From the NCBI GenBank assembly GCA_902616905.1, contig CACMUP010000002.1:62001-126000 (forward strand): 64,000 nt of DNA, read 5' to 3'. Below the pieces are notes generated by a model. It was not told where the DNA came from, made no database searches, and worked only from the letters and a program-made list of their open reading frames with translations. Below are positions 1 through 64,000 of the stretch, in pieces; position 1 is the stretch's first letter, and every line of letters begins with the position of its first letter. Both the position numbers and the translations under genes were made by a program. The stretch is from an uncultured Bacteroidota bacterium (lineage in GTDB: Bacteria > Bacteroidota > Bacteroidia > Flavobacteriales > Flavobacteriaceae).

Positions 1-489
1 TGCATCTAAGACTTCATCAAAATTTTCTTCCCAATGATCTTCTTTTTTAAAAATATATCCTCTTTTCCCAAAAAAATTTGTTGATCTTTCTGGCCAGTGA
101 ATTTGATATAAATCAATGTAATCTGTTTGTAATCTTTTTAAACTGTTCTCAATAGCATTGTCAATTGTTTCTTTTGAATATTTTTTATTTTCTCTAATAT
201 GCTTAGTAAATGTAGCAGGACCAGCAATTTTCGATGCTAAGATAATTTTATTTCTGTTTTTATTTTTTTTAAACCAACTTCCAATAAATCTCTCAGTGTC
301 ACCTTGTTCTTCTTTACGAGGTGGTATTGGATATAGCTCTGCTGTATCAAAAAAGTTAATCCCTTTTTCCAATGCATAATCCATTTGTTGATGACCTTCA
401 CTTTCTGTATTTTGTCTTCCCCAAGTCATTGTTCCAAGACATATTTTACTAATTTCGATATCTGTTCCCGGTAATAAGTTATATTCCAT
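1..489 (-). CDS. Aldo/keto reductase, Tas-like, N-terminal part (cut by window edge)
   Basis: The visible 163 residues are the N-terminal part of a TIM-barrel NAD(P)H-dependent aldo/keto reductase. After a typical first strand (ISKICLGTMTWG) comes the catalytic segment FFDTAELYP with Asp48 and Tyr53, then ASKIAG with the expected Lys and YIDLYQIHWP with the expected His. The stretch ELYPIPPRKEEQG followed by FIGSW is the signature of the Tas/YghZ branch. The start is the ATG at 489, which overlaps the stop of the upstream OmpA-like gene in a TGATG arrangement, so the two are probably translationally coupled. The C-terminal half lies outside the window, and the substrate cannot be told. Confidence 0.88.
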   Translation of the reverse strand, partial: MEYNLLPGTDIEISKICLGTMTWGRQNTESEGHQQMDYALEKGINFFDTAELYPIPPRKEEQGDTERFIGSWFKKNKNRNKIILASKIAGPATFTKHIRENKKYSKETIDNAIENSLKRLQTDYIDLYQIHWPERSTNFFGKRGYIFKKEDHWEENFDEVLDA

Positions 490-1382
490 CAGTACTTTTT
501 TTCTAAAATTGTTGTTATTTTGTCTAAAGAAGGACTCAAAATTATTTCAATTCTTCTATTAACAGCTCTACCTTCAAATGTACTATTTGGTGCAATTGGT
601 AAATATTCACTCCTCCCAGCAGCGGTAAGATTTTGAGGTAAAATTTGTTCGTTCTGTAAAAGAATTTCTACAACAGCTGTTGCTCTTTTTGTTGATAAAT
701 CCCAATTAGACTTAATATAACCTTTGCTAGTTATAGGAACATTATCTGTGTGACCTTCAATTAGAATAGAAATATCTGGATTATCAACAAGTACATTTGC
801 AAGTTGTTTTAATGCTAATACACCTTGCTTTTCTACATTCCACTTGCCTGATTTAAATAATAGTTTATTTTCCATTGACACATAGACTTTCCCACTTCGT
901 TGCTCTACAGTTAAACCTTTACCTTTAAAATTTAATAAAGCGTCTGAAAGGGTTTCCTTGAGATCATTTAATGCTTGTCTTTGATCTTGTATCATTTTCT
1001 CTAGCTGATCAACTTTCACTGATCGATATTGAAGTTCAGTTTCTTTTATTGCAATTTTCTTAAGAAGGGCGTTATTTTTTTCAATACTTTGTTGAATTTT
1101 TAGATTACTATTTTCCTTTAGGAGATTAAACTCATCTTGGATTATTTTTATCTTTTTTAAACTAGCATTATAACTATCTCTTGAGTTCTGAAGATTTTCT
1201 CTAGTTTCAATTAGAAAATTATTTAGTTTATCCCAAGATTGCTGAAGCGAATCTTGTGACCCTAGAAGGTTGTTTCTTTCTATTTTCACTTTATTATAAC
1301 GTGATTCCAAGTCATTAAAAACTTTTGTAGAAACACAATTAGAAAAAATTATAAAGACAATAAATAAAATAAAATACCTCAT
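489..1382 (-). CDS. OmpA-family lipoprotein with coiled coil
   Basis: A 297-residue cell-envelope protein. A short signal peptide ends in a lipobox with Cys16, so it should be lipid-anchored. Residues 25-150 are rich in Lys, Glu, Gln and Leu and look like a long coiled coil. Residues about 172-285 form an OmpA C-terminal peptidoglycan-binding domain, seen from EGHTDNVPI (209-217) and NRRIEIILSP (275-284). The arrangement matches flavobacterial OmpA/MotB-like lipoproteins that tie the outer membrane to the cell wall. It lies in a tight minus-strand run: exonuclease III ends 1 bp upstream and the aldo/keto reductase start overlaps its stop by one base. Confidence 0.9.
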   Translation of the reverse strand: MRYFILFIVFIIFSNCVSTKVFNDLESRYNKVKIERNNLLGSQDSLQQSWDKLNNFLIETRENLQNSRDSYNASLKKIKIIQDEFNLLKENSNLKIQQSIEKNNALLKKIAIKETELQYRSVKVDQLEKMIQDQRQALNDLKETLSDALLNFKGKGLTVEQRSGKVYVSMENKLLFKSGKWNVEKQGVLALKQLANVLVDNPDISILIEGHTDNVPITSKGYIKSNWDLSTKRATAVVEILLQNEQILPQNLTAAGRSEYLPIAPNSTFEGRAVNRRIEIILSPSLDKITTILEKKY

Positions 1383-1383
1383 T

Positions 1384-2145
1384 TTATAGTTTTAATTCTA
1401 ATCCTACAGGACAATGATCAGAATGTTTAGCATCAGGAAGCATAAAGGACATATGAATTTTATTTTTTAGTGTTTGACTTACTAATGCATAGTCTATTCT
1501 CCAACCTTTATTATTGTTTCTAGCATTAGCTCTGTAACTCCACCAACTATAATTATTAGGTTCTGGATTAAATAATCTAAATGAATCTATGAAACCTGAA
1601 TTGATAAAATTATCTAACCAATATCTTTCCTCAGGTAAAAATCCAGAAACTGTTTTGTTGCGAATAGGATCGTGAATATCAATTTCTTTATGGCATATAT
1701 TGTAGTCTCCACATATTATAAGATTGGGAACCTCTGATTTTAATTTATTAATATAATCTTGAAATTCATCCATGAATTTAAACTTATACTCTAATCGGTT
1801 TTGATTTGTTCCAGATGGTAAATAGAGACTAATTACGGAGACTTTTTCAAAGTCAACTCTTAAAATTCGCCCTTCAAAATCCATATGCTCTATTCCACTT
1901 CCATATGTTATTTTATTTGGTGTTTTTTTTGTTAAAATAGCAACTCCACTATAGCCTTTTTTTTGAGCTGAAAACCAATAATGTTTATAACCCAGTTGAT
2001 CAAAAATCGAGGTCTCAACTTGTTCTTTCATAGCTTTTGTTTCTTGTAAACATAGTATATCTGGATCATTAATTTCAATCCACTTATCGAGATCTTTATT
2101 TAAAGCTGCACGAATACCGTTAACGTTGTATGATAGTATTTTCAA
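1384..2145 (-). CDS. xth: Exodeoxyribonuclease III
   Basis: A 253-residue exonuclease III-type AP endonuclease, which cleaves 5' to abasic sites and has 3'-5' exonuclease activity in base excision repair. It starts MKILSYNVNGIRAA, the family hallmark. Metal and catalytic residues are visible: Glu35 in LCLQETK, Asp147 and Asn149 in ICGDYNICH, the WRIDYAL segment, and the terminal Asp243-His244 in KHSDHCPV. Length is normal for the family. It is probably co-transcribed with the OmpA-like lipoprotein that follows, although the functions are unrelated. Confidence 0.95.
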   Translation of the reverse strand: MKILSYNVNGIRAALNKDLDKWIEINDPDILCLQETKAMKEQVETSIFDQLGYKHYWFSAQKKGYSGVAILTKKTPNKITYGSGIEHMDFEGRILRVDFEKVSVISLYLPSGTNQNRLEYKFKFMDEFQDYINKLKSEVPNLIICGDYNICHKEIDIHDPIRNKTVSGFLPEERYWLDNFINSGFIDSFRLFNPEPNNYSWWSYRANARNNNKGWRIDYALVSQTLKNKIHMSFMLPDAKHSDHCPVGLELKL

Positions 2146-2190
2146 TTCCTTTTTTTACTAAGATATAAAACCAATGTTTTTTCGAAAATT

Positions 2191-3738
2191 TTATACAATT
2201 TTTTCTAATAATGATTTTACCGAAACTTTTTTACCAATCAACTTAGTTAAATTATCAATTGATACCCTCTCTTGATTCATAGAGTCACGCTCTCTTATTG
2301 TAACAGTTTTATCATTTAAACTCTGGTGATCAACTGTCACGCAATATGGTGTTCCAAGTGCGTCTTGTCTTCTGTATCTTCTTCCCACAGCATCTTTTTC
2401 GTCGTAAGCAGTAGTTAAATCCCATTTCATATTATGTAAAATTTTGTGAGCAAGTTCAGGTAATCCATCTTTTTTAACAAGTGGTAAAATAGCTACTTTA
2501 ATTGGTGCTAAAGCAGGGGGTAATTTTAAAACAATTCTTGAGGTCCCACCATCAATTATTTCCTCGGATAATGAATTGGAAAAAACTGCCAAAAACATTC
2601 GATCTAGTCCTATAGAAGTTTCAACTACATATGGGATATAATTTTTATTCTTTTCAGGATCAAAATATTGTAATTTTTTTCCCGTATACTTTTCATGATT
2701 TGATAAATCAAAATCTGTTCGAGAATGAATACCTTCTAATTCTTTAAATCCAAAAGGGAAACGAAATTCAATGTCTGTAGCAGCATCAGCATAATGAGCT
2801 AATTTTTTGTGATCGTGAAAACGGTATTTTTCTTTCCCCATATCAAGAGCTAAGTGCCATATTAAACGAGTATTTTTCCATTTATCATACCATTCTTTTT
2901 GAGTTCCTGGAGGTATGAAAAATTGCATTTCCATCTGTTCAAATTCCCTCATTCTAAATATAAATTGTCTAGCAACAATTTCATTTCGAAAAGCTTTACC
3001 TGTTTGAGCTATTCCGAAAGGCAATTTCATTCGGCCTGTTTTTTGAACATTTAAAAAATTTACAAATATCCCTTGAGCAGTTTCAGGACGAAGATATAAA
3101 TCCATTGCTGTATCTACAGATGCGCCTAATTTAGTTCCAAACATCAAGTTGAATTGTTTTACATCTGTCCAATCTTTTGATCCAGACTCGGGACAGGGGA
3201 TTTCAAGTTCATCTATTAGTGCTTTAATATCTGCTAAATTTTCCTCTTCTAATGATTTCTCGAGTCTCATTAAAACACTTTTAGCCTTTTCAGAATATGA
3301 TTTAACTCTTGGATTATTTGATCTAAATAGTTTTTCATCAAATGAATCACCATAACGTTTTGAGGCTTTCTCGATTTCTTTTTCAATTTTAGATTCTATT
3401 TTTGATACATAATCCTCAACTAAAACATCTGCTCTATATCGTTTTTTTGAGACTTTATTATCAATCAACGGATCATTAAATGCATCCGTATGACCAGAAG
3501 CTTTCCAGGTTGTTGGATGCATAAATATAGCTGAGTCTATACCAACAATATCATCATGTAATTGAACCATTGATTTCCACCAATAGTCACGAATATTATT
3601 TTTTAGTAATACTCCATTTTGTCCGTAATCATAAACTGCACTGAGACCATCATAAATTTCACTTGAAGGAAAAATAAAACCATACTCTTTGGCATGAGAA
3701 ATTATTTTTTTGAAATTATCTATTTGTTGTTGAGCCAT
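2191..3738 (-). CDS. glyS: Glycyl-tRNA synthetase (alpha2 type)
   Basis: A 515-residue class II aminoacyl-tRNA synthetase that charges tRNA-Gly. The N-terminal segment HAKEYGFIFPSSEIYDG, the motif 2 region (GKAFRNEIVARQFIFRMREFEQMEMQ, residues roughly 240-270) and a motif 3-like stretch VVETSIGLDRMFLAV are the single-chain alpha2 GlyRS pattern used by Bacteroidota, not the E. coli alpha/beta type. The C-terminal anticodon-binding domain starts near LAPIKVAILPLVKKD. The ATG at 3738 follows an AT-rich leader with no gene on the same strand upstream, so it probably has its own promoter between 3739 and 3870. Confidence 0.96.
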   Translation of the reverse strand: MAQQQIDNFKKIISHAKEYGFIFPSSEIYDGLSAVYDYGQNGVLLKNNIRDYWWKSMVQLHDDIVGIDSAIFMHPTTWKASGHTDAFNDPLIDNKVSKKRYRADVLVEDYVSKIESKIEKEIEKASKRYGDSFDEKLFRSNNPRVKSYSEKAKSVLMRLEKSLEEENLADIKALIDELEIPCPESGSKDWTDVKQFNLMFGTKLGASVDTAMDLYLRPETAQGIFVNFLNVQKTGRMKLPFGIAQTGKAFRNEIVARQFIFRMREFEQMEMQFFIPPGTQKEWYDKWKNTRLIWHLALDMGKEKYRFHDHKKLAHYADAATDIEFRFPFGFKELEGIHSRTDFDLSNHEKYTGKKLQYFDPEKNKNYIPYVVETSIGLDRMFLAVFSNSLSEEIIDGGTSRIVLKLPPALAPIKVAILPLVKKDGLPELAHKILHNMKWDLTTAYDEKDAVGRRYRRQDALGTPYCVTVDHQSLNDKTVTIRERDSMNQERVSIDNLTKLIGKKVSVKSLLEKIV

Positions 3739-3870
3739 GCTGCAAAAATAATTTTTTTTTGTTCATTAATGAATTGTTTAATTAGTTTCAGAAATGAATT
3801 TTAATAATTAATATAAACTTGAGATTCTCAAAAAAATTAATTATATAATTTTGTTTTGAAACTAAAATAA

Positions 3871-5544
3871 ATGAAAAACAGTATTAAGCTTTTTTTTTCA
3901 ATACTCTTTCTTCTTTTTTTTGTAAAGTGTGCAAAGCGAGCGACTCCCACAGGAGGCCCTAAAGACTCAATCCCACCAAGATTGATTAATGCTTCTCCAA
4001 AACTAAATACTACTTTTTTTGATAAAGATGGTTTTACACTTACTTTTGATGAATATATAACATTAAAAGATGTAAATAAGCAACTAATTGTTTCTCCTCC
4101 ATTAAGTTCAACCAAATATAAAGTATATCCTACGACTGGAGCTTCAAAAAAAATTTCTTTAGAATTAAGTGATAGTTTAATGAAAAACACAACGTATACC
4201 TTTAATTTTGGCGAGAGCATAGTAGATTTCAATGAATCAAACCCTGCACAATATCTAACTTACACACTCTCTACAGGACCTTCCATAGATTCTTTATATC
4301 TGAAAGGTAGAATTACAGATGCTTTTGAAAAAGAAACTAAATCTTTTATATCTGTACAGCTATACCCAATTGATAGTACCTATAAAGACTCAACAATATA
4401 TACTGATAAACCACTTTATGTTACTAGTACACTAGATACAACCATTTATCGCTTTCAAAATTTACGTGCAGGGAAATATAATTTAGTTGCAATTCAAGAT
4501 TTAGCAGGAAATTATCTTTTTGATCAAAGTGTAGATAAAATCGGTTTTATAAGACAACCTATTGAACTGCCAAAAGATTCAATAATAAATTTGCAAATAT
4601 TTAAAGAGAAGACTAATTTTTATTGGGATGCTCCATATTTCATTAATGATCATCATGTTGCTTTAGCATATTTTGGAGAATATAATGCTGAATCCTTTAA
4701 GATGATTACTAAAGTTCCTGACTCCTTTAAGGCAATCGTAACTAAAAATCGAGAAACGGATTCATTAGATTATTGGTTTAAAGGAGCAACATTAGACTCC
4801 ATAAAATTTGAATTAGAAATCCAAGATACTTTAAGGATAAAAACTGCTTTTTTAAAAAAGGAACCATTTAATGATTCCTTAATTATTAAAAAATATACGA
4901 AAGGGAGCTTAAGATTGAAAGAAAATTTATTGCTTGAGAGTAACCTACCAATTACAAATGTAGATACAACTAAAATAAAGATTACTAATATTGATACTCT
5001 TCCGATATCAGCAAATTTGGAGGTACTTGAAAATTTTGATCGGATTAGAGTAAATTTCGAAGTTTTACCAAGTGACAAATATGAAATCACACTTTTACCA
5101 AATGCACTTCAAGATTTTTGGGGAAAAACACATGACACTCTTGTTTTCAAAACTACCACGAGAAAAAAAGAAGACTATGGAAATATATTTTTAAGGGTTC
5201 AACACGACACACCCAATCCTATAATATTAGAGCTTTTGAAAAATAAAAAAGTAATTCGTAGAAATATTAACATTTTATCTGGAAATACATATTCTTTTGA
5301 GCTTTTAGATCCCGGAAAATATAGTGTTAGATTAATTGAGGATACAAATAATAACTCAAAATGGGATCCAGGAATCTATCTTGAAAAGATACAGCCTGAG
5401 AAAGTAATTTACTTTTGGAAAGAAATTGAGTTGAGAGCAAACTGGGATATGAACGAGACATTTAACACAAATCAAAATTATCCCGATCTTCCAAAAAGCG
5501 AAATTGCTTACGACAGCCTTCAAGTTTCGAATAATCTAAAATAG
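3871..5544 (+). CDS. Ig-like domain lipoprotein (SbsA Ig-like / Big_5 type)
   Basis: A 557-residue secreted lipoprotein widespread in Flavobacteriia; function unknown. The signal peptide ends at the lipobox FVKCAKRATPTGGPKD (Cys20). Residues about 30-120 form one bacterial Ig-like domain (PPRLINASPKLNTTFFDKDGF followed by LTFDEYITL), a pattern seen in SbsA Ig-like/Big_5 domains, and more beta-rich modules follow. The C-terminal part contains a Ca-binding-like segment DTNNNSKWDPGIY. Its last 83 bases are read in the opposite direction as the end of the nitrilase gene, a convergent coding overlap. Confidence 0.82.
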   Translation: MKNSIKLFFSILFLLFFVKCAKRATPTGGPKDSIPPRLINASPKLNTTFFDKDGFTLTFDEYITLKDVNKQLIVSPPLSSTKYKVYPTTGASKKISLELSDSLMKNTTYTFNFGESIVDFNESNPAQYLTYTLSTGPSIDSLYLKGRITDAFEKETKSFISVQLYPIDSTYKDSTIYTDKPLYVTSTLDTTIYRFQNLRAGKYNLVAIQDLAGNYLFDQSVDKIGFIRQPIELPKDSIINLQIFKEKTNFYWDAPYFINDHHVALAYFGEYNAESFKMITKVPDSFKAIVTKNRETDSLDYWFKGATLDSIKFELEIQDTLRIKTAFLKKEPFNDSLIIKKYTKGSLRLKENLLLESNLPITNVDTTKIKITNIDTLPISANLEVLENFDRIRVNFEVLPSDKYEITLLPNALQDFWGKTHDTLVFKTTTRKKEDYGNIFLRVQHDTPNPIILELLKNKKVIRRNINILSGNTYSFELLDPGKYSVRLIEDTNNNSKWDPGIYLEKIQPEKVIYFWKEIELRANWDMNETFNTNQNYPDLPKSEIAYDSLQVSNNLK

Positions 5545-6241
5545 CCTCAACTACTCCTTCTTTTATAAATTTTTCTGGTGTTAGTAGGTCCCCCATTGGA
5601 TCATAAATTGAGCTATGTCCTGGATAATTTAATCCCTTGAAATCTTTTCCAGTTCGATTAACACCTACTACATAACACATATTTTCAATTGCACGAGCTC
5701 TTAGTAAAGTATCCCATGCACTTATTCTATCAACTGGCCAATTAGCAACAAAAATTAATAAATCGTAATCTGATGTATTACGTGACCATACTGGAAAACG
5801 CAAATCATAACATATGCGTAAACATATTTTCCAACCTTGATATTTGAATAATCCTAAATCATTTCCAGAGGTATATGATTTATTCTCTTTCGCTAAAGTA
5901 AATGTATGCCTCTTATCATATTGAGCAATAACACCTTCAGAACTTACAATTACAAAACGATTATAAAAATTTCCTTCCTCCTTAATCGCTAAGCTACCTC
6001 CTAAAAGTGTATTCAATTTTTCTGCCCAGCTTTTCATCCAAATTATAGAAGGTCCAGTCATAGTTTCCGAAACTTTCATAGCATTCATAGTAAAACCAGA
6101 ATTAAACATTTCTGGAAGTAATACTATGTTGGAGTTCTTATCTAAACTTTTTAAATATTTTTCTATGTGATTTCTATTTTTTAATGCATTTTCCCAAAAA
6201 AGAGGCAATTGAATTAAAGATAATTTTAAGTTAGGGGTCAT
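5462..6241 (-). CDS. Nitrilase-superfamily amidohydrolase (omega-amidase, YafV-like)
   Basis: A 259-residue carbon-nitrogen hydrolase. The catalytic triad is visible: Glu in LLPEMFNSGF (about 44), Lys in AQYDKRHTF (about 110) and Cys in LRICYDLRFPVWSRN (about 142). WSRN and YNRFVIVSSEGVIAQYDK fit the omega-amidase branch, which deamidates 2-oxoglutaramate or 2-oxosuccinamate as a metabolite-repair step. The C-terminal RKQFRFLEDRDNF matches the family end, so the full 83-bp overlap with the convergent Ig-like gene seems to be truly coding on this strand. The start is the ATG at 6241. Confidence 0.88.
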   Translation of the reverse strand: MTPNLKLSLIQLPLFWENALKNRNHIEKYLKSLDKNSNIVLLPEMFNSGFTMNAMKVSETMTGPSIIWMKSWAEKLNTLLGGSLAIKEEGNFYNRFVIVSSEGVIAQYDKRHTFTLAKENKSYTSGNDLGLFKYQGWKICLRICYDLRFPVWSRNTSDYDLLIFVANWPVDRISAWDTLLRARAIENMCYVVGVNRTGKDFKGLNYPGHSSIYDPMGDLLTPEKFIKEGVVEAILDYSKLEGCRKQFRFLEDRDNFDLC

Positions 6242-6338
6242 GTAGTTTTAAAAACTTTAAATTACATATTTTTATTTTGAACATCAATCCTAAAAGGTTA
6301 TATAATTTTTGAATGATGTTCTAAATTAATGCTCATCT

Positions 6339-7307
6339 ATGGATATCAACTTTTTTATTGGGCCAATGTCAAAAAACGTAGTTGATTCAATTATTAATTT
6401 TCAAAATAAGTATTCAAAAAAATTGCACTGATCCCCAGCAGAAGACAAATTGATTTCAAGGGAGGATATTCTAATAATTGGACAACAGAGAGCCTCTCAA
6501 AATATGTAAAAAAAATAGTTGTTATGAGAGATCACGGTGGACCTGGACAAGATTCTAAAGAAGATAATGGATATGAGTCATTAGAATACGATTGTAATTA
6601 CTTTGATTTTATTCATATTGATCCATGGAAAAAATTTCCTTCATTTAATGAAGGATCAAAATGGACCTTAGAAATGATTGAATTTTGTTTATCTAAAAAC
6701 CCTAAAATGAAATTTGAAATTGGAACTGAAGAAGCAATAAGAGGGTTTGAACCTGAGGAGCTTGAATCTCTTATGGTTTATTTAAAATCAAATCTTTCAA
6801 AAGAGGCCTTTTTTACAAATTAAGTATTTGGTTATCCAGTCAGGAACATCTCTTTCTTCAAATCAAAATACTGGAAATTTTGATTTAGAAAGATTAAAAA
6901 AAATGATAAATGTTGCTAAAAGAAATAATTTAAGTTCAAAAGAGCATAACGGTGATTATATTTCTGAGGATTTAATAAAACTTAAGATGTCATATGGCCT
7001 TGACGCCATAAATATTGCTCCAGAATTTGGTTTAATTGAAACTCAGACATACCTGGACCATTTAAAATATGAAGAAAATCTTTTTCAAAGATATTGGGAG
7101 CTCTGTTATCAATCTAAAAAATAGGTGAAATTGGTTAAAAATGATTTTAATCCTGTTGAAGAAAGAGAAAATTTGATCAAGGTACGTGGCGATTATATAC
7201 TTTCCAATCAAGATTTTGTGAATGATATAAAAAGTGAGTTTCCCGATATAGACCTCTTAATTCTAAAAAACATTGAAAAAAAATTAGTTTCTCTTCACTT
7301 AAAATAA
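6339..7307 (+). pseudogene. Decayed class II tagatose-bisphosphate aldolase (GatZ/KbaZ)-like gene
   Basis: One ancestral reading frame of about 320 codons can be followed through three lesions. It starts ATG 6339 (MDINFFIGPMSKNVVD). A frameshift sits in an A7 run at 6416-6422, after which the text continues KIALIPSRRQIDFKGGYSNN. A second frameshift near 6820 joins EAFFTN to YLVIQSGTSLSSNQ, and an in-frame TAG at 7122-7124 may replace a Trp codon. VVMRDHGGPGQD and FEIGTEEAIRGF recall the GGDHLGP and IGTE motifs of the non-catalytic tagatose-bisphosphate aldolase family (GatZ/KbaZ), but the family call is tentative. With three independent lesions the gene is almost certainly dead. Confidence 0.72.
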
Positions 7308-7319
7308 ATTTTTTGCTTT

Positions 7320-8066
7320 TTAACCCTTGAGGCTTGCATACAAGTATTCTCTATTCATCCTCGCAATATTTTCGAGAGAAATACCTTTTGGACACTCAAC
7401 TTCACATGCTCCTGTATTGGTGCAATTTCCAAAACCCTCTTCATCCATTTGCTTAACCATATTCATAACTCTTTCAGTTGCTTCAACCTTCCCTTGAGGG
7501 AGTAAAGAGTATTGAGATACTTTTGCTGAAACAAACAACATAGCAGAAGCATTTTTACAAGTTGCAACACAAGCACCACAACCAATACAAGTTGCAGCAT
7601 CAAATGCCTTATCAGCATCGTGTTTATCAATTGGTATAGCGTTTGCGTCCTGAGTATTTCCAGAAGTATTCACTGAGACAAAACCTCCTGCTTGTTGAAC
7701 TCGGTCAAATGCTGATCGATCAACAGTCAAATCTTTGATGACCGGAAAAGCCTTTGCTCTAAAAGGTTCAATTGTTATGGTATCGCCATTATTAAATTTA
7801 CGCATATGAAGTTGACAAGTTGTAACTAACCTATCGGGCCCATGAGCTTCTCCATTTATGAACATAGAGCACATTCCACAAATTCCTTCTCTACAATCGT
7901 GATCAAATGCTATGGGATCAATTCCTTGGGTCATAAGTTGTTCATTAAGAACATCCATCATTTCAAGAAATGACATATCTGGGGAAACATCAGCAATTTG
8001 ATAGGTTTCCATTTTCCCTTTTGATTCTGAATTGGCCTGGCGCCACACTTTTAATGTCAAATTCAT
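7320..8066 (-). CDS. sdhB: Succinate dehydrogenase / fumarate reductase iron-sulfur subunit
   Basis: A 248-residue iron-sulfur subunit that passes electrons from the flavoprotein to the quinone site. The plant-type 2Fe-2S ligands are Cys58, Cys63, Cys66 and Cys84 ([13 protein letters not shown] and VTTCQL). The C-terminal half has the ferredoxin-like clusters [11 protein letters not shown] and [15 protein letters not shown]. The sequence follows the FrdB-like form used in the three-subunit Bacteroidota complex. It is the last gene of a minus-strand operon, 19 bp after sdhA. Confidence 0.95.
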
Positions 8067-8085
8067 AATTCTAAATTCTTAATAT

Positions 8086-10089
8086 CTATTTGTATGATCT
8101 AGTTTTAACCTCAATCTCTTCATATTTTAAATCTTCTTTGTGGAGTTTTGCTTTAGATGGTGCTCCCTTGAATTCCCATGCAGAGACAAAAGTGAATTTT
8201 TTGTCATCTCTTAAAGCCTCTCCCTCGGGTGTTTGAGATTCTTCACGAAAATGTCCTCCACAAGACTCTGTTCTCTCTAATGCATCTTTTGCAAATAATT
8301 CACCTAACTCTAAAAAATCTGCAACCCTACCTGCTTTGGCTAGTTGTTCATTAAATTCATTAGCATTTCCAGGAACATTAATATTTTTATAGAAATCTTC
8401 ACGAAGATCTTGAATCTCTTTTATTGCTTTTTTTAATCCTTTCTCATTTCGTGACATACCACATTTATCCCACATTATTTTACCAAGTTTTTTATGATAA
8501 AAATCTACAGAATTTTTTCCACTGTTATTTAAAAATGCATCGATTTGAGCAATTACTTCTTTTTCTGCCTTTTCAAATTCTGGATGTTGAATATCAATGG
8601 GTCCAGTTCTTATATCATCTGATAAATAATCTCCAATTGTATATGGTAATACAAAATACCCATCAGCTAATCCTTGCATGAGTGCTGAAGCACCCAATCG
8701 ATTTGCTCCATGATCTGAGAAATTAGCCTCGCCAATAGCATAACAACCGGGTATAGTTGTCATAAGATTATAGTCAACCCAAATACCTCCCATTGTATAA
8801 TGGACTGCTGGATAAATCATCATTGGGGTTTCATAAGGATTTTGATCAACAATTTTTTCATACATCTGAAAAAGGTTGCCGTACTTTGCTTTAACAACTT
8901 CTTTTCCTAATTTTTTAACAAGATTTTTGTCGCTTGAATCTAGTCCTTTAACATGAACTTGCTCCTCACCATAACGAGTTATTGCAGAAGCAAAATCTAA
9001 GTATACTGCTTCACCAGTTTTATTGACACCAAAACCAGCATCACAACGTTCTTTAGCTGCTCGAGAGGCAACATCTCTTGGAACAAGATTTCCAAAAGCT
9101 GGGTATCTTCTCTCTAAATAATAATCACGGTCTTTTTCATCAATTTGTGTAGGTTTTAGTTTTCCTTCACGGATTAAATTGACATCCTTCAAGTTTTTTG
9201 GAACCCATATTCTTCCATCATTTCTTAATGATTCAGACATCAATGTTAACTTTGATTGATGGTCCCCTGATACAGGTATGCAGGTTGGATGTATTTGAGT
9301 AAAACATGGATTTGCAAAATATGCACCCTTTTTGTGTATTTTCCATCCTGCAGAAACATTACTACCCATAGCATTTGTAGATAAGAAAAATACATTCCCA
9401 TAACCTCCAGATGCAATCACAACAGCATGTGCACCATGACGTTCAATTTTTCCATTTACTAAGTTTCTAGTAATAATTCCTCTTGCTTTACCTTCAATAA
9501 CAACAATATCCATCATCTCATGACGATTATACATTTTAATTTTTCCACGTCCTATTTGTCTATTCATTGCTGAGTAAGCTCCTAAAAGCAACTGTTGTCC
9601 AGTTTGTCCTTTAGCATAAAATGTTCTGGAAACAAGAACACCTCCAAAAGAACGGTTATCAAGAAGTCCGCCATAATCTCTTGCAAATGGAACCCCCTGA
9701 GCAACACACTGATCGATTATATTCGTTGAAACTTCTGCTAAACGATGAACGTTTGCCTCGCGTGAACGGTAGTCGCCTCCTTTTATGGTGTCATAAAAAA
9801 GACGATAAGTTGAATCACCATCTCCCTGATAATTTTTTGCTGCATTAATACCGCCTTGAGCTGCTATTGAGTGGGCTCTTCTTGGAGAATCTTGAAAACA
9901 GAAAGTCTTAACATTATATCCTAACTCAGCCAAGGTAGCAGAAGCTGAAGCTCCAGCCAATCCAGTGCCTACTACTATTACATCTATTAAACGTTTATTT
10001 GCAGGACTAACTAAATTTATTTTGCCCTTGTGACTAGTCCACTTTTCTGAAATTGGGCCATTTGGTATTTTAGAATCTAGTTTTGCCAT
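8086..10089 (-). CDS. sdhA: Succinate dehydrogenase / fumarate reductase flavoprotein subunit
   Basis: A 667-residue FAD-binding catalytic subunit that oxidises succinate to fumarate. It has an N-terminal dinucleotide fold ([20 protein letters not shown]), the covalent FAD-attachment segment [14 protein letters not shown], the active-site region ([15 protein letters not shown], and [18 protein letters not shown] followed by CYAIGEA) and the C-terminal helical domain ending in a Lys/Glu-rich tail. The long form is typical of the Bacteroidota and epsilonproteobacterial FrdA type. It sits between the cytochrome b gene (7 bp gap) and sdhB (19 bp gap). Confidence 0.96.
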
Positions 10090-10096
10090 ATCATAA

Positions 10097-10750
10097 CTAA
10101 TTTAAATGGTGAAATAGTGCAATAAAAATAAATCCTAAAGGCACTACAACAGAAAAAAATGTAGTAAAAGATTTTATTGTTTTTGAATATTTATTATTTA
10201 TTCCCATAGATTGAAAAGATGAAGCGAAACCATGTACGAGATGAAGGCTTAAAAAAATAAAAGATAATGCATAAATAGCTACACGAAAAGGGCTATGAAA
10301 TTTGTGAACTAATTCTCCAAAATAACGATTTGGATCTAATGGTAAAACTTCAACATATTTATAATTCATTTCAGGAACCCAAAAATCGTAAAAGTGTAAT
10401 CCTAAAAAAGATAAAATAACAATCCCTGAGTAAATCATATTTCTTGACATCCATGATGCATTTGCGCTCCCCTTGTAGCTTGAATATTTTATTTTACGCG
10501 ATTTAGAATTTTGAAGTTCTAATACAAACCCCATAATAAAATGAAAAAGAACACCAAAAATTAAGATAGGTTGTAGAATAAATTGTACAATTGGATTATT
10601 ACCCATAAAATGGGACACTTCATTAAAAAGATTCTCACTAAATACCGAAAGAATATTTATACTGAAATGTTGAGTCAAAAAAAGCACTAAAAAAATCCCT
10701 GAGAGTGCCATCGCTACTTTTCTTCCTATAGAGGAGGCAGTTAAAGTCAT
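10097..10750 (-). CDS. sdhC: Succinate dehydrogenase cytochrome b subunit
   Basis: A 217-residue membrane anchor with about five hydrophobic segments and conserved histidines ([52 protein letters not shown]) that should bind two haem b groups and form the quinone pocket. This single-polypeptide anchor is the usual partner in Bacteroidota, and no separate sdhD is present. It is the first gene of the operon. The promoter should lie in 10751-10947, which also serves the divergent peptidase. Confidence 0.93.
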
Positions 10751-10950
10751 AAAAAATCAATTTGTATTACAAAATTAAGGTATAATGCTGTTGTAGCAAC
10801 CCTGTTTCATTAGAATTTTTAAATTTTTAAATATAAAAACTATGTATTTTAACTTTTGTTTAATTTTTACTATAATTATCTAGTTAAAATGTTAAATAGA
10901 TTAAACAAAAATCAAGATTTTAAAACCTTTATCTTCGTAAAAAGTTATTG

Positions 10951-12240
10951 ATGAAATATAAACCACTTTCAAAATCGTTTTACAAAAATACCCGTAAGTT
11001 ATTTATGGCTGAAATGGAGCCCAACAGCATTGCAATTTTTAACTCTAATGATATTTATCCTATTAGTGCTGATAGTGTTATGCCATTCGAACAACATAGG
11101 GATTTATTTTATCTATCTGGAATAGATCAAGAGGAGAGCATAATAATTTTATTTCCAGATGCTATTAATCCAAAACATAAAGAGATAGCTTTTGTAAAAA
11201 AAACAAATTCACATATTGCAATTTGGGAAGGACCAAAACTGAATAAAGAAGAAACGTACAAAATTAGTGGTATTAAAACTGTTTATTGGCTAGAAGATTT
11301 TAAAAATATTTTTCAAGAGTTAAGTACACAATGCAATAAATTTTATTTTAATACAAATGAACATTATCGTCAAGCTGTAGAAACAGAAACTAGAGAAGAC
11401 CGATTTATTAAATGGTGTAAAAATCAATATCCTGCACACAATGTTGCGAAAAGTAATCCTATTCTTCAAAAGTTAAGATCAGTAAAAGATGATCAGGAAA
11501 TTATTCAAATTAAAAAGGCATGCGATATTTCTGAAAATGCTTTAAGAAGAGTTTTATCTTTTTTAAAACCCGGTGTTTGGGAATATGAAATAGAGGCTGA
11601 ATTAGTTCATGAATGCATCAAAAATAGATCAAGGGGATTTGCTTATCAGCCAATTATTGCATCTGGAATCAACTCTAACATATTGCATTATACATTAAAT
11701 AATAAAAAATGTAAATCTGGTGAATTAGTTTTAATTGATGTAGCTGCAGAGTATGGTAATTATTCAGCAGATATTACTAGAACTTTTCCTGTTTCTGGAA
11801 TTTATACTGAGCGTCAAAAAAAGGTCTACAATGCAGTTTTAAATGTAAAAAATGAAGCAACCAAGCTTCTTGTCCCTGGAACACTTTGGAAAGAATATCA
11901 TATAGAGGTAGGAAAGATAATGACATCAGAGCTAATTAATATTGGGCTTTTAGATAAATCCGATATTAAAAATCAAGATCCCAAGTCCCCAGCATATAAA
12001 AAATACTTTATGCATGGCACCTCTCACCATCTTGGCTTAAATACACATGATTATGGCCTTTTAAATTTACCTATGGAATCACAAATGGTATTTACCGTTG
12101 AACCTGGTATATATATCCCAGAAGAAGGTTTTGGTATTCGTTTAGAGGATGATGTTGTTATACAAAGTAATGGGGAACCTATTAATCTTTCAAAAAACAT
12201 TCCTATTGAAATAGACGAAATTGAGAGTCTAATGAATTGA
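10951..12240 (+). CDS. pepP: Aminopeptidase P-like M24 metallopeptidase
   Basis: A 429-residue cytosolic peptidase predicted to remove N-terminal residues before proline. The N-terminal AMP_N domain (about 1-150) is followed by the pita-bread catalytic domain. The dimetal ligands are visible: Asp in LVLIDVAAEYGNY and SADITRTF, His in HGTSHHLGLNTHD, Glu in FTVEPGIYIPEEGFG and Glu in RLEDDVV. The ATG at 10951 is chosen over the TTG one codon upstream. It is divergent from sdhC, with a 200-bp shared control region. Confidence 0.9.
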   Translation: MKYKPLSKSFYKNTRKLFMAEMEPNSIAIFNSNDIYPISADSVMPFEQHRDLFYLSGIDQEESIIILFPDAINPKHKEIAFVKKTNSHIAIWEGPKLNKEETYKISGIKTVYWLEDFKNIFQELSTQCNKFYFNTNEHYRQAVETETREDRFIKWCKNQYPAHNVAKSNPILQKLRSVKDDQEIIQIKKACDISENALRRVLSFLKPGVWEYEIEAELVHECIKNRSRGFAYQPIIASGINSNILHYTLNNKKCKSGELVLIDVAAEYGNYSADITRTFPVSGIYTERQKKVYNAVLNVKNEATKLLVPGTLWKEYHIEVGKIMTSELINIGLLDKSDIKNQDPKSPAYKKYFMHGTSHHLGLNTHDYGLLNLPMESQMVFTVEPGIYIPEEGFGIRLEDDVVIQSNGEPINLSKNIPIEIDEIESLMN

Positions 12241-12285
12241 TAAGCGATTTTTGAAAATTGATTTTTTATTCACTAGTTTTTATGC

Positions 12286-13497
12286 TCAAACAGAAACCGT
12301 TTTATCATTTCCTCTTTGCCAAAAATAAAGTATAGTGAAAAGAATAATTAAAATTCCAGGAAAAGATATCATGTAAGTTAATGTTTGTTGTCCAGCTGCA
12401 AGTTCAAGTTCTGTACCTGTTAAGCCCAATGAGCTTTGAACTTCTCGAGAATTATCAATCCACGATCCTATTATGGGTTGAAAAATAGAAGTAGAAAACA
12501 TACCCATCCCACCAACAATTGACATTCCTAAAGCTCCACTTTCAGGGATTTTTTCTGCTACAAAACCAATCATATTTGGCCAAAAATAACAAATGCCTAG
12601 TGCAAAGAAAATAGCAGCAATGTATACCATTCCACCTGTTTGGGTACTAAATAAAAATATTCCTACGGCACCCAAAACTGCAGAACCTAAAAGAACACCT
12701 GTTTGGTCAAATTTGTGCACTATTTCTCCACCGAAATATCTCCCTACAGCCATTAATCCAGTTATCAGAGCCAATATTACCATTGGTTGTGCTCCACTAT
12801 TTGCCATGATCAAACTTGTCCATTGCTGAGGACCAAATTCTGAAATTGCTGTAAGAGCCATACAAACAAGAATAAATATATAAATAGGTGAAGCCATCGC
12901 TTTGAGATTTTCTGAAACAGAAGTAGCTGCTTTTACTTTAGGCCTTGGAAATTCCTGCCCTAGAAATAAATATGCATATATAATTGTTGGAATCATAATA
13001 ATCCAAATTTGTGATTGCCATCCCAAATTAGCTTTAGTCATAAACAAAGAAACTAAACTTCCCAGGACTATTCCGCCAGGAAACCACATATGAAATCTAT
13101 TAAGCAAAGTATTCATCTTTTTACCTTCGTAAGCATCTGCAATCATTGGATTACATGCCGCTTCAGTACAACCATTACCAATTCCAATCAATAATGTGGA
13201 TAAAAGTAATCCAGTGTAACCCCCAGAATAAATAGTAAGAATGATGCCTAAGGTATGTGTTAAAAAAGCGAACTGCATTATTCTTTTTGCCCCTATGCTG
13301 TGATAAAAAAGACCTCCTAAAATCATTGAAATTGGAAATCCTAAAAACCACATTGAATTAATAAATCCTAGTTGTTTACCATCTAAAAGGAATTCTTCAC
13401 CAAGTTGTGGTAATATCCCTGCTCTGATACTAAAAGAAAATGCTGTTGTTATCAAAGCAAAACAACTACCGTAAAATAATCTATTCGAATTTGTCAT
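12286..13497 (-). CDS. MFS transporter (sugar- or nucleoside-porter-like)
   Basis: A 403-residue major facilitator carrier with about 12 hydrophobic helices. The start is taken as the ATG at 13497 (MTNSNRLFYGSC), because the extension upstream is polar and unlike MFS N-termini. Helix 2-3 contains GGLFYHSIGAKRIM, the usual short MFS loop motif, and MIADAYEGKKMNTLLNRFHMWFPGG resembles the loop of FucP/NHS-type sugar porters. The substrate is not evident. It follows the Feo operon on the same strand, 91 bp after the small Cys-rich gene, but need not belong to it. Confidence 0.85.
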   Translation of the reverse strand: MTNSNRLFYGSCFALITTAFSFSIRAGILPQLGEEFLLDGKQLGFINSMWFLGFPISMILGGLFYHSIGAKRIMQFAFLTHTLGIILTIYSGGYTGLLLSTLLIGIGNGCTEAACNPMIADAYEGKKMNTLLNRFHMWFPGGIVLGSLVSLFMTKANLGWQSQIWIIMIPTIIYAYLFLGQEFPRPKVKAATSVSENLKAMASPIYIFILVCMALTAISEFGPQQWTSLIMANSGAQPMVILALITGLMAVGRYFGGEIVHKFDQTGVLLGSAVLGAVGIFLFSTQTGGMVYIAAIFFALGICYFWPNMIGFVAEKIPESGALGMSIVGGMGMFSTSIFQPIIGSWIDNSREVQSSLGLTGTELELAAGQQTLTYMISFPGILIILFTILYFWQRGNDKTVSV

Positions 13498-13588
13498 TAT
13501 AAGTTTTATTTCAATTTGTTCCTTAAAGATATAGGATTTTATAAAACAGTAGCAAATGAAATTATTTAAATTAGAATCCAATCAAAAT

Positions 13589-13720
13589 TTAATGACAATT
13601 ACAATCAGTATCACAATTGTTATTATTTGAAGATTTACCCTTAAATATAAACTTTCGAAATAAGAAATATAAAGCTCCAACTCCTGAAATAACAACCAAT
13701 ATAATTTGAAATATTTCCAT
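13589..13720 (-). CDS. FeoB-associated Cys-rich membrane protein (43 aa)
   Basis: A 43-codon gene that begins one base after the feoB stop. The product has one N-terminal transmembrane helix (FQIILVVISGVGALYFLF), a basic segment and a Cys-rich tail CDTDCNCH. This matches the small FeoB-associated Cys-rich proteins that follow feoB in many bacteria and plays the FeoC position in the operon. The tail could hold Fe2+ at the exit of the channel; that is inference. Translational linkage to feoB is expected from the spacing. Confidence 0.82.
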   Translation of the reverse strand: MEIFQIILVVISGVGALYFLFRKFIFKGKSSNNNNCDTDCNCH

Positions 13721-13721
13721 C

Positions 13722-15812
13722 TTAGGATAAAATTTGATAAGACAATAATGAAATTAAATAAGCTATAAGTGTCATTGAAAAAAATTGAATCGCAGGCCAC
13801 TTCCATGTGTTTGTTTCTTTTTTTACAACAGCAACTGTACTCATACATTGCAAAGCAAAAGCATAAAATAACATTAATGAAACACCAGTGGCAAAATTAA
13901 AAACAGGTTTTCCGTCTTTTCTTATTTCTGAAGCCATTTTATTCTTTATAGTTTCTACTTTATCATTCTGAACATTATATATAGTTGCAAGTGTTCCTAC
14001 AAAAACCTCTCTAGCTGCAAATGAACTAATAAGTGCTATTCCAATTTTCCAATCGTAACCCAAAGGAGATATAATAGGTTCAATTAATTTTCCCATTTTT
14101 CCAACATAAGAATTTTCTAATTTGAAAGAGTTTATTTTAGTTTCAAGTTCTATTTGATTTAAACTTGGGTATGTCTGTTTTACTATATTTTCAGCCTCAT
14201 TAAATTCCCTCCCAGGACCAAATGATGCTAAAATCCACAATAAAATTGAAATTGCTAAAATTATTTTACCTGCTTCTGTCACAAAACTTTTTGTTTTTTC
14301 CCAAACTGTAAGCCCAATATTTTTAATCAAAGGGAATTTATAATTAGGCATTTCCACAACAAAATAACTCTTGAATTTCATTTTTAAAATTTTACTATAC
14401 AAAAATGAAGATAACAGTGCCATTATAAAACCAGATAAATACAATAACATTAATGCAAGTCCTTTGAAACTAAAACCTAAAACAGAACCAACTGGTATAA
14501 CTAAAGCTATTAAAATTGAATATACCGGCAGTCTCGCAGAACATGTCATAAAAGGTGTAACCAAAATAGTTATTAACCTTTCCTTCCAATTTTCTATATT
14601 TCTAGTTGCCAATATAGCAGGAATTGCACAGGCTGTTCCTGAAATTATTGGAACCACGCTTTTCCCACTTAGTCCAAAACGTCTTAATCCACGATCCATA
14701 AGAAATACAACACGACTCATGTAACCCGTCTCCTCAAGGATTGATAAAAAAAGAAATAAAAATGCAATTTGAGGAATAAAAATTGCTATGCCTCCAAGTC
14801 CAGGAATAATACCCTCAGTCAAAAGATCAGTAAAAACACCTGGAGCTAGTTTTTCTATTAAGATATTACTTAAATAAACAAAACTTCCATCAATGAAATC
14901 CATGGGAATTGTACTCCAACTAAAAATAGATTGAAAAATAATCATAAGTATTGCAAAAAATATTATGTAACCCCAAAAATTATGAATCAATACTCTATCT
15001 AAACGATTTCTGAAATCTTTTGCTTTTTTGTAATCTACTTTGAGTCCTTGTTTTAATATATTATTGATATGTTGGTATCTTTTTATTGTTTCTTTTTGCT
15101 GAATTCTTTTTAACGATGAGGGTGATTCGGTCTTTAACCCTGAAGTAATGGATACATTATTTCTTTCAATGTTACTATAATTAATATCCTGTGTAATTAC
15201 AAGCCATAATTTATATAATTGTTGATCTGGAAAAGTTTTCTCCAGATTATTAAAATAAGTCTTGTTGATTGATTTCAATGAAATTAATGGTTTGGTCGGT
15301 AATCGCCTGTAATTAATTATTAATTTTTTTAATTCATCTAAACCCTCATTGTTACGTGCACTTACCAAAGCAATTTTTGTTTCAAATTTTTCTTCTAATA
15401 ATGGAATGTTTAATGAAATTCCTTTTGGGCTCATTAAATCAGACATATTGATAACTAATAATGTAGGTATACCTAAATCCTTTAATTGGGTAAACAAAAG
15501 AAGATTTCTCTTTAAATTTTCTACATCAGCAATAAGAACCGCAACATCTGGATAATCTTTATTTTTTTTGTTTAGTAATAGATTAATAACAATACTTTCA
15601 TCTATCGAAGAGGCATTCAAACTATATGTCCCTGGAAGGTCAATTATATATCCTTTATTTATCCTATCAAGTTTACATATCCCCTCTTTTTTTTCGACCG
15701 TAACACCTGGATAGTTACCAACTTTTTGAGATAAACCTGTTAAAGCATTAAAAATGGAAGTCTTTCCTGTATTTGGGTTGCCTATCAAGGCAATATTTAT
15801 GGATTTACTCAT
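13722..15812 (-). CDS. feoB: Ferrous iron transport protein B
   Basis: A 696-residue Fe2+ transporter. The N-terminal G domain shows G1 GNPNTGKTSIFNALTG, G3 IDLPGTYSL and G4 VINMSDLM. About eight to ten hydrophobic segments follow, with the two Gate motifs around IPQIAFLFLFLSILEETGYMSR and SFAAREVFVGTLA and the Cys-containing SGTACAIPAI and VTPFMTCSARLPVY. Length is normal. Its ATG overlaps the feoA stop by 4 bp (ATGA), and the small Cys-rich gene follows directly, so feoA-feoB-small gene form one operon, probably iron-regulated. No clear Fur box could be picked out by eye. Confidence 0.96.
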   Translation of the reverse strand: MSKSINIALIGNPNTGKTSIFNALTGLSQKVGNYPGVTVEKKEGICKLDRINKGYIIDLPGTYSLNASSIDESIVINLLLNKKNKDYPDVAVLIADVENLKRNLLLFTQLKDLGIPTLLVINMSDLMSPKGISLNIPLLEEKFETKIALVSARNNEGLDELKKLIINYRRLPTKPLISLKSINKTYFNNLEKTFPDQQLYKLWLVITQDINYSNIERNNVSITSGLKTESPSSLKRIQQKETIKRYQHINNILKQGLKVDYKKAKDFRNRLDRVLIHNFWGYIIFFAILMIIFQSIFSWSTIPMDFIDGSFVYLSNILIEKLAPGVFTDLLTEGIIPGLGGIAIFIPQIAFLFLFLSILEETGYMSRVVFLMDRGLRRFGLSGKSVVPIISGTACAIPAILATRNIENWKERLITILVTPFMTCSARLPVYSILIALVIPVGSVLGFSFKGLALMLLYLSGFIMALLSSFLYSKILKMKFKSYFVVEMPNYKFPLIKNIGLTVWEKTKSFVTEAGKIILAISILLWILASFGPGREFNEAENIVKQTYPSLNQIELETKINSFKLENSYVGKMGKLIEPIISPLGYDWKIGIALISSFAAREVFVGTLATIYNVQNDKVETIKNKMASEIRKDGKPVFNFATGVSLMLFYAFALQCMSTVAVVKKETNTWKWPAIQFFSMTLIAYLISLLSYQILS

Positions 15813-16042
15813 ATTTTAATTTCTCGTCTCACAAAAATTTCTTTTGCAGTTTCTCGACGAATTGCCAAGTATGACTCATCTATTTTTATATATAAAGGGT
15901 CATTTAGAAAAGCTTTATGAATCAATTCAACTGAGCTTCCAGGCAAACACCCCATTTCTATTAACTTGAATGGCAGATTTTTGGTTTCAAATACTTCTAT
16001 AATTGCTTTTTCTCCAGTCTTAAGCTCATCCAATGTAACCAT
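15809..16042 (-). CDS. feoA: Ferrous iron transport protein A
   Basis: A 77-residue SH3-like cytosolic protein that helps FeoB. The sequence LDELKTGEKAIIEVF, followed by LIEMGCLPGSSVELIHKAFL and YLAIRRETAKEIFV, is the classic FeoA fold. It is the first gene of the Feo operon and overlaps feoB by 4 bp. Confidence 0.92.
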   Translation of the reverse strand: MVTLDELKTGEKAIIEVFETKNLPFKLIEMGCLPGSSVELIHKAFLNDPLYIKIDESYLAIRRETAKEIFVRREIKI

Positions 16043-16108
16043 TATTTAGAATGATTTTAAAAATCAAAAGTAGGAAATTAGTTTTTGTTATTCTTAATGT
16101 TGAAAAAA

Positions 16109-16786
16109 TTAGGGATAAGGATATTCCTTTTGGAGTGTTTTAATATCTAAAAGTAATGTCTCCATAGCTAAAGTATTAGTGCCATCATAAAATCCTCGAA
16201 TACGTTTATCTGGATCTACCAATACAAAATTTTCCGTGTGAATCATATCATGTGGCCCTCCATCACCATCATTTTTTGCAGCTAAAAAAGATTTTCTAGC
16301 TAAATTATATATAAGTTTTTTATCTCCTGTTAAAAGATTCCATTTGGAGTCTAATACCCCTTTTTCAACGGCATATCTTTTAAGCTGAGCTACTGAATCA
16401 ATTTTTGGTGTTACACTGAAAGAGACCAGTTGAATTTGATTGTCATCTATCAAAGCTTCTTGAACTAATCCCATATTTTGAGTCATTTTAGGGCATATAC
16501 TTGGACATGTTGTGAAAAAAAAATCTGCAACATAAATTTTATTCTGATAAACTTTTTCTGTTATAGTTTCCCCATTTTGATTGATTAGTGAAAAGGGTGC
16601 AATCTTATGATACTTTTTTACATGTTGGATACTATTATCCACTAATTCGTAATTGACCATGGCTGGCTGATATATTGGCAGCTTGTCATCTATTTTTAAA
16701 GCATTGTAAAAAAGAATTAATATTACTAGGGAGCTAACAAAAAATATTGTTAAAAATATTTTGTAGCGATTAAAAAACATCTTCAT
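16109..16786 (-). CDS. SCO1/SenC family protein
   Basis: A 225-residue membrane-anchored thioredoxin-fold protein. One N-terminal helix (about 8-27) is followed by the periplasmic domain with the copper-binding CxxxC motif in FFFTTCPSICPKM and the conserved downstream His in GGPHDMIHTENF. These proteins deliver copper to the CuA centre of cytochrome c oxidase or act as thiol reductants. Upstream of feoA on the same strand, 66 bp away, but a functional link to iron uptake is not implied. Confidence 0.92.
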   Translation of the reverse strand: MKMFFNRYKIFLTIFFVSSLVILILFYNALKIDDKLPIYQPAMVNYELVDNSIQHVKKYHKIAPFSLINQNGETITEKVYQNKIYVADFFFTTCPSICPKMTQNMGLVQEALIDDNQIQLVSFSVTPKIDSVAQLKRYAVEKGVLDSKWNLLTGDKKLIYNLARKSFLAAKNDGDGGPHDMIHTENFVLVDPDKRIRGFYDGTNTLAMETLLLDIKTLQKEYPYP

Positions 16787-16922
16787 AAATCCAAACTCTG
16801 TACAAATTTATATCATTTAATTTGAAACTATAATATACTGATTAAAAGAATTGCAAATTATAAAACTTAGATTTTTATTATGAACTCTTAAACACTATTT
16901 TTGCTGCAACAAAAAAATTATT

Positions 16923-18239
16923 ATGAGTCCATTTGTGGTAAAAACTATTCAATTGCTTATGAGCCTTTCACTTTTAATAATTCTTCATGAGCTTGGCCAC
17001 TTTATTCCTGCACGAATATTCAAGACAAGAGTAGAAAAATTTTTCCTTTTTTTTGATGTAAAATTTGCATTAATCAAAAAGAAAATAGGTGAAACGACCT
17101 ATGGTATTGGTTGGCTTCCTTTAGGAGGTTATGTTAAAATTTCGGGTATGATAGACGAAAGCATGGACAAGGAACAAATGCTACAACCTGCAAAACCATG
17201 GGAATTTAGATCAAAGCCGGCCTGGCAAAGGTTAATTATTATGTTGGGGGGTGTTACAGTTAATTTAGTACTAGGTTTTTTAATTTATATGATGATTCTT
17301 TTTGTTTGGGGGAAGTATACTCTTTCTTCAGATGATTTACCTCTTGGACTAAATCCGTCACCAGTAGTTGCTGAACTAGGATTTCAGTCGGGAGATCAAA
17401 TTTTAAATGTAAATGGAAAACCATTAGAAAATGTTTTAGAAATAAATAAATATTTTTTGTTGAGAGAAATAAATGAAGTTTCGGTAAAAAGAAAAACAGG
17501 TGAATTAACTACTATTTCTATTCCCAAAAATATTGGTAATCGGATGTTTGAATCTGGAGAAATGTTCCCATTCTCTCCTGTTTTTCCTGCAATTTTAGAT
17601 AGTGTAGTACCAGGTTCACCTGCAGGCTTAAACGGTTTAAAACCAGGTGACAAAATTCTTTATGTTAATGGCGCTAGTATAGAGGATTGGGATGATTTTA
17701 AAGAAAATATGTCTGAAAAATCAAAAAAAATTAACTTAGTAATAGATCGTGATAATAAATCATTGAATTTTGAAATAGTAACTTCAGAAAACGGAACTTT
17801 GGGAGTATATCCAAAATCAGATTTCTTCAATTTTAACCTTAAAACTTTAAATTTTGGTGAAAGTATTATTGAAGGTTTTGATTATGGTTATTGGACACTT
17901 AGAGATTATATCGCTCAATTTAAATATATTTTTACTAAAAAAGGTGCCTCACAACTAGGAGGATTCGGAGCTATTGGAAACATGTTTCCTGGTCAATGGA
18001 ATTGGAAAGGATTTTGGTCAAGTACAGCATTAATTTCAATAATACTTGCTTTTATGAATATTTTACCAATACCGGCACTGGATGGAGGGCATGTAATGTT
18101 TCTTTTTTATGAAATTATTACTGGTCGAAAACCAAACGATAAGTTTTTAGAATATGCACAAATGTTTGGTTTTTTATTACTTATAACTCTCGTAATATAT
18201 GCAAATGGTAATGATATATATAGAGCTCTCTTTAATTAA
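16923..18239 (+). CDS. rseP: RIP site-2 metalloprotease RseP
   Basis: A 438-residue intramembrane zinc protease. The catalytic HELGH lies in the first helix (LIILHELGHFIPA), two PDZ modules follow (around SPVVAELGFQSGDQILNVNG and PGSPAGLNGLKPGDKILYVNG), and the third ligand motif MNILPIPALDGGHV is near the C-terminus. It cleaves membrane-embedded anti-sigma factors or leftover signal peptides. It stands alone on the plus strand and its end overlaps the convergent SOUL gene by 8 bp. Confidence 0.95.
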   Translation: MSPFVVKTIQLLMSLSLLIILHELGHFIPARIFKTRVEKFFLFFDVKFALIKKKIGETTYGIGWLPLGGYVKISGMIDESMDKEQMLQPAKPWEFRSKPAWQRLIIMLGGVTVNLVLGFLIYMMILFVWGKYTLSSDDLPLGLNPSPVVAELGFQSGDQILNVNGKPLENVLEINKYFLLREINEVSVKRKTGELTTISIPKNIGNRMFESGEMFPFSPVFPAILDSVVPGSPAGLNGLKPGDKILYVNGASIEDWDDFKENMSEKSKKINLVIDRDNKSLNFEIVTSENGTLGVYPKSDFFNFNLKTLNFGESIIEGFDYGYWTLRDYIAQFKYIFTKKGASQLGGFGAIGNMFPGQWNWKGFWSSTALISIILAFMNILPIPALDGGHVMFLFYEIITGRKPNDKFLEYAQMFGFLLLITLVIYANGNDIYRALFN

Positions 18240-18795
18240 TTTTAATGTTTTTTTTCTGCTTTGAAATTTTAAACAATATTTCATTCCTTCTATTAAACAT
18301 TTTATAAGGTGAATTATAAACTAATAAAATAGGTTCACCAACAGTCTGAATATTATTTTCTTTTGCAATTCTTTTTAACTCGTTTGAAATTTTATTTTTT
18401 ATTGATTGAAGTGCATAACCTCCAAATTTCAAAGCCAAATAATAATCTGGATTTGATTCATACACTAATACTTCTGAGGACAAAGACATGGGTGTGTTTT
18501 TATTATTATACGAACGAGGTAAAATAAACTCCATGACTTCAATATTTTCCTCCTTTTTTAAATACACAGGAGTAGTCATTGCTATTTTTTTATTTTTTTC
18601 GTTTTTTCCCGAAATATATCCAAATAAGTTTGCAAAACCATTTTCTCTAGTTGACTTAATTCTCATAACAGCTGGATAATAACGAATCTCAGCTTTGTCA
18701 ATTGTTTCAATTATATCATAATTTTGAGTTTGGTATTGGGAAGTCATGTTGTTAAAAAAATTAACGCATATTAAGAAGAACATTACTTTTTTCAC
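18232..18795 (-). CDS. SOUL family haem-binding protein
   Basis: A 187-residue protein with a possible signal peptide (VMFFLICVNFFNNMTSQ). It has the SOUL/HBP pattern: YDIIETIDKAEIRYYPAVMRIKS at the start, ANLFGYISGKNEKNKKIAMTTPVYLK in the middle and the ALKFGGYALQSIKNKISNELKR strand-helix. Such proteins bind haem or tetrapyrroles; the bacterial role is not settled. It is the last core gene before the tRNA-Asn fragment that marks the island boundary. Confidence 0.85.
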   Translation of the reverse strand: MKKVMFFLICVNFFNNMTSQYQTQNYDIIETIDKAEIRYYPAVMRIKSTRENGFANLFGYISGKNEKNKKIAMTTPVYLKKEENIEVMEFILPRSYNNKNTPMSLSSEVLVYESNPDYYLALKFGGYALQSIKNKISNELKRIAKENNIQTVGEPILLVYNSPYKMFNRRNEILFKISKQKKNIKIN

Positions 18796-18939
18796 AAGAT
18801 CTAATATATTAGTTAACCTAAATTGTACTATGCCAAAATAAATACTTTTATTTCGAAAAAACTTTTTAACAAAGTAAAAATATTGGTAAATATATTTTTG
18901 ATATGTTTAAATGAGTTTATATTTACAAATCCTTAACTA

Positions 18940-18983
18940 TCCTCCTTAGCTCAGTTGGTTAGAGCATCTGACTGTTAATCAGA
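18940..18983 (+). repeat. 5'-half fragment of tRNA-Asn; left boundary of island I
   Basis: Forty-four bases are identical to the first 44 bases (acceptor 5' strand through anticodon loop and start of the anticodon 3' stem) of the intact tRNA-Asn at 25459-25502. Identity stops abruptly on both sides. The fragment cannot fold into a tRNA. The simplest reading is the native 5' half left behind when an element that carried its own copy of the 5' half integrated by crossover in the anticodon region. Confidence 0.88.
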
Positions 18984-19138
18984 TTCCCCACTTAAATACA
19001 CATAATTTTCTTTGACCTTTTATACTCTATAAACCCCTTTTAATAGTGACAAAAGGATATTTATAGTCAGATTCTTGTATCTATTTGTATAGTTTTGTTT
19101 GTGATTTTTGCAATTTTGATTGTGATTTTATTATAAAT
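18984..19138. promoter_or_regulatory. Putative integrase arm-type sites of island I (left end)
   Basis: This stretch between the tRNA fragment and the integrase remnant holds two motifs that recur at the other end of island I: AACCCCTTTTAATAGTGACA at 19032-19051 (18 of 20 match 25438-25457) and TTTTGATTGTGATTTT at 19114-19129 (identical to 25383-25398). The core TTGTGATTTT is also present at 19099-19108. Paired short repeats flanking an att core, next to an integrase start, are the layout expected of recombinase arm-binding sites. Confidence 0.6.
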
Positions 19139-19334
19139 ATGGTTCTGTCAAAATTCAACTTTAATTTTTATCTGGATATAAGAAAACCTCTTAAAAGTGG
19201 ACTGTATTCTATTAAGGTAAATTGTTATGATGGAGATGAGAAAAGAACTATGAATTTCACTATTAAAAAAAAGTAGATGGAATAGAGATATCTTTCTTTT
19301 GAGAGAAAATTATTTGGCTAGATATCAATATTAA
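19139..19334 (+). pseudogene. 5' remnant of a tyrosine-recombinase gene
   Basis: From ATG 19139 the product SKFNFNFYLDIRKPLKSG followed by LYSIKVNCYDGDEKRTMNFT resembles the N-terminal arm-DNA-binding domain of Bacteroidota phage-type integrases. The frame stops at 19276 after an A8 run. A shift at that run continues as KSRWNRDIFLLRENYLARYQY and stops at 19334. No SAM-like core or catalytic domain follows, so at most about 65 residues of a ~400-residue protein remain. Its position immediately inside the tRNA fragment supports an ancestral role as the integrase of island I. Confidence 0.6.
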
Positions 19335-19372
19335 TAAAATTGTTTTTAAAATTTGAATTTTTTTCATGAGGT

Positions 19373-20458
19373 TTAATTTTTAAAAATTTTAAATAATTCG
19401 TAAGGCAGAGTGCCAAAAGAGGCATTCGAAATATTAGCCATTATTGATATTACTGATTTATCTTCAGTAGAAAAAACAAAAGTGGTTCCCCCTACTGACC
19501 CGCCCGTATGTCCTAGGTAAGTGTTATTTTCATTATCGTACCTAATTCTCCAACCAATGCCATAGTTTGTTTTTTTATCATTTGGAATTTTTTGAGATTC
19601 TGTCATTTCCTTAACAGTTTCAGGCAAAAGGAAATCAGTGTAAAGAACTTTCCAAGTAAAGTCGGCCATATCCTGTGTAGTTGATACGTAACCACCTCCA
19701 GCCCACTTCCAACTATTGTTTACATCTGGACAAAGAACAATATCTCCGGATTCATTTTTTTCATAAAATGTAACCTTGTCATTCAAAACTAAATCAATTT
19801 CTTCAGCAAAAGTTTTGTTAAGTTGAAGCGGACTTAATATTTCGTTTTTCATCAGTTCAATGAAATTTTCACCGTATGCTTTTTCCATCGTTAGACTTAG
19901 CAAAGTCCAAGCATGAGTAGAATAACTATATTTAGTTCCTGGATCAAATAGCAGGCTGTCGTTAATAAATATGTTCAATGCCTCAGAGGTATTCTCATAA
20001 TTTAAATTGAGCTTCATGTCATCTCCATCTCCATAATGTCTTATACCTGACAGGTGTCCTGCAATTTGCCTTAAAGTAATATTCTTTTTATCAGCTGGTA
20101 AATCTTTTACGTAAAACCCAACTGAACTATCAATCTCAATTTTATTTTCTTCATACATTTTCATCAACGCAGTACCAGCTAAAGTTTTAGAAAAACTCCC
20201 TATTCTGAATATTGAATTTTTAGGGTTTATATTAATTTTTTTGTCTAGATCAGCATATCCAAAACCTTTAGAGTATTCTATGTGGCCATCTCCATCTAAT
20301 ATTGTAATTGACAACCCCGGAATTTTATTTTCTTCAATAAAGGTATTAATTAAATTATCCGCTTCATTTTCCTTTTCACTCAATTCTACGTCGGAATCTG
20401 AACAAGAAATTATTACAATAAATGAAGCTATAAATAAATTAAAAAGATTTATTTTCAT
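19373..20458 (-). CDS. Beta-lactamase-fold serine hydrolase, lipoprotein
   Basis: A 361-residue secreted enzyme of the class C beta-lactamase / penicillin-binding-protein-like family. The lipobox is at IVIISC (Cys19). The catalytic SxxK is in FRIGSFSKTLAGTALM, and the third motif is HTGGSVGG in place of KTG. YSYSTHAW is the likely Y-x-N/S equivalent. These proteins are often D-aminopeptidases or esterases, not antibiotic-resistance enzymes. It is the first intact gene of island I, with its 3' end facing the integrase remnant. Confidence 0.85.
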   Translation of the reverse strand: MKINLFNLFIASFIVIISCSDSDVELSEKENEADNLINTFIEENKIPGLSITILDGDGHIEYSKGFGYADLDKKININPKNSIFRIGSFSKTLAGTALMKMYEENKIEIDSSVGFYVKDLPADKKNITLRQIAGHLSGIRHYGDGDDMKLNLNYENTSEALNIFINDSLLFDPGTKYSYSTHAWTLLSLTMEKAYGENFIELMKNEILSPLQLNKTFAEEIDLVLNDKVTFYEKNESGDIVLCPDVNNSWKWAGGGYVSTTQDMADFTWKVLYTDFLLPETVKEMTESQKIPNDKKTNYGIGWRIRYDNENNTYLGHTGGSVGGTTFVFSTEDKSVISIMANISNASFGTLPYELFKIFKN

Positions 20459-20516
20459 AATTGAAAAGTATTATTAAATGTAATAATATGAATATTGAAA
20501 AACAATAAATATCTAA

Positions 20517-21173
20517 TCAGCAGAGGAGATTGCATCCCAAACCCAAGCAATGGGTGGCTCTTATCTTAAACAAATGCCACTTAGAGTGGATGATGCAATA
20601 CAAATTCAAACTATTGGTTTTGTTATTGAAATGTTTTGGCGTGCATGCGTCATGATGTTTTTAGGGATGATTTTATATCGAAAGGGCATTCTGTCAGCTG
20701 AAAAATCCACAGCATACTATAGAAAGTTAATGTGGGTAGGATTTATACCAGGATTGGTACTTTCTGGAATTGGTTTAAGCCAAGCATATGCCTACGAGTG
20801 GAATGCTGCTTATGTAATAAATATTGGTGCGAATTATAAATTTGTATCTGGTCTTTTTATGACATTAGGCTATATTGGATTGGTGATTTGGTGTTATAAA
20901 AAAGGAATATTAAAAAAACTTCAAAATCGATTACAAGCCACTGGACGGATGGCATTTACTAACTATATGGGTATGTCTGTAATTTGTACACTCATTTTTA
21001 ATGGACATGGATTAGGGCTTTTCGGTATGTTTGACAGATTACAGCAGTTTCTAATTGTAATATCTGTCTGGGCTTTAATTTTGATACTTTCTCCCTTAGT
21101 TTTAAAAAATTTTAGATTTGGGCCATTAGAATGGTTGTGGAGAAAGTTGACTTATTTTTCATTGAGAAATTGA
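20517..21173 (+). pseudogene. 3' fragment of a DUF418 membrane protein gene
   Basis: The open frame runs from just after a stop at 20514 to 21173 and encodes about the last 218 residues of a DUF418 protein, a family normally about 380-400 residues. Five or so hydrophobic segments are visible and the family end GPLEWLWRKLTYFS is present. The N-terminal half is missing and only 58 bp separate the fragment from the divergent serine hydrolase start, so the 5' part was lost by deletion or insertion. An ATG at 20550 could still be used, but the product would be a truncated membrane protein. Confidence 0.78.
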
Positions 21174-21181
21174 TTAGACAT

Positions 21182-22435
21182 TTAATTTTTCAAATGAAAA
21201 TCTGAAAACTTTATATATTCTTCCCAATCAAATAATGTAATGTCGTGCTTACCTTTTCTTACATGGTATCCAATTCTACCACGTATAGGCTTATTAACTT
21301 TTGGGAAAAGATTTAGCCCTCTTTCGCGATATCCATAAAGCTTGTATACATCTTTAGCAAATTTTGCACTCAAAAATTCTCCTTTAGGGTCTGCCCAAGA
21401 ATCTTGACTGGCACTTGCTACATATACAGGCCTAGGTGCTATAAGAGATATGAGCATATGTTGATCAACTTCAAGCAATGATTCTTTGTCATTGTATTTA
21501 TGAAAGTTTTTTGCAAACCAATGAGGATAATTAGTATTAATATCTGAAACTTTTTCACCAAAACGTCTTCTAGACAGAGCTGCGCCTCCACAACCGGAAT
21601 TATTGGATATAACAATACTAAATCTCTCATCTTTTGCTCCTGCCCATAGTGCGGTTTTTCCTAATCTTGAGTGTCCAAGTAAGACAATTTTCTTAGTGTC
21701 AATTAAAGATTCATTTTCCAAAAAATCTAAAACTCTTGAAAGTCCCCAAGACCAGGCAGCAATTGATCCCCATTCATTGTCTTTAGGTTTAAGGGTTCCA
21801 TTTTCATAAAAGAGAGAGTGAATTCCATCGGAGAAATTATTTTTGTCTGGGTCAATATCATTATAATTCAAAGTAATTAGAGCATATCCGGATTTTATAA
21901 TTTTATTTATAGGCCATCTCAATATATTTTTGCCCCTTTTAATAATTCTTGCCGTATTTTTTTTTTCTACATAAATACAAGTGTCGTTGCTGATCGTGTA
22001 ATTACCTCCAAAATTATAAGCTAAAAAGGCTGGAGATTTTTCTTTTTTATTAGGTATATACATTAAAAGAATTAATGATAATATTTTACCGTTTTTTTTA
22101 AAACTAAGTTTGTATTGTTTTCTTATAGCATCACCATTGAGAGTTATTGAATTATTTTCAACAATTTCAAAGATGGGAAGAATTTCTTTTAGTGGTGCTC
22201 TGCCATAAATCTGATTTTCAAAATAACTAAGAATTTCATTACGTCTGATATTTTCCCATTTTTCAATGGTGTTAATTTTTATTCCGTTTTTTGATAATAA
22301 AATTTTTGGAAGTATATATTTAGGCACCTCTAATTCTTTTGTTATCGTTTTACTTGGATTTTGTGCGTTTACCGAAAGAATTAGAATTAAAGATGCAAAT
22401 ATACTTAATGAAATTTTTTGATTTAATTTTAACAT
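21182..22435 (-). CDS. Secreted CE15-like (glucuronoyl esterase-type) alpha/beta hydrolase
   Basis: A 417-residue secreted protein; the signal peptide ends near ILSVNAQNPSK. The nucleophile elbow GHSRLGKTALWAGA, followed by SNNSGCGGAALSRRRFGE, is the hallmark of carbohydrate esterase family 15, which cleaves 4-O-methyl-glucuronoyl esters in plant or algal polysaccharides. A possible catalytic acid lies in ASASQDSWADPKGE, and the expected His is in RKGKHDITLFDW. No SusC/SusD pair or other polysaccharide enzyme is adjacent, so it appears as an isolated island gene. The next gene on the left converges with a 9-bp gap. Confidence 0.85.
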   Translation of the reverse strand: MLKLNQKISLSIFASLILILSVNAQNPSKTITKELEVPKYILPKILLSKNGIKINTIEKWENIRRNEILSYFENQIYGRAPLKEILPIFEIVENNSITLNGDAIRKQYKLSFKKNGKILSLILLMYIPNKKEKSPAFLAYNFGGNYTISNDTCIYVEKKNTARIIKRGKNILRWPINKIIKSGYALITLNYNDIDPDKNNFSDGIHSLFYENGTLKPKDNEWGSIAAWSWGLSRVLDFLENESLIDTKKIVLLGHSRLGKTALWAGAKDERFSIVISNNSGCGGAALSRRRFGEKVSDINTNYPHWFAKNFHKYNDKESLLEVDQHMLISLIAPRPVYVASASQDSWADPKGEFLSAKFAKDVYKLYGYRERGLNLFPKVNKPIRGRIGYHVRKGKHDITLFDWEEYIKFSDFHLKN

Positions 22436-22649
22436 TTTACCGTATTTAGGATTTAATTAATCACAACATTACTGTTTTTGGTTATTGTAATTTAGGAACA
22501 TTTACAAAAAACCAACAATATTTCAAGTTGTAATATAAATACAATAAAATATCTAGATTCATTTAATGTTGATATAGTATTTGTGACAATTAATTTGCAC
22601 TAATGGAAATAATTAAAATTCACTGCTATTTTCAGTAAACCAACAAAGA

Positions 22650-22756
22650 GGCGTGGGTTTTAGAAAACAGTTTTCCTATTGAATGGAGTGTGTGAGATTT
22701 GATATATAAACCATTCTATATATCTTAGAGATATTGTTAATCATAAATCAATTAAA
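22650..22756 (+). promoter_or_regulatory. Repeat R0 copy 1: upstream leader of the metallopeptidase gene
   Basis: This ~107-bp block (starting GTGGGTTTTAGAAAACAG, passing CATTCTATATATCTTAGAG and ending in TAATCATAAATCAATTAAA before the ATG) is closely repeated at 26177-26287 in front of another secreted-protein gene and partly at 27075-27121. Since the similarity ends at the start codon each time, it is probably a shared promoter and leader. The preceding 22436-22649 shows no gene; I see nothing specific in it. Confidence 0.7.
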
Positions 22757-23908
22757 ATGAAAAGGCTTTCTTTTTCCTTTTTAGCAATTGCTATTTTATC
22801 GTTCATAATAGTTCACAGCTGTTCCTCTGAAGAAGATGATACTATAGCTCCAAATGAAGTCCAAACTCCAGAACCAGAACCCCCAGCTCCAACTCAATAC
22901 TCCCTTACAGTAACTTCAGGAGAAGGAGGAACAGTCTCAACTGAAGGAGGAGTATATGATGAAGGGACTGAAGTAACTATTACTGCAACACCTAGTGAAG
23001 GTTACCGTTTTACGGGATGGGAAGGAAATGACTCCACAAGTGAGAGTCTAACAATAACTTTAAATTCTAATCAAACATTTCAAGCCCTTTTTGAATTAAT
23101 TCTACCTTTTCAATTCGAATACAACCTTCATTCTAGTTTAGACGATTTTGCTTTCTATAAGGACTCAATATCATCAGTATTTTTAAGATTAAGTGAAATG
23201 ATGCCAATAGAAACATATTATGATGGAAATAATGAAATTAATGGTGTTGCCGTATATTCTTGGTTGGCTGGTGGATCAAAACCTTATGTATCTATAATTG
23301 GAGATACAGATCAATGTATATGTGGTGTTATAAATAATAAGCTTGTGATGTCTCTTCAGCTTCAAGAAGGTGATTTTAATGAAGGGGCTAATTTTAAATA
23401 TGCCCTTTTAGCACACGAATTTTTTCACGTATATCAAATTTATCTTTCTAAAGGTTTTGATCAAGGTGTATTTTGGTTAATTGAGGGTCAGGCAGCTACC
23501 GTTGAATCACTATATCTAAAAGAATTTATAAACGATTCAGGCTACATAATGAATTTTTTAAATAAAAATTATACATCATTTGACGAAGGAATACAAAATG
23601 TTGAAAGCTATGAATCTTACAATGGATTTAATTCTGTTATAGGTCAATATGGCGACATCACAATCTTTATGAATTTATCGTTAGCTAAAATTTTACAAGA
23701 ACAAGGAAATTCAGAAAAAGAGTCTTTTAAAATTATTTTTGAAGATTATTGGAAAACAGACCCTAACGATTCAAATTGGAAAATAAAGTTTGAAGAAGTT
23801 TTTGGAATTTCAACAAGCGATTTTTATCAAAGACTTAACGAATTTAAAACAAACCCTGAAAACTTAGTACCTGAAATTTCTTTGAGCGAAATCTTTGAAA
23901 AAGAATAA
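22757..23908 (+). CDS. Secreted gluzincin-like metallopeptidase with InlB-type beta repeat
   Basis: A 383-residue lipoprotein. The lipobox Cys is in FIIVHSCSSEEDD, followed by a Pro/Glu linker. Residues about 50-115 form one divergent InlB B-repeat (SLTVTSGEGGTVSTEGG, then FTGWEGNDSTSESLTI). The C-terminal domain carries the zinc motif HEFFH in YALLAHEFFHVYQIY, with a third ligand candidate Glu in LIEGQAATVES, the spacing of a gluzincin peptidase. The family is not one I can name exactly. It should act on the cell surface or be released. Confidence 0.75.
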   Translation: MKRLSFSFLAIAILSFIIVHSCSSEEDDTIAPNEVQTPEPEPPAPTQYSLTVTSGEGGTVSTEGGVYDEGTEVTITATPSEGYRFTGWEGNDSTSESLTITLNSNQTFQALFELILPFQFEYNLHSSLDDFAFYKDSISSVFLRLSEMMPIETYYDGNNEINGVAVYSWLAGGSKPYVSIIGDTDQCICGVINNKLVMSLQLQEGDFNEGANFKYALLAHEFFHVYQIYLSKGFDQGVFWLIEGQAATVESLYLKEFINDSGYIMNFLNKNYTSFDEGIQNVESYESYNGFNSVIGQYGDITIFMNLSLAKILQEQGNSEKESFKIIFEDYWKTDPNDSNWKIKFEEVFGISTSDFYQRLNEFKTNPENLVPEISLSEIFEKE

Positions 23909-23911
23909 ATT

Positions 23912-23950
23912 AAATCATCGGCATATCCTCTTCATTAAGTTCAGAAAGAA
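23912..23950 (+). repeat. R1 repeat copy a (orphan, in island I)
   Basis: Begins three bases after the metallopeptidase stop: AAATCATCGGCATATCC, then TCTTCATTAAGTTCAG. Near-identical to copies in the 44-62 kb region. No plus-strand gene follows; the next gene is convergent (24046-24528). Confidence 0.75.
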
Positions 23951-24045
23951 AAACACGGAATAGAGATGTTTTAGATTTTTTACATTAGCAGCTTATTAAT
24001 CTTTGATTAATCAAGTTTTTTTTAAAGGCATTTCTAACATTTGAA

Positions 24046-24528
24046 TTATTTTGCCACAGAAGTAAAAGGTATTAAAGCGCTAATTTTAAACTTATCCTCT
24101 TTCTTTGTGAGTATATATGCCGAGTATCTATCTGCTGGTTTCATTATCGAGGAATCCTTTAAAAATCGTGTATAATGCATTTCTATATATGCAATATTTT
24201 TTTCTTTTCTAAAGTAATTCCAATTATTCCTTTTGGAAAATCCATAATTATTATTTTCTAATTCTTCAAAAGTTGATATCAAATATCTTTTAACATCATC
24301 CTTTGAATTTAAAACTATAGTAGAATCTTGAAGATAAACAGCCATAGGAGCAGCATAAACTTCATCTGTTATTTTATCATAATTTCCTTCTGACCAATAT
24401 TGAACATACTTAGTAAAGACATCTTCTATCTCTTTGTCTACTTTTACTGTATTGTTATATACATATGTGGATTCAATGCAAGAATAAAATGTTAGACTCA
24501 GAATGGTTATAAATATTATATTTTTCAT
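24046..24528 (-). CDS. NTF2/SnoaL-like lipoprotein
   Basis: A 160-residue exported protein. The signal peptide ends at the lipobox FYSC (Cys16). The body fits the NTF2-like cone fold: an N-terminal helix (VFTKYVQYWSEGNYDKI), an AAPMAVYLQDS strand region and C-terminal strands (NIAYIEMHYTRFLKDSS and AYILTKKEDKFKISAL). No catalytic residues can be assigned. It is one of six proteins of this type in the window. The product should sit in the envelope; the function is unknown. Confidence 0.68.
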   Translation of the reverse strand: MKNIIFITILSLTFYSCIESTYVYNNTVKVDKEIEDVFTKYVQYWSEGNYDKITDEVYAAPMAVYLQDSTIVLNSKDDVKRYLISTFEELENNNYGFSKRNNWNYFRKEKNIAYIEMHYTRFLKDSSIMKPADRYSAYILTKKEDKFKISALIPFTSVAK

Positions 24529-24884
24529 ATTTAAATATAAAGAATCTTTTGGCAGTTGGAAACATCACACATCCAGAGCTAAACTACCTTAGACAGTAGA
24601 TGAATTATTCTGGCAGAGTCAATTACTTCTTACTTGATGAACCAAAGTAGGAATGTATAATGATAATGCAAAGAGGAAGAAAAAATAAAAGTGTGATTAC
24701 CCAAAACTCTAAAGGCTTAATTAATTGCTTAAAATGGGTTTTCATCTCACACTATTATTCTAATAAATAGACTTATGGTTATAGCCTTTTAATAGATTAA
24801 AATTAAATATGACTTTCTATTCTAATGTTCCCTAAAAAATAAATTAATGTTATTAAATGTTTAAAAATTTTTTATACATTCATC
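24529..24884. other. Intergenic stretch with no supported gene
   Basis: About 356 bp, AT-rich. A short plus-strand frame of 34 codons from the ATG at 24672 has no recognisable product. I see no hairpin terminator and no RNA gene here. Confidence 0.4.
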
Positions 24885-25151
24885 ATGAAAATATATATAC
24901 GCAATTCCTTGAAATTTAAAGAATATTATACATTAAAATCAAACACAAGAAAAGCAAAACTGAAATATGCTATTTCACTTGCAGATAGATTAATAAACTA
25001 TCCAGATAAAAGTTCCATTAAAACAGATTTATCTCAAATATGGAAACTTTCTGGCTTATCAGAAAATGAATTTAATGTACTATTTATAAAAACTAAAGGT
25101 GTTGATATTTATCAATATTGCAGAGATAAAGACACTGATTGTAAATGCTAG
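24885..25151 (+). CDS. Hypothetical protein, 88 aa
   Basis: A small basic protein with no family I recognise. It is predominantly helical, with a Lys/Arg-rich N-terminal half (SNTRKAKLKYAISLADRLI) and an unusual Cys-containing end, QYCRDKDTDCKC. No signal peptide or membrane segment is seen. It lies alone on the plus strand in the last 600 bp of island I. The codon pattern looks like its neighbours, but expression is not shown by any clear leader. Confidence 0.5.
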   Translation: MKIYIRNSLKFKEYYTLKSNTRKAKLKYAISLADRLINYPDKSSIKTDLSQIWKLSGLSENEFNVLFIKTKGVDIYQYCRDKDTDCKC

Positions 25152-25382
25152 TAAATTTTAGAAAAATCAATTCACACCACCATCTGGATAATATTAAAAT
25201 GTTGGTACACTAAAAAACTTCCAAACGACCTATTATTAGTCAGATTATATATTCTTACTTGGAGAAAAATCCTAGTACATATAAAAGGGTATAAGAGGGG
25301 GTTATTGATTATCTCTTTTTATTTATATTTGCTTGCCTATTTTAAAGGTTGATAGAGTACCATACTTTTGTCAATATTGTGA

Positions 25383-25457
25383 TTTTGATTGTGATTTTTA
25401 GTCAAGAGTATAAGTTAAAATGAGTAAAACCTCTGTTAACCCCTATAAATAGTGACA
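25383..25457. promoter_or_regulatory. Putative integrase arm-type sites of island I (right end)
   Basis: TTTTGATTGTGATTTT at 25383-25398 and AACCCCTATAAATAGTGACA at 25438-25457 repeat the motifs at 19114-19129 and 19032-19051. Here their order relative to the tRNA is mirrored: the second motif lies next to the tRNA in both cases. TTGTGATTTT is again doubled (25377-25398). The rest of 25152-25458 shows no gene. Confidence 0.58.
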
Positions 25458-25458
25458 T

Positions 25459-25532
25459 TCCTCCTTAGCTCAGTTGGTTAGAGCATCTGACTGTTAATCA
25501 GAGGGTCCTTGGTTCGAGCCCAAGAGGAGGAG
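25459..25532 (+). tRNA. tRNA-Asn(GTT)
   Basis: A 74-nt tRNA that can be folded by eye: acceptor TCCTCCT / AGGAGGA with discriminator G, D-arm GCTC...GAGC, anticodon stem TCTGA/TCAGA with loop CTGTTAA carrying GTT, and T-arm with GGTTCGAGCC. CCA is not encoded. It is the shared boundary of islands I and II: its 5' 44 bases are duplicated at 18940-18983, and its 3' part is duplicated at 42402-42448. Confidence 0.97.
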
Positions 25533-25555
25533 CTAGCGTAACCGCTACACTACAC
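25486..25555. repeat. attL of island II (70-bp direct repeat, copy 1)
   Basis: Seventy bases, from the anticodon stem of tRNA-Asn through 23 bp beyond the tRNA (ending CGTAACCGCTACACTACAC), recur exactly at 42402-42471. Sequence differs immediately on either side. This is the expected product of site-specific integration into the 3' part of a tRNA gene. Confidence 0.92.
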
Positions 25556-25577
25556 AATACTTAACAAACAATTTAAG

Positions 25578-25608
25578 CCCTTCACTACGGTGAGGGGTTT
25601 TTTCTTTT
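25578..25608 (+). terminator. Rho-independent terminator after tRNA-Asn
   Basis: CCCTTCAC, loop TACG, GTGAGGGG, then a T-rich run TTTTTTCTTTTT. It lies just inside island II, and so is element-derived. The chromosomal counterpart is at 42485-42513. Confidence 0.85.
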
Positions 25609-25780
25609 TGCCCATAGATTTGCCCCTGAAATAGCTCTAAATTGACCAAACTACACAAAAATGGAGCTCTAAAATGGGTAAATTTGAGTATTCAAATCTA
25701 ATACACTTCAATCGTATATATTTTTTAACCAGCAAGGACAAAGACTACCTTAATCTATGTTATTGCATAAACTTAAGTGA

Positions 25781-26149
25781 ATGAATTTATCTAAAGATTA
25801 CGCATCATTTCTCCAGCAATTACAATGGAACTACTTTGCAACCTGTAGATCTCCTTACAGAATCAATACAATGACAGTGAGAAACTGGCTCACTAAACTT
25901 ATAAGGAAATCAAATAAAGTAGAACAAGCATTCTTTGTAACAGAAAGAGACAAAGGAGATTATAATAACCTACACGTTCACATGCTTATTGGCACTAACA
26001 CTGACATGTCCTATAAAGAAATAAAGCATGGATTAGGTAATGTATCTGTTGGAGATTATCAACCAATCTATGATAGTGAACAGGTATGCAAATATGTAAC
26101 CAAGCATATTGGAAAGGATGTTGATTATGATATTGTATTTAAAAGCTAA
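25781..26149 (+). CDS. Small HUH endonuclease-like (Rep/relaxase-type) protein
   Basis: A 122-residue protein with the layout of a rolling-circle replication initiator. A motif-1-like strand is WNYFATCRSPYRIN (16-29). The HUH metal motif is HVH at 65-67 within NLHVHMLIGT. A motif-3-like helix has Tyr105 and Lys residues in VCKYVTKHIGKD. It lies 225 bp inside the left att of island II, where it could nick the excised element or act in its transfer or replication. The protein is shorter than most Rep proteins, but no frame extends it, so it could be a minimal or truncated form. Confidence 0.6.
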   Translation: MNLSKDYASFLQQLQWNYFATCRSPYRINTMTVRNWLTKLIRKSNKVEQAFFVTERDKGDYNNLHVHMLIGTNTDMSYKEIKHGLGNVSVGDYQPIYDSEQVCKYVTKHIGKDVDYDIVFKS

Positions 26150-26176
26150 AACTTCTCAAGCATCTTTATCCCAAAC

Positions 26177-26287
26177 ACAGGGCATGGGTTTTAGAAAACA
26201 GTTTTTCTATTGGAACAGGGTTGTGTGATTTGATATGTAACCCATTCTATATATCTTAGAGGTATTATTAATCATAAATCAATTAAA
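26177..26287 (+). promoter_or_regulatory. Repeat R0 copy 2: upstream leader of the 26288 gene
   Basis: Closely matches 22650-22756: ATGGGTTTTAGAAAACAG, then CCATTCTATATATCTTAGAG, then TTAATCATAAATCAATTAA up to the ATG. A shorter copy (ATCTTAGATGTATTATTAAT with the same ending) precedes 27122. Probably a shared promoter with leader. Confidence 0.7.
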
Positions 26288-27031
26288 ATGAAAAAAATAT
26301 TTTTTATAATATTCATATTATCCTTGACTTTGGGTTACTCTCAGTATGCTGTCTTAACATTATGGAAATACGAAGAGGGAGGTAGACTCCAAGCAAGAGA
26401 AATAATCTTAGATGAATTTAAAAGGGTTGCAGAAAAAAGAATTGCTGACGGAAATTTAGATGGTTATCATGTTTGGCAATCGGTTGTATGGTCAGACTCA
26501 AATCAATATGATCTCATAATAGCTGAACTTTACGATGATTTAGAAAAATATCATAAAAATAGAGGATTACAAAACAATTTAAACTTTGGTGCATGGTCGA
26601 CTCATAAAGTTTGGAGTGATTTTTTAAATAGTGTAGACTTAGTGGATCGGATAATTATAAAAAATGAAGCATTTGAGAATACAAAGGAAAATTTACCAAA
26701 TTTGGGGAAGTTCAATTTTTTCAAAAAGAAAAGTGGAAATTTAGGATCAAAATGGGTTGAGACTCATAAAAAGTTTTCAAAATTTTTTGTTGAAAATCAA
26801 TCCAGAGATGCATGGGGTTCGTGGAGTGTAATTCATAAGTCGTTTAAAACTCCCTTTGATCATATGACAATTGATCTTTATGACTTTAATAATGAAATGG
26901 ATTTTATAATGAATTACAAACCAAAAAAAGTTGATGCATCTGCAATACAGAAATTTTGGGGAAAACAATCTCCATTTGAGGCAAGAACACCAACTGAAAT
27001 GGCATTTTTCACACAGCTTTTAATTCTTTAA
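26288..27031 (+). CDS. Secreted protein with two dimeric-barrel-like halves, 247 aa
   Basis: A signal peptide (MKKIFFIIFILSLTLGYSQ) is followed by two halves of similar layout. Each begins with a strand and a helix (ILDEFKRVAEKR and WVETHKKFSKFF), then Trp-rich strands (YHVWQSVVW and AWGSWSVIHKSF), then an Asp-rich strand (YDLIIAELYDD and HMTIDLYDF). This is reminiscent of dimeric alpha+beta (ABM/Dabb-like) barrels fused in tandem. Function unknown. It shares its leader with 22757 and 27122, and its general plan with 42705 and 52888. Confidence 0.62.
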   Translation: MKKIFFIIFILSLTLGYSQYAVLTLWKYEEGGRLQAREIILDEFKRVAEKRIADGNLDGYHVWQSVVWSDSNQYDLIIAELYDDLEKYHKNRGLQNNLNFGAWSTHKVWSDFLNSVDLVDRIIIKNEAFENTKENLPNLGKFNFFKKKSGNLGSKWVETHKKFSKFFVENQSRDAWGSWSVIHKSFKTPFDHMTIDLYDFNNEMDFIMNYKPKKVDASAIQKFWGKQSPFEARTPTEMAFFTQLLIL

Positions 27032-27044
27032 ACAAATTAATTTA

Positions 27045-27070
27045 CCCTCCCATGTGGAGGGCTTTTCTTT
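27045..27070 (+). terminator. Rho-independent terminator after 26288 gene
   Basis: CCCTCC, loop CATGT, GGAGGG followed by CTTTTCTTTT, 14 bp past the stop. Confidence 0.85.
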
Positions 27071-27121
27071 TACATCCATTCTCTCTATCTTAGATGTATT
27101 ATTAATCATAAATCAATTAAA

Positions 27122-27601
27122 ATGAGAAATCTATTTACATTCCTTTTTTTATTTACCTTAACTTTTTCGTTCTCTCAAGGAATTACTGGTAAAACAACAA
27201 CTGATGACAAATATTCAAAAGCTATAAAAGCTTATATGAATGAATATTTACAAAACAAATTTGATACATTTAAAGAAATCCATACTGAAGATGCCGTTTT
27301 CGACTTGAATGGAATTAAAGCAGATAAATCGACTGTTCAAAAAGGATGGAGTTCTCATCATAAAACCTATAGTAATATAAAATTAGATTGGATGTTTGTT
27401 GAAACTACGGTTTATGACGAAAACAACAATAATATGGTATGGTCCCACATATGGGGTGGTTGGTCTGCTAAAGGTAATAAGACTAAAAAAAATTGGAGTA
27501 ATCCATTTAACGCATCATTTAAGTGGGTGGATGGAAAAATTGTAATGGAGAATTGGATTTTTGACCCTACATCAGATATTACAGAAGCTGCTGCTAAATA
27601 A
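27122..27601 (+). CDS. Secreted NTF2/SnoaL-like protein, 159 aa
   Basis: A signal peptide ending FSFSQG is followed by an NTF2-like body: helix KAIKAYMNEYLQNKFDTF, strand TEDAVFDLNG, and a central beta sheet with the Trp-rich segment NNMVWSHIWGGWSAKG, then FKWVDGKIVMENWIFDP. The W/H-rich middle is typical of secreted SnoaL-like proteins of marine Flavobacteriia. The ligand is unknown. It has the R0-type leader ending in AATCATAAATCAATTAAA and its own terminator, so it is a single-gene unit. Confidence 0.7.
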   Translation: MRNLFTFLFLFTLTFSFSQGITGKTTTDDKYSKAIKAYMNEYLQNKFDTFKEIHTEDAVFDLNGIKADKSTVQKGWSSHHKTYSNIKLDWMFVETTVYDENNNNMVWSHIWGGWSAKGNKTKKNWSNPFNASFKWVDGKIVMENWIFDPTSDITEAAAK

Positions 27602-27624
27602 AAACAAACTTTCAAGATACAATA

Positions 27625-27650
27625 CCCTCCCTAGTGGAGGGTTTTTTCTT
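27625..27650 (+). terminator. Rho-independent terminator after 27122 gene
   Basis: CCCTCC, loop CTAGT, GGAGGG, then TTTTTTCTTTT. Confidence 0.87.
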
Positions 27651-27787
27651 TTACACGAATGGATACAATCCAAATCCTCTCTTATCCTATGTAAACCAGC
27701 TCTTTACTGAAGATTTCTAAATGCTGTTTTAGGGGGTGTTTGTTTGGGGTTTGTGTGGATACGTGTTGAATTATTATCTTTAATCCT

Positions 27788-28522
27788 ATGCCTTATCAAG
27801 GGAAATATATACCAGAGAAAGATGATTTCTATAAGCTTAGTAGATCAAAGGTCGACTTCTTTTTAAACTGCTCTAGGTGTTTTTATATGGATAGAAGGCT
27901 AGGTATAGCTCAACCACCAGGATTTCCATTTAACCTTAATTCAGCAGTAGATAATCTTCTCAAGAATGAATTTGATTATTACAGAAGTATTCAGAAACCT
28001 CATCCTTATATTGAGAAGCTAGGTTTAAATGCAGTTCCATTCCAGCATGAGAGTCTTGACAAATGGAGACAGAATTTTAGTGGAGTAACTTATCAGCACA
28101 AAGAGTTAAACCTTCATCTATTCGGAGCCATTGATGATCTATGGATTAATCTAGACACAGAAGAGCTTATCGTTGTTGATTATAAAGCAACATCAAAAGG
28201 AAGCGAAATAAACTTAGATGCAGACTGGCAGATAGGTTATAAAAGACAGATGGAATTCTATCAATATCTATTGAGAAATAACGGATTTAAAGTTTCAGAT
28301 ACAGGATACTTTGTTTACTGCAATGGCATAAGAGAAAAAGAAAGATTTGATGAAAAGCTAGACTTTGAAATTTATCTTTTGGATTATACAGGAAACGATA
28401 GTTGGATAGAAAATACCCTAAAAGATTTAGTTCAAACTTTAAATCAAGATGATATTCCAGATTTTAATGAAAATTGTAAGTTTTGTGAATATCAAAAAAA
28501 GACAAAAAACGTCAAAAATTGA
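27788..28522 (+). CDS. Cas4/RecB-like PD-(D/E)XK nuclease
   Basis: A 244-residue protein with the RecB-family nuclease core: an N-terminal SRSKVDFFLNCSRCFYMDRR helix, then GAIDDLWINLDTEELIVVDYKATS, in which Asp, Asp and Lys are the metal-binding residues, then QMEFYQYLLRNNGF. It ends NENCKFCEYQKK, so with Cys near the start and Cys at the end it could hold the Fe-S cluster of Cas4-like proteins, although only three such cysteines are clear. No cas genes or CRISPR array are nearby. It probably processes DNA ends in a phage-defence or recombination role. A broken paralogue starts at 29511. Confidence 0.75.
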   Translation: MPYQGKYIPEKDDFYKLSRSKVDFFLNCSRCFYMDRRLGIAQPPGFPFNLNSAVDNLLKNEFDYYRSIQKPHPYIEKLGLNAVPFQHESLDKWRQNFSGVTYQHKELNLHLFGAIDDLWINLDTEELIVVDYKATSKGSEINLDADWQIGYKRQMEFYQYLLRNNGFKVSDTGYFVYCNGIREKERFDEKLDFEIYLLDYTGNDSWIENTLKDLVQTLNQDDIPDFNENCKFCEYQKKTKNVKN

Positions 28523-28590
28523 CAAAAAATGACCAAAACAGGTCAAAAATGAGTCAAAATTGATCAAAAATGGCTAAAAATGGATAATTT
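28498..28590. repeat. A-rich iterated TCAAAAATGA-like array
   Basis: About eight imperfect 10-13 bp units overlap the nuclease gene end and run beyond it: GACAAAAAACG, GTCAAAAATT, GACAAAAAATGACC, GGTCAAAAATGA, GTCAAAATTGA, TCAAAAATGGC, TAAAAATGG. A similar array in the opposite orientation lies at 44389-44465. Confidence 0.6.
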
Positions 28591-28600
28591 CAAATTATCA

Positions 28601-28756
28601 TTATGGAGCTAAATCTGGGCGTATTTTTAATAGATGATCAAATCTTGGGTCATCTCTAAACTTATTTTTATTAAATAGGTCATATTGCATATCTACATCC
28701 TTCCATTCTACCCATCTTAGAATTTCTTCGGTTGTTAAGTCTTGAAGTACTCTCAT
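28601..28756 (-). CDS. Small hypothetical protein, 51 aa
   Basis: An open frame from the ATG at 28756 encodes an acidic-basic mixed helical peptide (MRVLQDLTTEEILRWVEWKD to HLLKIRPDLAP) with no signal peptide or membrane helix. The composition looks like a folded protein and not random AT-rich translation. No family recognised. It sits between the nuclease and XRE genes in the defence-rich half of island II. Confidence 0.45.
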   Translation of the reverse strand: MRVLQDLTTEEILRWVEWKDVDMQYDLFNKNKFRDDPRFDHLLKIRPDLAP

Positions 28757-28883
28757 CTTTATAAAACTACAATGTAAATTTGAATTGTTTTCAACAAAGT
28801 TTTGTGAATTAAATTAAAATTTTATCAAGAGGTATGTAAATTCTTATTTGAGATTTCAACATAATGCTCTTAACAAATTCATC

Positions 28884-28891
28884 TAAGTTTG
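28884..28891 (+). promoter_or_regulatory. -7 box (TAAGTTTG) next to the XRE start
   Basis: A perfect TAnnTTTG Bacteroidota -7 element ends 3 bp before the ATG at 28895. If used, the transcript would be leaderless or nearly so. Confidence 0.45.
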
Positions 28892-28894
28892 AAT

Positions 28895-29137
28895 ATGATT
28901 GGACTTTATACATCCCCCTTATTCAAATCAATACTTCCTGAAAGGATTGGATATATTGTCCAACAAAAAAGAAAACTTTTAGGGCTATCTCAAGAACAAC
29001 TTTCAAGAAGAACCCATTTTTCAAAATATATGATTTCAAAAATAGAAAGAGGAAAACATGATATTAGGATGACAGAGCTTCAAAAGTTATCGTTTGGACT
29101 TGAAACTACCCTAAAAGTAATTGTTGCTGAAATCTAA
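28895..29137 (+). CDS. XRE-family HTH regulator
   Basis: An 80-residue DNA-binding protein. The helix-turn-helix is in IGYIVQQKRKLLGLSQEQLSRRTHFSKYMISKIERGKHDIRM (residues about 16-57), a classic XRE/Cro fold. I take the ATG at 28895 as the start; a TTG two codons upstream is the alternative. Its stop overlaps the last 4 bp of the opposite-strand 29134 gene. It may control the neighbouring small genes or the DUF262 gene, as small XRE proteins in defence islands often do. Confidence 0.85.
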   Translation: MIGLYTSPLFKSILPERIGYIVQQKRKLLGLSQEQLSRRTHFSKYMISKIERGKHDIRMTELQKLSFGLETTLKVIVAEI

Positions 29138-29337
29138 TTTCTTTCAATAAACTTATCAATTAATTCAACCTTAAACTTTGGATTCTTCTTGTTCCCAAAT
29201 TTAGACCATGGTGCTGACGCATAAACCTGTTCAGCACATTCCTTATATATAATTGCACTAGTGTATCCAAATCCAATTGGCACACCAAGTCCTTCAAAAG
29301 TCACTTTAAATGTTACTTCTCCTTTTAAAATTGCCAT
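29134..29337 (-). CDS. Hypothetical protein, 67 aa
   Basis: A small protein of no recognised family. It begins MAILKGEVTFKVTFEGLG, looks beta-rich at the start, and has a single Cys in YKECAEQVYASAPW. The translation has the composition of a real protein. It is convergent with the XRE gene (4 bp overlap). The leader AAAACTAATATT before the ATG is of the usual local type. Confidence 0.5.
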   Translation of the reverse strand: MAILKGEVTFKVTFEGLGVPIGFGYTSAIIYKECAEQVYASAPWSKFGNKKNPKFKVELIDKFIERN

Positions 29338-29404
29338 AATATTAGTTTTTAATTAAACATTAGTTTATGACCAAGAAAAGAATATTGAATCTCGATTTTT
29401 TTTA

Positions 29405-29510
29405 GACGAGCGTCTCGTATTCTAAACCACCGTGTCTCGAGAAGATCGGTTGGTACGCATAAGCGTTCCTGATACTTTTGTAAAAGTAAGAAATTAAATA
29501 TATCTAAGCC
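29405..29510. promoter_or_regulatory. GC-richer leader with two small palindromes and a -7 box
   Basis: ACGAG-CGT-CTCGT near 29407-29419 and ACGC-ATAA-GCGT at 29456-29467 are short inverted repeats in a patch visibly less AT-rich than its surroundings. TACTTTTG at 29473-29480 is a perfect TAnnTTTG -7 box for the broken gene that starts at 29511. Confidence 0.4.
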
Positions 29511-29645
29511 ATGCCTTATAGTGGAAATTGTATTATAGAAAAAGATGTTTTATATAAGCTAAATAGATCAAAAGTTGATTTCTTTTTTAGCTATTCCATC
29601 AATGGTTTGTATGATTTGAAGTTAGCTGATTGGTGTACAAAATTA
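29511..29645 (+). pseudogene. Truncated paralogue of the Cas4/RecB-like nuclease
   Basis: The first 25 codons (MPYSGNCIIEKDVLYKLNRS then KVDFF) match the start of the 27788 gene (MPYQGKYIPEKDDFYKLSRS then KVDFF) at most positions. Similarity then fades, and the frame runs into the 3' end of the DUF262 gene coming from the other side. The catalytic core is absent. It is best read as a duplicate destroyed when the DUF262 gene, or the block containing it, was inserted. Confidence 0.72.
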
Positions 29646-31376
29646 TTAAATACTCCATATTTCCAGTGCTTTACTGCTAAGCTGCTCAGCCCTTTCTGTA
29701 ATTGTTTGTTCATTCCAGTTTTCGTAATTCAGGAAAGAGGTCGTCATCTTAAGACTTGAAAATTCTCTAAGTGTTTGTTTTTTTCTCTCCCAAGATTGAT
29801 TTCTTAACTTACTATTGAGGTTTTTAGTAATCAAAGTTAAATTCCCCATGGTCAAAATTTTCTGTTTTCTCTTGAATTTTGAAAGCTCATCAAGATTATC
29901 GTTAGACCAGTTTTCTTCCCATTTTTTTGGCATCATGTGTTCAACTGAGAATGATTTAGAGGATAAAGTTTTAGTGTCAGAATATTCTGAATCAATATCT
30001 TTTAAAGCGATTATGTATAATATTGCTCCAGCTTGTTTGTTTGATAAAATGCTAGTTTGAAAAGCTTCTTGAACTTCAGCATTTGTAGGGATCCTATTTC
30101 CAAACTCATTGAAAGATTTCAATATCCCTAGGAGCTCCGATGATTCAATTTCCTTCTCAGATTTTATCTTATCTAATGACCTTATGATCTGAATGAACAA
30201 TTTGTTGTAGTTTTTTGTCGTGAACTTACAAATCTGCCTAAGGGCAACGAAAGACTCAAGAATCTTGAAACAACGTACAAGCTCTTGATCATCTTTTATA
30301 TTATTGTATAGATACAATACTAGAGGAAAAATGGTAGTGATTTCTAAGTTTTCCATTAGGTGAAAAAACCTTTTGATTTCATCGTTGTAACTTATCTCAA
30401 CAAGCTGTTCTTTCTGAGGCATTTCTAGATATATGTTAGCAAGATCATTCAACTTTAATAAAAACTGTTTTTTTTCTTTGATTGTAATATCTTTAAGATG
30501 AAGCTTGTATTCAGAGAATAGTTTTTCAAGTCGTACTTCTTTTTTTGTCTCAATAATTAACATGCAATAAAGAAGAAGCTCAATGTTATCACGCTTTACT
30601 CTACCAGAGGATCTTACGGTACTCCAAAATTCTACCTGCTCTTCATCATTTTCAAAAATACTTTGCCATTCTTTCTCATAATATTCAATTAACTCTTTGT
30701 CTTTGAAGAGATAGTTTTTCAAAAGCTCTGCTATAGTAAGCCTAACACCAAGTGAATTAATGGTATCAAAAATCTCTTGTTCATCGTCATCTTTGTCCAG
30801 CAGCATGCTTATGATAGGAATCTTATGAAGTAAAACTTGCTTTATCATTTCTCTTTGATGGTCAGTAAAGGTTTCTAGCTTTTTTATAAAATACTGATAT
30901 GACTTTATTATAGAACTATTGTCTTCATCATCAATATCACCTGGGGTCTCCATTATCTTTTTAAAGTTTGGCTTATCAATCCTACTATGTATCATTCGAT
31001 AATGTTTTTTTGAGAAGCTATCTTTAAACCAAAGTAAAGATTCAATACCATCTTTTAGGTTTGGTAGATCACCCTTTGAAGTATCTGCTAAGGCTTTTAG
31101 AAAAACTGTTATAGTTGTAAGTCTTTGTTGACCGTCAATTAATTCAACGATATTTTCACTTAAATTTTTGTTTTCCTTTTGCTTTGTAATTACGGTACCT
31201 ATGAAGTGTTCACTTTGAACACCATTTTCATAAGCTTCAACTTCACCAATCAAATGATCCCAAAAAATAATCCAATTATCTTCAGACCAAACATAGGCTC
31301 TTTGGAAGAATGGAATCTCAAATTGAAGATTTCCTTGAAAGAAGTCTTGAAGTTTTTGTTTATTGGCATTTATCAT
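29646..31376 (-). CDS. GmrSD-like DUF262/DUF1524 protein (type IV restriction)
   Basis: A 576-residue protein from the ATG at 31376; longer forms back to 31535 are possible, but only at 31376 does the conserved FFQGNLQFEIPFFQRAYVW start cleanly. The DUF262 domain shows the ParB-like motif ELIDGQQRLTTITVFLKAL (NTP binding and hydrolysis), and the C-terminal DUF1524 HNH nuclease shows FSVEHMMPKKWEENW and MGNLTLITKNLNSKLRN. Single-chain GmrSD-type enzymes cut phage DNA with modified (for example glycosylated) cytosines. The modification dependence here is inference. Its 3' end touches the nuclease remnant. Confidence 0.88.
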   Translation of the reverse strand: MINANKQKLQDFFQGNLQFEIPFFQRAYVWSEDNWIIFWDHLIGEVEAYENGVQSEHFIGTVITKQKENKNLSENIVELIDGQQRLTTITVFLKALADTSKGDLPNLKDGIESLLWFKDSFSKKHYRMIHSRIDKPNFKKIMETPGDIDDEDNSSIIKSYQYFIKKLETFTDHQREMIKQVLLHKIPIISMLLDKDDDEQEIFDTINSLGVRLTIAELLKNYLFKDKELIEYYEKEWQSIFENDEEQVEFWSTVRSSGRVKRDNIELLLYCMLIIETKKEVRLEKLFSEYKLHLKDITIKEKKQFLLKLNDLANIYLEMPQKEQLVEISYNDEIKRFFHLMENLEITTIFPLVLYLYNNIKDDQELVRCFKILESFVALRQICKFTTKNYNKLFIQIIRSLDKIKSEKEIESSELLGILKSFNEFGNRIPTNAEVQEAFQTSILSNKQAGAILYIIALKDIDSEYSDTKTLSSKSFSVEHMMPKKWEENWSNDNLDELSKFKRKQKILTMGNLTLITKNLNSKLRNQSWERKKQTLREFSSLKMTTSFLNYENWNEQTITERAEQLSSKALEIWSI

Positions 31377-31492
31377 GGCTGAGGCAACTTTTAATAAATA
31401 CTTTTCCTTTCTAAAAAAGCGAGAAGAGTAAATATATTGATATACTTTATTTTTCTGTTTTATATCATCATAAATATAAATTACTTTTAAAT

Positions 31493-31777
31493 CTACTCTT
31501 TGTAATTGTAATAAACAATTTTTCCTTCCCACCAATCCATCGGCATATCACCAATATCACCTTTCCAGTTCATTCTCCAAACCTTGAAATATTTATTCTC
31601 TTTGAGACATTTCTCTAAAATAACTTTCACCGCATCTACATCTAGACCCATTCCTTGATAACCCCACCATCCTAAATAAACCATATTCACCCTAAGGTCA
31701 ATCTTTGGAAACTTCTTTTTAAACTTCTTCATTAATAGTTGAAGATCTGGATGATCTATAAGCTGAGTAGAATGCAT
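31493..31777 (-). CDS. Hypothetical protein, 94 aa
   Basis: A small Trp-rich protein (LGWWGYQGMGLDVDAVKVIL, KVWRMNWKGDIG, WWEGKIVYY) with a basic N-terminal helix (MKKFKKKFPKI). No signal peptide, no membrane helix, no family recognised. It ends 116 bp before the DUF262 start on the same strand and could be its co-transcribed partner. Divergent from the methyltransferase gene with an 86-bp gap. Confidence 0.55.
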   Translation of the reverse strand: MHSTQLIDHPDLQLLMKKFKKKFPKIDLRVNMVYLGWWGYQGMGLDVDAVKVILEKCLKENKYFKVWRMNWKGDIGDMPMDWWEGKIVYYNYKE

Positions 31778-31851
31778 ATTTTACTATAATAATAAACTTT
31801 AATTTCTTAATAACTAAATCACGGAATAAAAAATTAGGGAAATTAAATTAT

Positions 31852-31859
31852 TAGATTTG
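31852..31859 (+). promoter_or_regulatory. -7 box (TAGATTTG) of the defence operon
   Basis: A perfect TAnnTTTG element ends 4 bp before the methyltransferase ATG at 31864. A start site downstream of it would give a leaderless or nearly leaderless mRNA. Confidence 0.5.
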
Positions 31860-31863
31860 ATAT

Positions 31864-33123
31864 ATGGATAGATTTAAAGCAGTAGGTTTATTTTCAGGCT
31901 GTGGTGGTTTAGACTTGGGTTTTATCAATAGTGGATTTGATATTATTTGGGCTAATGACTTCGATAAAGACGCAGTAAATACTTACAAAAAAAATATTGG
32001 TCCAGAAATTAAACTGGGTGATATTACTAAGATAAGTAGTGGTGAAATACCTGATGATTTTGATGTGCTTTTAGGTGGATTCCCCTGTCAAGGCTTTTCA
32101 GTAGCAAACACCAAGAGAAGCATGGAAGACAAAAGAAACTTTCTTTACCTGGAAATGCTAAGAATTATTAGGGATAAAAAACCAAAGTTTTTTGTTGCTG
32201 AAAATGTCAAAGGTATTTTATCACTTCAAAAAGGTGAAGTAATACGTATGATTAAGAATGATTTTGAAAGTATAGGATATAAGGTTAATTATAGACTTTT
32301 AAAAGCAAGCGATTACGGAGTTCCACAAAATAGAGAGAGGGTAATTATTATTGGCAATAGATTAGGTTTAGACAACCCTTTCCCTTTAATTACTCATGGA
32401 ACAGGTAATGATCTTTTTAATAATACCACGAAGCCATATGTAAATGTTAAAGATATTCTAGACGATTTGAAAGCAGTAAGAACAAGAGATTTCAGTTTTG
32501 ATCTTGATGGTAAACAAATTCACAATCACATTGCTAGAACAAATGTTAGTGATAAGTTTTGGGGAAGAAAACATAATGTTAATCAACATGATGTTTGTGA
32601 CTATCTTAAGCTTTGGAGAAAAAAAAGTGGTATCTCAACAAAGAAAATTGATGCCCATTTTGGATATGCACATACAGCTGGTCACTGGTTCAGAAAGGAT
32701 AATAATTCAGGGTCTATTCCAAAACCTGAAGACTGGTGGGAACTGAAAAAACTATTGGAATTTGATGATGAATTTGACAAAAGAGTGACAGAAATGGAAG
32801 AAAAAACAATTGTTTTTGAACAGTCATTAAGAATCAATAATTGGGACACACCGAGTGACACGATAACTGCAACTGGTCCTGAAATTCATCCCAATAGGAA
32901 GAGAAGAATGAGTGTCAGAGAATGTGCTAGATTACAAACATTCCCAGATGATTTTGTCTTTACAGGTGCTTTAAATTCAATGTATCGACAAATTGGAAAT
33001 GCTGTTCCAGTTCTACTTGGTAAAAGAATAGGTGAAGAAATTTTTAATAGTTTAAAAAGTCATGAACTCGAAGAATCAAAAACTGAAGCAAATAGAGTCA
33101 TTAGAGAAGAAGTACTTAAATAA
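31864..33123 (+). CDS. DNA (cytosine-5) methyltransferase
   Basis: A 419-residue type II-like cytosine-C5 methylase. Ordered motifs are clear: I AVGLFSGCGGLDLGF, IV GGFPCQGFSVANT with catalytic Cys, VI FFVAENVKG, VIII DYGVPQNRERVIIIG and X YRQIGNAVPVLLG. The target-recognition region (about 200-330) holds YAHTAGHWFRKDNNSGSIPK, which I cannot tie to a recognition sequence. It is the first gene of a six-gene plus-strand run, and its last 62 bp overlap the next gene, the predicted cognate endonuclease. It should protect host DNA from that enzyme. Confidence 0.95.
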   Translation: MDRFKAVGLFSGCGGLDLGFINSGFDIIWANDFDKDAVNTYKKNIGPEIKLGDITKISSGEIPDDFDVLLGGFPCQGFSVANTKRSMEDKRNFLYLEMLRIIRDKKPKFFVAENVKGILSLQKGEVIRMIKNDFESIGYKVNYRLLKASDYGVPQNRERVIIIGNRLGLDNPFPLITHGTGNDLFNNTTKPYVNVKDILDDLKAVRTRDFSFDLDGKQIHNHIARTNVSDKFWGRKHNVNQHDVCDYLKLWRKKSGISTKKIDAHFGYAHTAGHWFRKDNNSGSIPKPEDWWELKKLLEFDDEFDKRVTEMEEKTIVFEQSLRINNWDTPSDTITATGPEIHPNRKRRMSVRECARLQTFPDDFVFTGALNSMYRQIGNAVPVLLGKRIGEEIFNSLKSHELEESKTEANRVIREEVLK

Positions 33124-33847
33124 GTATTTCCATTTTCTAAAGTTTGCCGAAGATGAAATTATAACTGGCTTTAAAACAAAAGACAAAATAAAACAGGATT
33201 GGCATGGTTTATATGCATCTGGTATTAGTGACTTTTCTACTGGTGCAGAAAGAATTGTTTATTCTCTTTTAAATGGTAAAGGTATAGGTCAGCCAAATTC
33301 ATCACCAGTTGGCAGTGATCTTTTTTTTGAAGTAGAAGATGCCTTTATTCATATTGATTTAAAAACAGTAGGTGCCTCACTTGAAGGAAAAACTAACATA
33401 GGAGATTACACTAGATCTATTTTTGTTGGATTAAATCAAAATTCATATAAAGGTCGAATGAAAGTTAGAGGAAAAAATGAACTTCGTGAATATACTCCTC
33501 AACTTCCTACTTTTTATAATAAGGGTAAATCAAATGAGAAAATTTGCTTGACTTACTTTGTTACCATTCTTTATGATAGTGATACTCTTGATACATTAGT
33601 TATGTCTATTGTATGTATGCCAAATGGCGAATTAGAACCAATTTACAAAGAGGACGTTCTAGCAGCTGGAAAAAACTTAGATAAGGCAAGATTCGAATTT
33701 ACTAGCACTCCAACATTTAGATTACTTGATGATAATGATTATAGAATCAAAGTAATTGTGTTTAAAAGTGATATGGATGATAGATATAAAAATAAGCTTA
33801 AGTTCTTCCAAGAAATATACTCTAAACAGAGTATGAACGAAACTTAA
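33062..33847 (+). CDS. Type II-like restriction endonuclease (PD-(D/E)XK)
   Basis: A 261-residue protein with a putative PD-(D/E)XK core: an N-terminal FSTGAERIVYSLLNGKGIG helix, then PVGSDLFFEVEDAFIHIDLK, where the Asp of GSD and Asp-x-Lys of IDLK fit the active site, then SIFVGLNQNSYKG. The gene starts inside the end of the methyltransferase gene (62 bp overlap, different frame), the classic layout of a type II modification-restriction pair. Specificity is unknown. I do not recognise a named REase family, so the call rests on motif plus context. Confidence 0.75.
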   Translation: MNSKNQKLKQIESLEKKYLNKYFHFLKFAEDEIITGFKTKDKIKQDWHGLYASGISDFSTGAERIVYSLLNGKGIGQPNSSPVGSDLFFEVEDAFIHIDLKTVGASLEGKTNIGDYTRSIFVGLNQNSYKGRMKVRGKNELREYTPQLPTFYNKGKSNEKICLTYFVTILYDSDTLDTLVMSIVCMPNGELEPIYKEDVLAAGKNLDKARFEFTSTPTFRLLDDNDYRIKVIVFKSDMDDRYKNKLKFFQEIYSKQSMNET

Positions 33848-33874
33848 TCATCTAAATTAATTTTTTTTTAAACG

Positions 33875-33933
33875 TGTGTAATTTATTTACACATGTAGAT
33901 ATTAACTATGCAGTGTTAAACTTTTAAACACTG
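33875..33933. promoter_or_regulatory. Two inverted repeats upstream of Z1 gene (putative operator, copy 1)
   Basis: TGTGTAA-TTTAT-TTACACA at 33875-33893, then CAGTGTT-AAACTTTTA-AACACTG at 33911-33933, ending 3 bp before the ATG. The first dyad with its following ATATTAACTATG is repeated ahead of 35720 and 36764. It is a good candidate operator for the WYL regulator encoded in the operon. Confidence 0.6.
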
Positions 33934-33936
33934 TAT

Positions 33937-35691
33937 ATGACTGCTTATCAAAATTCTTGGAATAACGAAATTGAAAAACTATTAGGCGATTTAAATGCTC
34001 CTGATTCTCTTCATGAAGAATTGGTATTTATTTTATCTCATAACGAATTAACTCAGATTTACCCTAATCAAGTTATTAATGCTCTAAGGATTGCTAAATC
34101 GATTCAGTCCGGAAATATTAACACTTGTTTAGTAGCTCCAATGCAAAGTGGTAAGTCAGGAACAATCTATGTACTTGTTAATTATATTTTACCTGAGTTA
34201 GATCTAATTAATAAAAGCGGATCTGCAATTTTTGTTACTAGTATGAGAGATAAAGATCTCTTTAAACAAAATAAGGAAAACCTTGAAAGGGACTTCTATT
34301 CTGTTACAAACCAAAGCTATCTTCCAAGTAAGATTAATGTAAATAAAATGGATGAATTCTTTAGACATCCAAACCCCTTCAAATTGGTAAAAGATTTTAA
34401 AACTGATTTGATCATAAGAGATGAGGATCAATATGGTTCAGGTATTGAAAGCAGTTTTGATTTTGCCTTTTTTGAAAATCTTAGAAAAAAGCTTCCATCA
34501 ATTGGACTTCTTTCAGTTTCTGCTACCCCTTATGATATTCTTGATGCTAAAATTCAGGGATATGATGTTGAATTAATTGATGGTGAAAGACCAGAAAAAT
34601 ATTTTGGAATTACTGAAATGCTTAATAATGGAGTTATAGAAAACTACCCCAAAGATTTTAATCCACTTGAGATTATTGCCAGCTACAAAGGATTAGAATC
34701 ATATATCATTCACCCTAAGCTTAAAGAGTATATAAATTTTCTAAACAGTTTTAAAGATGGTTTAGGAATAATTAGAGTTTCAAACTCTCAAAGGGCTTTA
34801 GTTCTTAGAGATGAGATAAAATCTAACTACAGTAATAAGTTAGAGTGTATTGTAATCGGATCAAATATTATGTGCGATTACAAAATTAATGAGGGCTTGG
34901 ATTATGTGAAAAAGCAGGTTTTAAACCAATCAAAAAGGGTTGTTCTCATTGTGGTACAAGCCTTAACTGCAGGAAAAGATCTTAGGCTTCTTAAAGAAAA
35001 AGTTCGATTTGGTATTGAGTCACGAAATAAACAGCTTGCTAATGGAGCTCAAGGTATTTCAGGGAGGTTGTGCGGATACCATACTAACCGAAACTTTAAA
35101 CTTATGGCAAGTATTGACCTTTTAAAGCATTATTCAGCATTTGAAATGGATCCTGAAGTATTCGCAGATCAGAACTGGCAGAATGAATTGTATAACCAGA
35201 AAGTAAGGGGATTCAGTACTCATACGAGGTTAAAAATCAACCAAAAGCAAGGTGTTTTTACACCTATAATTAATGTTGATACAATTACCATTGAGGAATT
35301 GATTGTTGGAAAGCATGAAAAACTTTCCTTTCTAAGCAAGGAGGAAATTGATAAGGTTATTAATGTATTTAATTCCAAATTCATTAATGAGCCAAATACA
35401 ATGAGGCTTAATCTCAACAAAACTACTGTTAGGATTGCATCTTCATATAATCATGATGATAACAGAGTATATAAAAATTGGGGTTCTACAATTAATTCTG
35501 ATTTTGGCGCTGTTTTCTTTAAAAAAAGGGAGTATGACTTCGGTTTGCTTATTTCTAACTATAAAACCTCTGATCAAAGGAATAAAATTGGTTTTACAGG
35601 AATTAAAATTTTTAAATCCGGTAATCCAGTTTACAAGGATCAACAAACTGTGACTATTAATGACTCAATGTATAGTCTAGAAGAAAACTAA
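33937..35691 (+). CDS. Z1-type superfamily 2 helicase-like ATPase
   Basis: A 584-residue P-loop protein. Walker A is in VAPMQSGKSGTIYVLV (about 65-80), Walker B-like DLIIRDEDQYG, motif III LLSVSATPYDI, and the C-terminal RecA fold has RVVLIVVQALTAGKDLRLL and GISGRLCGYHTNR, the motif VI region characteristic of Z1 domain proteins. Z1 ATPases occur in defence islands beside cytosine methylases and GHKL ATPases. The likely role is ATP-driven DNA translocation or remodelling for the nuclease. It is separated from the endonuclease gene by 89 bp containing two dyads. Confidence 0.8.
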   Translation: MTAYQNSWNNEIEKLLGDLNAPDSLHEELVFILSHNELTQIYPNQVINALRIAKSIQSGNINTCLVAPMQSGKSGTIYVLVNYILPELDLINKSGSAIFVTSMRDKDLFKQNKENLERDFYSVTNQSYLPSKINVNKMDEFFRHPNPFKLVKDFKTDLIIRDEDQYGSGIESSFDFAFFENLRKKLPSIGLLSVSATPYDILDAKIQGYDVELIDGERPEKYFGITEMLNNGVIENYPKDFNPLEIIASYKGLESYIIHPKLKEYINFLNSFKDGLGIIRVSNSQRALVLRDEIKSNYSNKLECIVIGSNIMCDYKINEGLDYVKKQVLNQSKRVVLIVVQALTAGKDLRLLKEKVRFGIESRNKQLANGAQGISGRLCGYHTNRNFKLMASIDLLKHYSAFEMDPEVFADQNWQNELYNQKVRGFSTHTRLKINQKQGVFTPIINVDTITIEELIVGKHEKLSFLSKEEIDKVINVFNSKFINEPNTMRLNLNKTTVRIASSYNHDDNRVYKNWGSTINSDFGAVFFKKREYDFGLLISNYKTSDQRNKIGFTGIKIFKSGNPVYKDQQTVTINDSMYSLEEN

Positions 35692-35692
35692 T

Positions 35693-35719
35693 GAGTAAAT
35701 TTATTACACAGTTATCTTT
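35693..35719. promoter_or_regulatory. Putative operator copy 2 (upstream of WYL gene)
   Basis: GAGTAAATTTATTACACAGT then TATCTTTA, matching the dyad at 33875-33893 (TGTGTAATTTATTTACACA) and the copy at 36722-36756. It overlaps the end of the spacer directly before the ATG at 35720. Confidence 0.55.
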
Positions 35720-36727
35720 ATGGGATCAATTTCTCAATCGTTTCGGCTTAAAATACTCGATCAGTGCCTTAGAAACCCCAGCAGGAGGTATTCAATTGGT
35801 GATCTTATTGAAGAATGCAAGACAAGATTTATCGAGAGAAAGGGTACAGAATTTGGCGTAAGTAGAAAAACTATTTATAACGATCTTGATCATATACAAG
35901 AAAGATATGATATCGAACTTGAAAAAACCAAAGACGGAAAGCATGTTTATTATAGCTATTCCGATAAAGATTTTTCAATTGATAACGAACCATTAAATGA
36001 ACAGGAAGCAAAACTTCTAAAATCTGCCATACAAACTATTTTAAATTTTAGTGGTCTTCCTCAGTTTGATCTTTTAGAATCTCTTTCAAGAAGACTTGAT
36101 AAAACATTTGATCTAAATGAAGATCACAGAAACATAGTTGGTTTTGAAAATAATTTGAGTCTTACCGGAATTAACTTTTTAAAAGATGTTTTTAACGCTA
36201 TTAAAGAGAAACATGTTCTTGAAATAATGTATCAGTCATTTAATTCAAAAGAGGCAAAAGAAATAGAATTTCATCCCTATTTTATGAAACAATATAATTC
36301 TAGATGGTTTGTATTGGGAATGAATCCAGCTTTTTCTAATATAGGACCAACTAATCTTGCTTTTGATAGGATCAAATCAATAAAAGTTTTGAATTCAAAG
36401 CAGTATATTGAAACAAATGAAGATTATTTGAATGATTATTTTTATGATTTTGTAGGTGTTACTAACTCTACTAACGAAATTGAAAATATCGTTTTAAGAG
36501 TTAATAAGGAAAGATGGAAATATATGGACACAAAACCAATACATCATTCATACAAGTTAATTTCAACTCATGATGATCATGTGGTGGTTAATTATAAATT
36601 AAAAATAAATCAAGAATTTAAATCTAAAATCTTGGAATATGGTAAAGATGTCATAGTAATGGAGCCGGATCATCTTAAAAATGAAATTAAACATATATTA
36701 AAAAGTGCATTTAAACAATATGAGTAA
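35720..36727 (+). CDS. WYL-domain transcriptional regulator
   Basis: A 335-residue protein with an N-terminal DNA-binding part (RRYSIGDLIEECKTRF, then GVSRKTIYNDLDHIQERYDI, a winged helix-turn-helix) and a C-terminal WYL domain (HVLEIMYQSFNSKEAKEIEF, then SRWFVLGMN and LAFDRIKSIKVL). WYL regulators bind nucleic-acid-derived ligands and control many defence islands, usually as repressors of the operon they sit in. The repeated dyad ahead of this gene and of 33937 and 36764 fits autoregulation. Confidence 0.9.
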   Translation: MGSISQSFRLKILDQCLRNPSRRYSIGDLIEECKTRFIERKGTEFGVSRKTIYNDLDHIQERYDIELEKTKDGKHVYYSYSDKDFSIDNEPLNEQEAKLLKSAIQTILNFSGLPQFDLLESLSRRLDKTFDLNEDHRNIVGFENNLSLTGINFLKDVFNAIKEKHVLEIMYQSFNSKEAKEIEFHPYFMKQYNSRWFVLGMNPAFSNIGPTNLAFDRIKSIKVLNSKQYIETNEDYLNDYFYDFVGVTNSTNEIENIVLRVNKERWKYMDTKPIHHSYKLISTHDDHVVVNYKLKINQEFKSKILEYGKDVIVMEPDHLKNEIKHILKSAFKQYE

Positions 36728-36756
36728 ACTATTTACACACGTTAATATTAGCTTTG
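36722..36756. promoter_or_regulatory. Putative operator copy 3 and -7 box (TAGCTTTG)
   Basis: GAGTAAACTATTTACACACG, then TTAATATTAGCTTTG. The dyad GTAAA-CTA-TTTAC aligns with copies 1 and 2. TAGCTTTG (36749-36756) is a perfect -7 box 7 bp before the ATG at 36764, so a regulator bound here would sit on the promoter. Confidence 0.6.
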
Positions 36757-36763
36757 TTTCATT

Positions 36764-39742
36764 ATGAAGGATTTATCAAAAATAACGGTAGAACTATCAA
36801 TTGATGAAAAGATTAGGACTTCTACATCTATAGCTTTGTGGATTCAAGAAAAATACTTTACCGAATTTAAAATTGTTTTAAAAATTGACGAGCTAATCTT
36901 TTTATTCCACTCACTTTATTTTAATTCATACCGTTTTCCTCCCCTAGATCATAATAAAAAGATTAAAAAAGCTTTTTCAAGAAATAAAATTGAATCTGTA
37001 AAGGATATTGATGATATACTTGAAAAATTTAAAATTAATTTTCCTCGTAATTTTGATGAAGATGATATTCTAAGTAATATAATTAAAAGAAATGAGCATA
37101 TTTTCCCCTCTGTAACTGATAGAGTCATTTTTTTTAATTCAAAAATTTATGGCGGATTTTCAAAAAAAATTGGAAATAAAATTGGTATAGTTTTTTTAGC
37201 TGATCAACTCATTAATCAATATATAAATGATAATAAAAATAAATCTGATGATAAGACTAATAATGAATATTCTGTTCTTTTAAAAGGATTAATTGGAAAC
37301 TTAACATCAGAAAAATACTTCAATACTAAAATTCGTAATTACATAGCTCATTCAGGTGAAGAAATTATAGATCACAGTAAGATGGGTTTATATTATACTC
37401 CTAGTCATATAATTGATATAATCAAAAACAGTTTTGGTCCCTTAAAAGGCAAAAAAGTTTATGGCTCCGGAAAAGGAAAACCAGGATATGAAAATTTAGC
37501 TTTTTCAGATTCAAGTGAGTTTAGTACTAACTTTTCTAAATTTGGAGGCAGGAATCATAATCATCCTCTTTTCTCTGAATTTGTTTTATTCTTTTTCTCA
37601 AGCATAGATTATCTTATTGCAAGATATGTTCAGCAAATTAATGATTATGAAAAACTAAGGAGCAATTTTAATGTTTCTACAAAACCACTAACACTAGATG
37701 AAATTTTAAAAAAAACAAAAAAAGACTTAGTCTATTTCGAAGTTTCAGATTTAAACAAAATCGCTACAGGAATCGATAATCCTTCCCTATTTGATACTTT
37801 TAAATTGGATCTTCATAAAAAAAATACTTTAGATTTAAATGAAATTCTGAATGATAAAGGGAGTTTATTTATTTATGGTTTTGAAAATCAACTTTTAAGG
37901 CGACTAACTTTTCTAAATGAATTGATAAACCAAAAATTAATTAAAGCTATAGTTCAATTATTGGGTGATAGAAAAGTTACCACAGCTAGACATTTATTAA
38001 TAGAAATTACATTAAATCCAAACGAATCAATAAACTTTGTGTATGCAAGTGATTTAATTGGTCTTGAAAAAGAACATATCGAAAACGCAAAGAAAATAGG
38101 GGGTTTTTTAAAAAACCAAAACGATAATTTTAGGGAAAATAATAATGAAGACATATTTATTGAATATAGAAATAGACATATTCCCTACAGCAAAATAAAA
38201 GAAGTATCTGATTTAGATCCAAGTAGGTATAGCTATAAAATAGACTCCAAAAATTTAATCCAACTAAAGGATATTCTTGAGAGGGTTCAAAGCGAAAAAC
38301 AATCTTTATTGACGGATGATGAAAATTACCAAATCATACATCCAGAACTTGAATCGTTGAGTGATATTGAGAATTTTAAATCAACAAAATTATCTTTTGA
38401 GAAAAACAAAAAAATAAACTGGACTACTGAAAATGTTAAACCAAATTTTATCTACAAAAATTTAGTTAGGATATTACCCAATACAATTGTCCTATTGAAA
38501 AAAGCAGGAACAAATCTTAGATTTGGTTTTTTTAATCCATCTGATATTTCAAAGAAATACTATATCAATTCAAGTATTGGATCCAATAGATTTGAGTTTT
38601 TTAAACTCACAAGCAAAGAAATTTTACCAGAATTTTTATTCATCGAGATGAGTAAAAAATATTTCAGAAACATGCTTCAAAGAATGTCCGTTGGAGTTGT
38701 GCCTAGAATAGCTTCTAATTCTTTCTTAAACTCTAGTATTTTATTAAAGACAAAAATTGACCAAAAGGAACAAATTGGGGATTACTATAGAGTATCAAAT
38801 AACATTAAATCATTTAAGAATAAAGGAAGGGCTTTTGAAAGATCAAATATTCATATCATAAATAGAATTGAGCACAGACTAGATCCAAAAATAGGAAACT
38901 TTAAAAGTTATTTAAACAGACTAATTAAAGAAATTGATGCTGGCTCAACCGATAAACAAAAACAACTAAAATATCTTAATATTTTAAAAGAAACTGTAAA
39001 CTCAATGGAGAGTTTAATTGAACAATCTGGGAAAGAAATAAAAAATCCAGATAAAATAGAATTAGAAAAAATTTCTATAAACTCATTGATAGAAGTCATA
39101 AAGAATATTGATTCTAATCAGTACGTTTTTGATATTGAATTAGAACAATTCGAATCTTCTAAAGAAGAAGATTTGGATACAGCTTACTCAAATTTATATA
39201 TTTTAGATTATAAGGTTGAATTTTATGATACCATAGAAGAATTCGAGAAAGATTATTATAAAATTCCTGATCCAGATAAGGATGATCATAATTGGGATAT
39301 GGCGGCTAAAAAAGAAATTTATGAATTTCTTGATGAGGCACAAATTTTATCAAATAAATCTCTGTTTACAGAAATGGTTGACATTATTTTAACAAACACA
39401 AATATTCATGCATTCAATGAAATCAAAAAAGAAAATCAAGTTCTTAAAATAGGAATAGATCTTAGTATTGAAATAAATGATGCCGAACAACCTGAATATT
39501 ATTTTGTGCTTAGCTTTTCAAATAATGGAGTAAAACTTCCAAAAAAATATGAAAAGAAACATTTTATCCAAAGTGGAAAGGAATCAGAAAAAGGAACTGG
39601 TTCAGGAGGATATTATTTAAACGATATAGCAACAAGTTTCGAAAACCCAGATTGGGAATTTATTACTGATTCTGAAGAAATATCAGATAATTTTGCCCCA
39701 GCACTAACCTATAAATTTAAGTTTAAAATCTATGAAGGATAG
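36764..39742 (+). CDS. 992-aa HsdM/HsdS-like protein fused to a histidine-kinase-type module
   Basis: I see these parts in order. Residues 1-300: helical, with a HEPN-like RNYIAH motif at 191-196. About 330-500: like the C-terminal part of a type I N6-adenine methylase (LLRRLTFLNELINQKLIKAI, then TTARHLLIEITLN and DLDPSRYSYKI) but with no SAM or NPPF/Y motif, so it should not methylate. About 555-665: HsdS-like target-recognition pattern (ILPEFLFIEMSKKYFRNML, VGVVPRIASNSFLNSSILL). 698-725: an H-box-like IEHRLDPKIG with His704. 866-990: GHKL ATPase with N-box (EMVDIILTNTNIHAF), G1 (FSNNGVKLP) and G2 (KGTGSGGYYLNDIA). The next gene, overlapping by 11 bp, encodes a receiver domain, so this looks like a histidine kinase whose sensor is built from restriction-modification parts. 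Confidence 0.7.
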   Translation: MKDLSKITVELSIDEKIRTSTSIALWIQEKYFTEFKIVLKIDELIFLFHSLYFNSYRFPPLDHNKKIKKAFSRNKIESVKDIDDILEKFKINFPRNFDEDDILSNIIKRNEHIFPSVTDRVIFFNSKIYGGFSKKIGNKIGIVFLADQLINQYINDNKNKSDDKTNNEYSVLLKGLIGNLTSEKYFNTKIRNYIAHSGEEIIDHSKMGLYYTPSHIIDIIKNSFGPLKGKKVYGSGKGKPGYENLAFSDSSEFSTNFSKFGGRNHNHPLFSEFVLFFFSSIDYLIARYVQQINDYEKLRSNFNVSTKPLTLDEILKKTKKDLVYFEVSDLNKIATGIDNPSLFDTFKLDLHKKNTLDLNEILNDKGSLFIYGFENQLLRRLTFLNELINQKLIKAIVQLLGDRKVTTARHLLIEITLNPNESINFVYASDLIGLEKEHIENAKKIGGFLKNQNDNFRENNNEDIFIEYRNRHIPYSKIKEVSDLDPSRYSYKIDSKNLIQLKDILERVQSEKQSLLTDDENYQIIHPELESLSDIENFKSTKLSFEKNKKINWTTENVKPNFIYKNLVRILPNTIVLLKKAGTNLRFGFFNPSDISKKYYINSSIGSNRFEFFKLTSKEILPEFLFIEMSKKYFRNMLQRMSVGVVPRIASNSFLNSSILLKTKIDQKEQIGDYYRVSNNIKSFKNKGRAFERSNIHIINRIEHRLDPKIGNFKSYLNRLIKEIDAGSTDKQKQLKYLNILKETVNSMESLIEQSGKEIKNPDKIELEKISINSLIEVIKNIDSNQYVFDIELEQFESSKEEDLDTAYSNLYILDYKVEFYDTIEEFEKDYYKIPDPDKDDHNWDMAAKKEIYEFLDEAQILSNKSLFTEMVDIILTNTNIHAFNEIKKENQVLKIGIDLSIEINDAEQPEYYFVLSFSNNGVKLPKKYEKKHFIQSGKESEKGTGSGGYYLNDIATSFENPDWEFITDSEEISDNFAPALTYKFKFKIYEG

Positions 39743-40697
39743 AATAAGAATCGTTTGGGTTGATGATGAATATGAAAATATTGACCAATCTGGATTTATA
39801 GAAGATTGTAATGAGGCAAATATTGAATTAAAAAAATTTAGATCTAAAAATGCAGCTTTAAGTGAGATAAGAAAATTTCATGTTCTCTATGATCTTTTTC
39901 TTTTAGATGGAAGGATTGTAGAAAATGAAGATGATTCTTCAGAAATGGCTGAAGCAAAATACTCCAGACAATTAAGAGAAGAAATTAATAATATTTTACC
40001 AACACACAAGCCAATACTTGTAAGAACAGGAAAAATATTTGAAGAAGAATTTGATTGGTATTATGAAATATTTGGAAATGAAAATATTTTTAAAAAAAGT
40101 GAGGAGTCTCAAAATATTATTGAAGCCATTTTCAAGAATGTAAAAAATTCACCAAGAGTTGTTTTTAGAAATAAAAATTTTTTGTTGATCGAGATTTTAG
40201 AAAAATACTTTGACAATGAAACTATTAAAATTTTTATAGACCTCGCCATTACAACCGATATAGAAAATCATGAGTATAGGTACAATACACTAAGAAAACT
40301 TTTTGAAATTTACATAAGAAAACTCAATGAATTAAAATACTTGCCGGACGAGTTAGGCAAAGAAATTGTAAATATCAAAGGATCAAGTTTATTCTTAAGT
40401 GGAAAGTTTGCTAATTCTAAAATTCCAGGGATGGGTTTTGTTTTGCCTCAGGAAAGTGCCTTCAGCAGTACTTCTAAAACTCTAATCACCTACTTGTCAA
40501 ATCTTTTTAATGAAAAATCTCACACCCAATCAAATTATTATTCTCATGTAAAAGAAATTCCAACTACTTCTCTTTTTGAAAGTTGTTACTCAGGACTAAT
40601 TGAACTCTATGTTTATACTTTCAATTATTATATAGATAAAGTTTCCATAGAAACATGGAAATTAAAAGAACTTTCACATAGTAATAGAAATTTTTAA
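39732..40697 (+). CDS. Receiver-domain protein, cognate partner of the kinase-like fusion
   Basis: A 321-residue protein. Residues 1-130 are a response-regulator receiver domain with all key residues: acidic pocket Asp11-Asp12 in IVWVDDE, phospho-acceptor Asp59 in LFLLDG, Thr99 in ILVRTGK and Lys121 or Lys122 in NIFKKSEE. Residues 150-321 are helical (YNTLRKLFEIYIRKLNELKY, then LITYLSNLFNEKSH and LFESCYSGLIELYVYTFNYY) with no DNA-binding motif that I recognise, so the output is probably protein interaction or an unknown effector. It overlaps the kinase-like gene by 11 bp. Its end overlaps the convergent integrase gene by 4 bp. Confidence 0.8.
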   Translation: MKDRIRIVWVDDEYENIDQSGFIEDCNEANIELKKFRSKNAALSEIRKFHVLYDLFLLDGRIVENEDDSSEMAEAKYSRQLREEINNILPTHKPILVRTGKIFEEEFDWYYEIFGNENIFKKSEESQNIIEAIFKNVKNSPRVVFRNKNFLLIEILEKYFDNETIKIFIDLAITTDIENHEYRYNTLRKLFEIYIRKLNELKYLPDELGKEIVNIKGSSLFLSGKFANSKIPGMGFVLPQESAFSSTSKTLITYLSNLFNEKSHTQSNYYSHVKEIPTTSLFESCYSGLIELYVYTFNYYIDKVSIETWKLKELSHSNRNF

Positions 40698-42235
40698 ATT
40701 TTGAGAATCTTAATATCCCTTTTTTCAAGTAAGTTAGTGGTTAAATTTTCATAAGCCCTGTATAATTCATCTTGTTTTACAGATATTCTATGCATTGAAA
40801 AAAACAGACGATGCTGAGGTGCGAAAAAATTCTTACATAAATGATCAACCAAATAATTAAAAATATTTATCGTATCAAATTCTCTAAGTATGGCTAAATG
40901 ATAATAAGCTAATTTTCCAACAATCCTTGGTCTTGACATGTCCTTGTAATACTTCGTGATAGTTGGATCATTTTGTCCCATTAATGCTCTTCCGTAACTG
41001 TCAGGCACACCAAGTTCATCTGAAATGGTCATAAATGTTTTTCGTGCTTCTTTGAATTTTGGAAGACCTATTTCTTTTGCTTTTTTTCTAAATAATCTCC
41101 ATGTATTGTCAAATAATTTAGGACTTCCAGTATTTGTAATTGCAAAAATCTTTAGAAAATCAACCTCCTCCACAGATTTAGATTTAATTAGTTCTTCCCT
41201 AGATTTTGCTAGATCACTATTGTTATATAAACTAATATGGGGATGTGTTAAGGCAATAAGCTTTCTTAAAAAAGATATCAGATTTTCAATAGGTGGAAGC
41301 ATTAACATATTCATTGGATATTCGCCCTTGTGCCTTCTGTGCATATAAACTTCTTTTCTTCCAATTATTTTTTCATCCTTATATCCTTTTTTAATTGAAT
41401 CTATCTCTCTTTCAAAATCATAATCTAAATCGTGTGACGTTAAATCGTGAATATCTTCTTGATACAATCCCCTCATAGAAAACATCAATAACCAAAAACC
41501 TACAGCTTCAACTTGCCTTAAAGCCTTGGCATGACTGCTATGTCTTTTTGTTTTCATTCTAATATTGTCGATTGCACGATAAATGTCATCAGGTGATGCA
41601 GAATGTACCACTGGCATTGGAGGCACCTTATTCTTAAGATCCTTTCCAAAAGTGAAATCTTGGTATAAATATTTTTTTTCAACAGCGTGATTACAAACTG
41701 TTTTTATATTAGTAAGGTAGGTATTGAAGGTGGTTGGACTTTTTCCTTCATTTTGTAATTTATTTCTAAGCTTAACAAGATTAATCTCAGTTATATCGGA
41801 GAACAGAAGATCGTTTATATCAAGGTGATTACCTACAGTTATAACGGTATCCATACAGTTTTTTATATGTTTTGGCTTCTTGTATTCACTAAAAACTGTT
41901 CTTATATACCCCTTTATGCTTTTTGCTGATTCACTTGAGGATAGCATCTTGGCTGCTGTATCAAAATCAATCTGACCTAGAACGTACTTATTTTTAACGT
42001 CTGACATTTTAAACCAATACTTATCAAGCTTGTCATTTATCGCTGCACTATTCTCGTGGGAAGGCTCTACTCTACTAAATGTTTTGTTCCAAAGTTGGGG
42101 AAGTATAAATATACCTTCAACCTTAATACGTCTATCGTTATCTTTTCTTTTCAGTGTACCATCCTTGAAACGTATATAAAGTTGTGCTTTACCATCACTT
42201 TTTCTAACCGTTTTAAATACAAATCCAATAGTCAT
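40694..42235 (-). CDS. Tyrosine recombinase / integrase of island II
   Basis: A 513-residue site-specific recombinase. The N-terminal arm-binding domain (GFVFKTVRKSDGKAQLYIRF), the SAM-like core domain (about 105-205) and a catalytic domain are present. Arg255 is in MFSMRGLYQEDIHDL (box I). Box II reads FKEARKTFMTISDELG with Arg398, and then MGQNDPTITKYY with Tyr429/430 as nucleophile. The usual His residues of box II are replaced by Lys399 and Gln421, an unusual catalytic set. It lies 166 bp from the right att repeat and reads away from it, as expected for an element integrase. Confidence 0.88.
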   Translation of the reverse strand: MTIGFVFKTVRKSDGKAQLYIRFKDGTLKRKDNDRRIKVEGIFILPQLWNKTFSRVEPSHENSAAINDKLDKYWFKMSDVKNKYVLGQIDFDTAAKMLSSSESAKSIKGYIRTVFSEYKKPKHIKNCMDTVITVGNHLDINDLLFSDITEINLVKLRNKLQNEGKSPTTFNTYLTNIKTVCNHAVEKKYLYQDFTFGKDLKNKVPPMPVVHSASPDDIYRAIDNIRMKTKRHSSHAKALRQVEAVGFWLLMFSMRGLYQEDIHDLTSHDLDYDFEREIDSIKKGYKDEKIIGRKEVYMHRRHKGEYPMNMLMLPPIENLISFLRKLIALTHPHISLYNNSDLAKSREELIKSKSVEEVDFLKIFAITNTGSPKLFDNTWRLFRKKAKEIGLPKFKEARKTFMTISDELGVPDSYGRALMGQNDPTITKYYKDMSRPRIVGKLAYYHLAILREFDTINIFNYLVDHLCKNFFAPQHRLFFSMHRISVKQDELYRAYENLTTNLLEKRDIKILKI

Positions 42236-42401
42236 TCTACGAAGCTAATAAAATTTGCCCCTCAATTTGCCCCTCAGATATAAAAGTTGCATCAGAATCC
42301 CTTGTTTTTATTGGGAACACTAAATTCCAGTTAAAATAGGGTCTTTTAGGATATAAATAACTAATAATTAAGAACTTAGAACAGGATAATCAAAATAGCC
42401 T

Positions 42402-42471
42402 TCTGACTGTTAATCAGAGGGTCCTTGGTTCGAGCCCAAGAGGAGGAGCTAGCGTAACCGCTACACTACAC
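42402..42471. repeat. attR of island II (70-bp direct repeat, copy 2)
   Basis: Exact copy of 25486-25555: the 3' half of tRNA-Asn (anticodon stem to discriminator) plus 23 bp. The 5' half of the tRNA is absent here, so this copy is not a functional tRNA. It marks the right border of the element. Confidence 0.92.
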
Positions 42472-42484
42472 TAACAAACAAAAG

Positions 42485-42513
42485 CCCTCACGAAAAATGA
42501 GGGTTTTTTCTTT
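42485..42513 (+). terminator. Original chromosomal tRNA-Asn terminator
   Basis: CCCTCA, loop CGAAAAA, TGAGGG, then TTTTTTCTTT, 13 bp beyond attR. It is now separated from the tRNA by the 17-kb island. Confidence 0.82.
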
Positions 42514-42650
42514 AAAAAATGTTTTTAGTCAGATTTAAAAAAAATCATAAAAAAATCATATCAGACATTAATTTTGACTCTAAAAAAATGATTTTTATAG
42601 ACGAAAAAACCTTTTGTAAAATAGGAGTTAAAATTATCTAAAAATGATAA

Positions 42651-42681
42651 ACTACAAAAAAAACCCCTCGATTAAAAGGGG
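42651..42681 (-). terminator. Rho-independent terminator of the 42705 gene
   Basis: Read on the minus strand: CCCCTTTTAATCGAGGGG followed by a T-run (A-run on the plus strand). The rest of 42514-42650 holds nothing I can name. Confidence 0.8.
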
Positions 42682-42704
42682 ATTAAATTTTGTGTATTCA
42701 AAAA

Positions 42705-43397
42705 TTAATAGCTTTTTATAAGAACTCGAGTAAATGATTTTGAATATTCTGCTGATTTATCAAGTACGCTATAAAATTCTGCAAAAGCTTCTGCATCTTT
42801 TTTACTCTGAGGCCCAAAATTAAATGCATCATTTAAGTTGGGGTAAGTTCCATAAATATAAACACTCTCCCCGTTTTCTGTACCATGAACTATTTGTCCC
42901 ATACCACTAAACCCATCGATTTTAACTAATTTTATAATTTTGCCAAAAGCCTGAACCATTGAGTTTAATTCTGTACTTTTTACATCCTTAAAAACCCAAA
43001 CTTGTCCAATAGGATAATTAGTTTCCGAACCGTTTGTAATTAGACTTTTGCCTGCAGAGGCTTTACTACTTTTTACATAATTACTCATTTTAGATATGTA
43101 CAAATCCCAATTTTCTCCTTTGAGTGAATTTCTAAAATCAGCAAGAGATTGAGAAGAGTTACTTGCAATACTTATAATGTGCGTAGCTTTTTCACTAGGC
43201 CCTTTTAAAGGAATAGAAGAAAAATTAACTGTTACATCAGAAGATTTTTCGTGATTTGAATAGAAACCATCAACAAGAGCAGCTACTGTTGAAGCATTTT
43301 TTCCCTCTACCTCTAACATAACGTCGTACCAAAAAACATTTTGTGAAAATGTTAATGAACTAAATAGAATACTGAATAATATAAAAACGTTTTTCAT
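42705..43397 (-). CDS. Secreted dimeric-barrel-like protein, 230 aa
   Basis: The signal peptide ends SSLTFSQ. The mature part has two halves with similar order (VFWYDVMLEVEGKNASTVAA then LVDGFYSNHE; IGQVWVFKDVKSTELNSMVQ then AFGKIIKLVK), consistent with a tandem alpha+beta barrel related in layout to the 26288 and 52888 products. It has no catalytic motif and the function is unknown. The start is confirmed by the common leader TTAACTATAAATCAATTAAA directly before the ATG. Confidence 0.66.
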   Translation of the reverse strand: MKNVFILFSILFSSLTFSQNVFWYDVMLEVEGKNASTVAALVDGFYSNHEKSSDVTVNFSSIPLKGPSEKATHIISIASNSSQSLADFRNSLKGENWDLYISKMSNYVKSSKASAGKSLITNGSETNYPIGQVWVFKDVKSTELNSMVQAFGKIIKLVKIDGFSGMGQIVHGTENGESVYIYGTYPNLNDAFNFGPQSKKDAEAFAEFYSVLDKSAEYSKSFTRVLIKSY

Positions 43398-43435
43398 TTT
43401 AATTGATTTATAGTTAATAAGCTACTAATCTACAA

Positions 43436-43540
43436 AAAAACCCCCTCGATAAAAAGGGGGTGTCCAGATAGCTTAGTATTAAAGATTAAACATAAAAAAA
43501 AATGAAAGCTGTTTGTGACACTAACCTTCATATGAGCAAA
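43436..43540. repeat. Repeat R2 copy a (hairpin plus AT-rich tail)
   Basis: CCCCCTCGATAAAAAGGGGG, then TGTCCAGATAGCTTAGTATT, then AAACATAAAAAAAAATGAAA and GCTGTTTGTGACACTAA. Close copies lie at 53711-53775 and 58283-58383. On the minus strand the GC-rich part is a terminator hairpin with a T-run, 50 bp upstream of the 42705 start. Confidence 0.75.
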
Positions 43541-43733
43541 TAGGAATACCCCCCATGATCCAACAAGGTTGACCATCAGTTTTAATGTATCCTGCTATCT
43601 TATTGTAATATTGATTATGTATGCGAGCTGCTTTGAGGGATTTGTACATAGGACAGTTAAAAATCCATGTTCGTTGTTCTCCATTTTCGTCAAGTAGTCT
43701 TTGACTCAGTAAATAGGATTTAATTTCTTTCAT
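43521..43733 (-). CDS. Hypothetical protein, 70 aa
   Basis: A small soluble protein of no recognised family: MKEIKSYLLSQRLLDENGEQ, then TWIFNCPMYKSLKAARIHN, QYYNKIAGYIKTDGQPCW and ICSYEG. Three Cys residues and a mixed charge pattern suggest a folded product. Its end lies within repeat R2 copy a. Confidence 0.48.
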   Translation of the reverse strand: MKEIKSYLLSQRLLDENGEQRTWIFNCPMYKSLKAARIHNQYYNKIAGYIKTDGQPCWIMGGIPICSYEG

Positions 43734-43820
43734 GGAGTTTCACAAAGTTTTCCTCTAACCTCTGCTGTAATTTTATTTGGTGTGCCTGCTGTTCTTCCCA
43801 TATTTTTGTTATTTTTAATT

Positions 43821-44138
43821 ATGTCTATCTATATACCCATAATTTTTGTTTCTGCTTTATATTATACAATTGGTCATTTTATAAATAAAGAAAATTCAAA
43901 ATACCTCCTATCAGGATATAATACTATGTCAGATGATGAAAGAAAAAAATTTGATATTGAAGGTTATCTTGAAATATTTAAACCCTTTTTTAAAAATCAA
44001 GCCCTGTATTCCTTAATAGTATTTCAAATCTTTGATTTTTTATTTGATAATAAAGTATCATTAATTATTTGGAGTATTTACATATCTACAGCACTATTAT
44101 ATCTTATAATTAAATCACGACAGTTTCAGAAAAAATAA
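43821..44138 (+). CDS. Small membrane protein, DUF3784-like
   Basis: A 105-residue integral membrane protein from the ATG at 43821 (MSIYIPIIFVSALYYTIGHF); a GTG 13 codons upstream is less likely. Helix 1 is at the start, then the family-typical SGYNTMSDDERKKFDIEGYL, then two further helices. This loop (N-T-M-S-x-x-E/D with K and D) is typical of the DUF3784 family. Function unknown. Confidence 0.65.
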   Translation: MSIYIPIIFVSALYYTIGHFINKENSKYLLSGYNTMSDDERKKFDIEGYLEIFKPFFKNQALYSLIVFQIFDFLFDNKVSLIIWSIYISTALLYLIIKSRQFQKK

Positions 44139-44388
44139 ACTTTTGTACTTTATTTTTTAATCCCAAGTGCATTCTCTAATTCTTTAGGTGGTAACTTATT
44201 GCTAACCTCCATTATTCTTTTCATTACTCTTTCTATTATTGTCATTATTAAATTCTTAATGTTATAAATGGCTGTATTTCTGCTAATAACAACAAAGAAC
44301 TCAATAAAATTAGAGTTTTTGAAGGATTTTTTCAAGTTTAGTAAATGAAGATTATCAACAAATAACTAAAACTAAAACCTCTCAAAAA

Positions 44389-44465
44389 CAGTCGATTTTT
44401 GAGCATTTTGGGTCATTTTTGAGCATTTTTGAGTCATTTTCGCCCTTTTTTCGTCAAATTTCGTC
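44389..44465. repeat. Iterated TTTTGAGCATTTT-like array (inverse of 28498 array)
   Basis: TTTTTGAGCATTTTGGG, TCATTTTTGAGCATTTTTGA, GTCATTTTCGCCC, then TTTCGTCAAATTTCGTCAAT. Reverse-complemented it reads as TGACTCAAAAATGCTC-type units, like the array at 28498-28590. No clear gene lies in 44139-44600; a 31-codon minus-strand frame ending at 44150 is not convincing. Confidence 0.55.
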
Positions 44466-44548
44466 AATTTCAGATTTTTAATAAATCAAATATTTAATAA
44501 ATAGGCATTTTATAATAAAGAAGCTTAAATTATAGAGAATATATTTAT

Positions 44549-44594
44549 ATCATCGGGATAACCTCTTCACTAAGTTCAGGAAGTAATTTGTATT
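44549..44594 (+). repeat. R1 repeat copy b
   Basis: ATCATCGGGATAACCTCTTC, then ACTAAGTTCAGGAAGTAATT and TGTATT, 28 bp upstream of the ATG at 44622. Contains the conserved TAATTTGTAT, which resembles a -7 box. Confidence 0.78.
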
Positions 44595-44621
44595 TTCATA
44601 TTGTCTATAAACTACATAATA

Positions 44622-45470
44622 ATGAAAAAACTAATATTAATTTATTTACTATTTACAGTATCTATAGTTGCTCAAGAAAAAATACATCTTGAATATGAAG
44701 AATGGGATTTAAAATCATTTAAAGAAAATAGGGTTCTTGTTTCTGAGCAAGAAGGTATTTGGCTGGATAATATTTCCAAACCTGAAATGGATATATTTAG
44801 AGCAAAAGGAAATTCGATCACAGATAAGGCGATGATTATTTGTCCTGGGGGAGGGCTTTTTTTTAGTGCATATGAAAAGGAAGGTGTTAAACTTGCAAAA
44901 AAACTATCCTTAAATGGAATCACCTCAATAGTTCTGAAATATAGAACCTATCCTCGGAGGGGTTCTGTAATTGACTGGGCTGGAACGTTGTGGGACAAAC
45001 CTCAAATTGCAATTGATAGTGCTAAAATCATTTTACCTTATTCTTCAAAAGATGCTATGACAGCAATAGAAGTTATTAGAACAAACGCAGCAAAATATAA
45101 TATTAATCCAAACAAGATTGGTTTGATGGGATTTTCCGCTGGAGGTGCAGTAACTATGGAGACAGTTTATAATTCAACCCATAAAAATCAACCAAATTTC
45201 ATAGCTCCTATTTACCCTTGGATGGATATCGTTCAAAAACAAGAAGTTCCTAGCAACAAACCTCCAGCATTTATTACTTGTGCAAATAATGACGAATACA
45301 ATGAAATACCTGAATCAAGTGTTCAAATTTATCAAGATTGGATTGAAGCAGACGCAAAAGTAGAACTTCATATGTTTAGTGAAGGAGGTCACGGGTTTGG
45401 TATGAATAGATTAAATTCGCCAGTAGACAGATGGTCTCAATTGTTGATTGATTGGATTTTATCTCTCTAA
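44622..45470 (+). CDS. Secreted alpha/beta hydrolase (esterase/lipase-like)
   Basis: A 282-residue enzyme from the ATG at 44622 with a signal peptide (LILIYLLFTVSIVAQ). It has the oxyanion segment MIICPGGGLFFSAYEKEG, the nucleophile elbow GFSAGGA (Ser in LMGFSAGGAV), a catalytic Asp candidate near ITCANNDEYNEIPE and His in SEGGHGFGM. It is related to the acetyl-esterase/xylanase-like BD-FAE group. It lies between R1 copies b and c as a one-gene unit. Confidence 0.85.
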   Translation: MKKLILIYLLFTVSIVAQEKIHLEYEEWDLKSFKENRVLVSEQEGIWLDNISKPEMDIFRAKGNSITDKAMIICPGGGLFFSAYEKEGVKLAKKLSLNGITSIVLKYRTYPRRGSVIDWAGTLWDKPQIAIDSAKIILPYSSKDAMTAIEVIRTNAAKYNINPNKIGLMGFSAGGAVTMETVYNSTHKNQPNFIAPIYPWMDIVQKQEVPSNKPPAFITCANNDEYNEIPESSVQIYQDWIEADAKVELHMFSEGGHGFGMNRLNSPVDRWSQLLIDWILSL

Positions 45471-45473
45471 ATC

Positions 45474-45531
45474 ATATTTTCTTAACTACCGGAATATCCC
45501 CATAATTAAGTTCAGGAAGTAATTTGTAAAT
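45474..45531 (+). repeat. R1 repeat copy c
   Basis: ATCAT after the 44622 gene stop, then CCGGAATATCCCCATAATTA, AGTTCAGGAAGTAATTTGTA, 30 bp before the ATG at 45561. Confidence 0.75.
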
Positions 45532-45560
45532 TACAACACACTAACCATAAAACAATTAGA

Positions 45561-46061
45561 ATGAAAAATATTCTACTCATCTTATTATCAACTACAATTG
45601 TAGTTTCCTGTCAAAATCAAATTCAGAAAAGTGAAAAGGAATTAAAATCTGAAGCAAATTTAAAAATAGCTCAATCATTTTTTGACAATCTTTTTACAAA
45701 TCCTGAAGTTTCAAAAAGCTTACTACATAATGATTTTACTTTTTCTTGGATGGGAATAATTGAACAAGGCGGGGTTTTATGGAATAGAGATAATTTATTT
45801 GATGAATATTTTAAAAACATAATTCCTGAAATCTTACCCAATGGCATTGTATTAAATACAGTTGACACTATTTATGATGAAAATGGCGTAGCCATAATTC
45901 AAGAAGGAGATGCAGAAGGTAAAAATGGGGAATATGACAATAAATATGCATGGATTTTTAAAATGAAAGATGGTTTAATTTATTCGTTAAGAGAGTATAA
46001 TAGTGATATACTTGTCGCAACACAATTATATGATTATAAATTAATACCAAACGAGAACTAA
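45561..46061 (+). CDS. NTF2/SnoaL-like lipoprotein, 166 aa
   Basis: The lipobox is at TIVVSC (Cys17). The mature part begins with a charged linker, then an NTF2-like fold: helix LKIAQSFFDNLFTNPEVSKS, strand HNDFTFSWMGI, and a C-terminal sheet (NGVAIIQEGDAEGKNGEYDN then YAWIFKMKDGLIYSLREYN). Function unknown; SnoaL-like relatives isomerise or hydrolyse small molecules. It is flanked on both sides by R1 repeats, which begin right at its stop codon. Confidence 0.7.
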   Translation: MKNILLILLSTTIVVSCQNQIQKSEKELKSEANLKIAQSFFDNLFTNPEVSKSLLHNDFTFSWMGIIEQGGVLWNRDNLFDEYFKNIIPEILPNGIVLNTVDTIYDENGVAIIQEGDAEGKNGEYDNKYAWIFKMKDGLIYSLREYNSDILVATQLYDYKLIPNEN

Positions 46062-46101
46062 ATCATCGGCATATCCTCTTCATTAAGTTTAGGGAGTAAT
46101 G
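46060..46101 (+). repeat. R1 repeat copy d (orphan)
   Basis: AAATCATCGGCATATCCTCT, then TCATTAAGTTTAGGGAGTAA. It starts in the stop codon of the 45561 gene. No plus-strand gene follows; the neighbour is the convergent kbl. Confidence 0.8.
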
Positions 46102-46248
46102 AAGTTAAAGAATATCAAAAGAATAATACTTCAATAATTTTAAATTAACCTACTTCATTTTAGGATTTGATTTAATATCTATTTTAATTGGTTTATTCAC
46201 TTAAACATGATTCAATATTTGGTTAGAATTTCAAAGTGCCTCCCTTAT

Positions 46249-47445
46249 TTAGGATATTAAGTTAAATTGTTTCCCAACTTTTATAAAAGCTTTTATTGCT
46301 TTGTCCAAGTGTTCTTTTTTGTGTGATGCAGATAATTGAACTCTAATTCTCGCCATTTCTTTTGGGACAACAGGATAGAAAAAACCAATAACATAAATCC
46401 CTTCAGCAAGAAGGGCAACAGACATTTCTTGAGATAATTTTGCGTCATAGGTCATCACAGGAACTATGGCGGCATCTGCCCCAAGAAGATTAAATCCTGC
46501 CTTTTCCATCTCTTTTCTGAAGTAAGATGTATTATATTCTAACTGATTTCTCAACGAAAGGTCTTCAGAAATAATTTCAAATACTTTTAGAGTACCTCCT
46601 ACAATACCAGGAGGAAGTGAATTTGAAAATAAATACGGTCTGGATTGTTGACGAAGTATTTCAATGATTTCTTTTTTACCAGTGGTATATCCGCCCATAG
46701 CTCCTCCCAATGCTTTACCTAAAGTCCCTGTTATTATATCGACCCTACCTAAAACTCCTTTTAACTCTATGGTACCTCTCCCTGTTTTACCAATAAACCC
46801 TGCTGCATGGCATTCATCTACCATAACCAAAGCTTCGTATTTATCTGCTAAATCACAAATCTTATCCAATTGTGCTACTATTCCGTCCATTGAGAAAACT
46901 CCATCAGTTACAATGATTTTAAAACGATGCTTATTTTTATTTGCCTCAATCAATTTGTTTTCTAAATCCTCCATATTGTTATTTAAATAACGATATCGAG
47001 ATGCTTTACATAATCGAACCCCATCAATAATAGAAGCATGATTTAATGCATCGGAAATGATAGCGTCCTCATCTGTTAGTAGCGGCTCAAAAAGACCTCC
47101 ATTTGCATCAAAGGCCGCTGCATATAAAATAGTATCCTCACAATCGAAAAAGGAAGCTATTTTTTTTTCTAACTCTTTGTGAATATTTTGGGTTCCACAA
47201 ATAAAACGTACAGAAGACATTCCAAAGCCATGTGAATCAAGTGTATCTTTTGCTGCTTGAACAACTGCTTTGTCATTGGACAACCCTAAATAATTATTTG
47301 AACAAAAATTTATAACTTCCTCTCCTGAGGATATTTTAATAGTAATATCCTGAGCACTGGTAATAATTCGTTCTGTCTTGTAGAGCCCTGCTTTTTTAAT
47401 TTCATTTAATTCAATCTCTAATTTATTTTCGATGGTTCCGGACAT
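46249..47445 (-). CDS. kbl: Glycine C-acetyltransferase (2-amino-3-ketobutyrate CoA ligase)
   Basis: A 398-residue fold-type I PLP enzyme that converts 2-amino-3-oxobutyrate and CoA to glycine and acetyl-CoA. The PLP Lys is in ITGTLGKALGGAMGGY (about 240), the Asp in VDECHAAGFIGKTGRG, and ICSNNYLGLS-type NFCSNNYLGLSND is near the start. The gene begins 5 bp after the threonine dehydrogenase stop, so both steps of threonine catabolism are co-transcribed. Confidence 0.95.
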   Translation of the reverse strand: MSGTIENKLEIELNEIKKAGLYKTERIITSAQDITIKISSGEEVINFCSNNYLGLSNDKAVVQAAKDTLDSHGFGMSSVRFICGTQNIHKELEKKIASFFDCEDTILYAAAFDANGGLFEPLLTDEDAIISDALNHASIIDGVRLCKASRYRYLNNNMEDLENKLIEANKNKHRFKIIVTDGVFSMDGIVAQLDKICDLADKYEALVMVDECHAAGFIGKTGRGTIELKGVLGRVDIITGTLGKALGGAMGGYTTGKKEIIEILRQQSRPYLFSNSLPPGIVGGTLKVFEIISEDLSLRNQLEYNTSYFRKEMEKAGFNLLGADAAIVPVMTYDAKLSQEMSVALLAEGIYVIGFFYPVVPKEMARIRVQLSASHKKEHLDKAIKAFIKVGKQFNLIS

Positions 47446-47449
47446 GATG

Positions 47450-48406
47450 TTAATTATTAATTTTTTTATATTTTTTTTTCAGTTGGTTCAGCATTAATTT
47501 AGTCATTTGATTTAAATCGTATTTTGATTGCCAGTTCCAATCTTTTCTGGCCTTTTGGTCATCAATTTCACTCGGCCATGTTGCTGCAATGTCTTGTCTG
47601 TGATCAGTGCTATACTCAACCTTAAAACTAGGGTAAAGTTTCTGAATCTCTGTTGCTATCTCAATTGGACTTAGGCTCATGCTTGCTAGATTATAGGATG
47701 TTCTAACACTAATATTATCTTTCGGGATTTGCATGATTTCAATGGTAGCACGTATGGCATCATCCATATAAATCAAGGGCAATTTAGTGTCTGGGTTTAA
47801 ACAACAAATATATTTTTCATTTTTTACGGCACTATGATAAATTTCAACCGCATAATCCGTAGTTCCTCCCCCGGGCATGGATTCATATCCTACGATACCA
47901 GGATATCTTAGAGAACGTACATCTAACCTGTATTGATCAAAATAATATTTCATCCAATTTTCTCCTGCTGCTTTGCTGATTCCGTATACCGTTGCAGGAT
48001 TTAATAGGGAAGACTGAGTCGCCTTTGATCGGGCTACATTTTTCCCAAATACAGCTATTGAACTTGGGAAAAAAACTTTACTTACTCGAAGTTTTCTAGC
48101 AACTTCAAAAACATTAAGCATCATTTTCATGTTCAATTCCCAAGTTCTTAAGGGATACCTTTCCCCTTTTGCCGAAAGTATGGCGGCTAGATGATAAATT
48201 TGAGTAATCGAATGTTTCTTTACAACGTCTTCTATTTGGTTATAATCCATTGCATCAATTTGTTTAAAATGACTTTCAAAAAAGGGATTGGGTTTAATAT
48301 CTGATAAAATCACATTTTCTTTCCCAAAGCTCTCTTGAAGTGCAACTGAAAGAACACAACCCAGTTGACCATTAGCACCGATTACTAATATTTTATCTCT
48401 TCCCAC
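47450..48406 (-). CDS. tdh: L-threonine 3-dehydrogenase, SDR (epimerase-like) type
   Basis: A 318-residue extended-SDR protein. It has the Rossmann motif LVIGANGQLGCVLSVAL, the active-site YGISKAAGENW (Tyr/Lys) and SLRYPGIVGYESMPGGGT, which together mark the NAD-dependent threonine dehydrogenase of the epimerase family found in Bacteroidota, unlike the zinc-dependent E. coli Tdh. It makes 2-amino-3-oxobutyrate for Kbl, encoded next. Confidence 0.92.
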   Translation of the reverse strand: MGRDKILVIGANGQLGCVLSVALQESFGKENVILSDIKPNPFFESHFKQIDAMDYNQIEDVVKKHSITQIYHLAAILSAKGERYPLRTWELNMKMMLNVFEVARKLRVSKVFFPSSIAVFGKNVARSKATQSSLLNPATVYGISKAAGENWMKYYFDQYRLDVRSLRYPGIVGYESMPGGGTTDYAVEIYHSAVKNEKYICCLNPDTKLPLIYMDDAIRATIEIMQIPKDNISVRTSYNLASMSLSPIEIATEIQKLYPSFKVEYSTDHRQDIAATWPSEIDDQKARKDWNWQSKYDLNQMTKLMLNQLKKKYKKINN

Positions 48407-48586
48407 AGAATGATTAGTTAGTTTCTAATAATATAAAAATAATTAATCTTCTAATTTCACACTCCACAGTTTATGTTAAAAAATAGATCTTATTATTGAC
48501 AAATTGTTCAATAAATTTAATTTAAATATTTTCTTGTGCTGCATCTTTGCAACTGCCATATTGTTATACAATAAATTATATTAGTT

Positions 48587-48670
48587 ATGGAAAAATTGGG
48601 CCAAAATATTAATTTAGAAATAAGAAAAAATTTCAAAAAATTCTACAAATGTGAAAATTTAAATGATTGA
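48587..48670 (+). other. Short upstream ORF (27 aa) overlapping the ParB-like gene start
   Basis: ATG 48587 opens a frame (MEKLGQNINLEIRKNFKKFY then KCENLND) that ends at the TGA at 48670, overlapping the ATG at 48663 by 8 bp in another frame. It could be a leader peptide, or the frame-shifted start of a longer gene. Weakly supported. Confidence 0.3.
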
Positions 48671-49040
48671 TAATTTTAAGTATTTACCAATTTCCGATGT
48701 GATTAAACTTCTCCCTCACGAGGAAATAAATATTTCAGAGGTAAATGAAATAGTAAATAAATTAATGGAAAAACCAATAATCAAGCCAATAGCTTATTAT
48801 AAAGGTGTAGTTATGGATGGGCATCATCGTTTAGCAGCTCTAAAAATTCTATTTAATAAAAAGCATAAATGGAAAAATAAAATGATTCCTATGTTTACAT
48901 CAAATAAATTTAAAGTTCAAGGTAGCTCGATAAAAGAATTGTTAGAAAGAGCAAAAAACGGAAAATTAATGTCTTACAAAACAACCTACACAACTCCTAG
49001 AAGTCCTGATCGTTTAATGAAAATTATTGATATAAAATAA
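48663..49040 (+). CDS. ParB/SerK-like nucleotide-binding domain protein, 125 aa
   Basis: A single-domain protein with the ParB/sulfiredoxin-fold signature: KYLPISDVIKLLPHEEIN at the start, then VVMDGHHRLAALKILF. DGHHR is the phosphate-binding motif seen in ParB N-terminal domains and in the SerK/SbnI free-serine kinases. The protein has no HTH or CTD, so it is not a chromosome-partitioning ParB. A kinase or nucleotide-dependent regulatory role is possible but unproven. R1 copy e begins just after the stop. Confidence 0.65.
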   Translation: MIDNFKYLPISDVIKLLPHEEINISEVNEIVNKLMEKPIIKPIAYYKGVVMDGHHRLAALKILFNKKHKWKNKMIPMFTSNKFKVQGSSIKELLERAKNGKLMSYKTTYTTPRSPDRLMKIIDIK

Positions 49041-49050
49041 ATTAAACTAA

Positions 49051-49125
49051 ACCGTTGGCATATCCTCTCCATTTAGTTCAGGGAGTAATTTGTATGTTGA
49101 GGATGTTAACTATAAATCAACTTAA
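49051..49125 (+). repeat. R1 repeat copy e with leader
   Basis: ACCGTTGGCATATCCTCTCC, then ATTTAGTTCAGGGAGTAATT, TGTATG and AACTATAAATCAACTTAA before the ATG at 49126. Confidence 0.78.
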
Positions 49126-49375
49126 ATGAAAAATCTTATTATTTTCATTTTTTTGTTTCTATTAATATTTCTTCAGCTCAAATAATGGTCCTTTTTGAGG
49201 CTGAAACTACAGATAAACAAAACATGTCTCAAATAGCACAAAATTGATATAGTGCTGTTAAATCTGTTACCGGAGACGATAATGGAATTACAATGCATCA
49301 CAAGGGATGGGGAAGTAAAGGAGTATATTTTGTTCAAAATATATATGACTATAGTATGCAAAATAATAAGGTTTG
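49126..49375 (+). pseudogene. Broken secreted dimeric-barrel-like gene
   Basis: The ATG at 49126 starts a signal peptide (MKNLIIFIFLFLLIF) that frameshifts near 49170 into ISSAQIMVLFEAETTDKQN. A TGA then interrupts QIAQN-YSAVKSVTGDDNG (probably a former Trp). The frame ends at 49375, after only about 80 codons. The order of segments matches the start of the 42705 product (VMLEVEGKNASTVAA with a Tyr-Ser pair). It retains its R1 promoter-like leader. Confidence 0.7.
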
Positions 49376-49398
49376 AAATTATTTATACTATTTTAATT

Positions 49399-50703
49399 TT
49401 AATTTACTATTGCTCCATAAATAATTTGATTGAATCGTCCAGATGCTGATTCGTCAATTAATTGAGTTTGTTTATAAATTATTCCGATTATCTTCTCATT
49501 CGGATCAGCAAAATAATCAGTATTGAAATATCCCCCCCAAAAAATTGTTCCTTGACTCCCACTTGCTCCGATTAACAAATCTTTTTCTCTAACAATTCCT
49601 GAAATTAATCCGTGACCTATTCCTTGTTCTGGATTATTTGTAATATTAATAAGTTGATCTTTTTGTATTAAATTATTAGTTGAAGTGCTTATAATTTTTT
49701 TTGATCCATACTTTCCATTATTTAAAAAAATAGAAAGGAATTTATAATAATCTTCTACTGTGCTTGAAAGACCTCCTCAACCTGAATAAAATCTTTTAGC
49801 TCCTTCTATAGGATAATTTATATTAAATCTTGTGTCTTTAAAAATTGACCATTTGTTTCCCTTTTTGTGTAGTACAGGAACTAATCTGTCTTTCTTATCT
49901 TCTGGAAGATAAAAAAAAAGTGTCATTCATTTGTAGTGGGTTAAAAATCTCGTTTTTAAAATAATCAGCTAGTGAGAGCCCAGAAATAATTTCAATTAAA
50001 TATCCTAAAACATCAATCCCAATTGCATATGCATACCGTTCTCCTGGTTCGTGATGAAGAGGTAATTTAGCCATTTCTTTTATTGTTTTCTCAATGCTCA
50101 CATCTGAATCAGAAAAACCTAAAACACCCGTAAGGCATAAAATTTTTCTTAGCCTTATAATAAATTGCTCTTATTGAAGGGCTTTCATCGATGAAACCAT
50201 AACCTAAACCAGATGTATGTGTTAAAAGATTTCTTATGCTTATTTTTTTTTGAGTTGGCTTAATAGTAAATGTAGAGTCTTTAGGGTTGAATTTATCTAA
50301 GATACCAACTCCTTTGAATTCAGGAATGTAATTTTCTATAGGATCATCTAATCCAAAAAGTCCTTTCTCCCACAACATAATTACTCCCAATGAAGTAACT
50401 GTTTTTGTAATAGACGCAATTCTAAAAATATCATTTGTCTTGTATTTTTCTCCAGTATTTGGATTTTTTATTCCAAAAGCTTTTTTGTAAATAATTCTGT
50501 TATTTTTAGCTACTAAAACGACTGCTCCAGGTAATGAATTACTATTTACACTTGTATTAATTAAATTATCAATTTGATTAAGCCTTTCTAAATCAATTTT
50601 TCTTGTATTTATTTCAGCATTTTGTCAGCTATAAAAGAATAAAGAAAAGACAATAAAAATAAAACTATTTGTAAATAGCATTTGATAAGAAATGTTTTTC
50701 ATT
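49399..50703 (-). pseudogene. Decayed beta-lactamase-fold serine hydrolase
   Basis: A ~430-codon gene read in three frames. Lesions: a TGA at the expected lipobox Cys (FFYS-stop-QNAEINTRK), a frameshift near 50115 between IRAIYYKAKK and VLGFSDSDVSIE, another near 49910 after LQMNDTFF, and a TGA in FYSG-stop-GGLSSTVEDYY. The catalytic SxxK (FRIASITKTVTSLGV) and the YAYAIG segment are still readable, as is the end QIIYGAIVN. Four lesions make it clearly non-functional. Confidence 0.85.
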
Positions 50704-51040
50704 TTGATTTATTTATGATCAGTAATCAAATTTAAAAAAACCTAATTTTAATTCAGTTTTTTCCTTTTCTCAATTTGGAAGGCATGCTAGTTTTATGAAC
50801 TACAAAATAACTCATGTCTTAAACCTACAATCAATCTTCAAAATTATCTCTATTCTTTTGATTAGATTTGAGCGGTTTTGTAGAAATCTTTAACATATCA
50901 TAAAACCTTAAATATAAGTTTTCGTATAGCTGTTCTTGTTAAATAGCATATAAAATGAATTTTACTTAGAGAACTTCTTTTAAAATCTAAATTATTAATG
51001 ATATATTTTTATCTTAATGATATATTTAAAAATATTTAGA
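50704..51040. other. Intergenic region with no supported gene
   Basis: About 340 bp of AT-rich sequence between the decayed hydrolase and the divergent amidohydrolase. The dead gene keeps a common leader-like TAAATCAAAATG-type start (plus-strand CATTTTGATTTATTTATGAT). I see nothing else specific. Confidence 0.4.
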
Positions 51041-52630
51041 ATGAAAAAATTAATCATAATTTTTTTTATAATACTAACAAGTAAGGAGGTATTATCACAA
51101 ATTGATAAAGCCCCTGAAAGATATAGAGGAGAAGGACCATTCAATCAACTCATTATAAGAGGGGCAACGTTAATAAATGGTAATGGTTCTCCACCGACTG
51201 GCCCAGTTGATATTGTAATTGAGAAAAACGTAATAAAAAGAATCGTAAATGTTGGTTATCCAGGAATTGAAATAAAAGAAAATAGAAGACCAAAATTAAG
51301 CAAAACTGGTATTGAAATTAATGCTGACGGAAAATTTGTTTTACCAGGGTTTATAGATATGCACGGGCATATATCATCTCAAAACACTGGTAAAGCTGAA
51401 TATGTTTTTAAGTTATGGATGGCTCATGGTATAACAACAATTAGAGATCCTTCATGCGGACAGGGTTTAGATTGGGTTCTCGATCAGAAAGAAAAAAGTC
51501 TAAAAAATGTTATAACTGCTCCTAGGATTCTAGCCTATACTGCCTTTGGACAAGGATCAAAAAATGGAATTAATTCACCTAAAGAAGCTATTGATTGGGT
51601 TAGGCAAAATGCAGAAAGAGGTGCAGATGGAATTAAGTTTTTTGGAGCGCCTCCAGATATATTTAAGGCAGCGCTTGTAGAAAATAAAAAATTAGGATTA
51701 AGATCTGCATGTCATCATGCACAAATGGATGTCGCTAGAATGAATGTCCTTGAAACCGCTAGAAGTGGATTAACTACAATGGAACATTGGTATGGTTTAC
51801 CCGAAGCATTGTTTGAAGATAAAACAATTCAAAATTTCCCTCTCGAATTTAATTACATGAATGAAGGTGATAGATTTGAGGAGGCAGGAAAACTCTGGAA
51901 ACAAGCCGCAAAACCATATTCAAAAAAATGGAATGATGTAATGAATGAATTAATTTCACTTGACTTTACTATTGATGTCACATTTGTACCATATAGCGTA
52001 TTTAGAGATGTACAAAGAGCAAGTAGTCTTCCTTGGCATAAAAAATATACTCGCCCGAAACTTTTGAGGTTTTTCTTACCATCGAGAGAGTCACATGCAG
52101 CAGCATACTATGATTGGGGATCAGAAATGGAGACTGAATGGAAAAATAATTATAAACTCTGGATGACTTTTATTAATGAATATAAAAATAGAGGAGGAAG
52201 AGTTACAGCAGGTGCTGATTCTGGCTATATGTATAATTTATATGGTTTTGGATATATTCAAGAGTTGGAACTGCTCAGAGAAGCAGGTTTTCACCCTTTA
52301 GAGGTTATTCGCTCAGCGACTCTTAATGCTGCTGAGGCTGCAGGGGTGGAAAATGAAATTGGTACTATTGAAGTTGGAAAACTTGCCGATTTAATACTTA
52401 TGGATGAAAATCCACTTAAAAATTTAAAATACTTATATGGAACAGGAGATATTAAGTTAAATGAAAACAATAAAGTTGTCAGAGTGGGTGGGATAGAAAA
52501 AACTATAAAAGATGGTATTATTTATGATTCTAAACTTTTGTTAGAGGACGTAAAAAGAATAGTTGAGGATGAAAAATTAAATACCCCAGGATGGGAAAAG
52601 TTGCTATACGAGTATATTGAAAGAAATTAG
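51041..52630 (+). CDS. Secreted amidohydrolase (imidazolonepropionase/prolidase-like)
   Basis: A 529-residue metal-dependent hydrolase from the ATG at 51041, with a signal peptide (LIIIFFIILTSKEVLSQ). The HxH metal motif is in LPGFIDMHGHISSQN, further His residues occur in LRSACHHAQM and TTMEHWYG, and an Asp is in VTAGADSGYMYN. The C-terminal composite-domain signature is SATLNAAEAAGVENEIGTIE, then GKLADLILMDENPL. Periplasmic relatives hydrolyse dipeptides or cyclic amides; the substrate is unknown. Confidence 0.87.
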   Translation: MKKLIIIFFIILTSKEVLSQIDKAPERYRGEGPFNQLIIRGATLINGNGSPPTGPVDIVIEKNVIKRIVNVGYPGIEIKENRRPKLSKTGIEINADGKFVLPGFIDMHGHISSQNTGKAEYVFKLWMAHGITTIRDPSCGQGLDWVLDQKEKSLKNVITAPRILAYTAFGQGSKNGINSPKEAIDWVRQNAERGADGIKFFGAPPDIFKAALVENKKLGLRSACHHAQMDVARMNVLETARSGLTTMEHWYGLPEALFEDKTIQNFPLEFNYMNEGDRFEEAGKLWKQAAKPYSKKWNDVMNELISLDFTIDVTFVPYSVFRDVQRASSLPWHKKYTRPKLLRFFLPSRESHAAAYYDWGSEMETEWKNNYKLWMTFINEYKNRGGRVTAGADSGYMYNLYGFGYIQELELLREAGFHPLEVIRSATLNAAEAAGVENEIGTIEVGKLADLILMDENPLKNLKYLYGTGDIKLNENNKVVRVGGIEKTIKDGIIYDSKLLLEDVKRIVEDEKLNTPGWEKLLYEYIERN

Positions 52631-52852
52631 ATTATTAATTAATTTTTTTAGCTTGATTTTCAATTTGACAAGTTCTGCATCTTGTGCCATTTTTTAAGCT
52701 CTGACCTTTTAATTTTCTCTTGGTCTTATTTTAACTTTTCCTTTTTTAAGTGACACAAATTTTCAAAGTGAAACTATTTATATCTTGAAGTGACACACAA
52801 GTGACAAAATTTAGGACCTAAATATTATTTGAAAATGATAAACAACAGAAAA

Positions 52853-52884
52853 ACCCCCTTTATATAAATTTAAGGGGGTTTTTT
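52853..52884 (-). terminator. Rho-independent terminator of the 52888 gene
   Basis: CCCCC-TTTATATAAATTTAA-GGGGG with flanking A-run on the left and T-run on the right, so it can work in both directions. It serves the minus-strand gene, and 52631-52852 otherwise shows no gene. Confidence 0.8.
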
Positions 52885-52887
52885 TGA

Positions 52888-53670
52888 TTATTGTGGTAAA
52901 GAAGATCTAAAATTAACTAATTCCAATGTTGCGTTTTCTACAAATTCTCTTGAAGCACCACCATATTTCCACATCATTTGCTCTTCAAATGTTGGTTCGA
53001 AAGCTTCTCTTTGTGGTGCACTAGGATTGAACCTTTCAAAAATTACATGTGTCATTGATTTATCAGCATTATCAGTTGATGACTCCACTTTGTTAAAATA
53101 CCAAGCTAACCTTCTTCCTTCTATAATGTCTTGGTTATGGACATCTTTAAACCATTTCATTTCATAGTTTTCGTAATCATCATTTAAGGCTTTAACTCCA
53201 TGGTATATTACTCTATTTCCAATCGCGGGTCCACTACCCACTTCAATAGTAGCGTCTAAAACACTCAAAGAATAAACTTTAACTTCAGATTTTATCTTGC
53301 CTCCTAAAGATGAGAGCCTTTTAACTTCTGAACTCTTAATTTTTCCATAATTAGCTTTCTTCATAAGAGTTTGCATATTTTTTACTCCCCAACCTGCTTT
53401 TTTAGCTTCAGCATCTTTGTAGAAATTTAGAATCACGTAATCGAACCCGGGCTTTGGTTGATTAGAATTAGGTATTACCTTAAATAAGAACCAGCCAATT
53501 TTATTTCCAATTTTGTGAATTTCTTCATGGGCGTTTGCCCACATTCCCTCGAAATTTTCATAATCCCCCATCATCGAAGGATTAACTTTTACCTGTTCAA
53601 CATCAAAGACTTGTGAAAAAGTAAAAACAGGCAAGAATAATAAACACAGTAATAATTTGAATTGTTTCAT
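52888..53670 (-). CDS. Secreted tandem-duplicated dimeric-barrel-like protein, 260 aa
   Basis: The signal peptide ends PVFTFSQ. An internal duplication is visible. The first half has GDYENFEGMWANAHEEIHKI followed by GWFLFKV; the second has DDYENYEMKWFKDVHNQDII followed by AWYFNKV. Each is followed by a hydrophobic strand (DYVILNFYKD, THVIFERFNP). The fold is probably two fused dimeric alpha+beta barrel units. No catalytic residues are obvious, but Tyr, His and Trp recur in both halves. It has the standard leader ending AATCAATTGAA, and repeat R2 lies upstream. Confidence 0.7.
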   Translation of the reverse strand: MKQFKLLLCLLFLPVFTFSQVFDVEQVKVNPSMMGDYENFEGMWANAHEEIHKIGNKIGWFLFKVIPNSNQPKPGFDYVILNFYKDAEAKKAGWGVKNMQTLMKKANYGKIKSSEVKRLSSLGGKIKSEVKVYSLSVLDATIEVGSGPAIGNRVIYHGVKALNDDYENYEMKWFKDVHNQDIIEGRRLAWYFNKVESSTDNADKSMTHVIFERFNPSAPQREAFEPTFEEQMMWKYGGASREFVENATLELVNFRSSLPQ

Positions 53671-53710
53671 TTCAATTGATTTATGATTAATGGGCTTAAA
53701 TATACAAAAA

Positions 53711-53775
53711 TCCTCTCAGTAAAAAGGGGAGGTCCAAATAGTTTAATACTTAAGATTAAACAAAAAAAAATGAAG
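53711..53775. repeat. Repeat R2 copy b
   Basis: TCCTCTCAGTAAAAAGGGGA, then GGTCCAAATAGTTTAATACT, then AAGATTAAACAAAAAAAAAT. The hairpin is decayed relative to copy a, but the downstream part is well kept. Confidence 0.68.
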
Positions 53776-53843
53776 TTTGAATATTGACAATTTTTAATTT
53801 GTATTTCATTATATTTAGATTATATCATTTCACATAAATCTAA

Positions 53844-54998
53844 GTGAAGAAAATCTTAATATTTGCATTTTTAGCTTCTATTTTTGAATTTCATTTAATA
53901 GGGCAAAGTTATTTTCCACCACCACATGGTTTTGAATGGGAAAAAAAACCCCTTGAATATTTTAAAATTAATATTAAAAAACTAAACTCTGCTATTGATT
54001 TCGCTAAAGAAAATGAGTACAGTGGGTCAAAAGATTTAAGAATAGCCATAAGTAAGGGTTTTGAAAACGAACCCTACCATAAAATTTTGGGCCCTACAAA
54101 AAAAAGAGGAGGCTCTGCTGGTATCATTTTAAAAGAAGGTTACAAGATCGCCTCTTGGGGAGATACAAAGAGAGTAGATATGACATTTAGCGTGACTAAG
54201 AGCTATCTGTCTACAATTGCAGGTTTGGCAGTAGATCAAAAAATTCTCAAAACAGATGATTTTGTATCTGATTATGTTTGGGATAATTCTTTTAAAGGCA
54301 AACATAATAGTAAAATCAGATGGAAATATCTTTTGAATCAATCTTCTGATTGGAGTGGCACATTGTGGGGGATTCATGATTGGGCTGACAGACCTCCAGC
54401 TGAAGGTGGAATAGATGACTGGAGAAATAGAAAACTAAATACACCTGGTACTGTCTATAAATACAATGATGTACGAGTTAACCTTTTAGCCTATTGTCTA
54501 TTAAATGTTTGGCGTCAACCTATACCACAGATTTTGAAAAAGTTTATAATGGATCCAATAGGAGCTAGCACAACGTGGCGGTGGTATGGTTACAATAACT
54601 CTTGGATAGAGCTTGACGGAAATCGTATGCAATCAGTTTCAGGTGGTGGACATTCTGGAGGAGGACTATTTATCAATACCGAGGATCATGCACGTTTTGG
54701 TTTGCTTTTTTTAAGGCAAGGTAAATGGAACGAAAGGCAGCTTATTAGTCAAGATTGGATAGATGAGGCTACAAAATCTTCACCTGCTCAAAAAAGTTAT
54801 GGTTATATGTGGTGGCTAAATAAAAAAGAGACTGACAGATACTGGGAAGGAGTTCCTGAGAATACTTTTTATGCATCCGGTTTTGGTGGAAATTATATAA
54901 TAATTGTACCTGAAAAGGATCTTGTAGTTGTCTTACGTTGGCTTGAACCAAGTAAAATCGGTATTTTTATGAAAAAGCTGATAAGCTCTCTTCCTTAA
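53844..54998 (+). CDS. Secreted beta-lactamase-fold serine hydrolase
   Basis: A 384-residue exported enzyme. It starts at GTG 53844 (KKILIFAFLASIFEFHLIGQ signal peptide). The SxxK motif is in MTFSVTKSYLSTIAGLAV, the Tyr-containing second motif is in YKYNDVRVNLLAY, and GGHSGGGLFINTEDHARFGL and FYASGFGGNYIIIVPEKDLV follow the class C serine-hydrolase (6-aminohexanoate-dimer-hydrolase-like) pattern. The substrate is unknown; esterase or amidase activity is more likely than beta-lactam resistance. Confidence 0.85.
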   Translation: MKKILIFAFLASIFEFHLIGQSYFPPPHGFEWEKKPLEYFKINIKKLNSAIDFAKENEYSGSKDLRIAISKGFENEPYHKILGPTKKRGGSAGIILKEGYKIASWGDTKRVDMTFSVTKSYLSTIAGLAVDQKILKTDDFVSDYVWDNSFKGKHNSKIRWKYLLNQSSDWSGTLWGIHDWADRPPAEGGIDDWRNRKLNTPGTVYKYNDVRVNLLAYCLLNVWRQPIPQILKKFIMDPIGASTTWRWYGYNNSWIELDGNRMQSVSGGGHSGGGLFINTEDHARFGLLFLRQGKWNERQLISQDWIDEATKSSPAQKSYGYMWWLNKKETDRYWEGVPENTFYASGFGGNYIIIVPEKDLVVVLRWLEPSKIGIFMKKLISSLP

Positions 54999-55063
54999 TT
55001 TTTTATGATTTTAAAATATTATCGTATTATTTTATTCTTATTTACTATTCAACTTTATGAAAT

Positions 55064-55474
55064 ATGGTTTTCCAAAAAACAATTCAGTTACCCGTTTTTG
55101 CTCAAGGTTTCCATTTAATTACAGATAAAATATTAGGAGAAATTCCAAATATAAATGGAATTGTTCAGGTATTTATTCAACATACATCAGCAAGCTTAAC
55201 TATTAACGAGAATGCAGATCCAACAGTGAGAATTGATTTTGAAACTTTTTTTAATAATTTAGTTTCTGAGGACAATTCTTATTTTTTACATACTGATGAA
55301 GGTCCAGACGATATGACTTCACATATCAAAAGTAGTTTATTAGGAAGTAGTGTTAGTTTTCCTATAAAAAATGGAAAACCACAATGGGGATTATGGCAGG
55401 GTATATATTTATGCGAGCATAGAAAAAATGCTAAAAAAAGGAATTTATTCATTACTGTGATTGGTGAAAAATAG
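55064..55474 (+). CDS. yjbQ: YjbQ family protein (UPF0047)
   Basis: A 136-residue protein of the YjbQ family. It shows IPNINGIVQVFIQHTSASLTI then NENADPTVRIDFETFFNNL, DDMTSHIKSSLLGSSVSFPI and WGLWQGIYLCEHR, all family hallmarks including the His residues thought to bind the ligand. Family members can act as weak thiamine-phosphate synthases in vitro; the physiological role is unclear. The ATG at 55064 follows a 65-bp gap. Confidence 0.9.
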   Translation: MVFQKTIQLPVFAQGFHLITDKILGEIPNINGIVQVFIQHTSASLTINENADPTVRIDFETFFNNLVSEDNSYFLHTDEGPDDMTSHIKSSLLGSSVSFPIKNGKPQWGLWQGIYLCEHRKNAKKRNLFITVIGEK

Positions 55475-55736
55475 AAGTATATAAAATCTAAGTATTATTA
55501 ATTTAATCCTTAAGAACCCGCTAATTAAATATTGAATCATATAAATTCATCTTATGACTCTGATGGCGACGGATACTCAGGACTTTACGGGGGAAATCCA
55601 CCATCTGCATATCCTTGTGGAACACTTCATATTTTTAAATCTAAACTAAATCACAGGCACACTCTCAGGTTTTTCTAAGACATCAAGAGAAAGAGGGTTA
55701 TACCTTTCGTGGCGTTTAAGATGTTGTAGATTTTAA
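55475..55736. other. Intergenic stretch with a gene relic
   Basis: A plus-strand frame near 55548-55635 reads SSYDSDGDGYSGLYGGNPPS then AYPCGTLHIF, resembling an extracellular Asp-rich repeat fragment, but it has no start, and stops follow. I take it as a remnant or chance. Confidence 0.35.
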
Positions 55737-56018
55737 TTATCTTTTGACTTCAACTGTTGTTGGATTATAAAGTCCTCCTGTAAGAGCACTGACTAGTCCA
55801 TCAACAAAAGAATGAACGGTTGTAACTTCATAATTATCTTCACCTTTGGCCATTTCTTGAGTATCTGGTGTTTTACCTGACACCAAACCATAAACAAAAT
55901 TATGTTGTTTTGCGGTTTCTACAATACCTTTTTGAGCTCCATCTCCAACAATATTTTTATGAACATAACAAGAAGAAAAAGTTAATGAGATTAATAATAA
56001 AAAAACTATTTTTTTCAT
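55737..56018 (-). CDS. Bor family lipoprotein
   Basis: A 93-residue small lipoprotein with the lipobox Cys17 in LTFSSCYVHKN. The body matches the Bor/Iss pattern: a HNFVYGLVSG strand, then VTTVHSFVDGLVSALTGGLYNPTTVEV, which mirrors the family ending SFxxGLLSxLTxGIYTP. Bor of phage lambda gives serum resistance; chromosomal flavobacterial copies are common and their role is unknown. Confidence 0.8.
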   Translation of the reverse strand: MKKIVFLLLISLTFSSCYVHKNIVGDGAQKGIVETAKQHNFVYGLVSGKTPDTQEMAKGEDNYEVTTVHSFVDGLVSALTGGLYNPTTVEVKR

Positions 56019-56108
56019 TTGATTAGTTATTTATCACAAGATATGAATTTTACAGATTAGCTAAATCAAAATCTGACGTTTTAAGATATTTCTATATTTT
56101 ACAGAGGA

Positions 56109-56270
56109 TTGAGAAAGAAAAATTGTACTGTTTGTAGCAAATACTAGAAAACAATGTATCGTATTAAATATAAAGAAGGTGCTGACTGGGTCTTTACTTG
56201 TAAAAAATGTGTTTTAGAAGTCAAAAAAAGAAACCCCTATTATAGGTATGGGGGCACTTGGAAACTCTAA
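56109..56270 (+). pseudogene. Small zinc-ribbon-like ORF interrupted by TAG
   Basis: From the ATG at 56154 a 38-codon frame encodes MYRIKYKEGADWVFTCKKCV then LEVKKRNPYYRYGGTWKL. The frame continues upstream in phase as RKKNCTVCSKY, then a TAG at 56145-56147. Two CxxC pairs (CTVC and CKKC) suggest an original ~55-residue zinc ribbon split by a stop; only the distal part can be made now. The small family with YRYGGTWK ends is familiar from Flavobacteriia, but I cannot name it. Confidence 0.5.
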
Positions 56271-56319
56271 CCAAGTAATGAATGATTTTCATTTACCCTT
56301 TAGTGTTGTGATTTATCAA

Positions 56320-57144
56320 CTAATTTGAATTTATCAATTCATTTATTCTTCTAAATAAAATTGGTGCTGCTGGATCAACCATCATGTGTCCGTATCCTTG
56401 AAGTTCATACAATTCTGTATTTTGATTTCCATTAATTTTCATCATCCTAAACATATATGCATTTTCTTCATATCTCCCTAATAATTCAAGATTTCTATCT
56501 CCTGTAATCATAATGTAAGGTGGAGTATCTTTTTTAACATAAAAAAGTGGAGCCATCTTATCAATTACCGGTTGAGTTCCTTCAATTCCTTTGTCTTCTC
56601 TTTCTGTCATATGAGTAATTGTATGACCACTTAAAGGTATTAAACCTGCTATTAGGGCAGGATTCAACCCTACATTTTCCAAATATGTTTGGTCAAGTCC
56701 AAGCATGCTTATTAGATATCCTCCCGCAGAGTGCCCTGAAAGGAAGATCTTTTTCTTGTCACCTCCATATTTATTTATATTATCATAAACCCATTTTACA
56801 GCAACTGCGGCATCTTGAATTATTTGGTTAACCTTAACCTTCGGGTAAAAACGATAATTAACCGATACAACTGCGATCTCCTTGTCTTTAAAATATTCAG
56901 GAATGTATTTATCACCCCTTTTTAATCCTCCTCCATGAAAAAAAACTAGAGTTGGTAAATTTTTTTTTGATTTTGGGAAATATACATCTAAAACACAACG
57001 TTCATTCGTGTAGGAATCTCCTTTTTTATATGAGATATTTTCTTCTAATGAAAAAATAATCTTCTCTTTGCTATGTTTTTTTTGTGCATAGATTGAAAAA
57101 CTTGTTAGTGTGAAAGTTAATATTGACAACATCCAGTATTTCAT
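56320..57144 (-). CDS. Secreted alpha/beta hydrolase (carboxylesterase/BD-FAE-like)
   Basis: A 274-residue enzyme with a signal peptide (MLSILTFTLTSFSIYAQ). Motifs: the oxyanion hole LVFFHGGGLKRGDK, the nucleophile in FLSGHSAGGYLISML, an Asp candidate in ITGDRNLEL and the catalytic His in GYGHMMVDP. This fits the feruloyl/acetyl esterase-like group of the hormone-sensitive-lipase clan. It is divergent from the 57302 gene, with R1 copy f between them. Confidence 0.85.
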   Translation of the reverse strand: MKYWMLSILTFTLTSFSIYAQKKHSKEKIIFSLEENISYKKGDSYTNERCVLDVYFPKSKKNLPTLVFFHGGGLKRGDKYIPEYFKDKEIAVVSVNYRFYPKVKVNQIIQDAAVAVKWVYDNINKYGGDKKKIFLSGHSAGGYLISMLGLDQTYLENVGLNPALIAGLIPLSGHTITHMTEREDKGIEGTQPVIDKMAPLFYVKKDTPPYIMITGDRNLELLGRYEENAYMFRMMKINGNQNTELYELQGYGHMMVDPAAPILFRRINELINSN

Positions 57145-57222
57145 AATTTAATTTTTTGGATTATTAATAAAAATAAAAGTAAATAGGTTATATATCCATA
57201 AATATTTAAAATAATAATAACC

Positions 57223-57300
57223 TAAATCATAGGCATATCCTATTTTTTAAATTCAGGTTCTAATTTGTATATTAGTTACTATTAACTATAAATCAATTAA
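57223..57300 (+). repeat. R1 repeat copy f with leader
   Basis: AAATCATAGGCATATCCTAT, TTTTTAAATTCAGGTTCTAA, TTTGTATATTAGTTACTATT, then AACTATAAATCAATTAAA and the ATG at 57302. Confidence 0.8.
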
Positions 57301-57301
57301 A

Positions 57302-57832
57302 ATGAAAAAATTTCTTTTAATCTTTTCCATCATCTATTTTTCTGGCTGTTCAAATCCTGAAAAACAAACAAATAATAATTCTATGGGCCAAAAAATTTTT
57401 AATTCAAATGTAAGTTCATTTCAAACTAAATTTATAATGGGCTTTGAAAATGAAGACCATTCACTTATTATGAGTTTATTTGCTGATTCTGTTAAGTGGA
57501 CTGGGCCAGATAAAAAATTATTAAGTCAAAGTAGTTCATACGATGAAGTTTCAAATGCTGTAAAGGGATATTTGGATTTATATGAAAATCATTCTTTCAA
57601 AGATGCAGGATATGCAGGTGGAAATACATATAGATACAATGCCGAAACGTCTTCATCGCCAAATGGTGTAAGAATATATGGAAACTGGTATCACACACAT
57701 TCTGCAAGCAAGAAAGAGGTTAGTCATAAATGGTTTGCATTACTTAGGTTTAACAAAGATGGAAAGGTTTTCAGTATTAATGATTTTTTTGATGTTACAG
57801 GATTTCTTTCGCAACACACCGAAACTAATTAA
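57302..57832 (+). CDS. NTF2/SnoaL-like lipoprotein, 176 aa
   Basis: The lipobox is in IIYFSGCSNPEK (Cys16). The mature region has the NTF2-like fold: helix NVSSFQTKFIMGFENEDHSL, strand LFADSVKWTGPDK, helix YDEVSNAVKGYLDLYENHSF, and a strongly aromatic sheet RIYGNWYHTHSASKKEVSHK then WFALLRFNKDGKVFSINDFF. A His-rich centre may bind a ligand or metal; this is inference. It has its own R1 leader. Confidence 0.72.
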   Translation: MKKFLLIFSIIYFSGCSNPEKQTNNNSMGQKIFNSNVSSFQTKFIMGFENEDHSLIMSLFADSVKWTGPDKKLLSQSSSYDEVSNAVKGYLDLYENHSFKDAGYAGGNTYRYNAETSSSPNGVRIYGNWYHTHSASKKEVSHKWFALLRFNKDGKVFSINDFFDVTGFLSQHTETN

Positions 57833-57833
57833 A

Positions 57834-57909
57834 TTAGTATTTCCTCTAGATTAAATTCCAGGGGCTAATTTGTATATTTAATTATTATTAACCTTAAATC
57901 AAACTATTT
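57834..57909 (+). repeat. R1 repeat copy g with leader
   Basis: TAGTATTTCCTCTAGATTAA, ATTCCAGGGGCTAATTTGTA, then TATTATTAACCTTAAATCAA before the ATG at 57910. Confidence 0.72.
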
Positions 57910-58284
57910 ATGAATTATAAAGAAATTTCACAAAGGGGTTATGACCTTTTCAACGCTGGAGACATGGAAACATTTTTTAATGACTTCGTTGATGATAATA
58001 TTACTTGGACATTTCCAGGGGATAAGCACCCTCTATCTGGGACTCACAAAGGAAAACAAGCTATGATGGAGCAAATGGCCAAAATACCAGGTCTGTGGGA
58101 TAATTTTAGTGTCGAAGCAGAATTTATGATATCAGAAGGAAATAAAGTTTTCACGAAATGTAATGCAAAAGCAGATGGTATGGATACTATTTTTGGACAT
58201 TATGCTGAATATAGTGATGAAGGAAAACTAAAATTTTTTCTCACCTTCGATGATACCCTTAGTATGTTTAATGCAATGAAATAA
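57910..58284 (+). CDS. SnoaL-like protein, cytosolic, 124 aa
   Basis: No signal peptide. A typical SnoaL/ketosteroid-isomerase-like domain: YKEISQRGYDLFNAGDMETF, FVDDNITWTFPGDKHPLSGT, then KGKQAMMEQMAKIPGLWDNF and VEAEFMISEGNKVFTKCNAK. The WTFPG and HPLSGTHKG elements are characteristic of the family. The ligand is unknown. It is flanked by R1 copies g and h, with R2 copy c right at its stop. Confidence 0.8.
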   Translation: MNYKEISQRGYDLFNAGDMETFFNDFVDDNITWTFPGDKHPLSGTHKGKQAMMEQMAKIPGLWDNFSVEAEFMISEGNKVFTKCNAKADGMDTIFGHYAEYSDEGKLKFFLTFDDTLSMFNAMK

Positions 58285-58383
58285 AAACCCCTCGATTAAA
58301 GGAGAAGTCCAGATAGCTTAGTATTTAATATTAAACATAAAAAAATGAAAGCTATTTGTAAAACTAATTTTCATAATGAGGAT
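58281..58383. repeat. Repeat R2 copy c
   Basis: ACCCCTCGATTAAAGGAGAA, GTCCAGATAGCTTAGTATTT, AATATTAAACATAAAAAAAT, then GAAAGCTATTTGTAAAACTA. Very like copy a over about 100 bp. Confidence 0.75.
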
Positions 58384-58446
58384 TAAATTTTATGAAATCT
58401 TAAGGGAGTTTTTTAGCTTTTTTTTATTTTTATTAATAAATTGCCA

Positions 58447-58512
58447 GTAAATGCTCTGGATTCAGATCCAGAGACTAATTTTTATATTAAATATTATTAA
58501 TCTTAAATAAAA
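58447..58512 (+). repeat. R1 repeat copy h with a perfect palindrome
   Basis: Here the R1 centre is CTCTGGAT-TCAG-ATCCAGAG, an 8-bp perfect inverted repeat, followed by ACTAATTTTTATATTAAATA and TTATTAATCTTAAATAAAA before the ATG at 58513. Confidence 0.65.
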
Positions 58513-58794
58513 ATGAAAGACATACTTGTTGTGGCAAAACTTAAAGTGGATAAGTTTGAGAAATTTATGGGCTTTATGAAATCTGAAGAGGGGATGAATG
58601 AAAGAAGAAAAATTGCAGATCTAACTAAAACTTTAGGAACAGTTTCACCTGATAAAAGTTCAGTAATGTTTAAGATTGCAGTACACAATGAAGGTGCTCT
58701 AAGTTCATTTTTGGATGGTTCAAATCCTGTATCAAAACCTATTTTTGAAGAGGTTATGGAAAGCTATGAAGTTTTTGAGTTAAACAAAGTTTAA
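58513..58794 (+). CDS. Small alpha+beta (dimeric-barrel-like) protein, 93 aa
   Basis: A cytosolic protein: strand MKDILVVAKLKV, helix DKFEKFMGFMKSEEGMNERR, strand LGTVSPDKSSVMFKIAVHN, helix EGALSSFLDG and a final strand ESYEVFELNKV. This beta-alpha-beta-beta-alpha-beta order fits the ferredoxin-like ABM/Dabb/DUF3764 group. No catalytic residues stand out. It is a one-gene unit between R1 copies h and i. Confidence 0.65.
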   Translation: MKDILVVAKLKVDKFEKFMGFMKSEEGMNERRKIADLTKTLGTVSPDKSSVMFKIAVHNEGALSSFLDGSNPVSKPIFEEVMESYEVFELNKV

Positions 58795-58803
58795 TGATAC
58801 TTC

Positions 58804-58852
58804 GAATCATCGGTATATTATACTCTTCGTAAATTTCAGGAAATTCCATATT
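58804..58852 (+). repeat. R1 repeat copy i (orphan)
   Basis: GAATCATCGGTATATTATAC, TCTTCGTAAATTTCAGGAAA, then TTCCATATTTT. It follows the 58513 gene; the next gene (mscL) is convergent, so no gene is driven from it. Confidence 0.68.
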
Positions 58853-58896
58853 TTAAACAAGTCAAACTATCATTTATAAATTAGTATCCAATCGCT

Positions 58897-59298
58897 TCAA
58901 GGCTTTTTTAAAAGATCCCTAATTTCGGTTAATAAAATAATCTGTTTTGGTGTTTCAACTGATTTATCTGATATATTCTCAGATTTTTTTCTTAAGGAAT
59001 TAAATAATTTGATTACCAAAAATATTGTAAATCCTACAATAGTGAAATCAACTATGTTATTTATAAATAATCCATATTCAATCGTCACTTCACTATAGCT
59101 TTCAGTCGCCTTTCTTAAAATTATTTTTTTTTCTTGAAAATTTATGCCCTGTGATAACATCGACAGTGGTGGTAATAAAATATTTTTTACTAATGAATCA
59201 ACAACTGAATTAAATGATGCACCAATTACTATTCCAACCGCCATTTCAATCATATTCCCTCTTAAAGCAAATTCTTTAAATTCATTGATAATTTTCAT
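58897..59298 (-). CDS. mscL: Large-conductance mechanosensitive channel
   Basis: A 133-residue channel that releases solutes on osmotic downshock. It starts MKIINEFKEFALRGNMIEMA and continues VGIVIGASFNSVVDSLVKNI then LLPPLSML, the TM1 hallmark. TM2 is VDFTIVGFTIFLVIKLFN, and the end is PKQIILLTEIRDLLKK, the C-terminal bundle helix. Length is normal. Alone on the minus strand. Confidence 0.94.
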   Translation of the reverse strand: MKIINEFKEFALRGNMIEMAVGIVIGASFNSVVDSLVKNILLPPLSMLSQGINFQEKKIILRKATESYSEVTIEYGLFINNIVDFTIVGFTIFLVIKLFNSLRKKSENISDKSVETPKQIILLTEIRDLLKKP

Positions 59299-59500
59299 AA
59301 TCTTAAATTATTTTTTAGCTATTCAATTATCTAATATAATTCATTTATTTTCATCTCCATTTTAATTAATTATAACTATTATTAAAGGTCTCTTTGAGCC
59401 AAATTTAAAGGTTTTATAAAGGTGCTTTTTATAAAACATATGTTTTCCCTAAAATATAAATTACTTCATACTTAGTTTTTAAAAGTTGATTAATTTTTTT

Positions 59501-59577
59501 AATCATTGGTACATCGTATCCATAAAAGTTCTAGGGCTTATTTGTATATTGTATCTAGTTAACTGCAAATCAAATTT
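59501..59577 (+). repeat. R1 repeat copy j with leader
   Basis: AATCATTGGTACATCGTATC, CATAAAAGTTCTAGGGCTTA, TTTGTATATTGTATCTAGTT, then AACTGCAAATCAAATTT before the ATG at 59578. The preceding 59299-59500 shows no gene. Confidence 0.75.
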
Positions 59578-60021
59578 ATGAGATATATATTTCTTTCTTT
59601 ATTAATTTCAATATTTGTCTCTTGTGGGCAATCAAAAAAAATTTCTGAAAAAGAGGTAATGGAAACTTTGAATGAATTCTTCTATTTACTAGACAATGAC
59701 ATTGATAAAATTAGAAACTACTTAACTGAAGATTTTATGATTTTTGAAGTAAGCAGAAAATGGAATGCTGAAGAATTTATTGAATTTGTAAAAGGATTTG
59801 GAAAATTTGAATCCAAAAGAAATTTTAAAAATATCAAAATAGATACGGATTTAAATTCAGCTCATATCAGCCTTGAACATACAGGTGAATTTGAACTTGA
59901 AACACCAACTCCTGGAGGTGTAACATTTTTATCGTATGAATGGCTAGAAAGCGCATTTTTAATTAAAGAGAATGGCAAATTAAAATTCAAGTTTTACTTT
60001 TCTGAGCAGATAAATGATTAA
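59578..60021 (+). CDS. NTF2/SnoaL-like lipoprotein, 147 aa
   Basis: The lipobox is in SIFVSCGQSKK (Cys16). The NTF2-like fold is seen from VMETLNEFFYLLDNDIDKIR, NYLTEDFMIFEVSRKW, AEEFIEFVKGFGKFESKRN and the terminal strands SAHISLEHTGEFELETPTPG and ESAFLIKENGKLKFKFYFSE. No catalytic Asp/His pair could be assigned. Function unknown. Confidence 0.72.
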   Translation: MRYIFLSLLISIFVSCGQSKKISEKEVMETLNEFFYLLDNDIDKIRNYLTEDFMIFEVSRKWNAEEFIEFVKGFGKFESKRNFKNIKIDTDLNSAHISLEHTGEFELETPTPGGVTFLSYEWLESAFLIKENGKLKFKFYFSEQIND

Positions 60022-60082
60022 AAGAATAATTTATATCGATAGCATCTCCTAACAACGAATCATTATAAATATTGAATAATTA

Positions 60083-60751
60083 ATGCGAAATCTTCATGCA
60101 ATAGTAATAGGTGCTACCGGTGCTACTGGGAAAGAACTTGTTATTCGTTTACTGGAAGACTCAGATTTTAGTTCAGTTTCAATCTTTGTAAGAAAAAAAC
60201 CTACGATAAGTCATAAAAAGCTCAAAACTTATGAAATAGATTTTTCTAAGATTAGTGATTTCAGAGAGTTAATTAAAGGAGATGTTCTTTTTTCTTGTCT
60301 AGGAACGACCTTAAAAACTGCTGGGAGTAAATTAAATCAATATAAAGTGGATTATACTTACCAATATGAATTTGCTAAGTATGCTTCTGAGAATGGGGTA
60401 AATCTCTACTCCCTTGTTTCCTCTACTGGTGCTAATTCAAAATCTTCTTTTTTCTATCCAAAAATGAAGGGTGAACTAGAGGATTCAGTTAAAAACCTAA
60501 CGTTTAAAACAATCCATATATTTCAACCACCTATATTAATTCGTCAAGCCGAACTTATGAGAGCAGGTGAAAAATTTGCCATTAAAATTTTCAGAAGCCT
60601 GAATAATTTAGGAATACTAAAGTCTCAAAAACCCCTGCCAGTTTCAACTCTTGCCAATAGAATGGTTGACGAAATTAAAAATTTCCAACAAATAAAATTT
60701 AAAACATTCTCAACGAAAGATTTAACATCATCTTCTCATCCTCTTCATTAA
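60083..60751 (+). CDS. NAD(P)-binding SDR-like oxidoreductase, YbjT/HTATIP2-like
   Basis: A 222-residue atypical SDR. It has the Rossmann motif AIVIGATGATGKELVIRLLE, then DVLFSCLGTTLKTAGSK, VSSTGANSKSSFFYPKMKGE and FQPPILIRQAELMRAGE, as in the family of HTATIP2/CC3-type proteins. Length and order are normal up to about residue 210. The last codons (DLTSSSHPLH and stop) are formed by R1 repeat sequence, so the native C-terminus may have been replaced. The ATG at 60083 is used. Confidence 0.82.
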   Translation: MRNLHAIVIGATGATGKELVIRLLEDSDFSSVSIFVRKKPTISHKKLKTYEIDFSKISDFRELIKGDVLFSCLGTTLKTAGSKLNQYKVDYTYQYEFAKYASENGVNLYSLVSSTGANSKSSFFYPKMKGELEDSVKNLTFKTIHIFQPPILIRQAELMRAGEKFAIKIFRSLNNLGILKSQKPLPVSTLANRMVDEIKNFQQIKFKTFSTKDLTSSSHPLH

Positions 60752-60800
60752 GCTCACAGATTAATTTGTATTTTGTATGATTAAGCATAAATCAATTTAA
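60727..60800 (+). repeat. R1 repeat copy k with leader
   Basis: CATCATCTTCTCATCCTCTT, CATTAAGCTCACAGATTAAT, TTGTATTTTGTATGATTAAG, then CATAAATCAATTTAA before the ATG at 60801. The TAA of CATTAAG is the stop codon of the preceding gene. Confidence 0.75.
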
Positions 60801-61721
60801 ATGAAAAATATTTTAGGAACAATCGGGAATACTCCAATTGTAAAACTTCAAAAAATTACTCCACCAGGTTGTGGTGAAGTTTATGTAAAGTTAGAAGCTA
60901 ACAATCCAACAGGATCAAAAAAAGATAGGATGGCTCTTTCTATGATAGAAGGAGCAGAAAAAAGAGGTGATTTAAAGAAAGGAATGTCTGTTGTTGAGTA
61001 TTCTGGTGGAAGTACTGGAGCTGGATTAGCTTTTGTTTGCGGTATAAAAGGATACCGTTTTAGGTTGATTACTGCAGATGTTTTTGGGGATGAAAAAATT
61101 GCCTTAATGAGAGCATTAGGTGCAGATCTTGAAGTCATTAAAAGCGAGGATGGAAAAATCACCAAAGAACTTATTGGTAAGATGATTCGAAGGGCTGAAG
61201 AAATTTCAGTCGACCCTAACACCTTTTTCACGGATCAACTAAATAATATTGATGTTATTGAAGGTTTTGTTCCCCTTGGTGATGAGATAATTCAACAGCT
61301 TGATGGAAAAGTAGATGCAATTTGTGACACCATCGGAACAGCAGGAACATTAATGGGAATAGCGAAATCATTTAAAGATAACGGAATTAACTCTAAAATT
61401 GTAGCTCTTGAGCCTGCTAGTTCCCCAATATTATCAAAAGGAATTAAAGGGGCTCACAATGTAGAGGGAGTTGGCCTTGGTTTTATTCCTGCTATTTATA
61501 ATTCTAAATATGTTGATGAAGTTATTGCAATTGAAGAATCCTTGGCGAGACAAACTTGTAAAAAATTGGCTTCAAAGGAAGGTATATTTTGTGGCACTTC
61601 AAGCGGTATGAATGTCGCTGGAGCAATAAAATTATCCATGAATTTAGGCCCAGAATCTCAGGTAGTTGCCGTAGCTTGCGATACAGGACTCAAATATCTT
61701 TCTGAAGGACTTTTTTATTAA
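60801..61721 (+). CDS. Cysteine synthase-family PLP enzyme
   Basis: A 306-residue fold-type II PLP enzyme, related to O-acetylserine sulfhydrylase (CysK/CysM). The PLP Lys is in NNPTGSKKDRMALSMIE (about 42), the substrate loop is VVEYSGGSTGAGLAFVCG, the phosphate-binding loop is CDTIGTAGTLMGIAKS and the closing Ser motif is GIFCGTSSGMN. The usual GSVKDR reads GSKKDR here, and GEGS-like loops differ, so a cysteine-synthase or a related amino-acid (for example cystathionine or 2,3-diaminopropionate) synthase remains open. It has an R1 leader. Confidence 0.85.
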   Translation: MKNILGTIGNTPIVKLQKITPPGCGEVYVKLEANNPTGSKKDRMALSMIEGAEKRGDLKKGMSVVEYSGGSTGAGLAFVCGIKGYRFRLITADVFGDEKIALMRALGADLEVIKSEDGKITKELIGKMIRRAEEISVDPNTFFTDQLNNIDVIEGFVPLGDEIIQQLDGKVDAICDTIGTAGTLMGIAKSFKDNGINSKIVALEPASSPILSKGIKGAHNVEGVGLGFIPAIYNSKYVDEVIAIEESLARQTCKKLASKEGIFCGTSSGMNVAGAIKLSMNLGPESQVVAVACDTGLKYLSEGLFY

Positions 61722-61732
61722 TTTTTGAAGCC

Positions 61733-61808
61733 TAAATCATAAGCATGTCCTCTTCGATAAGTTTAGATAGTAATTTGTATATTGTTACTCAATTAAAATT
61801 GAATTTAA
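61733..61808 (+). repeat. R1 repeat copy l with leader
   Basis: AAATCATAAGCATGTCCTCT, TCGATAAGTTTAGATAGTAA, TTTGTATATTGTTACTCAAT, then TGAATTTAA before the ATG at 61809. Confidence 0.75.
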
Positions 61809-62213
61809 ATGAAAATCAAAACTATTTTTAAAATCAATATTGCCTTAATTTTCTTACAAGGTCTTCCTTTATTTATTTCTTTATTCTCTCCAGAGTTTAA
61901 AATGATGTTATTAGGTGATGTCTTTGGAGATAATCCATCTGATGATGCTATAATAATGTTTGATCAATTTGCGCTTGTTTTAGGTCTCGTAATTATTGGA
62001 ATAATCATATTAATTTATGGGTCACTTTCATTCAATGACATAAACATTTTAAGAAGATTATCTCTACTTTATTTTGCTCTTGCTGGGTTTTTTGCGCTAC
62101 CTGATTTAATAAATGCCTTAAAGGGTGAGCCAACGGCCCCTTTTCCTGTAATTATTTTAGGCTTAATTGGTCTTGGTTTATTTTATTATGGCTCAAGAAA
62201 AGGAACTATTTAA
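61809..62213 (+). CDS. Small integral membrane protein, 134 aa
   Basis: Four hydrophobic segments are visible (about 8-26, 47-71, 77-98 and 108-128), separated by short polar loops with GDVFGDNPSDDAI after helix 1. This resembles the small four-helix proteins (DUF4345/DoxX-like size) of unknown function common in Flavobacteriia, but I cannot place it in a family. No signal of an operon partner; an R1 leader precedes it. Confidence 0.62.
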   Translation: MKIKTIFKINIALIFLQGLPLFISLFSPEFKMMLLGDVFGDNPSDDAIIMFDQFALVLGLVIIGIIILIYGSLSFNDINILRRLSLLYFALAGFFALPDLINALKGEPTAPFPVIILGLIGLGLFYYGSRKGTI

Positions 62214-62375
62214 TCTTCTGCATATAATTAAAATAAGATTTAGCGAAAGTAGTTTTCTAAATCTTTTTCAATTTCTCTTATTAAAATTGAATCCAATTTA
62301 AATTTACATAGTGAGGAGCTAATCACTTTATTGTGAATGGTTCTGATATAGTAAAAATACAAACCATAAAATTTA

Positions 62376-63143
62376 ATGACAGATATTTATAATGATAACA
62401 GCTACTTAGAAAAAAACCCAACACTTCATACTGAAGATTCAGAATTTAAATTTCAAAATATAAAAAGATTTTTGAGTTCTATTGAGGTAAAAAATAATAA
62501 GATACGAATTCTAGATATTGGTGGAGGAGCAGGTATTATTGGAAAACTAGTTTTAGAATATTTTCTACAAAGTAGAATTATTGTTACGTTTCATTCTTTA
62601 GATTTATCAACGCAAATGCTCAAAATTCAATTAAAAAATAATCCTAAAATTAAAAAAATAATTAATTGTCCTATTAATGAATGTACTGAAATAAATTATG
62701 ATTTAGTTTTAATGATTGATGTAATAGAACATATAGAAAAAAAGGAGGATACAGCTAAAATTCTAAATAAACTTGGAAAAAATATTATTTATAACATTCC
62801 CATAGAAATTAATTTTTTTGACATTTTAAAATATTTAAAAACATATTTTAGATATTATAAAATACAAAAAAAAAGGTGGGGACATATCCATTTTTTTTCC
62901 TTTACATCTTCTCAAACATTTTTAAAAAGGCACCATAATATAATTGATTCATATTTTCAACCGTATTGCTTTCACTATAGATATTCTGATTATGAAAATT
63001 ATTTGAAATTAAGACGCGATTTTTTATGGAATATAGAATTAAAAATATCCTGCTGGATATTTAATCATTTCCCAAAGATTTCTAAATATCTTATTCAGGG
63101 ATCCAATTATTCTCTTGTTAAAACAAAAAATAAGTTTTCATAA
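62376..63143 (+). CDS. Class I SAM-dependent methyltransferase
   Basis: A 255-residue protein with SAM motif I in RILDIGGGAGIIGKLVLEYF, an acidic residue in FHSLDLSTQMLKIQLK, and the post-motif YDLVLMIDVIEHIEKKEDT characteristic of Methyltransf_11/23-type enzymes. The C-terminal half is Lys-, Tyr- and Phe-rich and not assignable. The substrate is unknown; related proteins occur in surface-polysaccharide or lipid modification. Its base composition is noticeably AT-richer (many AAA/ATA codons) than the neighbours, hinting at transfer. Confidence 0.8.
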   Translation: MTDIYNDNSYLEKNPTLHTEDSEFKFQNIKRFLSSIEVKNNKIRILDIGGGAGIIGKLVLEYFLQSRIIVTFHSLDLSTQMLKIQLKNNPKIKKIINCPINECTEINYDLVLMIDVIEHIEKKEDTAKILNKLGKNIIYNIPIEINFFDILKYLKTYFRYYKIQKKRWGHIHFFSFTSSQTFLKRHHNIIDSYFQPYCFHYRYSDYENYLKLRRDFLWNIELKISCWIFNHFPKISKYLIQGSNYSLVKTKNKFS

Positions 63144-63163
63144 AACTTTCTTGATAGCAGATC

Positions 63164-64000
63164 TTAAAGAGACCAACCTTTTCTATATTCCTTATGGACT
63201 AATTCATTTGCCATTTCATTATTAGTAAACTTCATGTTATTGGAATCCCAAATCAATCTTTGGTCTTTTAGACGAATCGCAATCATTCCTAGAAGAGCCA
63301 TTTCAGTTAAAGGTCCTCCGTAATCAAAATTTGATGAGGCCGGTTTTCCATCCTTACAAGCACGTATCCAATCGCCTTCATGAGATGTTTTCACACGGGG
63401 AATTGTTTTTTTAGGTCTAACATATTCATTCATTTTTTGTTTAGGTAATATCCTTAAGCCACTAGCACCGTGGGAATCGTGTATTATTTTCCCTCTGTCA
63501 CCTACTAGCATAGCTCCACTTAAAGTAAACTTTTCACCAGGTTCAAATTCATCTGGAATTTCAGGCAAAATTCGCCCATCAGACCAAGTAAGATTGACTT
63601 CAGGATGTTTTCCTCTTTTTGGAAACTTCATTCTTACAATAGAAGCGGAGGGATATGTTTGAGATGATACCTCAGGTATCCAGTGGGTTGATGTTGCTTG
63701 TATTTCAGATGGAGAACCTAGATCAAGAGCATAAAAAGAAGGATCTAAAATATGACAACCCATATCTCCCATAGATCCAGTTCCAAAATCCAACCATGCT
63801 CTCCAGGACAAAGGATGGTAATCTGGATGATAATCGCGATATGGAGCTGGACCCAGCCAAAGATCCCAATCTAGACCTTCTGGAACATTTCGTTTTTCTT
63901 TAGACTTTGCTTTTACAGCGAATGTATCCCATGGATTTCCACCTACTGGTCTATCTGTCCATGCATGAATTTCTCTAACGGGTCCAATTGCGTCGTCATT
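63164..64000 (-). CDS. Gfo/Idh/MocA family oxidoreductase, C-terminal part (cut by window edge)
   Basis: The frame runs open to the window end and gives the last ~278 residues. It shows IGPVREIHAWTDRPVGGNPW, DWDLWLGPAPYRDYHPDYHP, WRAWLDFGTGSMGDMGCHIL then DPSFYALDLG, the C-terminal alpha/beta domain of secreted Gfo/Idh/MocA dehydrogenases of Bacteroidota that act on sugars or inositols. The N-terminal Rossmann domain and any Tat signal lie outside the window. Confidence 0.88.
   Translation of the reverse strand, partial: NDDAIGPVREIHAWTDRPVGGNPWDTFAVKAKSKEKRNVPEGLDWDLWLGPAPYRDYHPDYHPLSWRAWLDFGTGSMGDMGCHILDPSFYALDLGSPSEIQATSTHWIPEVSSQTYPSASIVRMKFPKRGKHPEVNLTWSDGRILPEIPDEFEPGEKFTLSGAMLVGDRGKIIHDSHGASGLRILPKQKMNEYVRPKKTIPRVKTSHEGDWIRACKDGKPASSNFDYGGPLTEMALLGMIAIRLKDQRLIWDSNNMKFTNNEMANELVHKEYRKGWSL

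Follow-up and report, generated by a model that had tools for sequence, protein, structure and literature searches.

We describe a sensor histidine kinase built from methylase, target-recognition domain (TRD) and kinase parts. The gene lies in the window, the whole 64,000-nucleotide stretch of DNA analysed, and belongs to a three-gene cassette: WYL regulator, sensor kinase, receiver protein. In relatives, this cassette is found beside defence genes. Hence, the sensor probably tells such adjoining systems when to act. Sequence alone shows the domain architecture, the residues of kinase and receiver, the three-gene cassette and an operator palindrome. Our preferred reading, which we hold to be evenly poised between right and wrong, is that the sensor of this defence-associated two-component cassette mimics an M2S methyltransferase. 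It would report a constant cue; SAM, an anti-restriction mimic or DNA occupancy.

Architecture of the sensor kinase

The sensor comprises 992 amino acids and is encoded at 36764..39742 on the + strand. The open reading frame had no match in Pfam, PADLOC or NCBIfam at E ≤ 1, and none among PDB sequences at E ≤ 5. Whole-sensor searches of contigs from genomes and viruses, of plasmids and of phages found zero relatives. Entry to the family came from a match between the receiver protein and a Myroides plasmid. A family profile of 26 homologues, with the window protein left out, aligned residues 362-989 of the window sensor at 100.6 bits (0/500 shuffles as high; best shuffle 7.7). The whole fusion is kept in relatives, where N6_Mtase is matched in 13/15, HATPase_c in 13/15 and Methylase_S in 7/15. 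Consistent with this, an earlier note on the sequence had proposed that the kinase carries a fused, degenerate sensor of HsdM/HsdS type. No fusion of a methylase/TRD sensor with a histidine kinase was found in the literature searched. Viral contigs probed with a second sensor group gave no match, nor did a plasmid search with residues 1-360 of the window sensor. One weak match (G250:C54, locus L003) was dropped as a relative; by eye, its frame reads like an Mfd-type helicase.

Briefly, the window sensor can be divided into four regions. Residues 1-361 (36764..37846, +) are predicted to be mostly helical and have no match to the family HsdM core. Residues 362-498 (37847..38257, +) are a remnant of the HsdM C-terminal part (12.6 bits, 0/500 shuffles). 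Residues 500-669 (38261..38770, +) form an HsdS-type TRD (24.0 bits, 0/500 shuffles). The kinase core follows. Both middle regions had been read from the letters alone, at approximately 330-500 and 555-665 respectively. A profile of true HsdMs found nothing in the window sensor (2.8 bits, shuffles up to 9.7), and one of true HsdSs was marginal (8.2 bits at 551-685, shuffles up to 7.3). Hence, the HsdM/HsdS reading of the window sensor rests on its relatives. The N-terminal RNYIAH, previously taken for a HEPN-like RX4H motif, is near chance level: R-x4-H occurs once against 0.57 expected, and RNxxxH arises in 4.4% of shuffles. It thus gives the HEPN reading no support. The sensor was modelled with low confidence (mean pLDDT 44.7), with pLDDT below 50 in residues 1-361 and residues 1-560 too poor for a fold.

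The HsdM catalytic core was undetected in the window sensor (4.5 bits, 6/500 shuffles as high), which has no catalytic [NDS]PP[FYW] motif. Across the family, aligned residues indicate that most members have lost the catalytic motif but retain residues of the SAM site. The motif I Gly is present in 26/28 sensors, the motif I pattern [ND]PxxG in 22/28 and the motif II acid (Glu) in 25/28. Conversely, the first residue of the catalytic motif is Asn in only 12/28, and the full [NDS]PP[FYW] is found in 8/28 sensors compared with 22/22 cognate HsdMs. Both methylase motifs are kept in 7/28 sensors, and these could methylate. The term "dead methylase", used in the earlier note, suits the window sensor but may be wrong for those seven relatives.

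His704, the presumed phosphorylation site (38873..38875, +), is in the helix after the TRD. It lies 37 residues past the TRD Gln; the spacing is 41 in 15/28 members. A GHKL (HATPase_c-like) domain spans residues 857-989 (39332..39730, +). The HATPase_c profile matches 13/15 members but not the window sensor alone, which scores 64.0 bits to the family CA domain (0/500 shuffles). His704, N878, N920, G922, G946 and G948 are invariant in a 16-row alignment, and their counterparts are invariant in a 15-row alignment. In the G1 box, all aligned rows have Asn where Asp is usual. The DHp piece alone scored -1.3 bits (276/500 shuffles as high), yet His704 still aligns in the full-length alignment. Using the weak sensor model, most of the 50 Foldseek matches listed (428 at E ≤ 10) were sensor histidine kinases, and none of those 50 was MutL, gyrase or Hsp90. 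The H-box His and the N, G1 and G2 boxes had been predicted from the window alone, with conservation of His704 among homologues proposed as a check. Hence, with His704 conserved and no such fold among the 50 matches listed, the alternative of a MutL/MORC/Hsp90-type GHKL protein fails. Judged by its conserved His, N, G1 and G2 boxes, the window protein is probably a histidine kinase.

The cassette, its neighbours and its operator

The receiver protein (321 amino acids; 39732..40697, +) has a receiver domain (D11, D12, D59, K122) and a helical domain, as indicated by a model of pLDDT 79.5, Foldseek and alignment. Its best Foldseek matches are PorX. Residues D12, D59 and K122 are invariant in a 16-row alignment of receiver proteins. 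Pfam Response_reg reaches only 1/15 receiver proteins (E 0.087). The receiver gene adjoins the kinase gene in 26/27 loci; the 27th is cut by a contig end. The earlier pairing of the kinase with the protein encoded next is upheld. No recognised DNA-binding domain was found in the receiver proteins of 15 relatives. An AlbA_2 domain occurs in one receiver protein of the family. The window receiver protein is without the cold-shock-like tail present in most relatives. Cassette gene order and overlap are kept in the window, where the copy is lower in GC than its neighbours.

The WYL-domain transcription regulator is encoded at 35720..36727 (+; Pfam WYL 7.9e-10, WCX 7.3e-7). The first gene of the run helicase-WYL-kinase-receiver is at 33937..35691 (+; no Pfam match). 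Its product we take to be helicase-like, from SF2 motifs read by eye. A search with it found only its own copy among 296 genomes, plus one weak plasmid match. The adjoining R-M system consists of a C5-cytosine DNA methyltransferase (31864..33123, +; Pfam DNA_methylase 1.9e-89) and a probable type II restriction endonuclease (33062..33847, +; PADLOC REase_II 2.6e-9). An intact HsdM is present in the fetched stretch of 22/27 loci; the window has the C5-methylase/REase pair instead. Other cassettes have no HsdM in the fetched stretch (L045, L047, L050), and some adjoin other defence genes. By its gene neighbourhoods, the cassette is portable: it accompanies type I R-M systems, a C5-methylase/REase pair and other defence genes. 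A kinase-receiver pair without a visible methylase part sits inside a Csm operon. All counts omit L049 (a receiver-like match without a kinase) and L067 (a viral-contig copy with the ORF lengths of L054). Scripted counts also omit L051, L060 and L066, which are copies of L041, L039 and L043; L041 and L051 come from Flavobacterium omnivorum. The near copies L062 and L063 are both counted, except that L063 is left out of two palindrome scripts.

These neighbourhoods bear on a rival explanation. The sensor, being homologous to both HsdM and HsdS, might join the real subunits in mixed complexes. The receiver would then tune restriction post-translationally with little role in transcription, in keeping with its lack of a recognised DNA-binding domain. 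However, this is unlikely given the three cassettes without HsdM in the fetched stretch and the window cassette beside a C5-methylase. In addition, a single sensor group is paired with HsdMs from several families.

Ahead of the kinase, 20/27 loci carry a palindrome, TGCA-N7-TGCA, against a background of 0.95%. It occurs in 18/19 loci with WYL in the fetched stretch and in 2/8 without, both of which have a WYL gene further off. By these counts, palindrome and WYL gene occur together. The family thus has the features of a WYL-regulated defence operon, namely WYL and an inverted-repeat operator; the window has only a weak candidate. This putative diverged operator, TGTGTA-N7-TACACA (33875..33893, no strand assigned), lies 43 bp before the helicase gene and agrees at 10/12 positions. 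Since the window contains 11 perfect 7-5-7 palindromes, it may be due to chance.

The palindrome also suggested that the sensor TRD is a fixed-site reader. The TRD is the most conserved part of the sensor (mean identity 0.35 across the family, with L061 and L047 left out of identity means). It could bind one constant sequence, perhaps this bipartite site before the kinase, and the kinase would report occupancy or methylation. We consider this quite unlikely. Binding of the operator by the sensor TRD is disfavoured since the palindrome tracks WYL. Furthermore, the L044 TRD resembles those of L045 and L046, yet L044 has neither palindrome nor WYL. The palindrome geometry also resembles BrxR operators, as described in the available part of PMC9122601.

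What the sensor may report

The earlier note proposed a sensor kinase that recognises DNA sequence or methylation. On this view, applied to the neighbouring genes, it would gauge the target of the adjoining R-M system and signal when this is unmethylated. The TRD, the M-like domain and the adjoining R-M genes fit such a role. However, sensor TRDs are unrelated to the HsdS of the same operon (r = 0.0005 over 21 loci). The cognate HsdS is the best match of the sensor TRD in 0/21 loci and has a mean rank of approximately 11 of 21, which is chance level. For these comparisons, the HsdS of L054, L056, L057 and L062 was assigned by position alone, without a BLAST match to reference HsdSs. Near-identical HsdMs also occur with quite different sensors, and the cassette adjoins systems without HsdM in the stretch. 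The tree leaves out the sensors of the window, L043, L045, L047 and L061, and the L064 HsdM. We conclude that a gauge of this kind is improbable. Least probable of all is that the copy in the window is decaying and gives no working signal: its methylase core is undetectable, its receiver protein lacks the tail and its GC is lower than that of its neighbours, but the 992-codon frame is open and the invariant kinase and receiver residues, gene order and overlap are all retained.

We return to our preferred reading, that the sensor mimics an M2S methyltransferase; here we infer the ligand, the direction of signalling and the output. In the family, each sensor presents an M-like domain and one TRD, joined by the post-TRD helix to a histidine-kinase core. 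Histidine kinases act as dimers. Hence, a sensor dimer would hold two M-like domains and two TRDs, which is the M2S make-up. Such a dimer could bind SAM and/or DNA as M2S does, with methylation not required. The cue altering this clamp might be SAM depletion, a DNA-mimic anti-restriction protein or changed DNA occupancy. The post-TRD helix would pass the change to the DHp bundle so that His704 is phosphorylated, and the phosphate would move to D59 of the receiver protein. The receiver, acting alongside WYL control at the TGCA-N7-TGCA operator, would then govern how strongly the adjoining defence operon is expressed or how active it is. The window sensor has no recognisable M core and lies beside a C5-methylase/REase pair. 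Hence, its cue may differ.

More tentatively, the sensor may be an integrated-decoy immune receptor, in which an eroded M2S copy is coupled to a kinase. Phages or plasmids that disable restriction, by SAM depletion or with DNA mimics like Ocr and ArdA, would trigger it. Counter-defence would therefore switch on the defence operon; we regard this as doubtful but possible.

In the usual picture, R-M systems are constitutive or under small repressors. The operon family described here points to a Bacteroidota defence phosphorelay with a sensor assembled out of pieces of a restriction enzyme. Should SAM levels or anti-restriction proteins prove to be what the sensor reports, bacteria would have their own equivalent of decoy immune receptors. 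The question of how type I R-M systems learn that they are being attacked would then become directly testable, with the operator and conserved residues offering ready mutants.

Comparison with known systems

Like the type I methyltransferase M2S (HsdM, HsdS), sensor relatives contain N6_Mtase and one Methylase_S-like TRD. Unlike M2S, the sensor has both parts in one chain with a kinase, and the catalytic motif is mostly lost. We know of no HsdR-linked activity of the sensor's own.

The pairs HEF_HK (PF19191) and Response_reg_2 (PF19192), as far as the available text of PMC8011034 describes them, adjoin R-M systems, C5-methylases included. They too are GHKL kinase-like and receiver-like proteins encoded side by side. 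However, HEF_HK kinases consist of HATPase_c_3, HEF_HK and HATPase_c, and that part of the source does not mention a fused methylase, TRD or WYL. PF19191 and PF19192 were absent from the Pfam matches of the window proteins, 15 sensor relatives and 15 receiver relatives. A search for HEF_HK across 100 genomes gave no match in the control genomes either and so carries no weight on absence.

CapK/CapS is similar in that a GHKL kinase and a regulator are encoded with defence operons, R-M included (PMC13373217, in part). In the same portion of that source, CapK is an HTH-STAS-GHKL protein whose phosphorylation target is a Ser in a STAS-wHTH repressor. The present system instead pairs a His kinase with a receiver protein. 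The BrxR/CapW repressors share a WYL regulator beside a defence operon and an inverted-repeat operator. The accessible sections of PMC9122601 do not mention "histidine kinase" in their account of BrxR/CapW, whereas the WYL gene of the present family comes with a two-component pair. Finally, the available part of PMC12839542 describes BREX loci in which Schlafen RNases carry a fused minimal histidine kinase. The AlbA_2 domain of one receiver protein, noted above, is a point of likeness. Unlike the window family, those fusions appear there without a methylase/TRD sensor; like it, they are kinase modules recruited to defence.

A sensor kinase with worn methylase parts

The 992-residue ORF was confirmed at positions 36764–39742 (forward strand). 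A WYL regulator gene (35720–36727) precedes it. The next gene (39732–40697), encoding a 321-residue receiver protein, overlaps it by 11 bases. We call these three genes the cassette. The kinase ORF had no match in Pfam (N6_Mtase, HATPase_c and Methylase_S included), PADLOC, NCBIfam or PDB sequence searches. As a query, it found one relative besides itself in 395 genomes of its order (G381, E = 3e-13), with one spurious hit; plasmids, phages, viral contigs and genome contigs yielded none. With the receiver protein as query, a Myroides odoratimimus plasmid was matched. There, the gene before the match is annotated 'N-6 DNA methylase', and its product matches N6_Mtase (1e-29), HATPase_c (1e-6) and, below threshold, Methylase_S (0.0033). 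Searched against 395 genomes of the phylum Bacteroidota, a receiver profile had matches in 65, mostly short and receiver-only; 11 matches, the window's own counted, spanned at least 200 model positions. A kinase-side probe of genome contigs yielded 16 loci, all Bacteroidota judging by titles. Because the probe was built from Bacteroidota members, this outcome is no sign of absence elsewhere. In total, 27 kinase loci were studied, window excluded. L008 (MT835483.1), a human-faecal record under the title 'Bacteriophage sp.', holds a complete WYL-kinase-receiver-HsdM-HsdS-HsdR set.

Among 15 kinases, Pfam matched N6_Mtase in 13, HATPase_c in 13 and Methylase_S in seven. A profile of 26 relatives, window left out, aligned with residues 362–989 of the window protein at 100.6 bits; none of 500 shuffles came near (best 7.7). 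The HsdM C-terminal part (362–498), target-recognition domain (TRD; 500–669) and CA domain (857–989) each scored above all 500 shuffles, which bears out the earlier note's reading of HsdM C-terminal part, HsdS-like segment and GHKL kinase. The same test failed to detect the HsdM core, or the DHp piece taken by itself. A true-HsdM profile found nothing in the window protein and a true-HsdS profile scored marginally. Every aligned kinase has the H-box His, the N-box Asn, the Asn and Gly of G1 and the glycines of G2. Hence, the loss of His704 conservation that the note held would count against its reading was not seen. From the TRD Gln to this His, 15 of 28 sensors have a spacing of 41 residues; the window sensor has 37.

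SAM-binding and catalytic motifs were assigned under their canonical names. Across 28 aligned sensors, 26 retain the motif I Gly, 25 have the motif II acid (Glu) and 12 begin the catalytic motif with Asn; over these motifs, the window row does not align properly. A complete [NDS]PP[FYW] occurs in 8/28 sensors versus 22/22 cognate HsdMs, those of the restriction-modification (R-M) operon at the same locus. Both methylase motifs are intact in seven sensors, which suggests that not every family member need be a dead methylase.

Neighbourhoods and receiver proteins

The receiver gene adjoins the kinase gene at 26 of 27 loci; at the 27th, L061, the contig ends inside the kinase. Fetched stretches contain an intact HsdM at 22/27 loci (L061 being cut short as described) and a WYL gene at 19/27. 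Locus L043 has HsdM in pieces and an HsdR. At L045, the cassette lies upstream of AAA_15, PLD-like, radical-SAM and UvrD-helicase genes, and at L050 an AAA_5 gene comes next after it. BLAST matched the L047 kinase to no HsdM, and no methylase part is visible in it. Its kinase-receiver pair has csm4-like, other RAMP, Csx1-like and cas6 genes as neighbours (L047:4862–12685), the setting of a type III CRISPR operon.

The window's cassette has a C5-methylase gene and one for a type II-like REase as neighbours. The C5-methylase was absent from the two best reference matches of every ORF at the 24 loci listed. A GmrSD-type gene on the opposite strand (29646–31535; GmrSD_N 1.4e-34, GmrSD_C 7.8e-22) adjoins the system, and the L039 type I operon has two GmrSD_N genes within. 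A tyrosine-recombinase-like integrase gene (40694–42235) abuts the receiver gene, which suggests a mobile island. The tRNA search of the window gave a single hit, at 25459. GC content is 0.258–0.275 over the kinase-receiver stretch (36000–40999) versus 0.289–0.337 in other 2-kb steps of 24000–47999.

In alignments, receiver proteins retain an Asp, the acceptor Asp and a Lys. Pfam Response_reg reached one of 15, at 0.087. The structure model of the window receiver (pLDDT 79.5) had PorX as its best hits. One of 15 receiver proteins matched Schlafen AlbA_2 (6.4e-15); by sequence, and by eye, this is the L050 protein (2438–3385), which would join a receiver to a possible RNase effector. Another, from L006, gave the only S1/CSD-like match of the 15, below threshold. 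By eye, such a tail is present in most rows of the receiver alignment; the window receiver is without it.

A palindrome at the kinase start

At 20/27 loci, TGCA-N7-TGCA occurs in the 130 bp that run from 100 bp upstream of the kinase ORF to 30 bp inside it, against 0.95% of random 130-bp stretches from the same loci. The 559 kb of sequence contain 33 exact copies, 13 of them elsewhere than the kinase start. Near-matches number 40 at gap 7 versus 6 to 23 at six other gaps. Of the 19 loci whose stretch includes a WYL gene, 18 have the palindrome; the exception, L059, is one base off. Of the eight others, two have it (L040 and L055), and for these a WYL gene lies beyond the stretch, on the same contig with certainty for L040 only. 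L044, L047 and L048 lack both a genomic WYL match at 1e-10 and a palindrome at the kinase. L054 and L064, with WYL genes somewhere in the genome, lack an exact palindrome there. From this co-occurrence, we infer that TGCA-N7-TGCA is a WYL operator. The window has a weak candidate only (33875–33893), before a helicase-like gene. At L045, a second copy (10639) lies 52 bp before the AAA_15 gene, downstream of the cassette; L043 and L041 have further gene-proximal copies.

What the sensor may read

Compared pairwise, 26 sensors share a mean identity of 0.30 in the M part, 0.35 in the TRD and 0.25 in the kinase part. At 21 loci, sensor-TRD identity tracks kinase identity (r = 0.73) and is unrelated to HsdS similarity (r = 0.0005), a coarse measure taken from whole-protein BLAST. 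The cognate HsdS was the best match of the sensor TRD at 0/21 loci (about one expected by chance) and second at three; its mean rank, summed by hand, was 11 of 21, the chance level. A 44-row tree, which carries long-branch warnings, accounts for the sensors with a single label change (support 61/82; 62% of bootstrap trees) and splits the cognate HsdMs into several groups. Nearly identical HsdMs of 782–788 residues (L039, L054, L056, L062 and L063) are paired with distant, strongly diverged sensors, which looks like a sign of module exchange. The missing TRD-HsdS relation and the tree mismatch indicate that R-M systems exchange the cassette and that their target is probably not its ligand. The earlier idea of a sensor reading its own target should give way to one reading a constant cue.

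Histidine kinases act as dimers. The sensor would be a dimer mimicking M2S, the type I methyltransferase make-up of two HsdM and one HsdS, and the helix after the TRD would continue into the DHp bundle. A constant cue would alter the M2S-like clamp, and phosphate would then be handed to the receiver protein. Ligand, signal direction and output are as we infer them. Phage enzymes that destroy SAM are known. Passages of PMC12707154 give Ocr and ArdA as DNA mimics. No description of a methylase-TRD-kinase fusion was found in the titles, abstract openings and passages of the literature searched, including PMC8011034, PMC13373217, PMC12255303, PMC9122601, PMC12707154, PMC2292703, PMC12839542, PMC7641849 and PMC8523701. 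The two-component-like pair beside R-M systems in passages of PMC8011034 is a different pair from that of the window.
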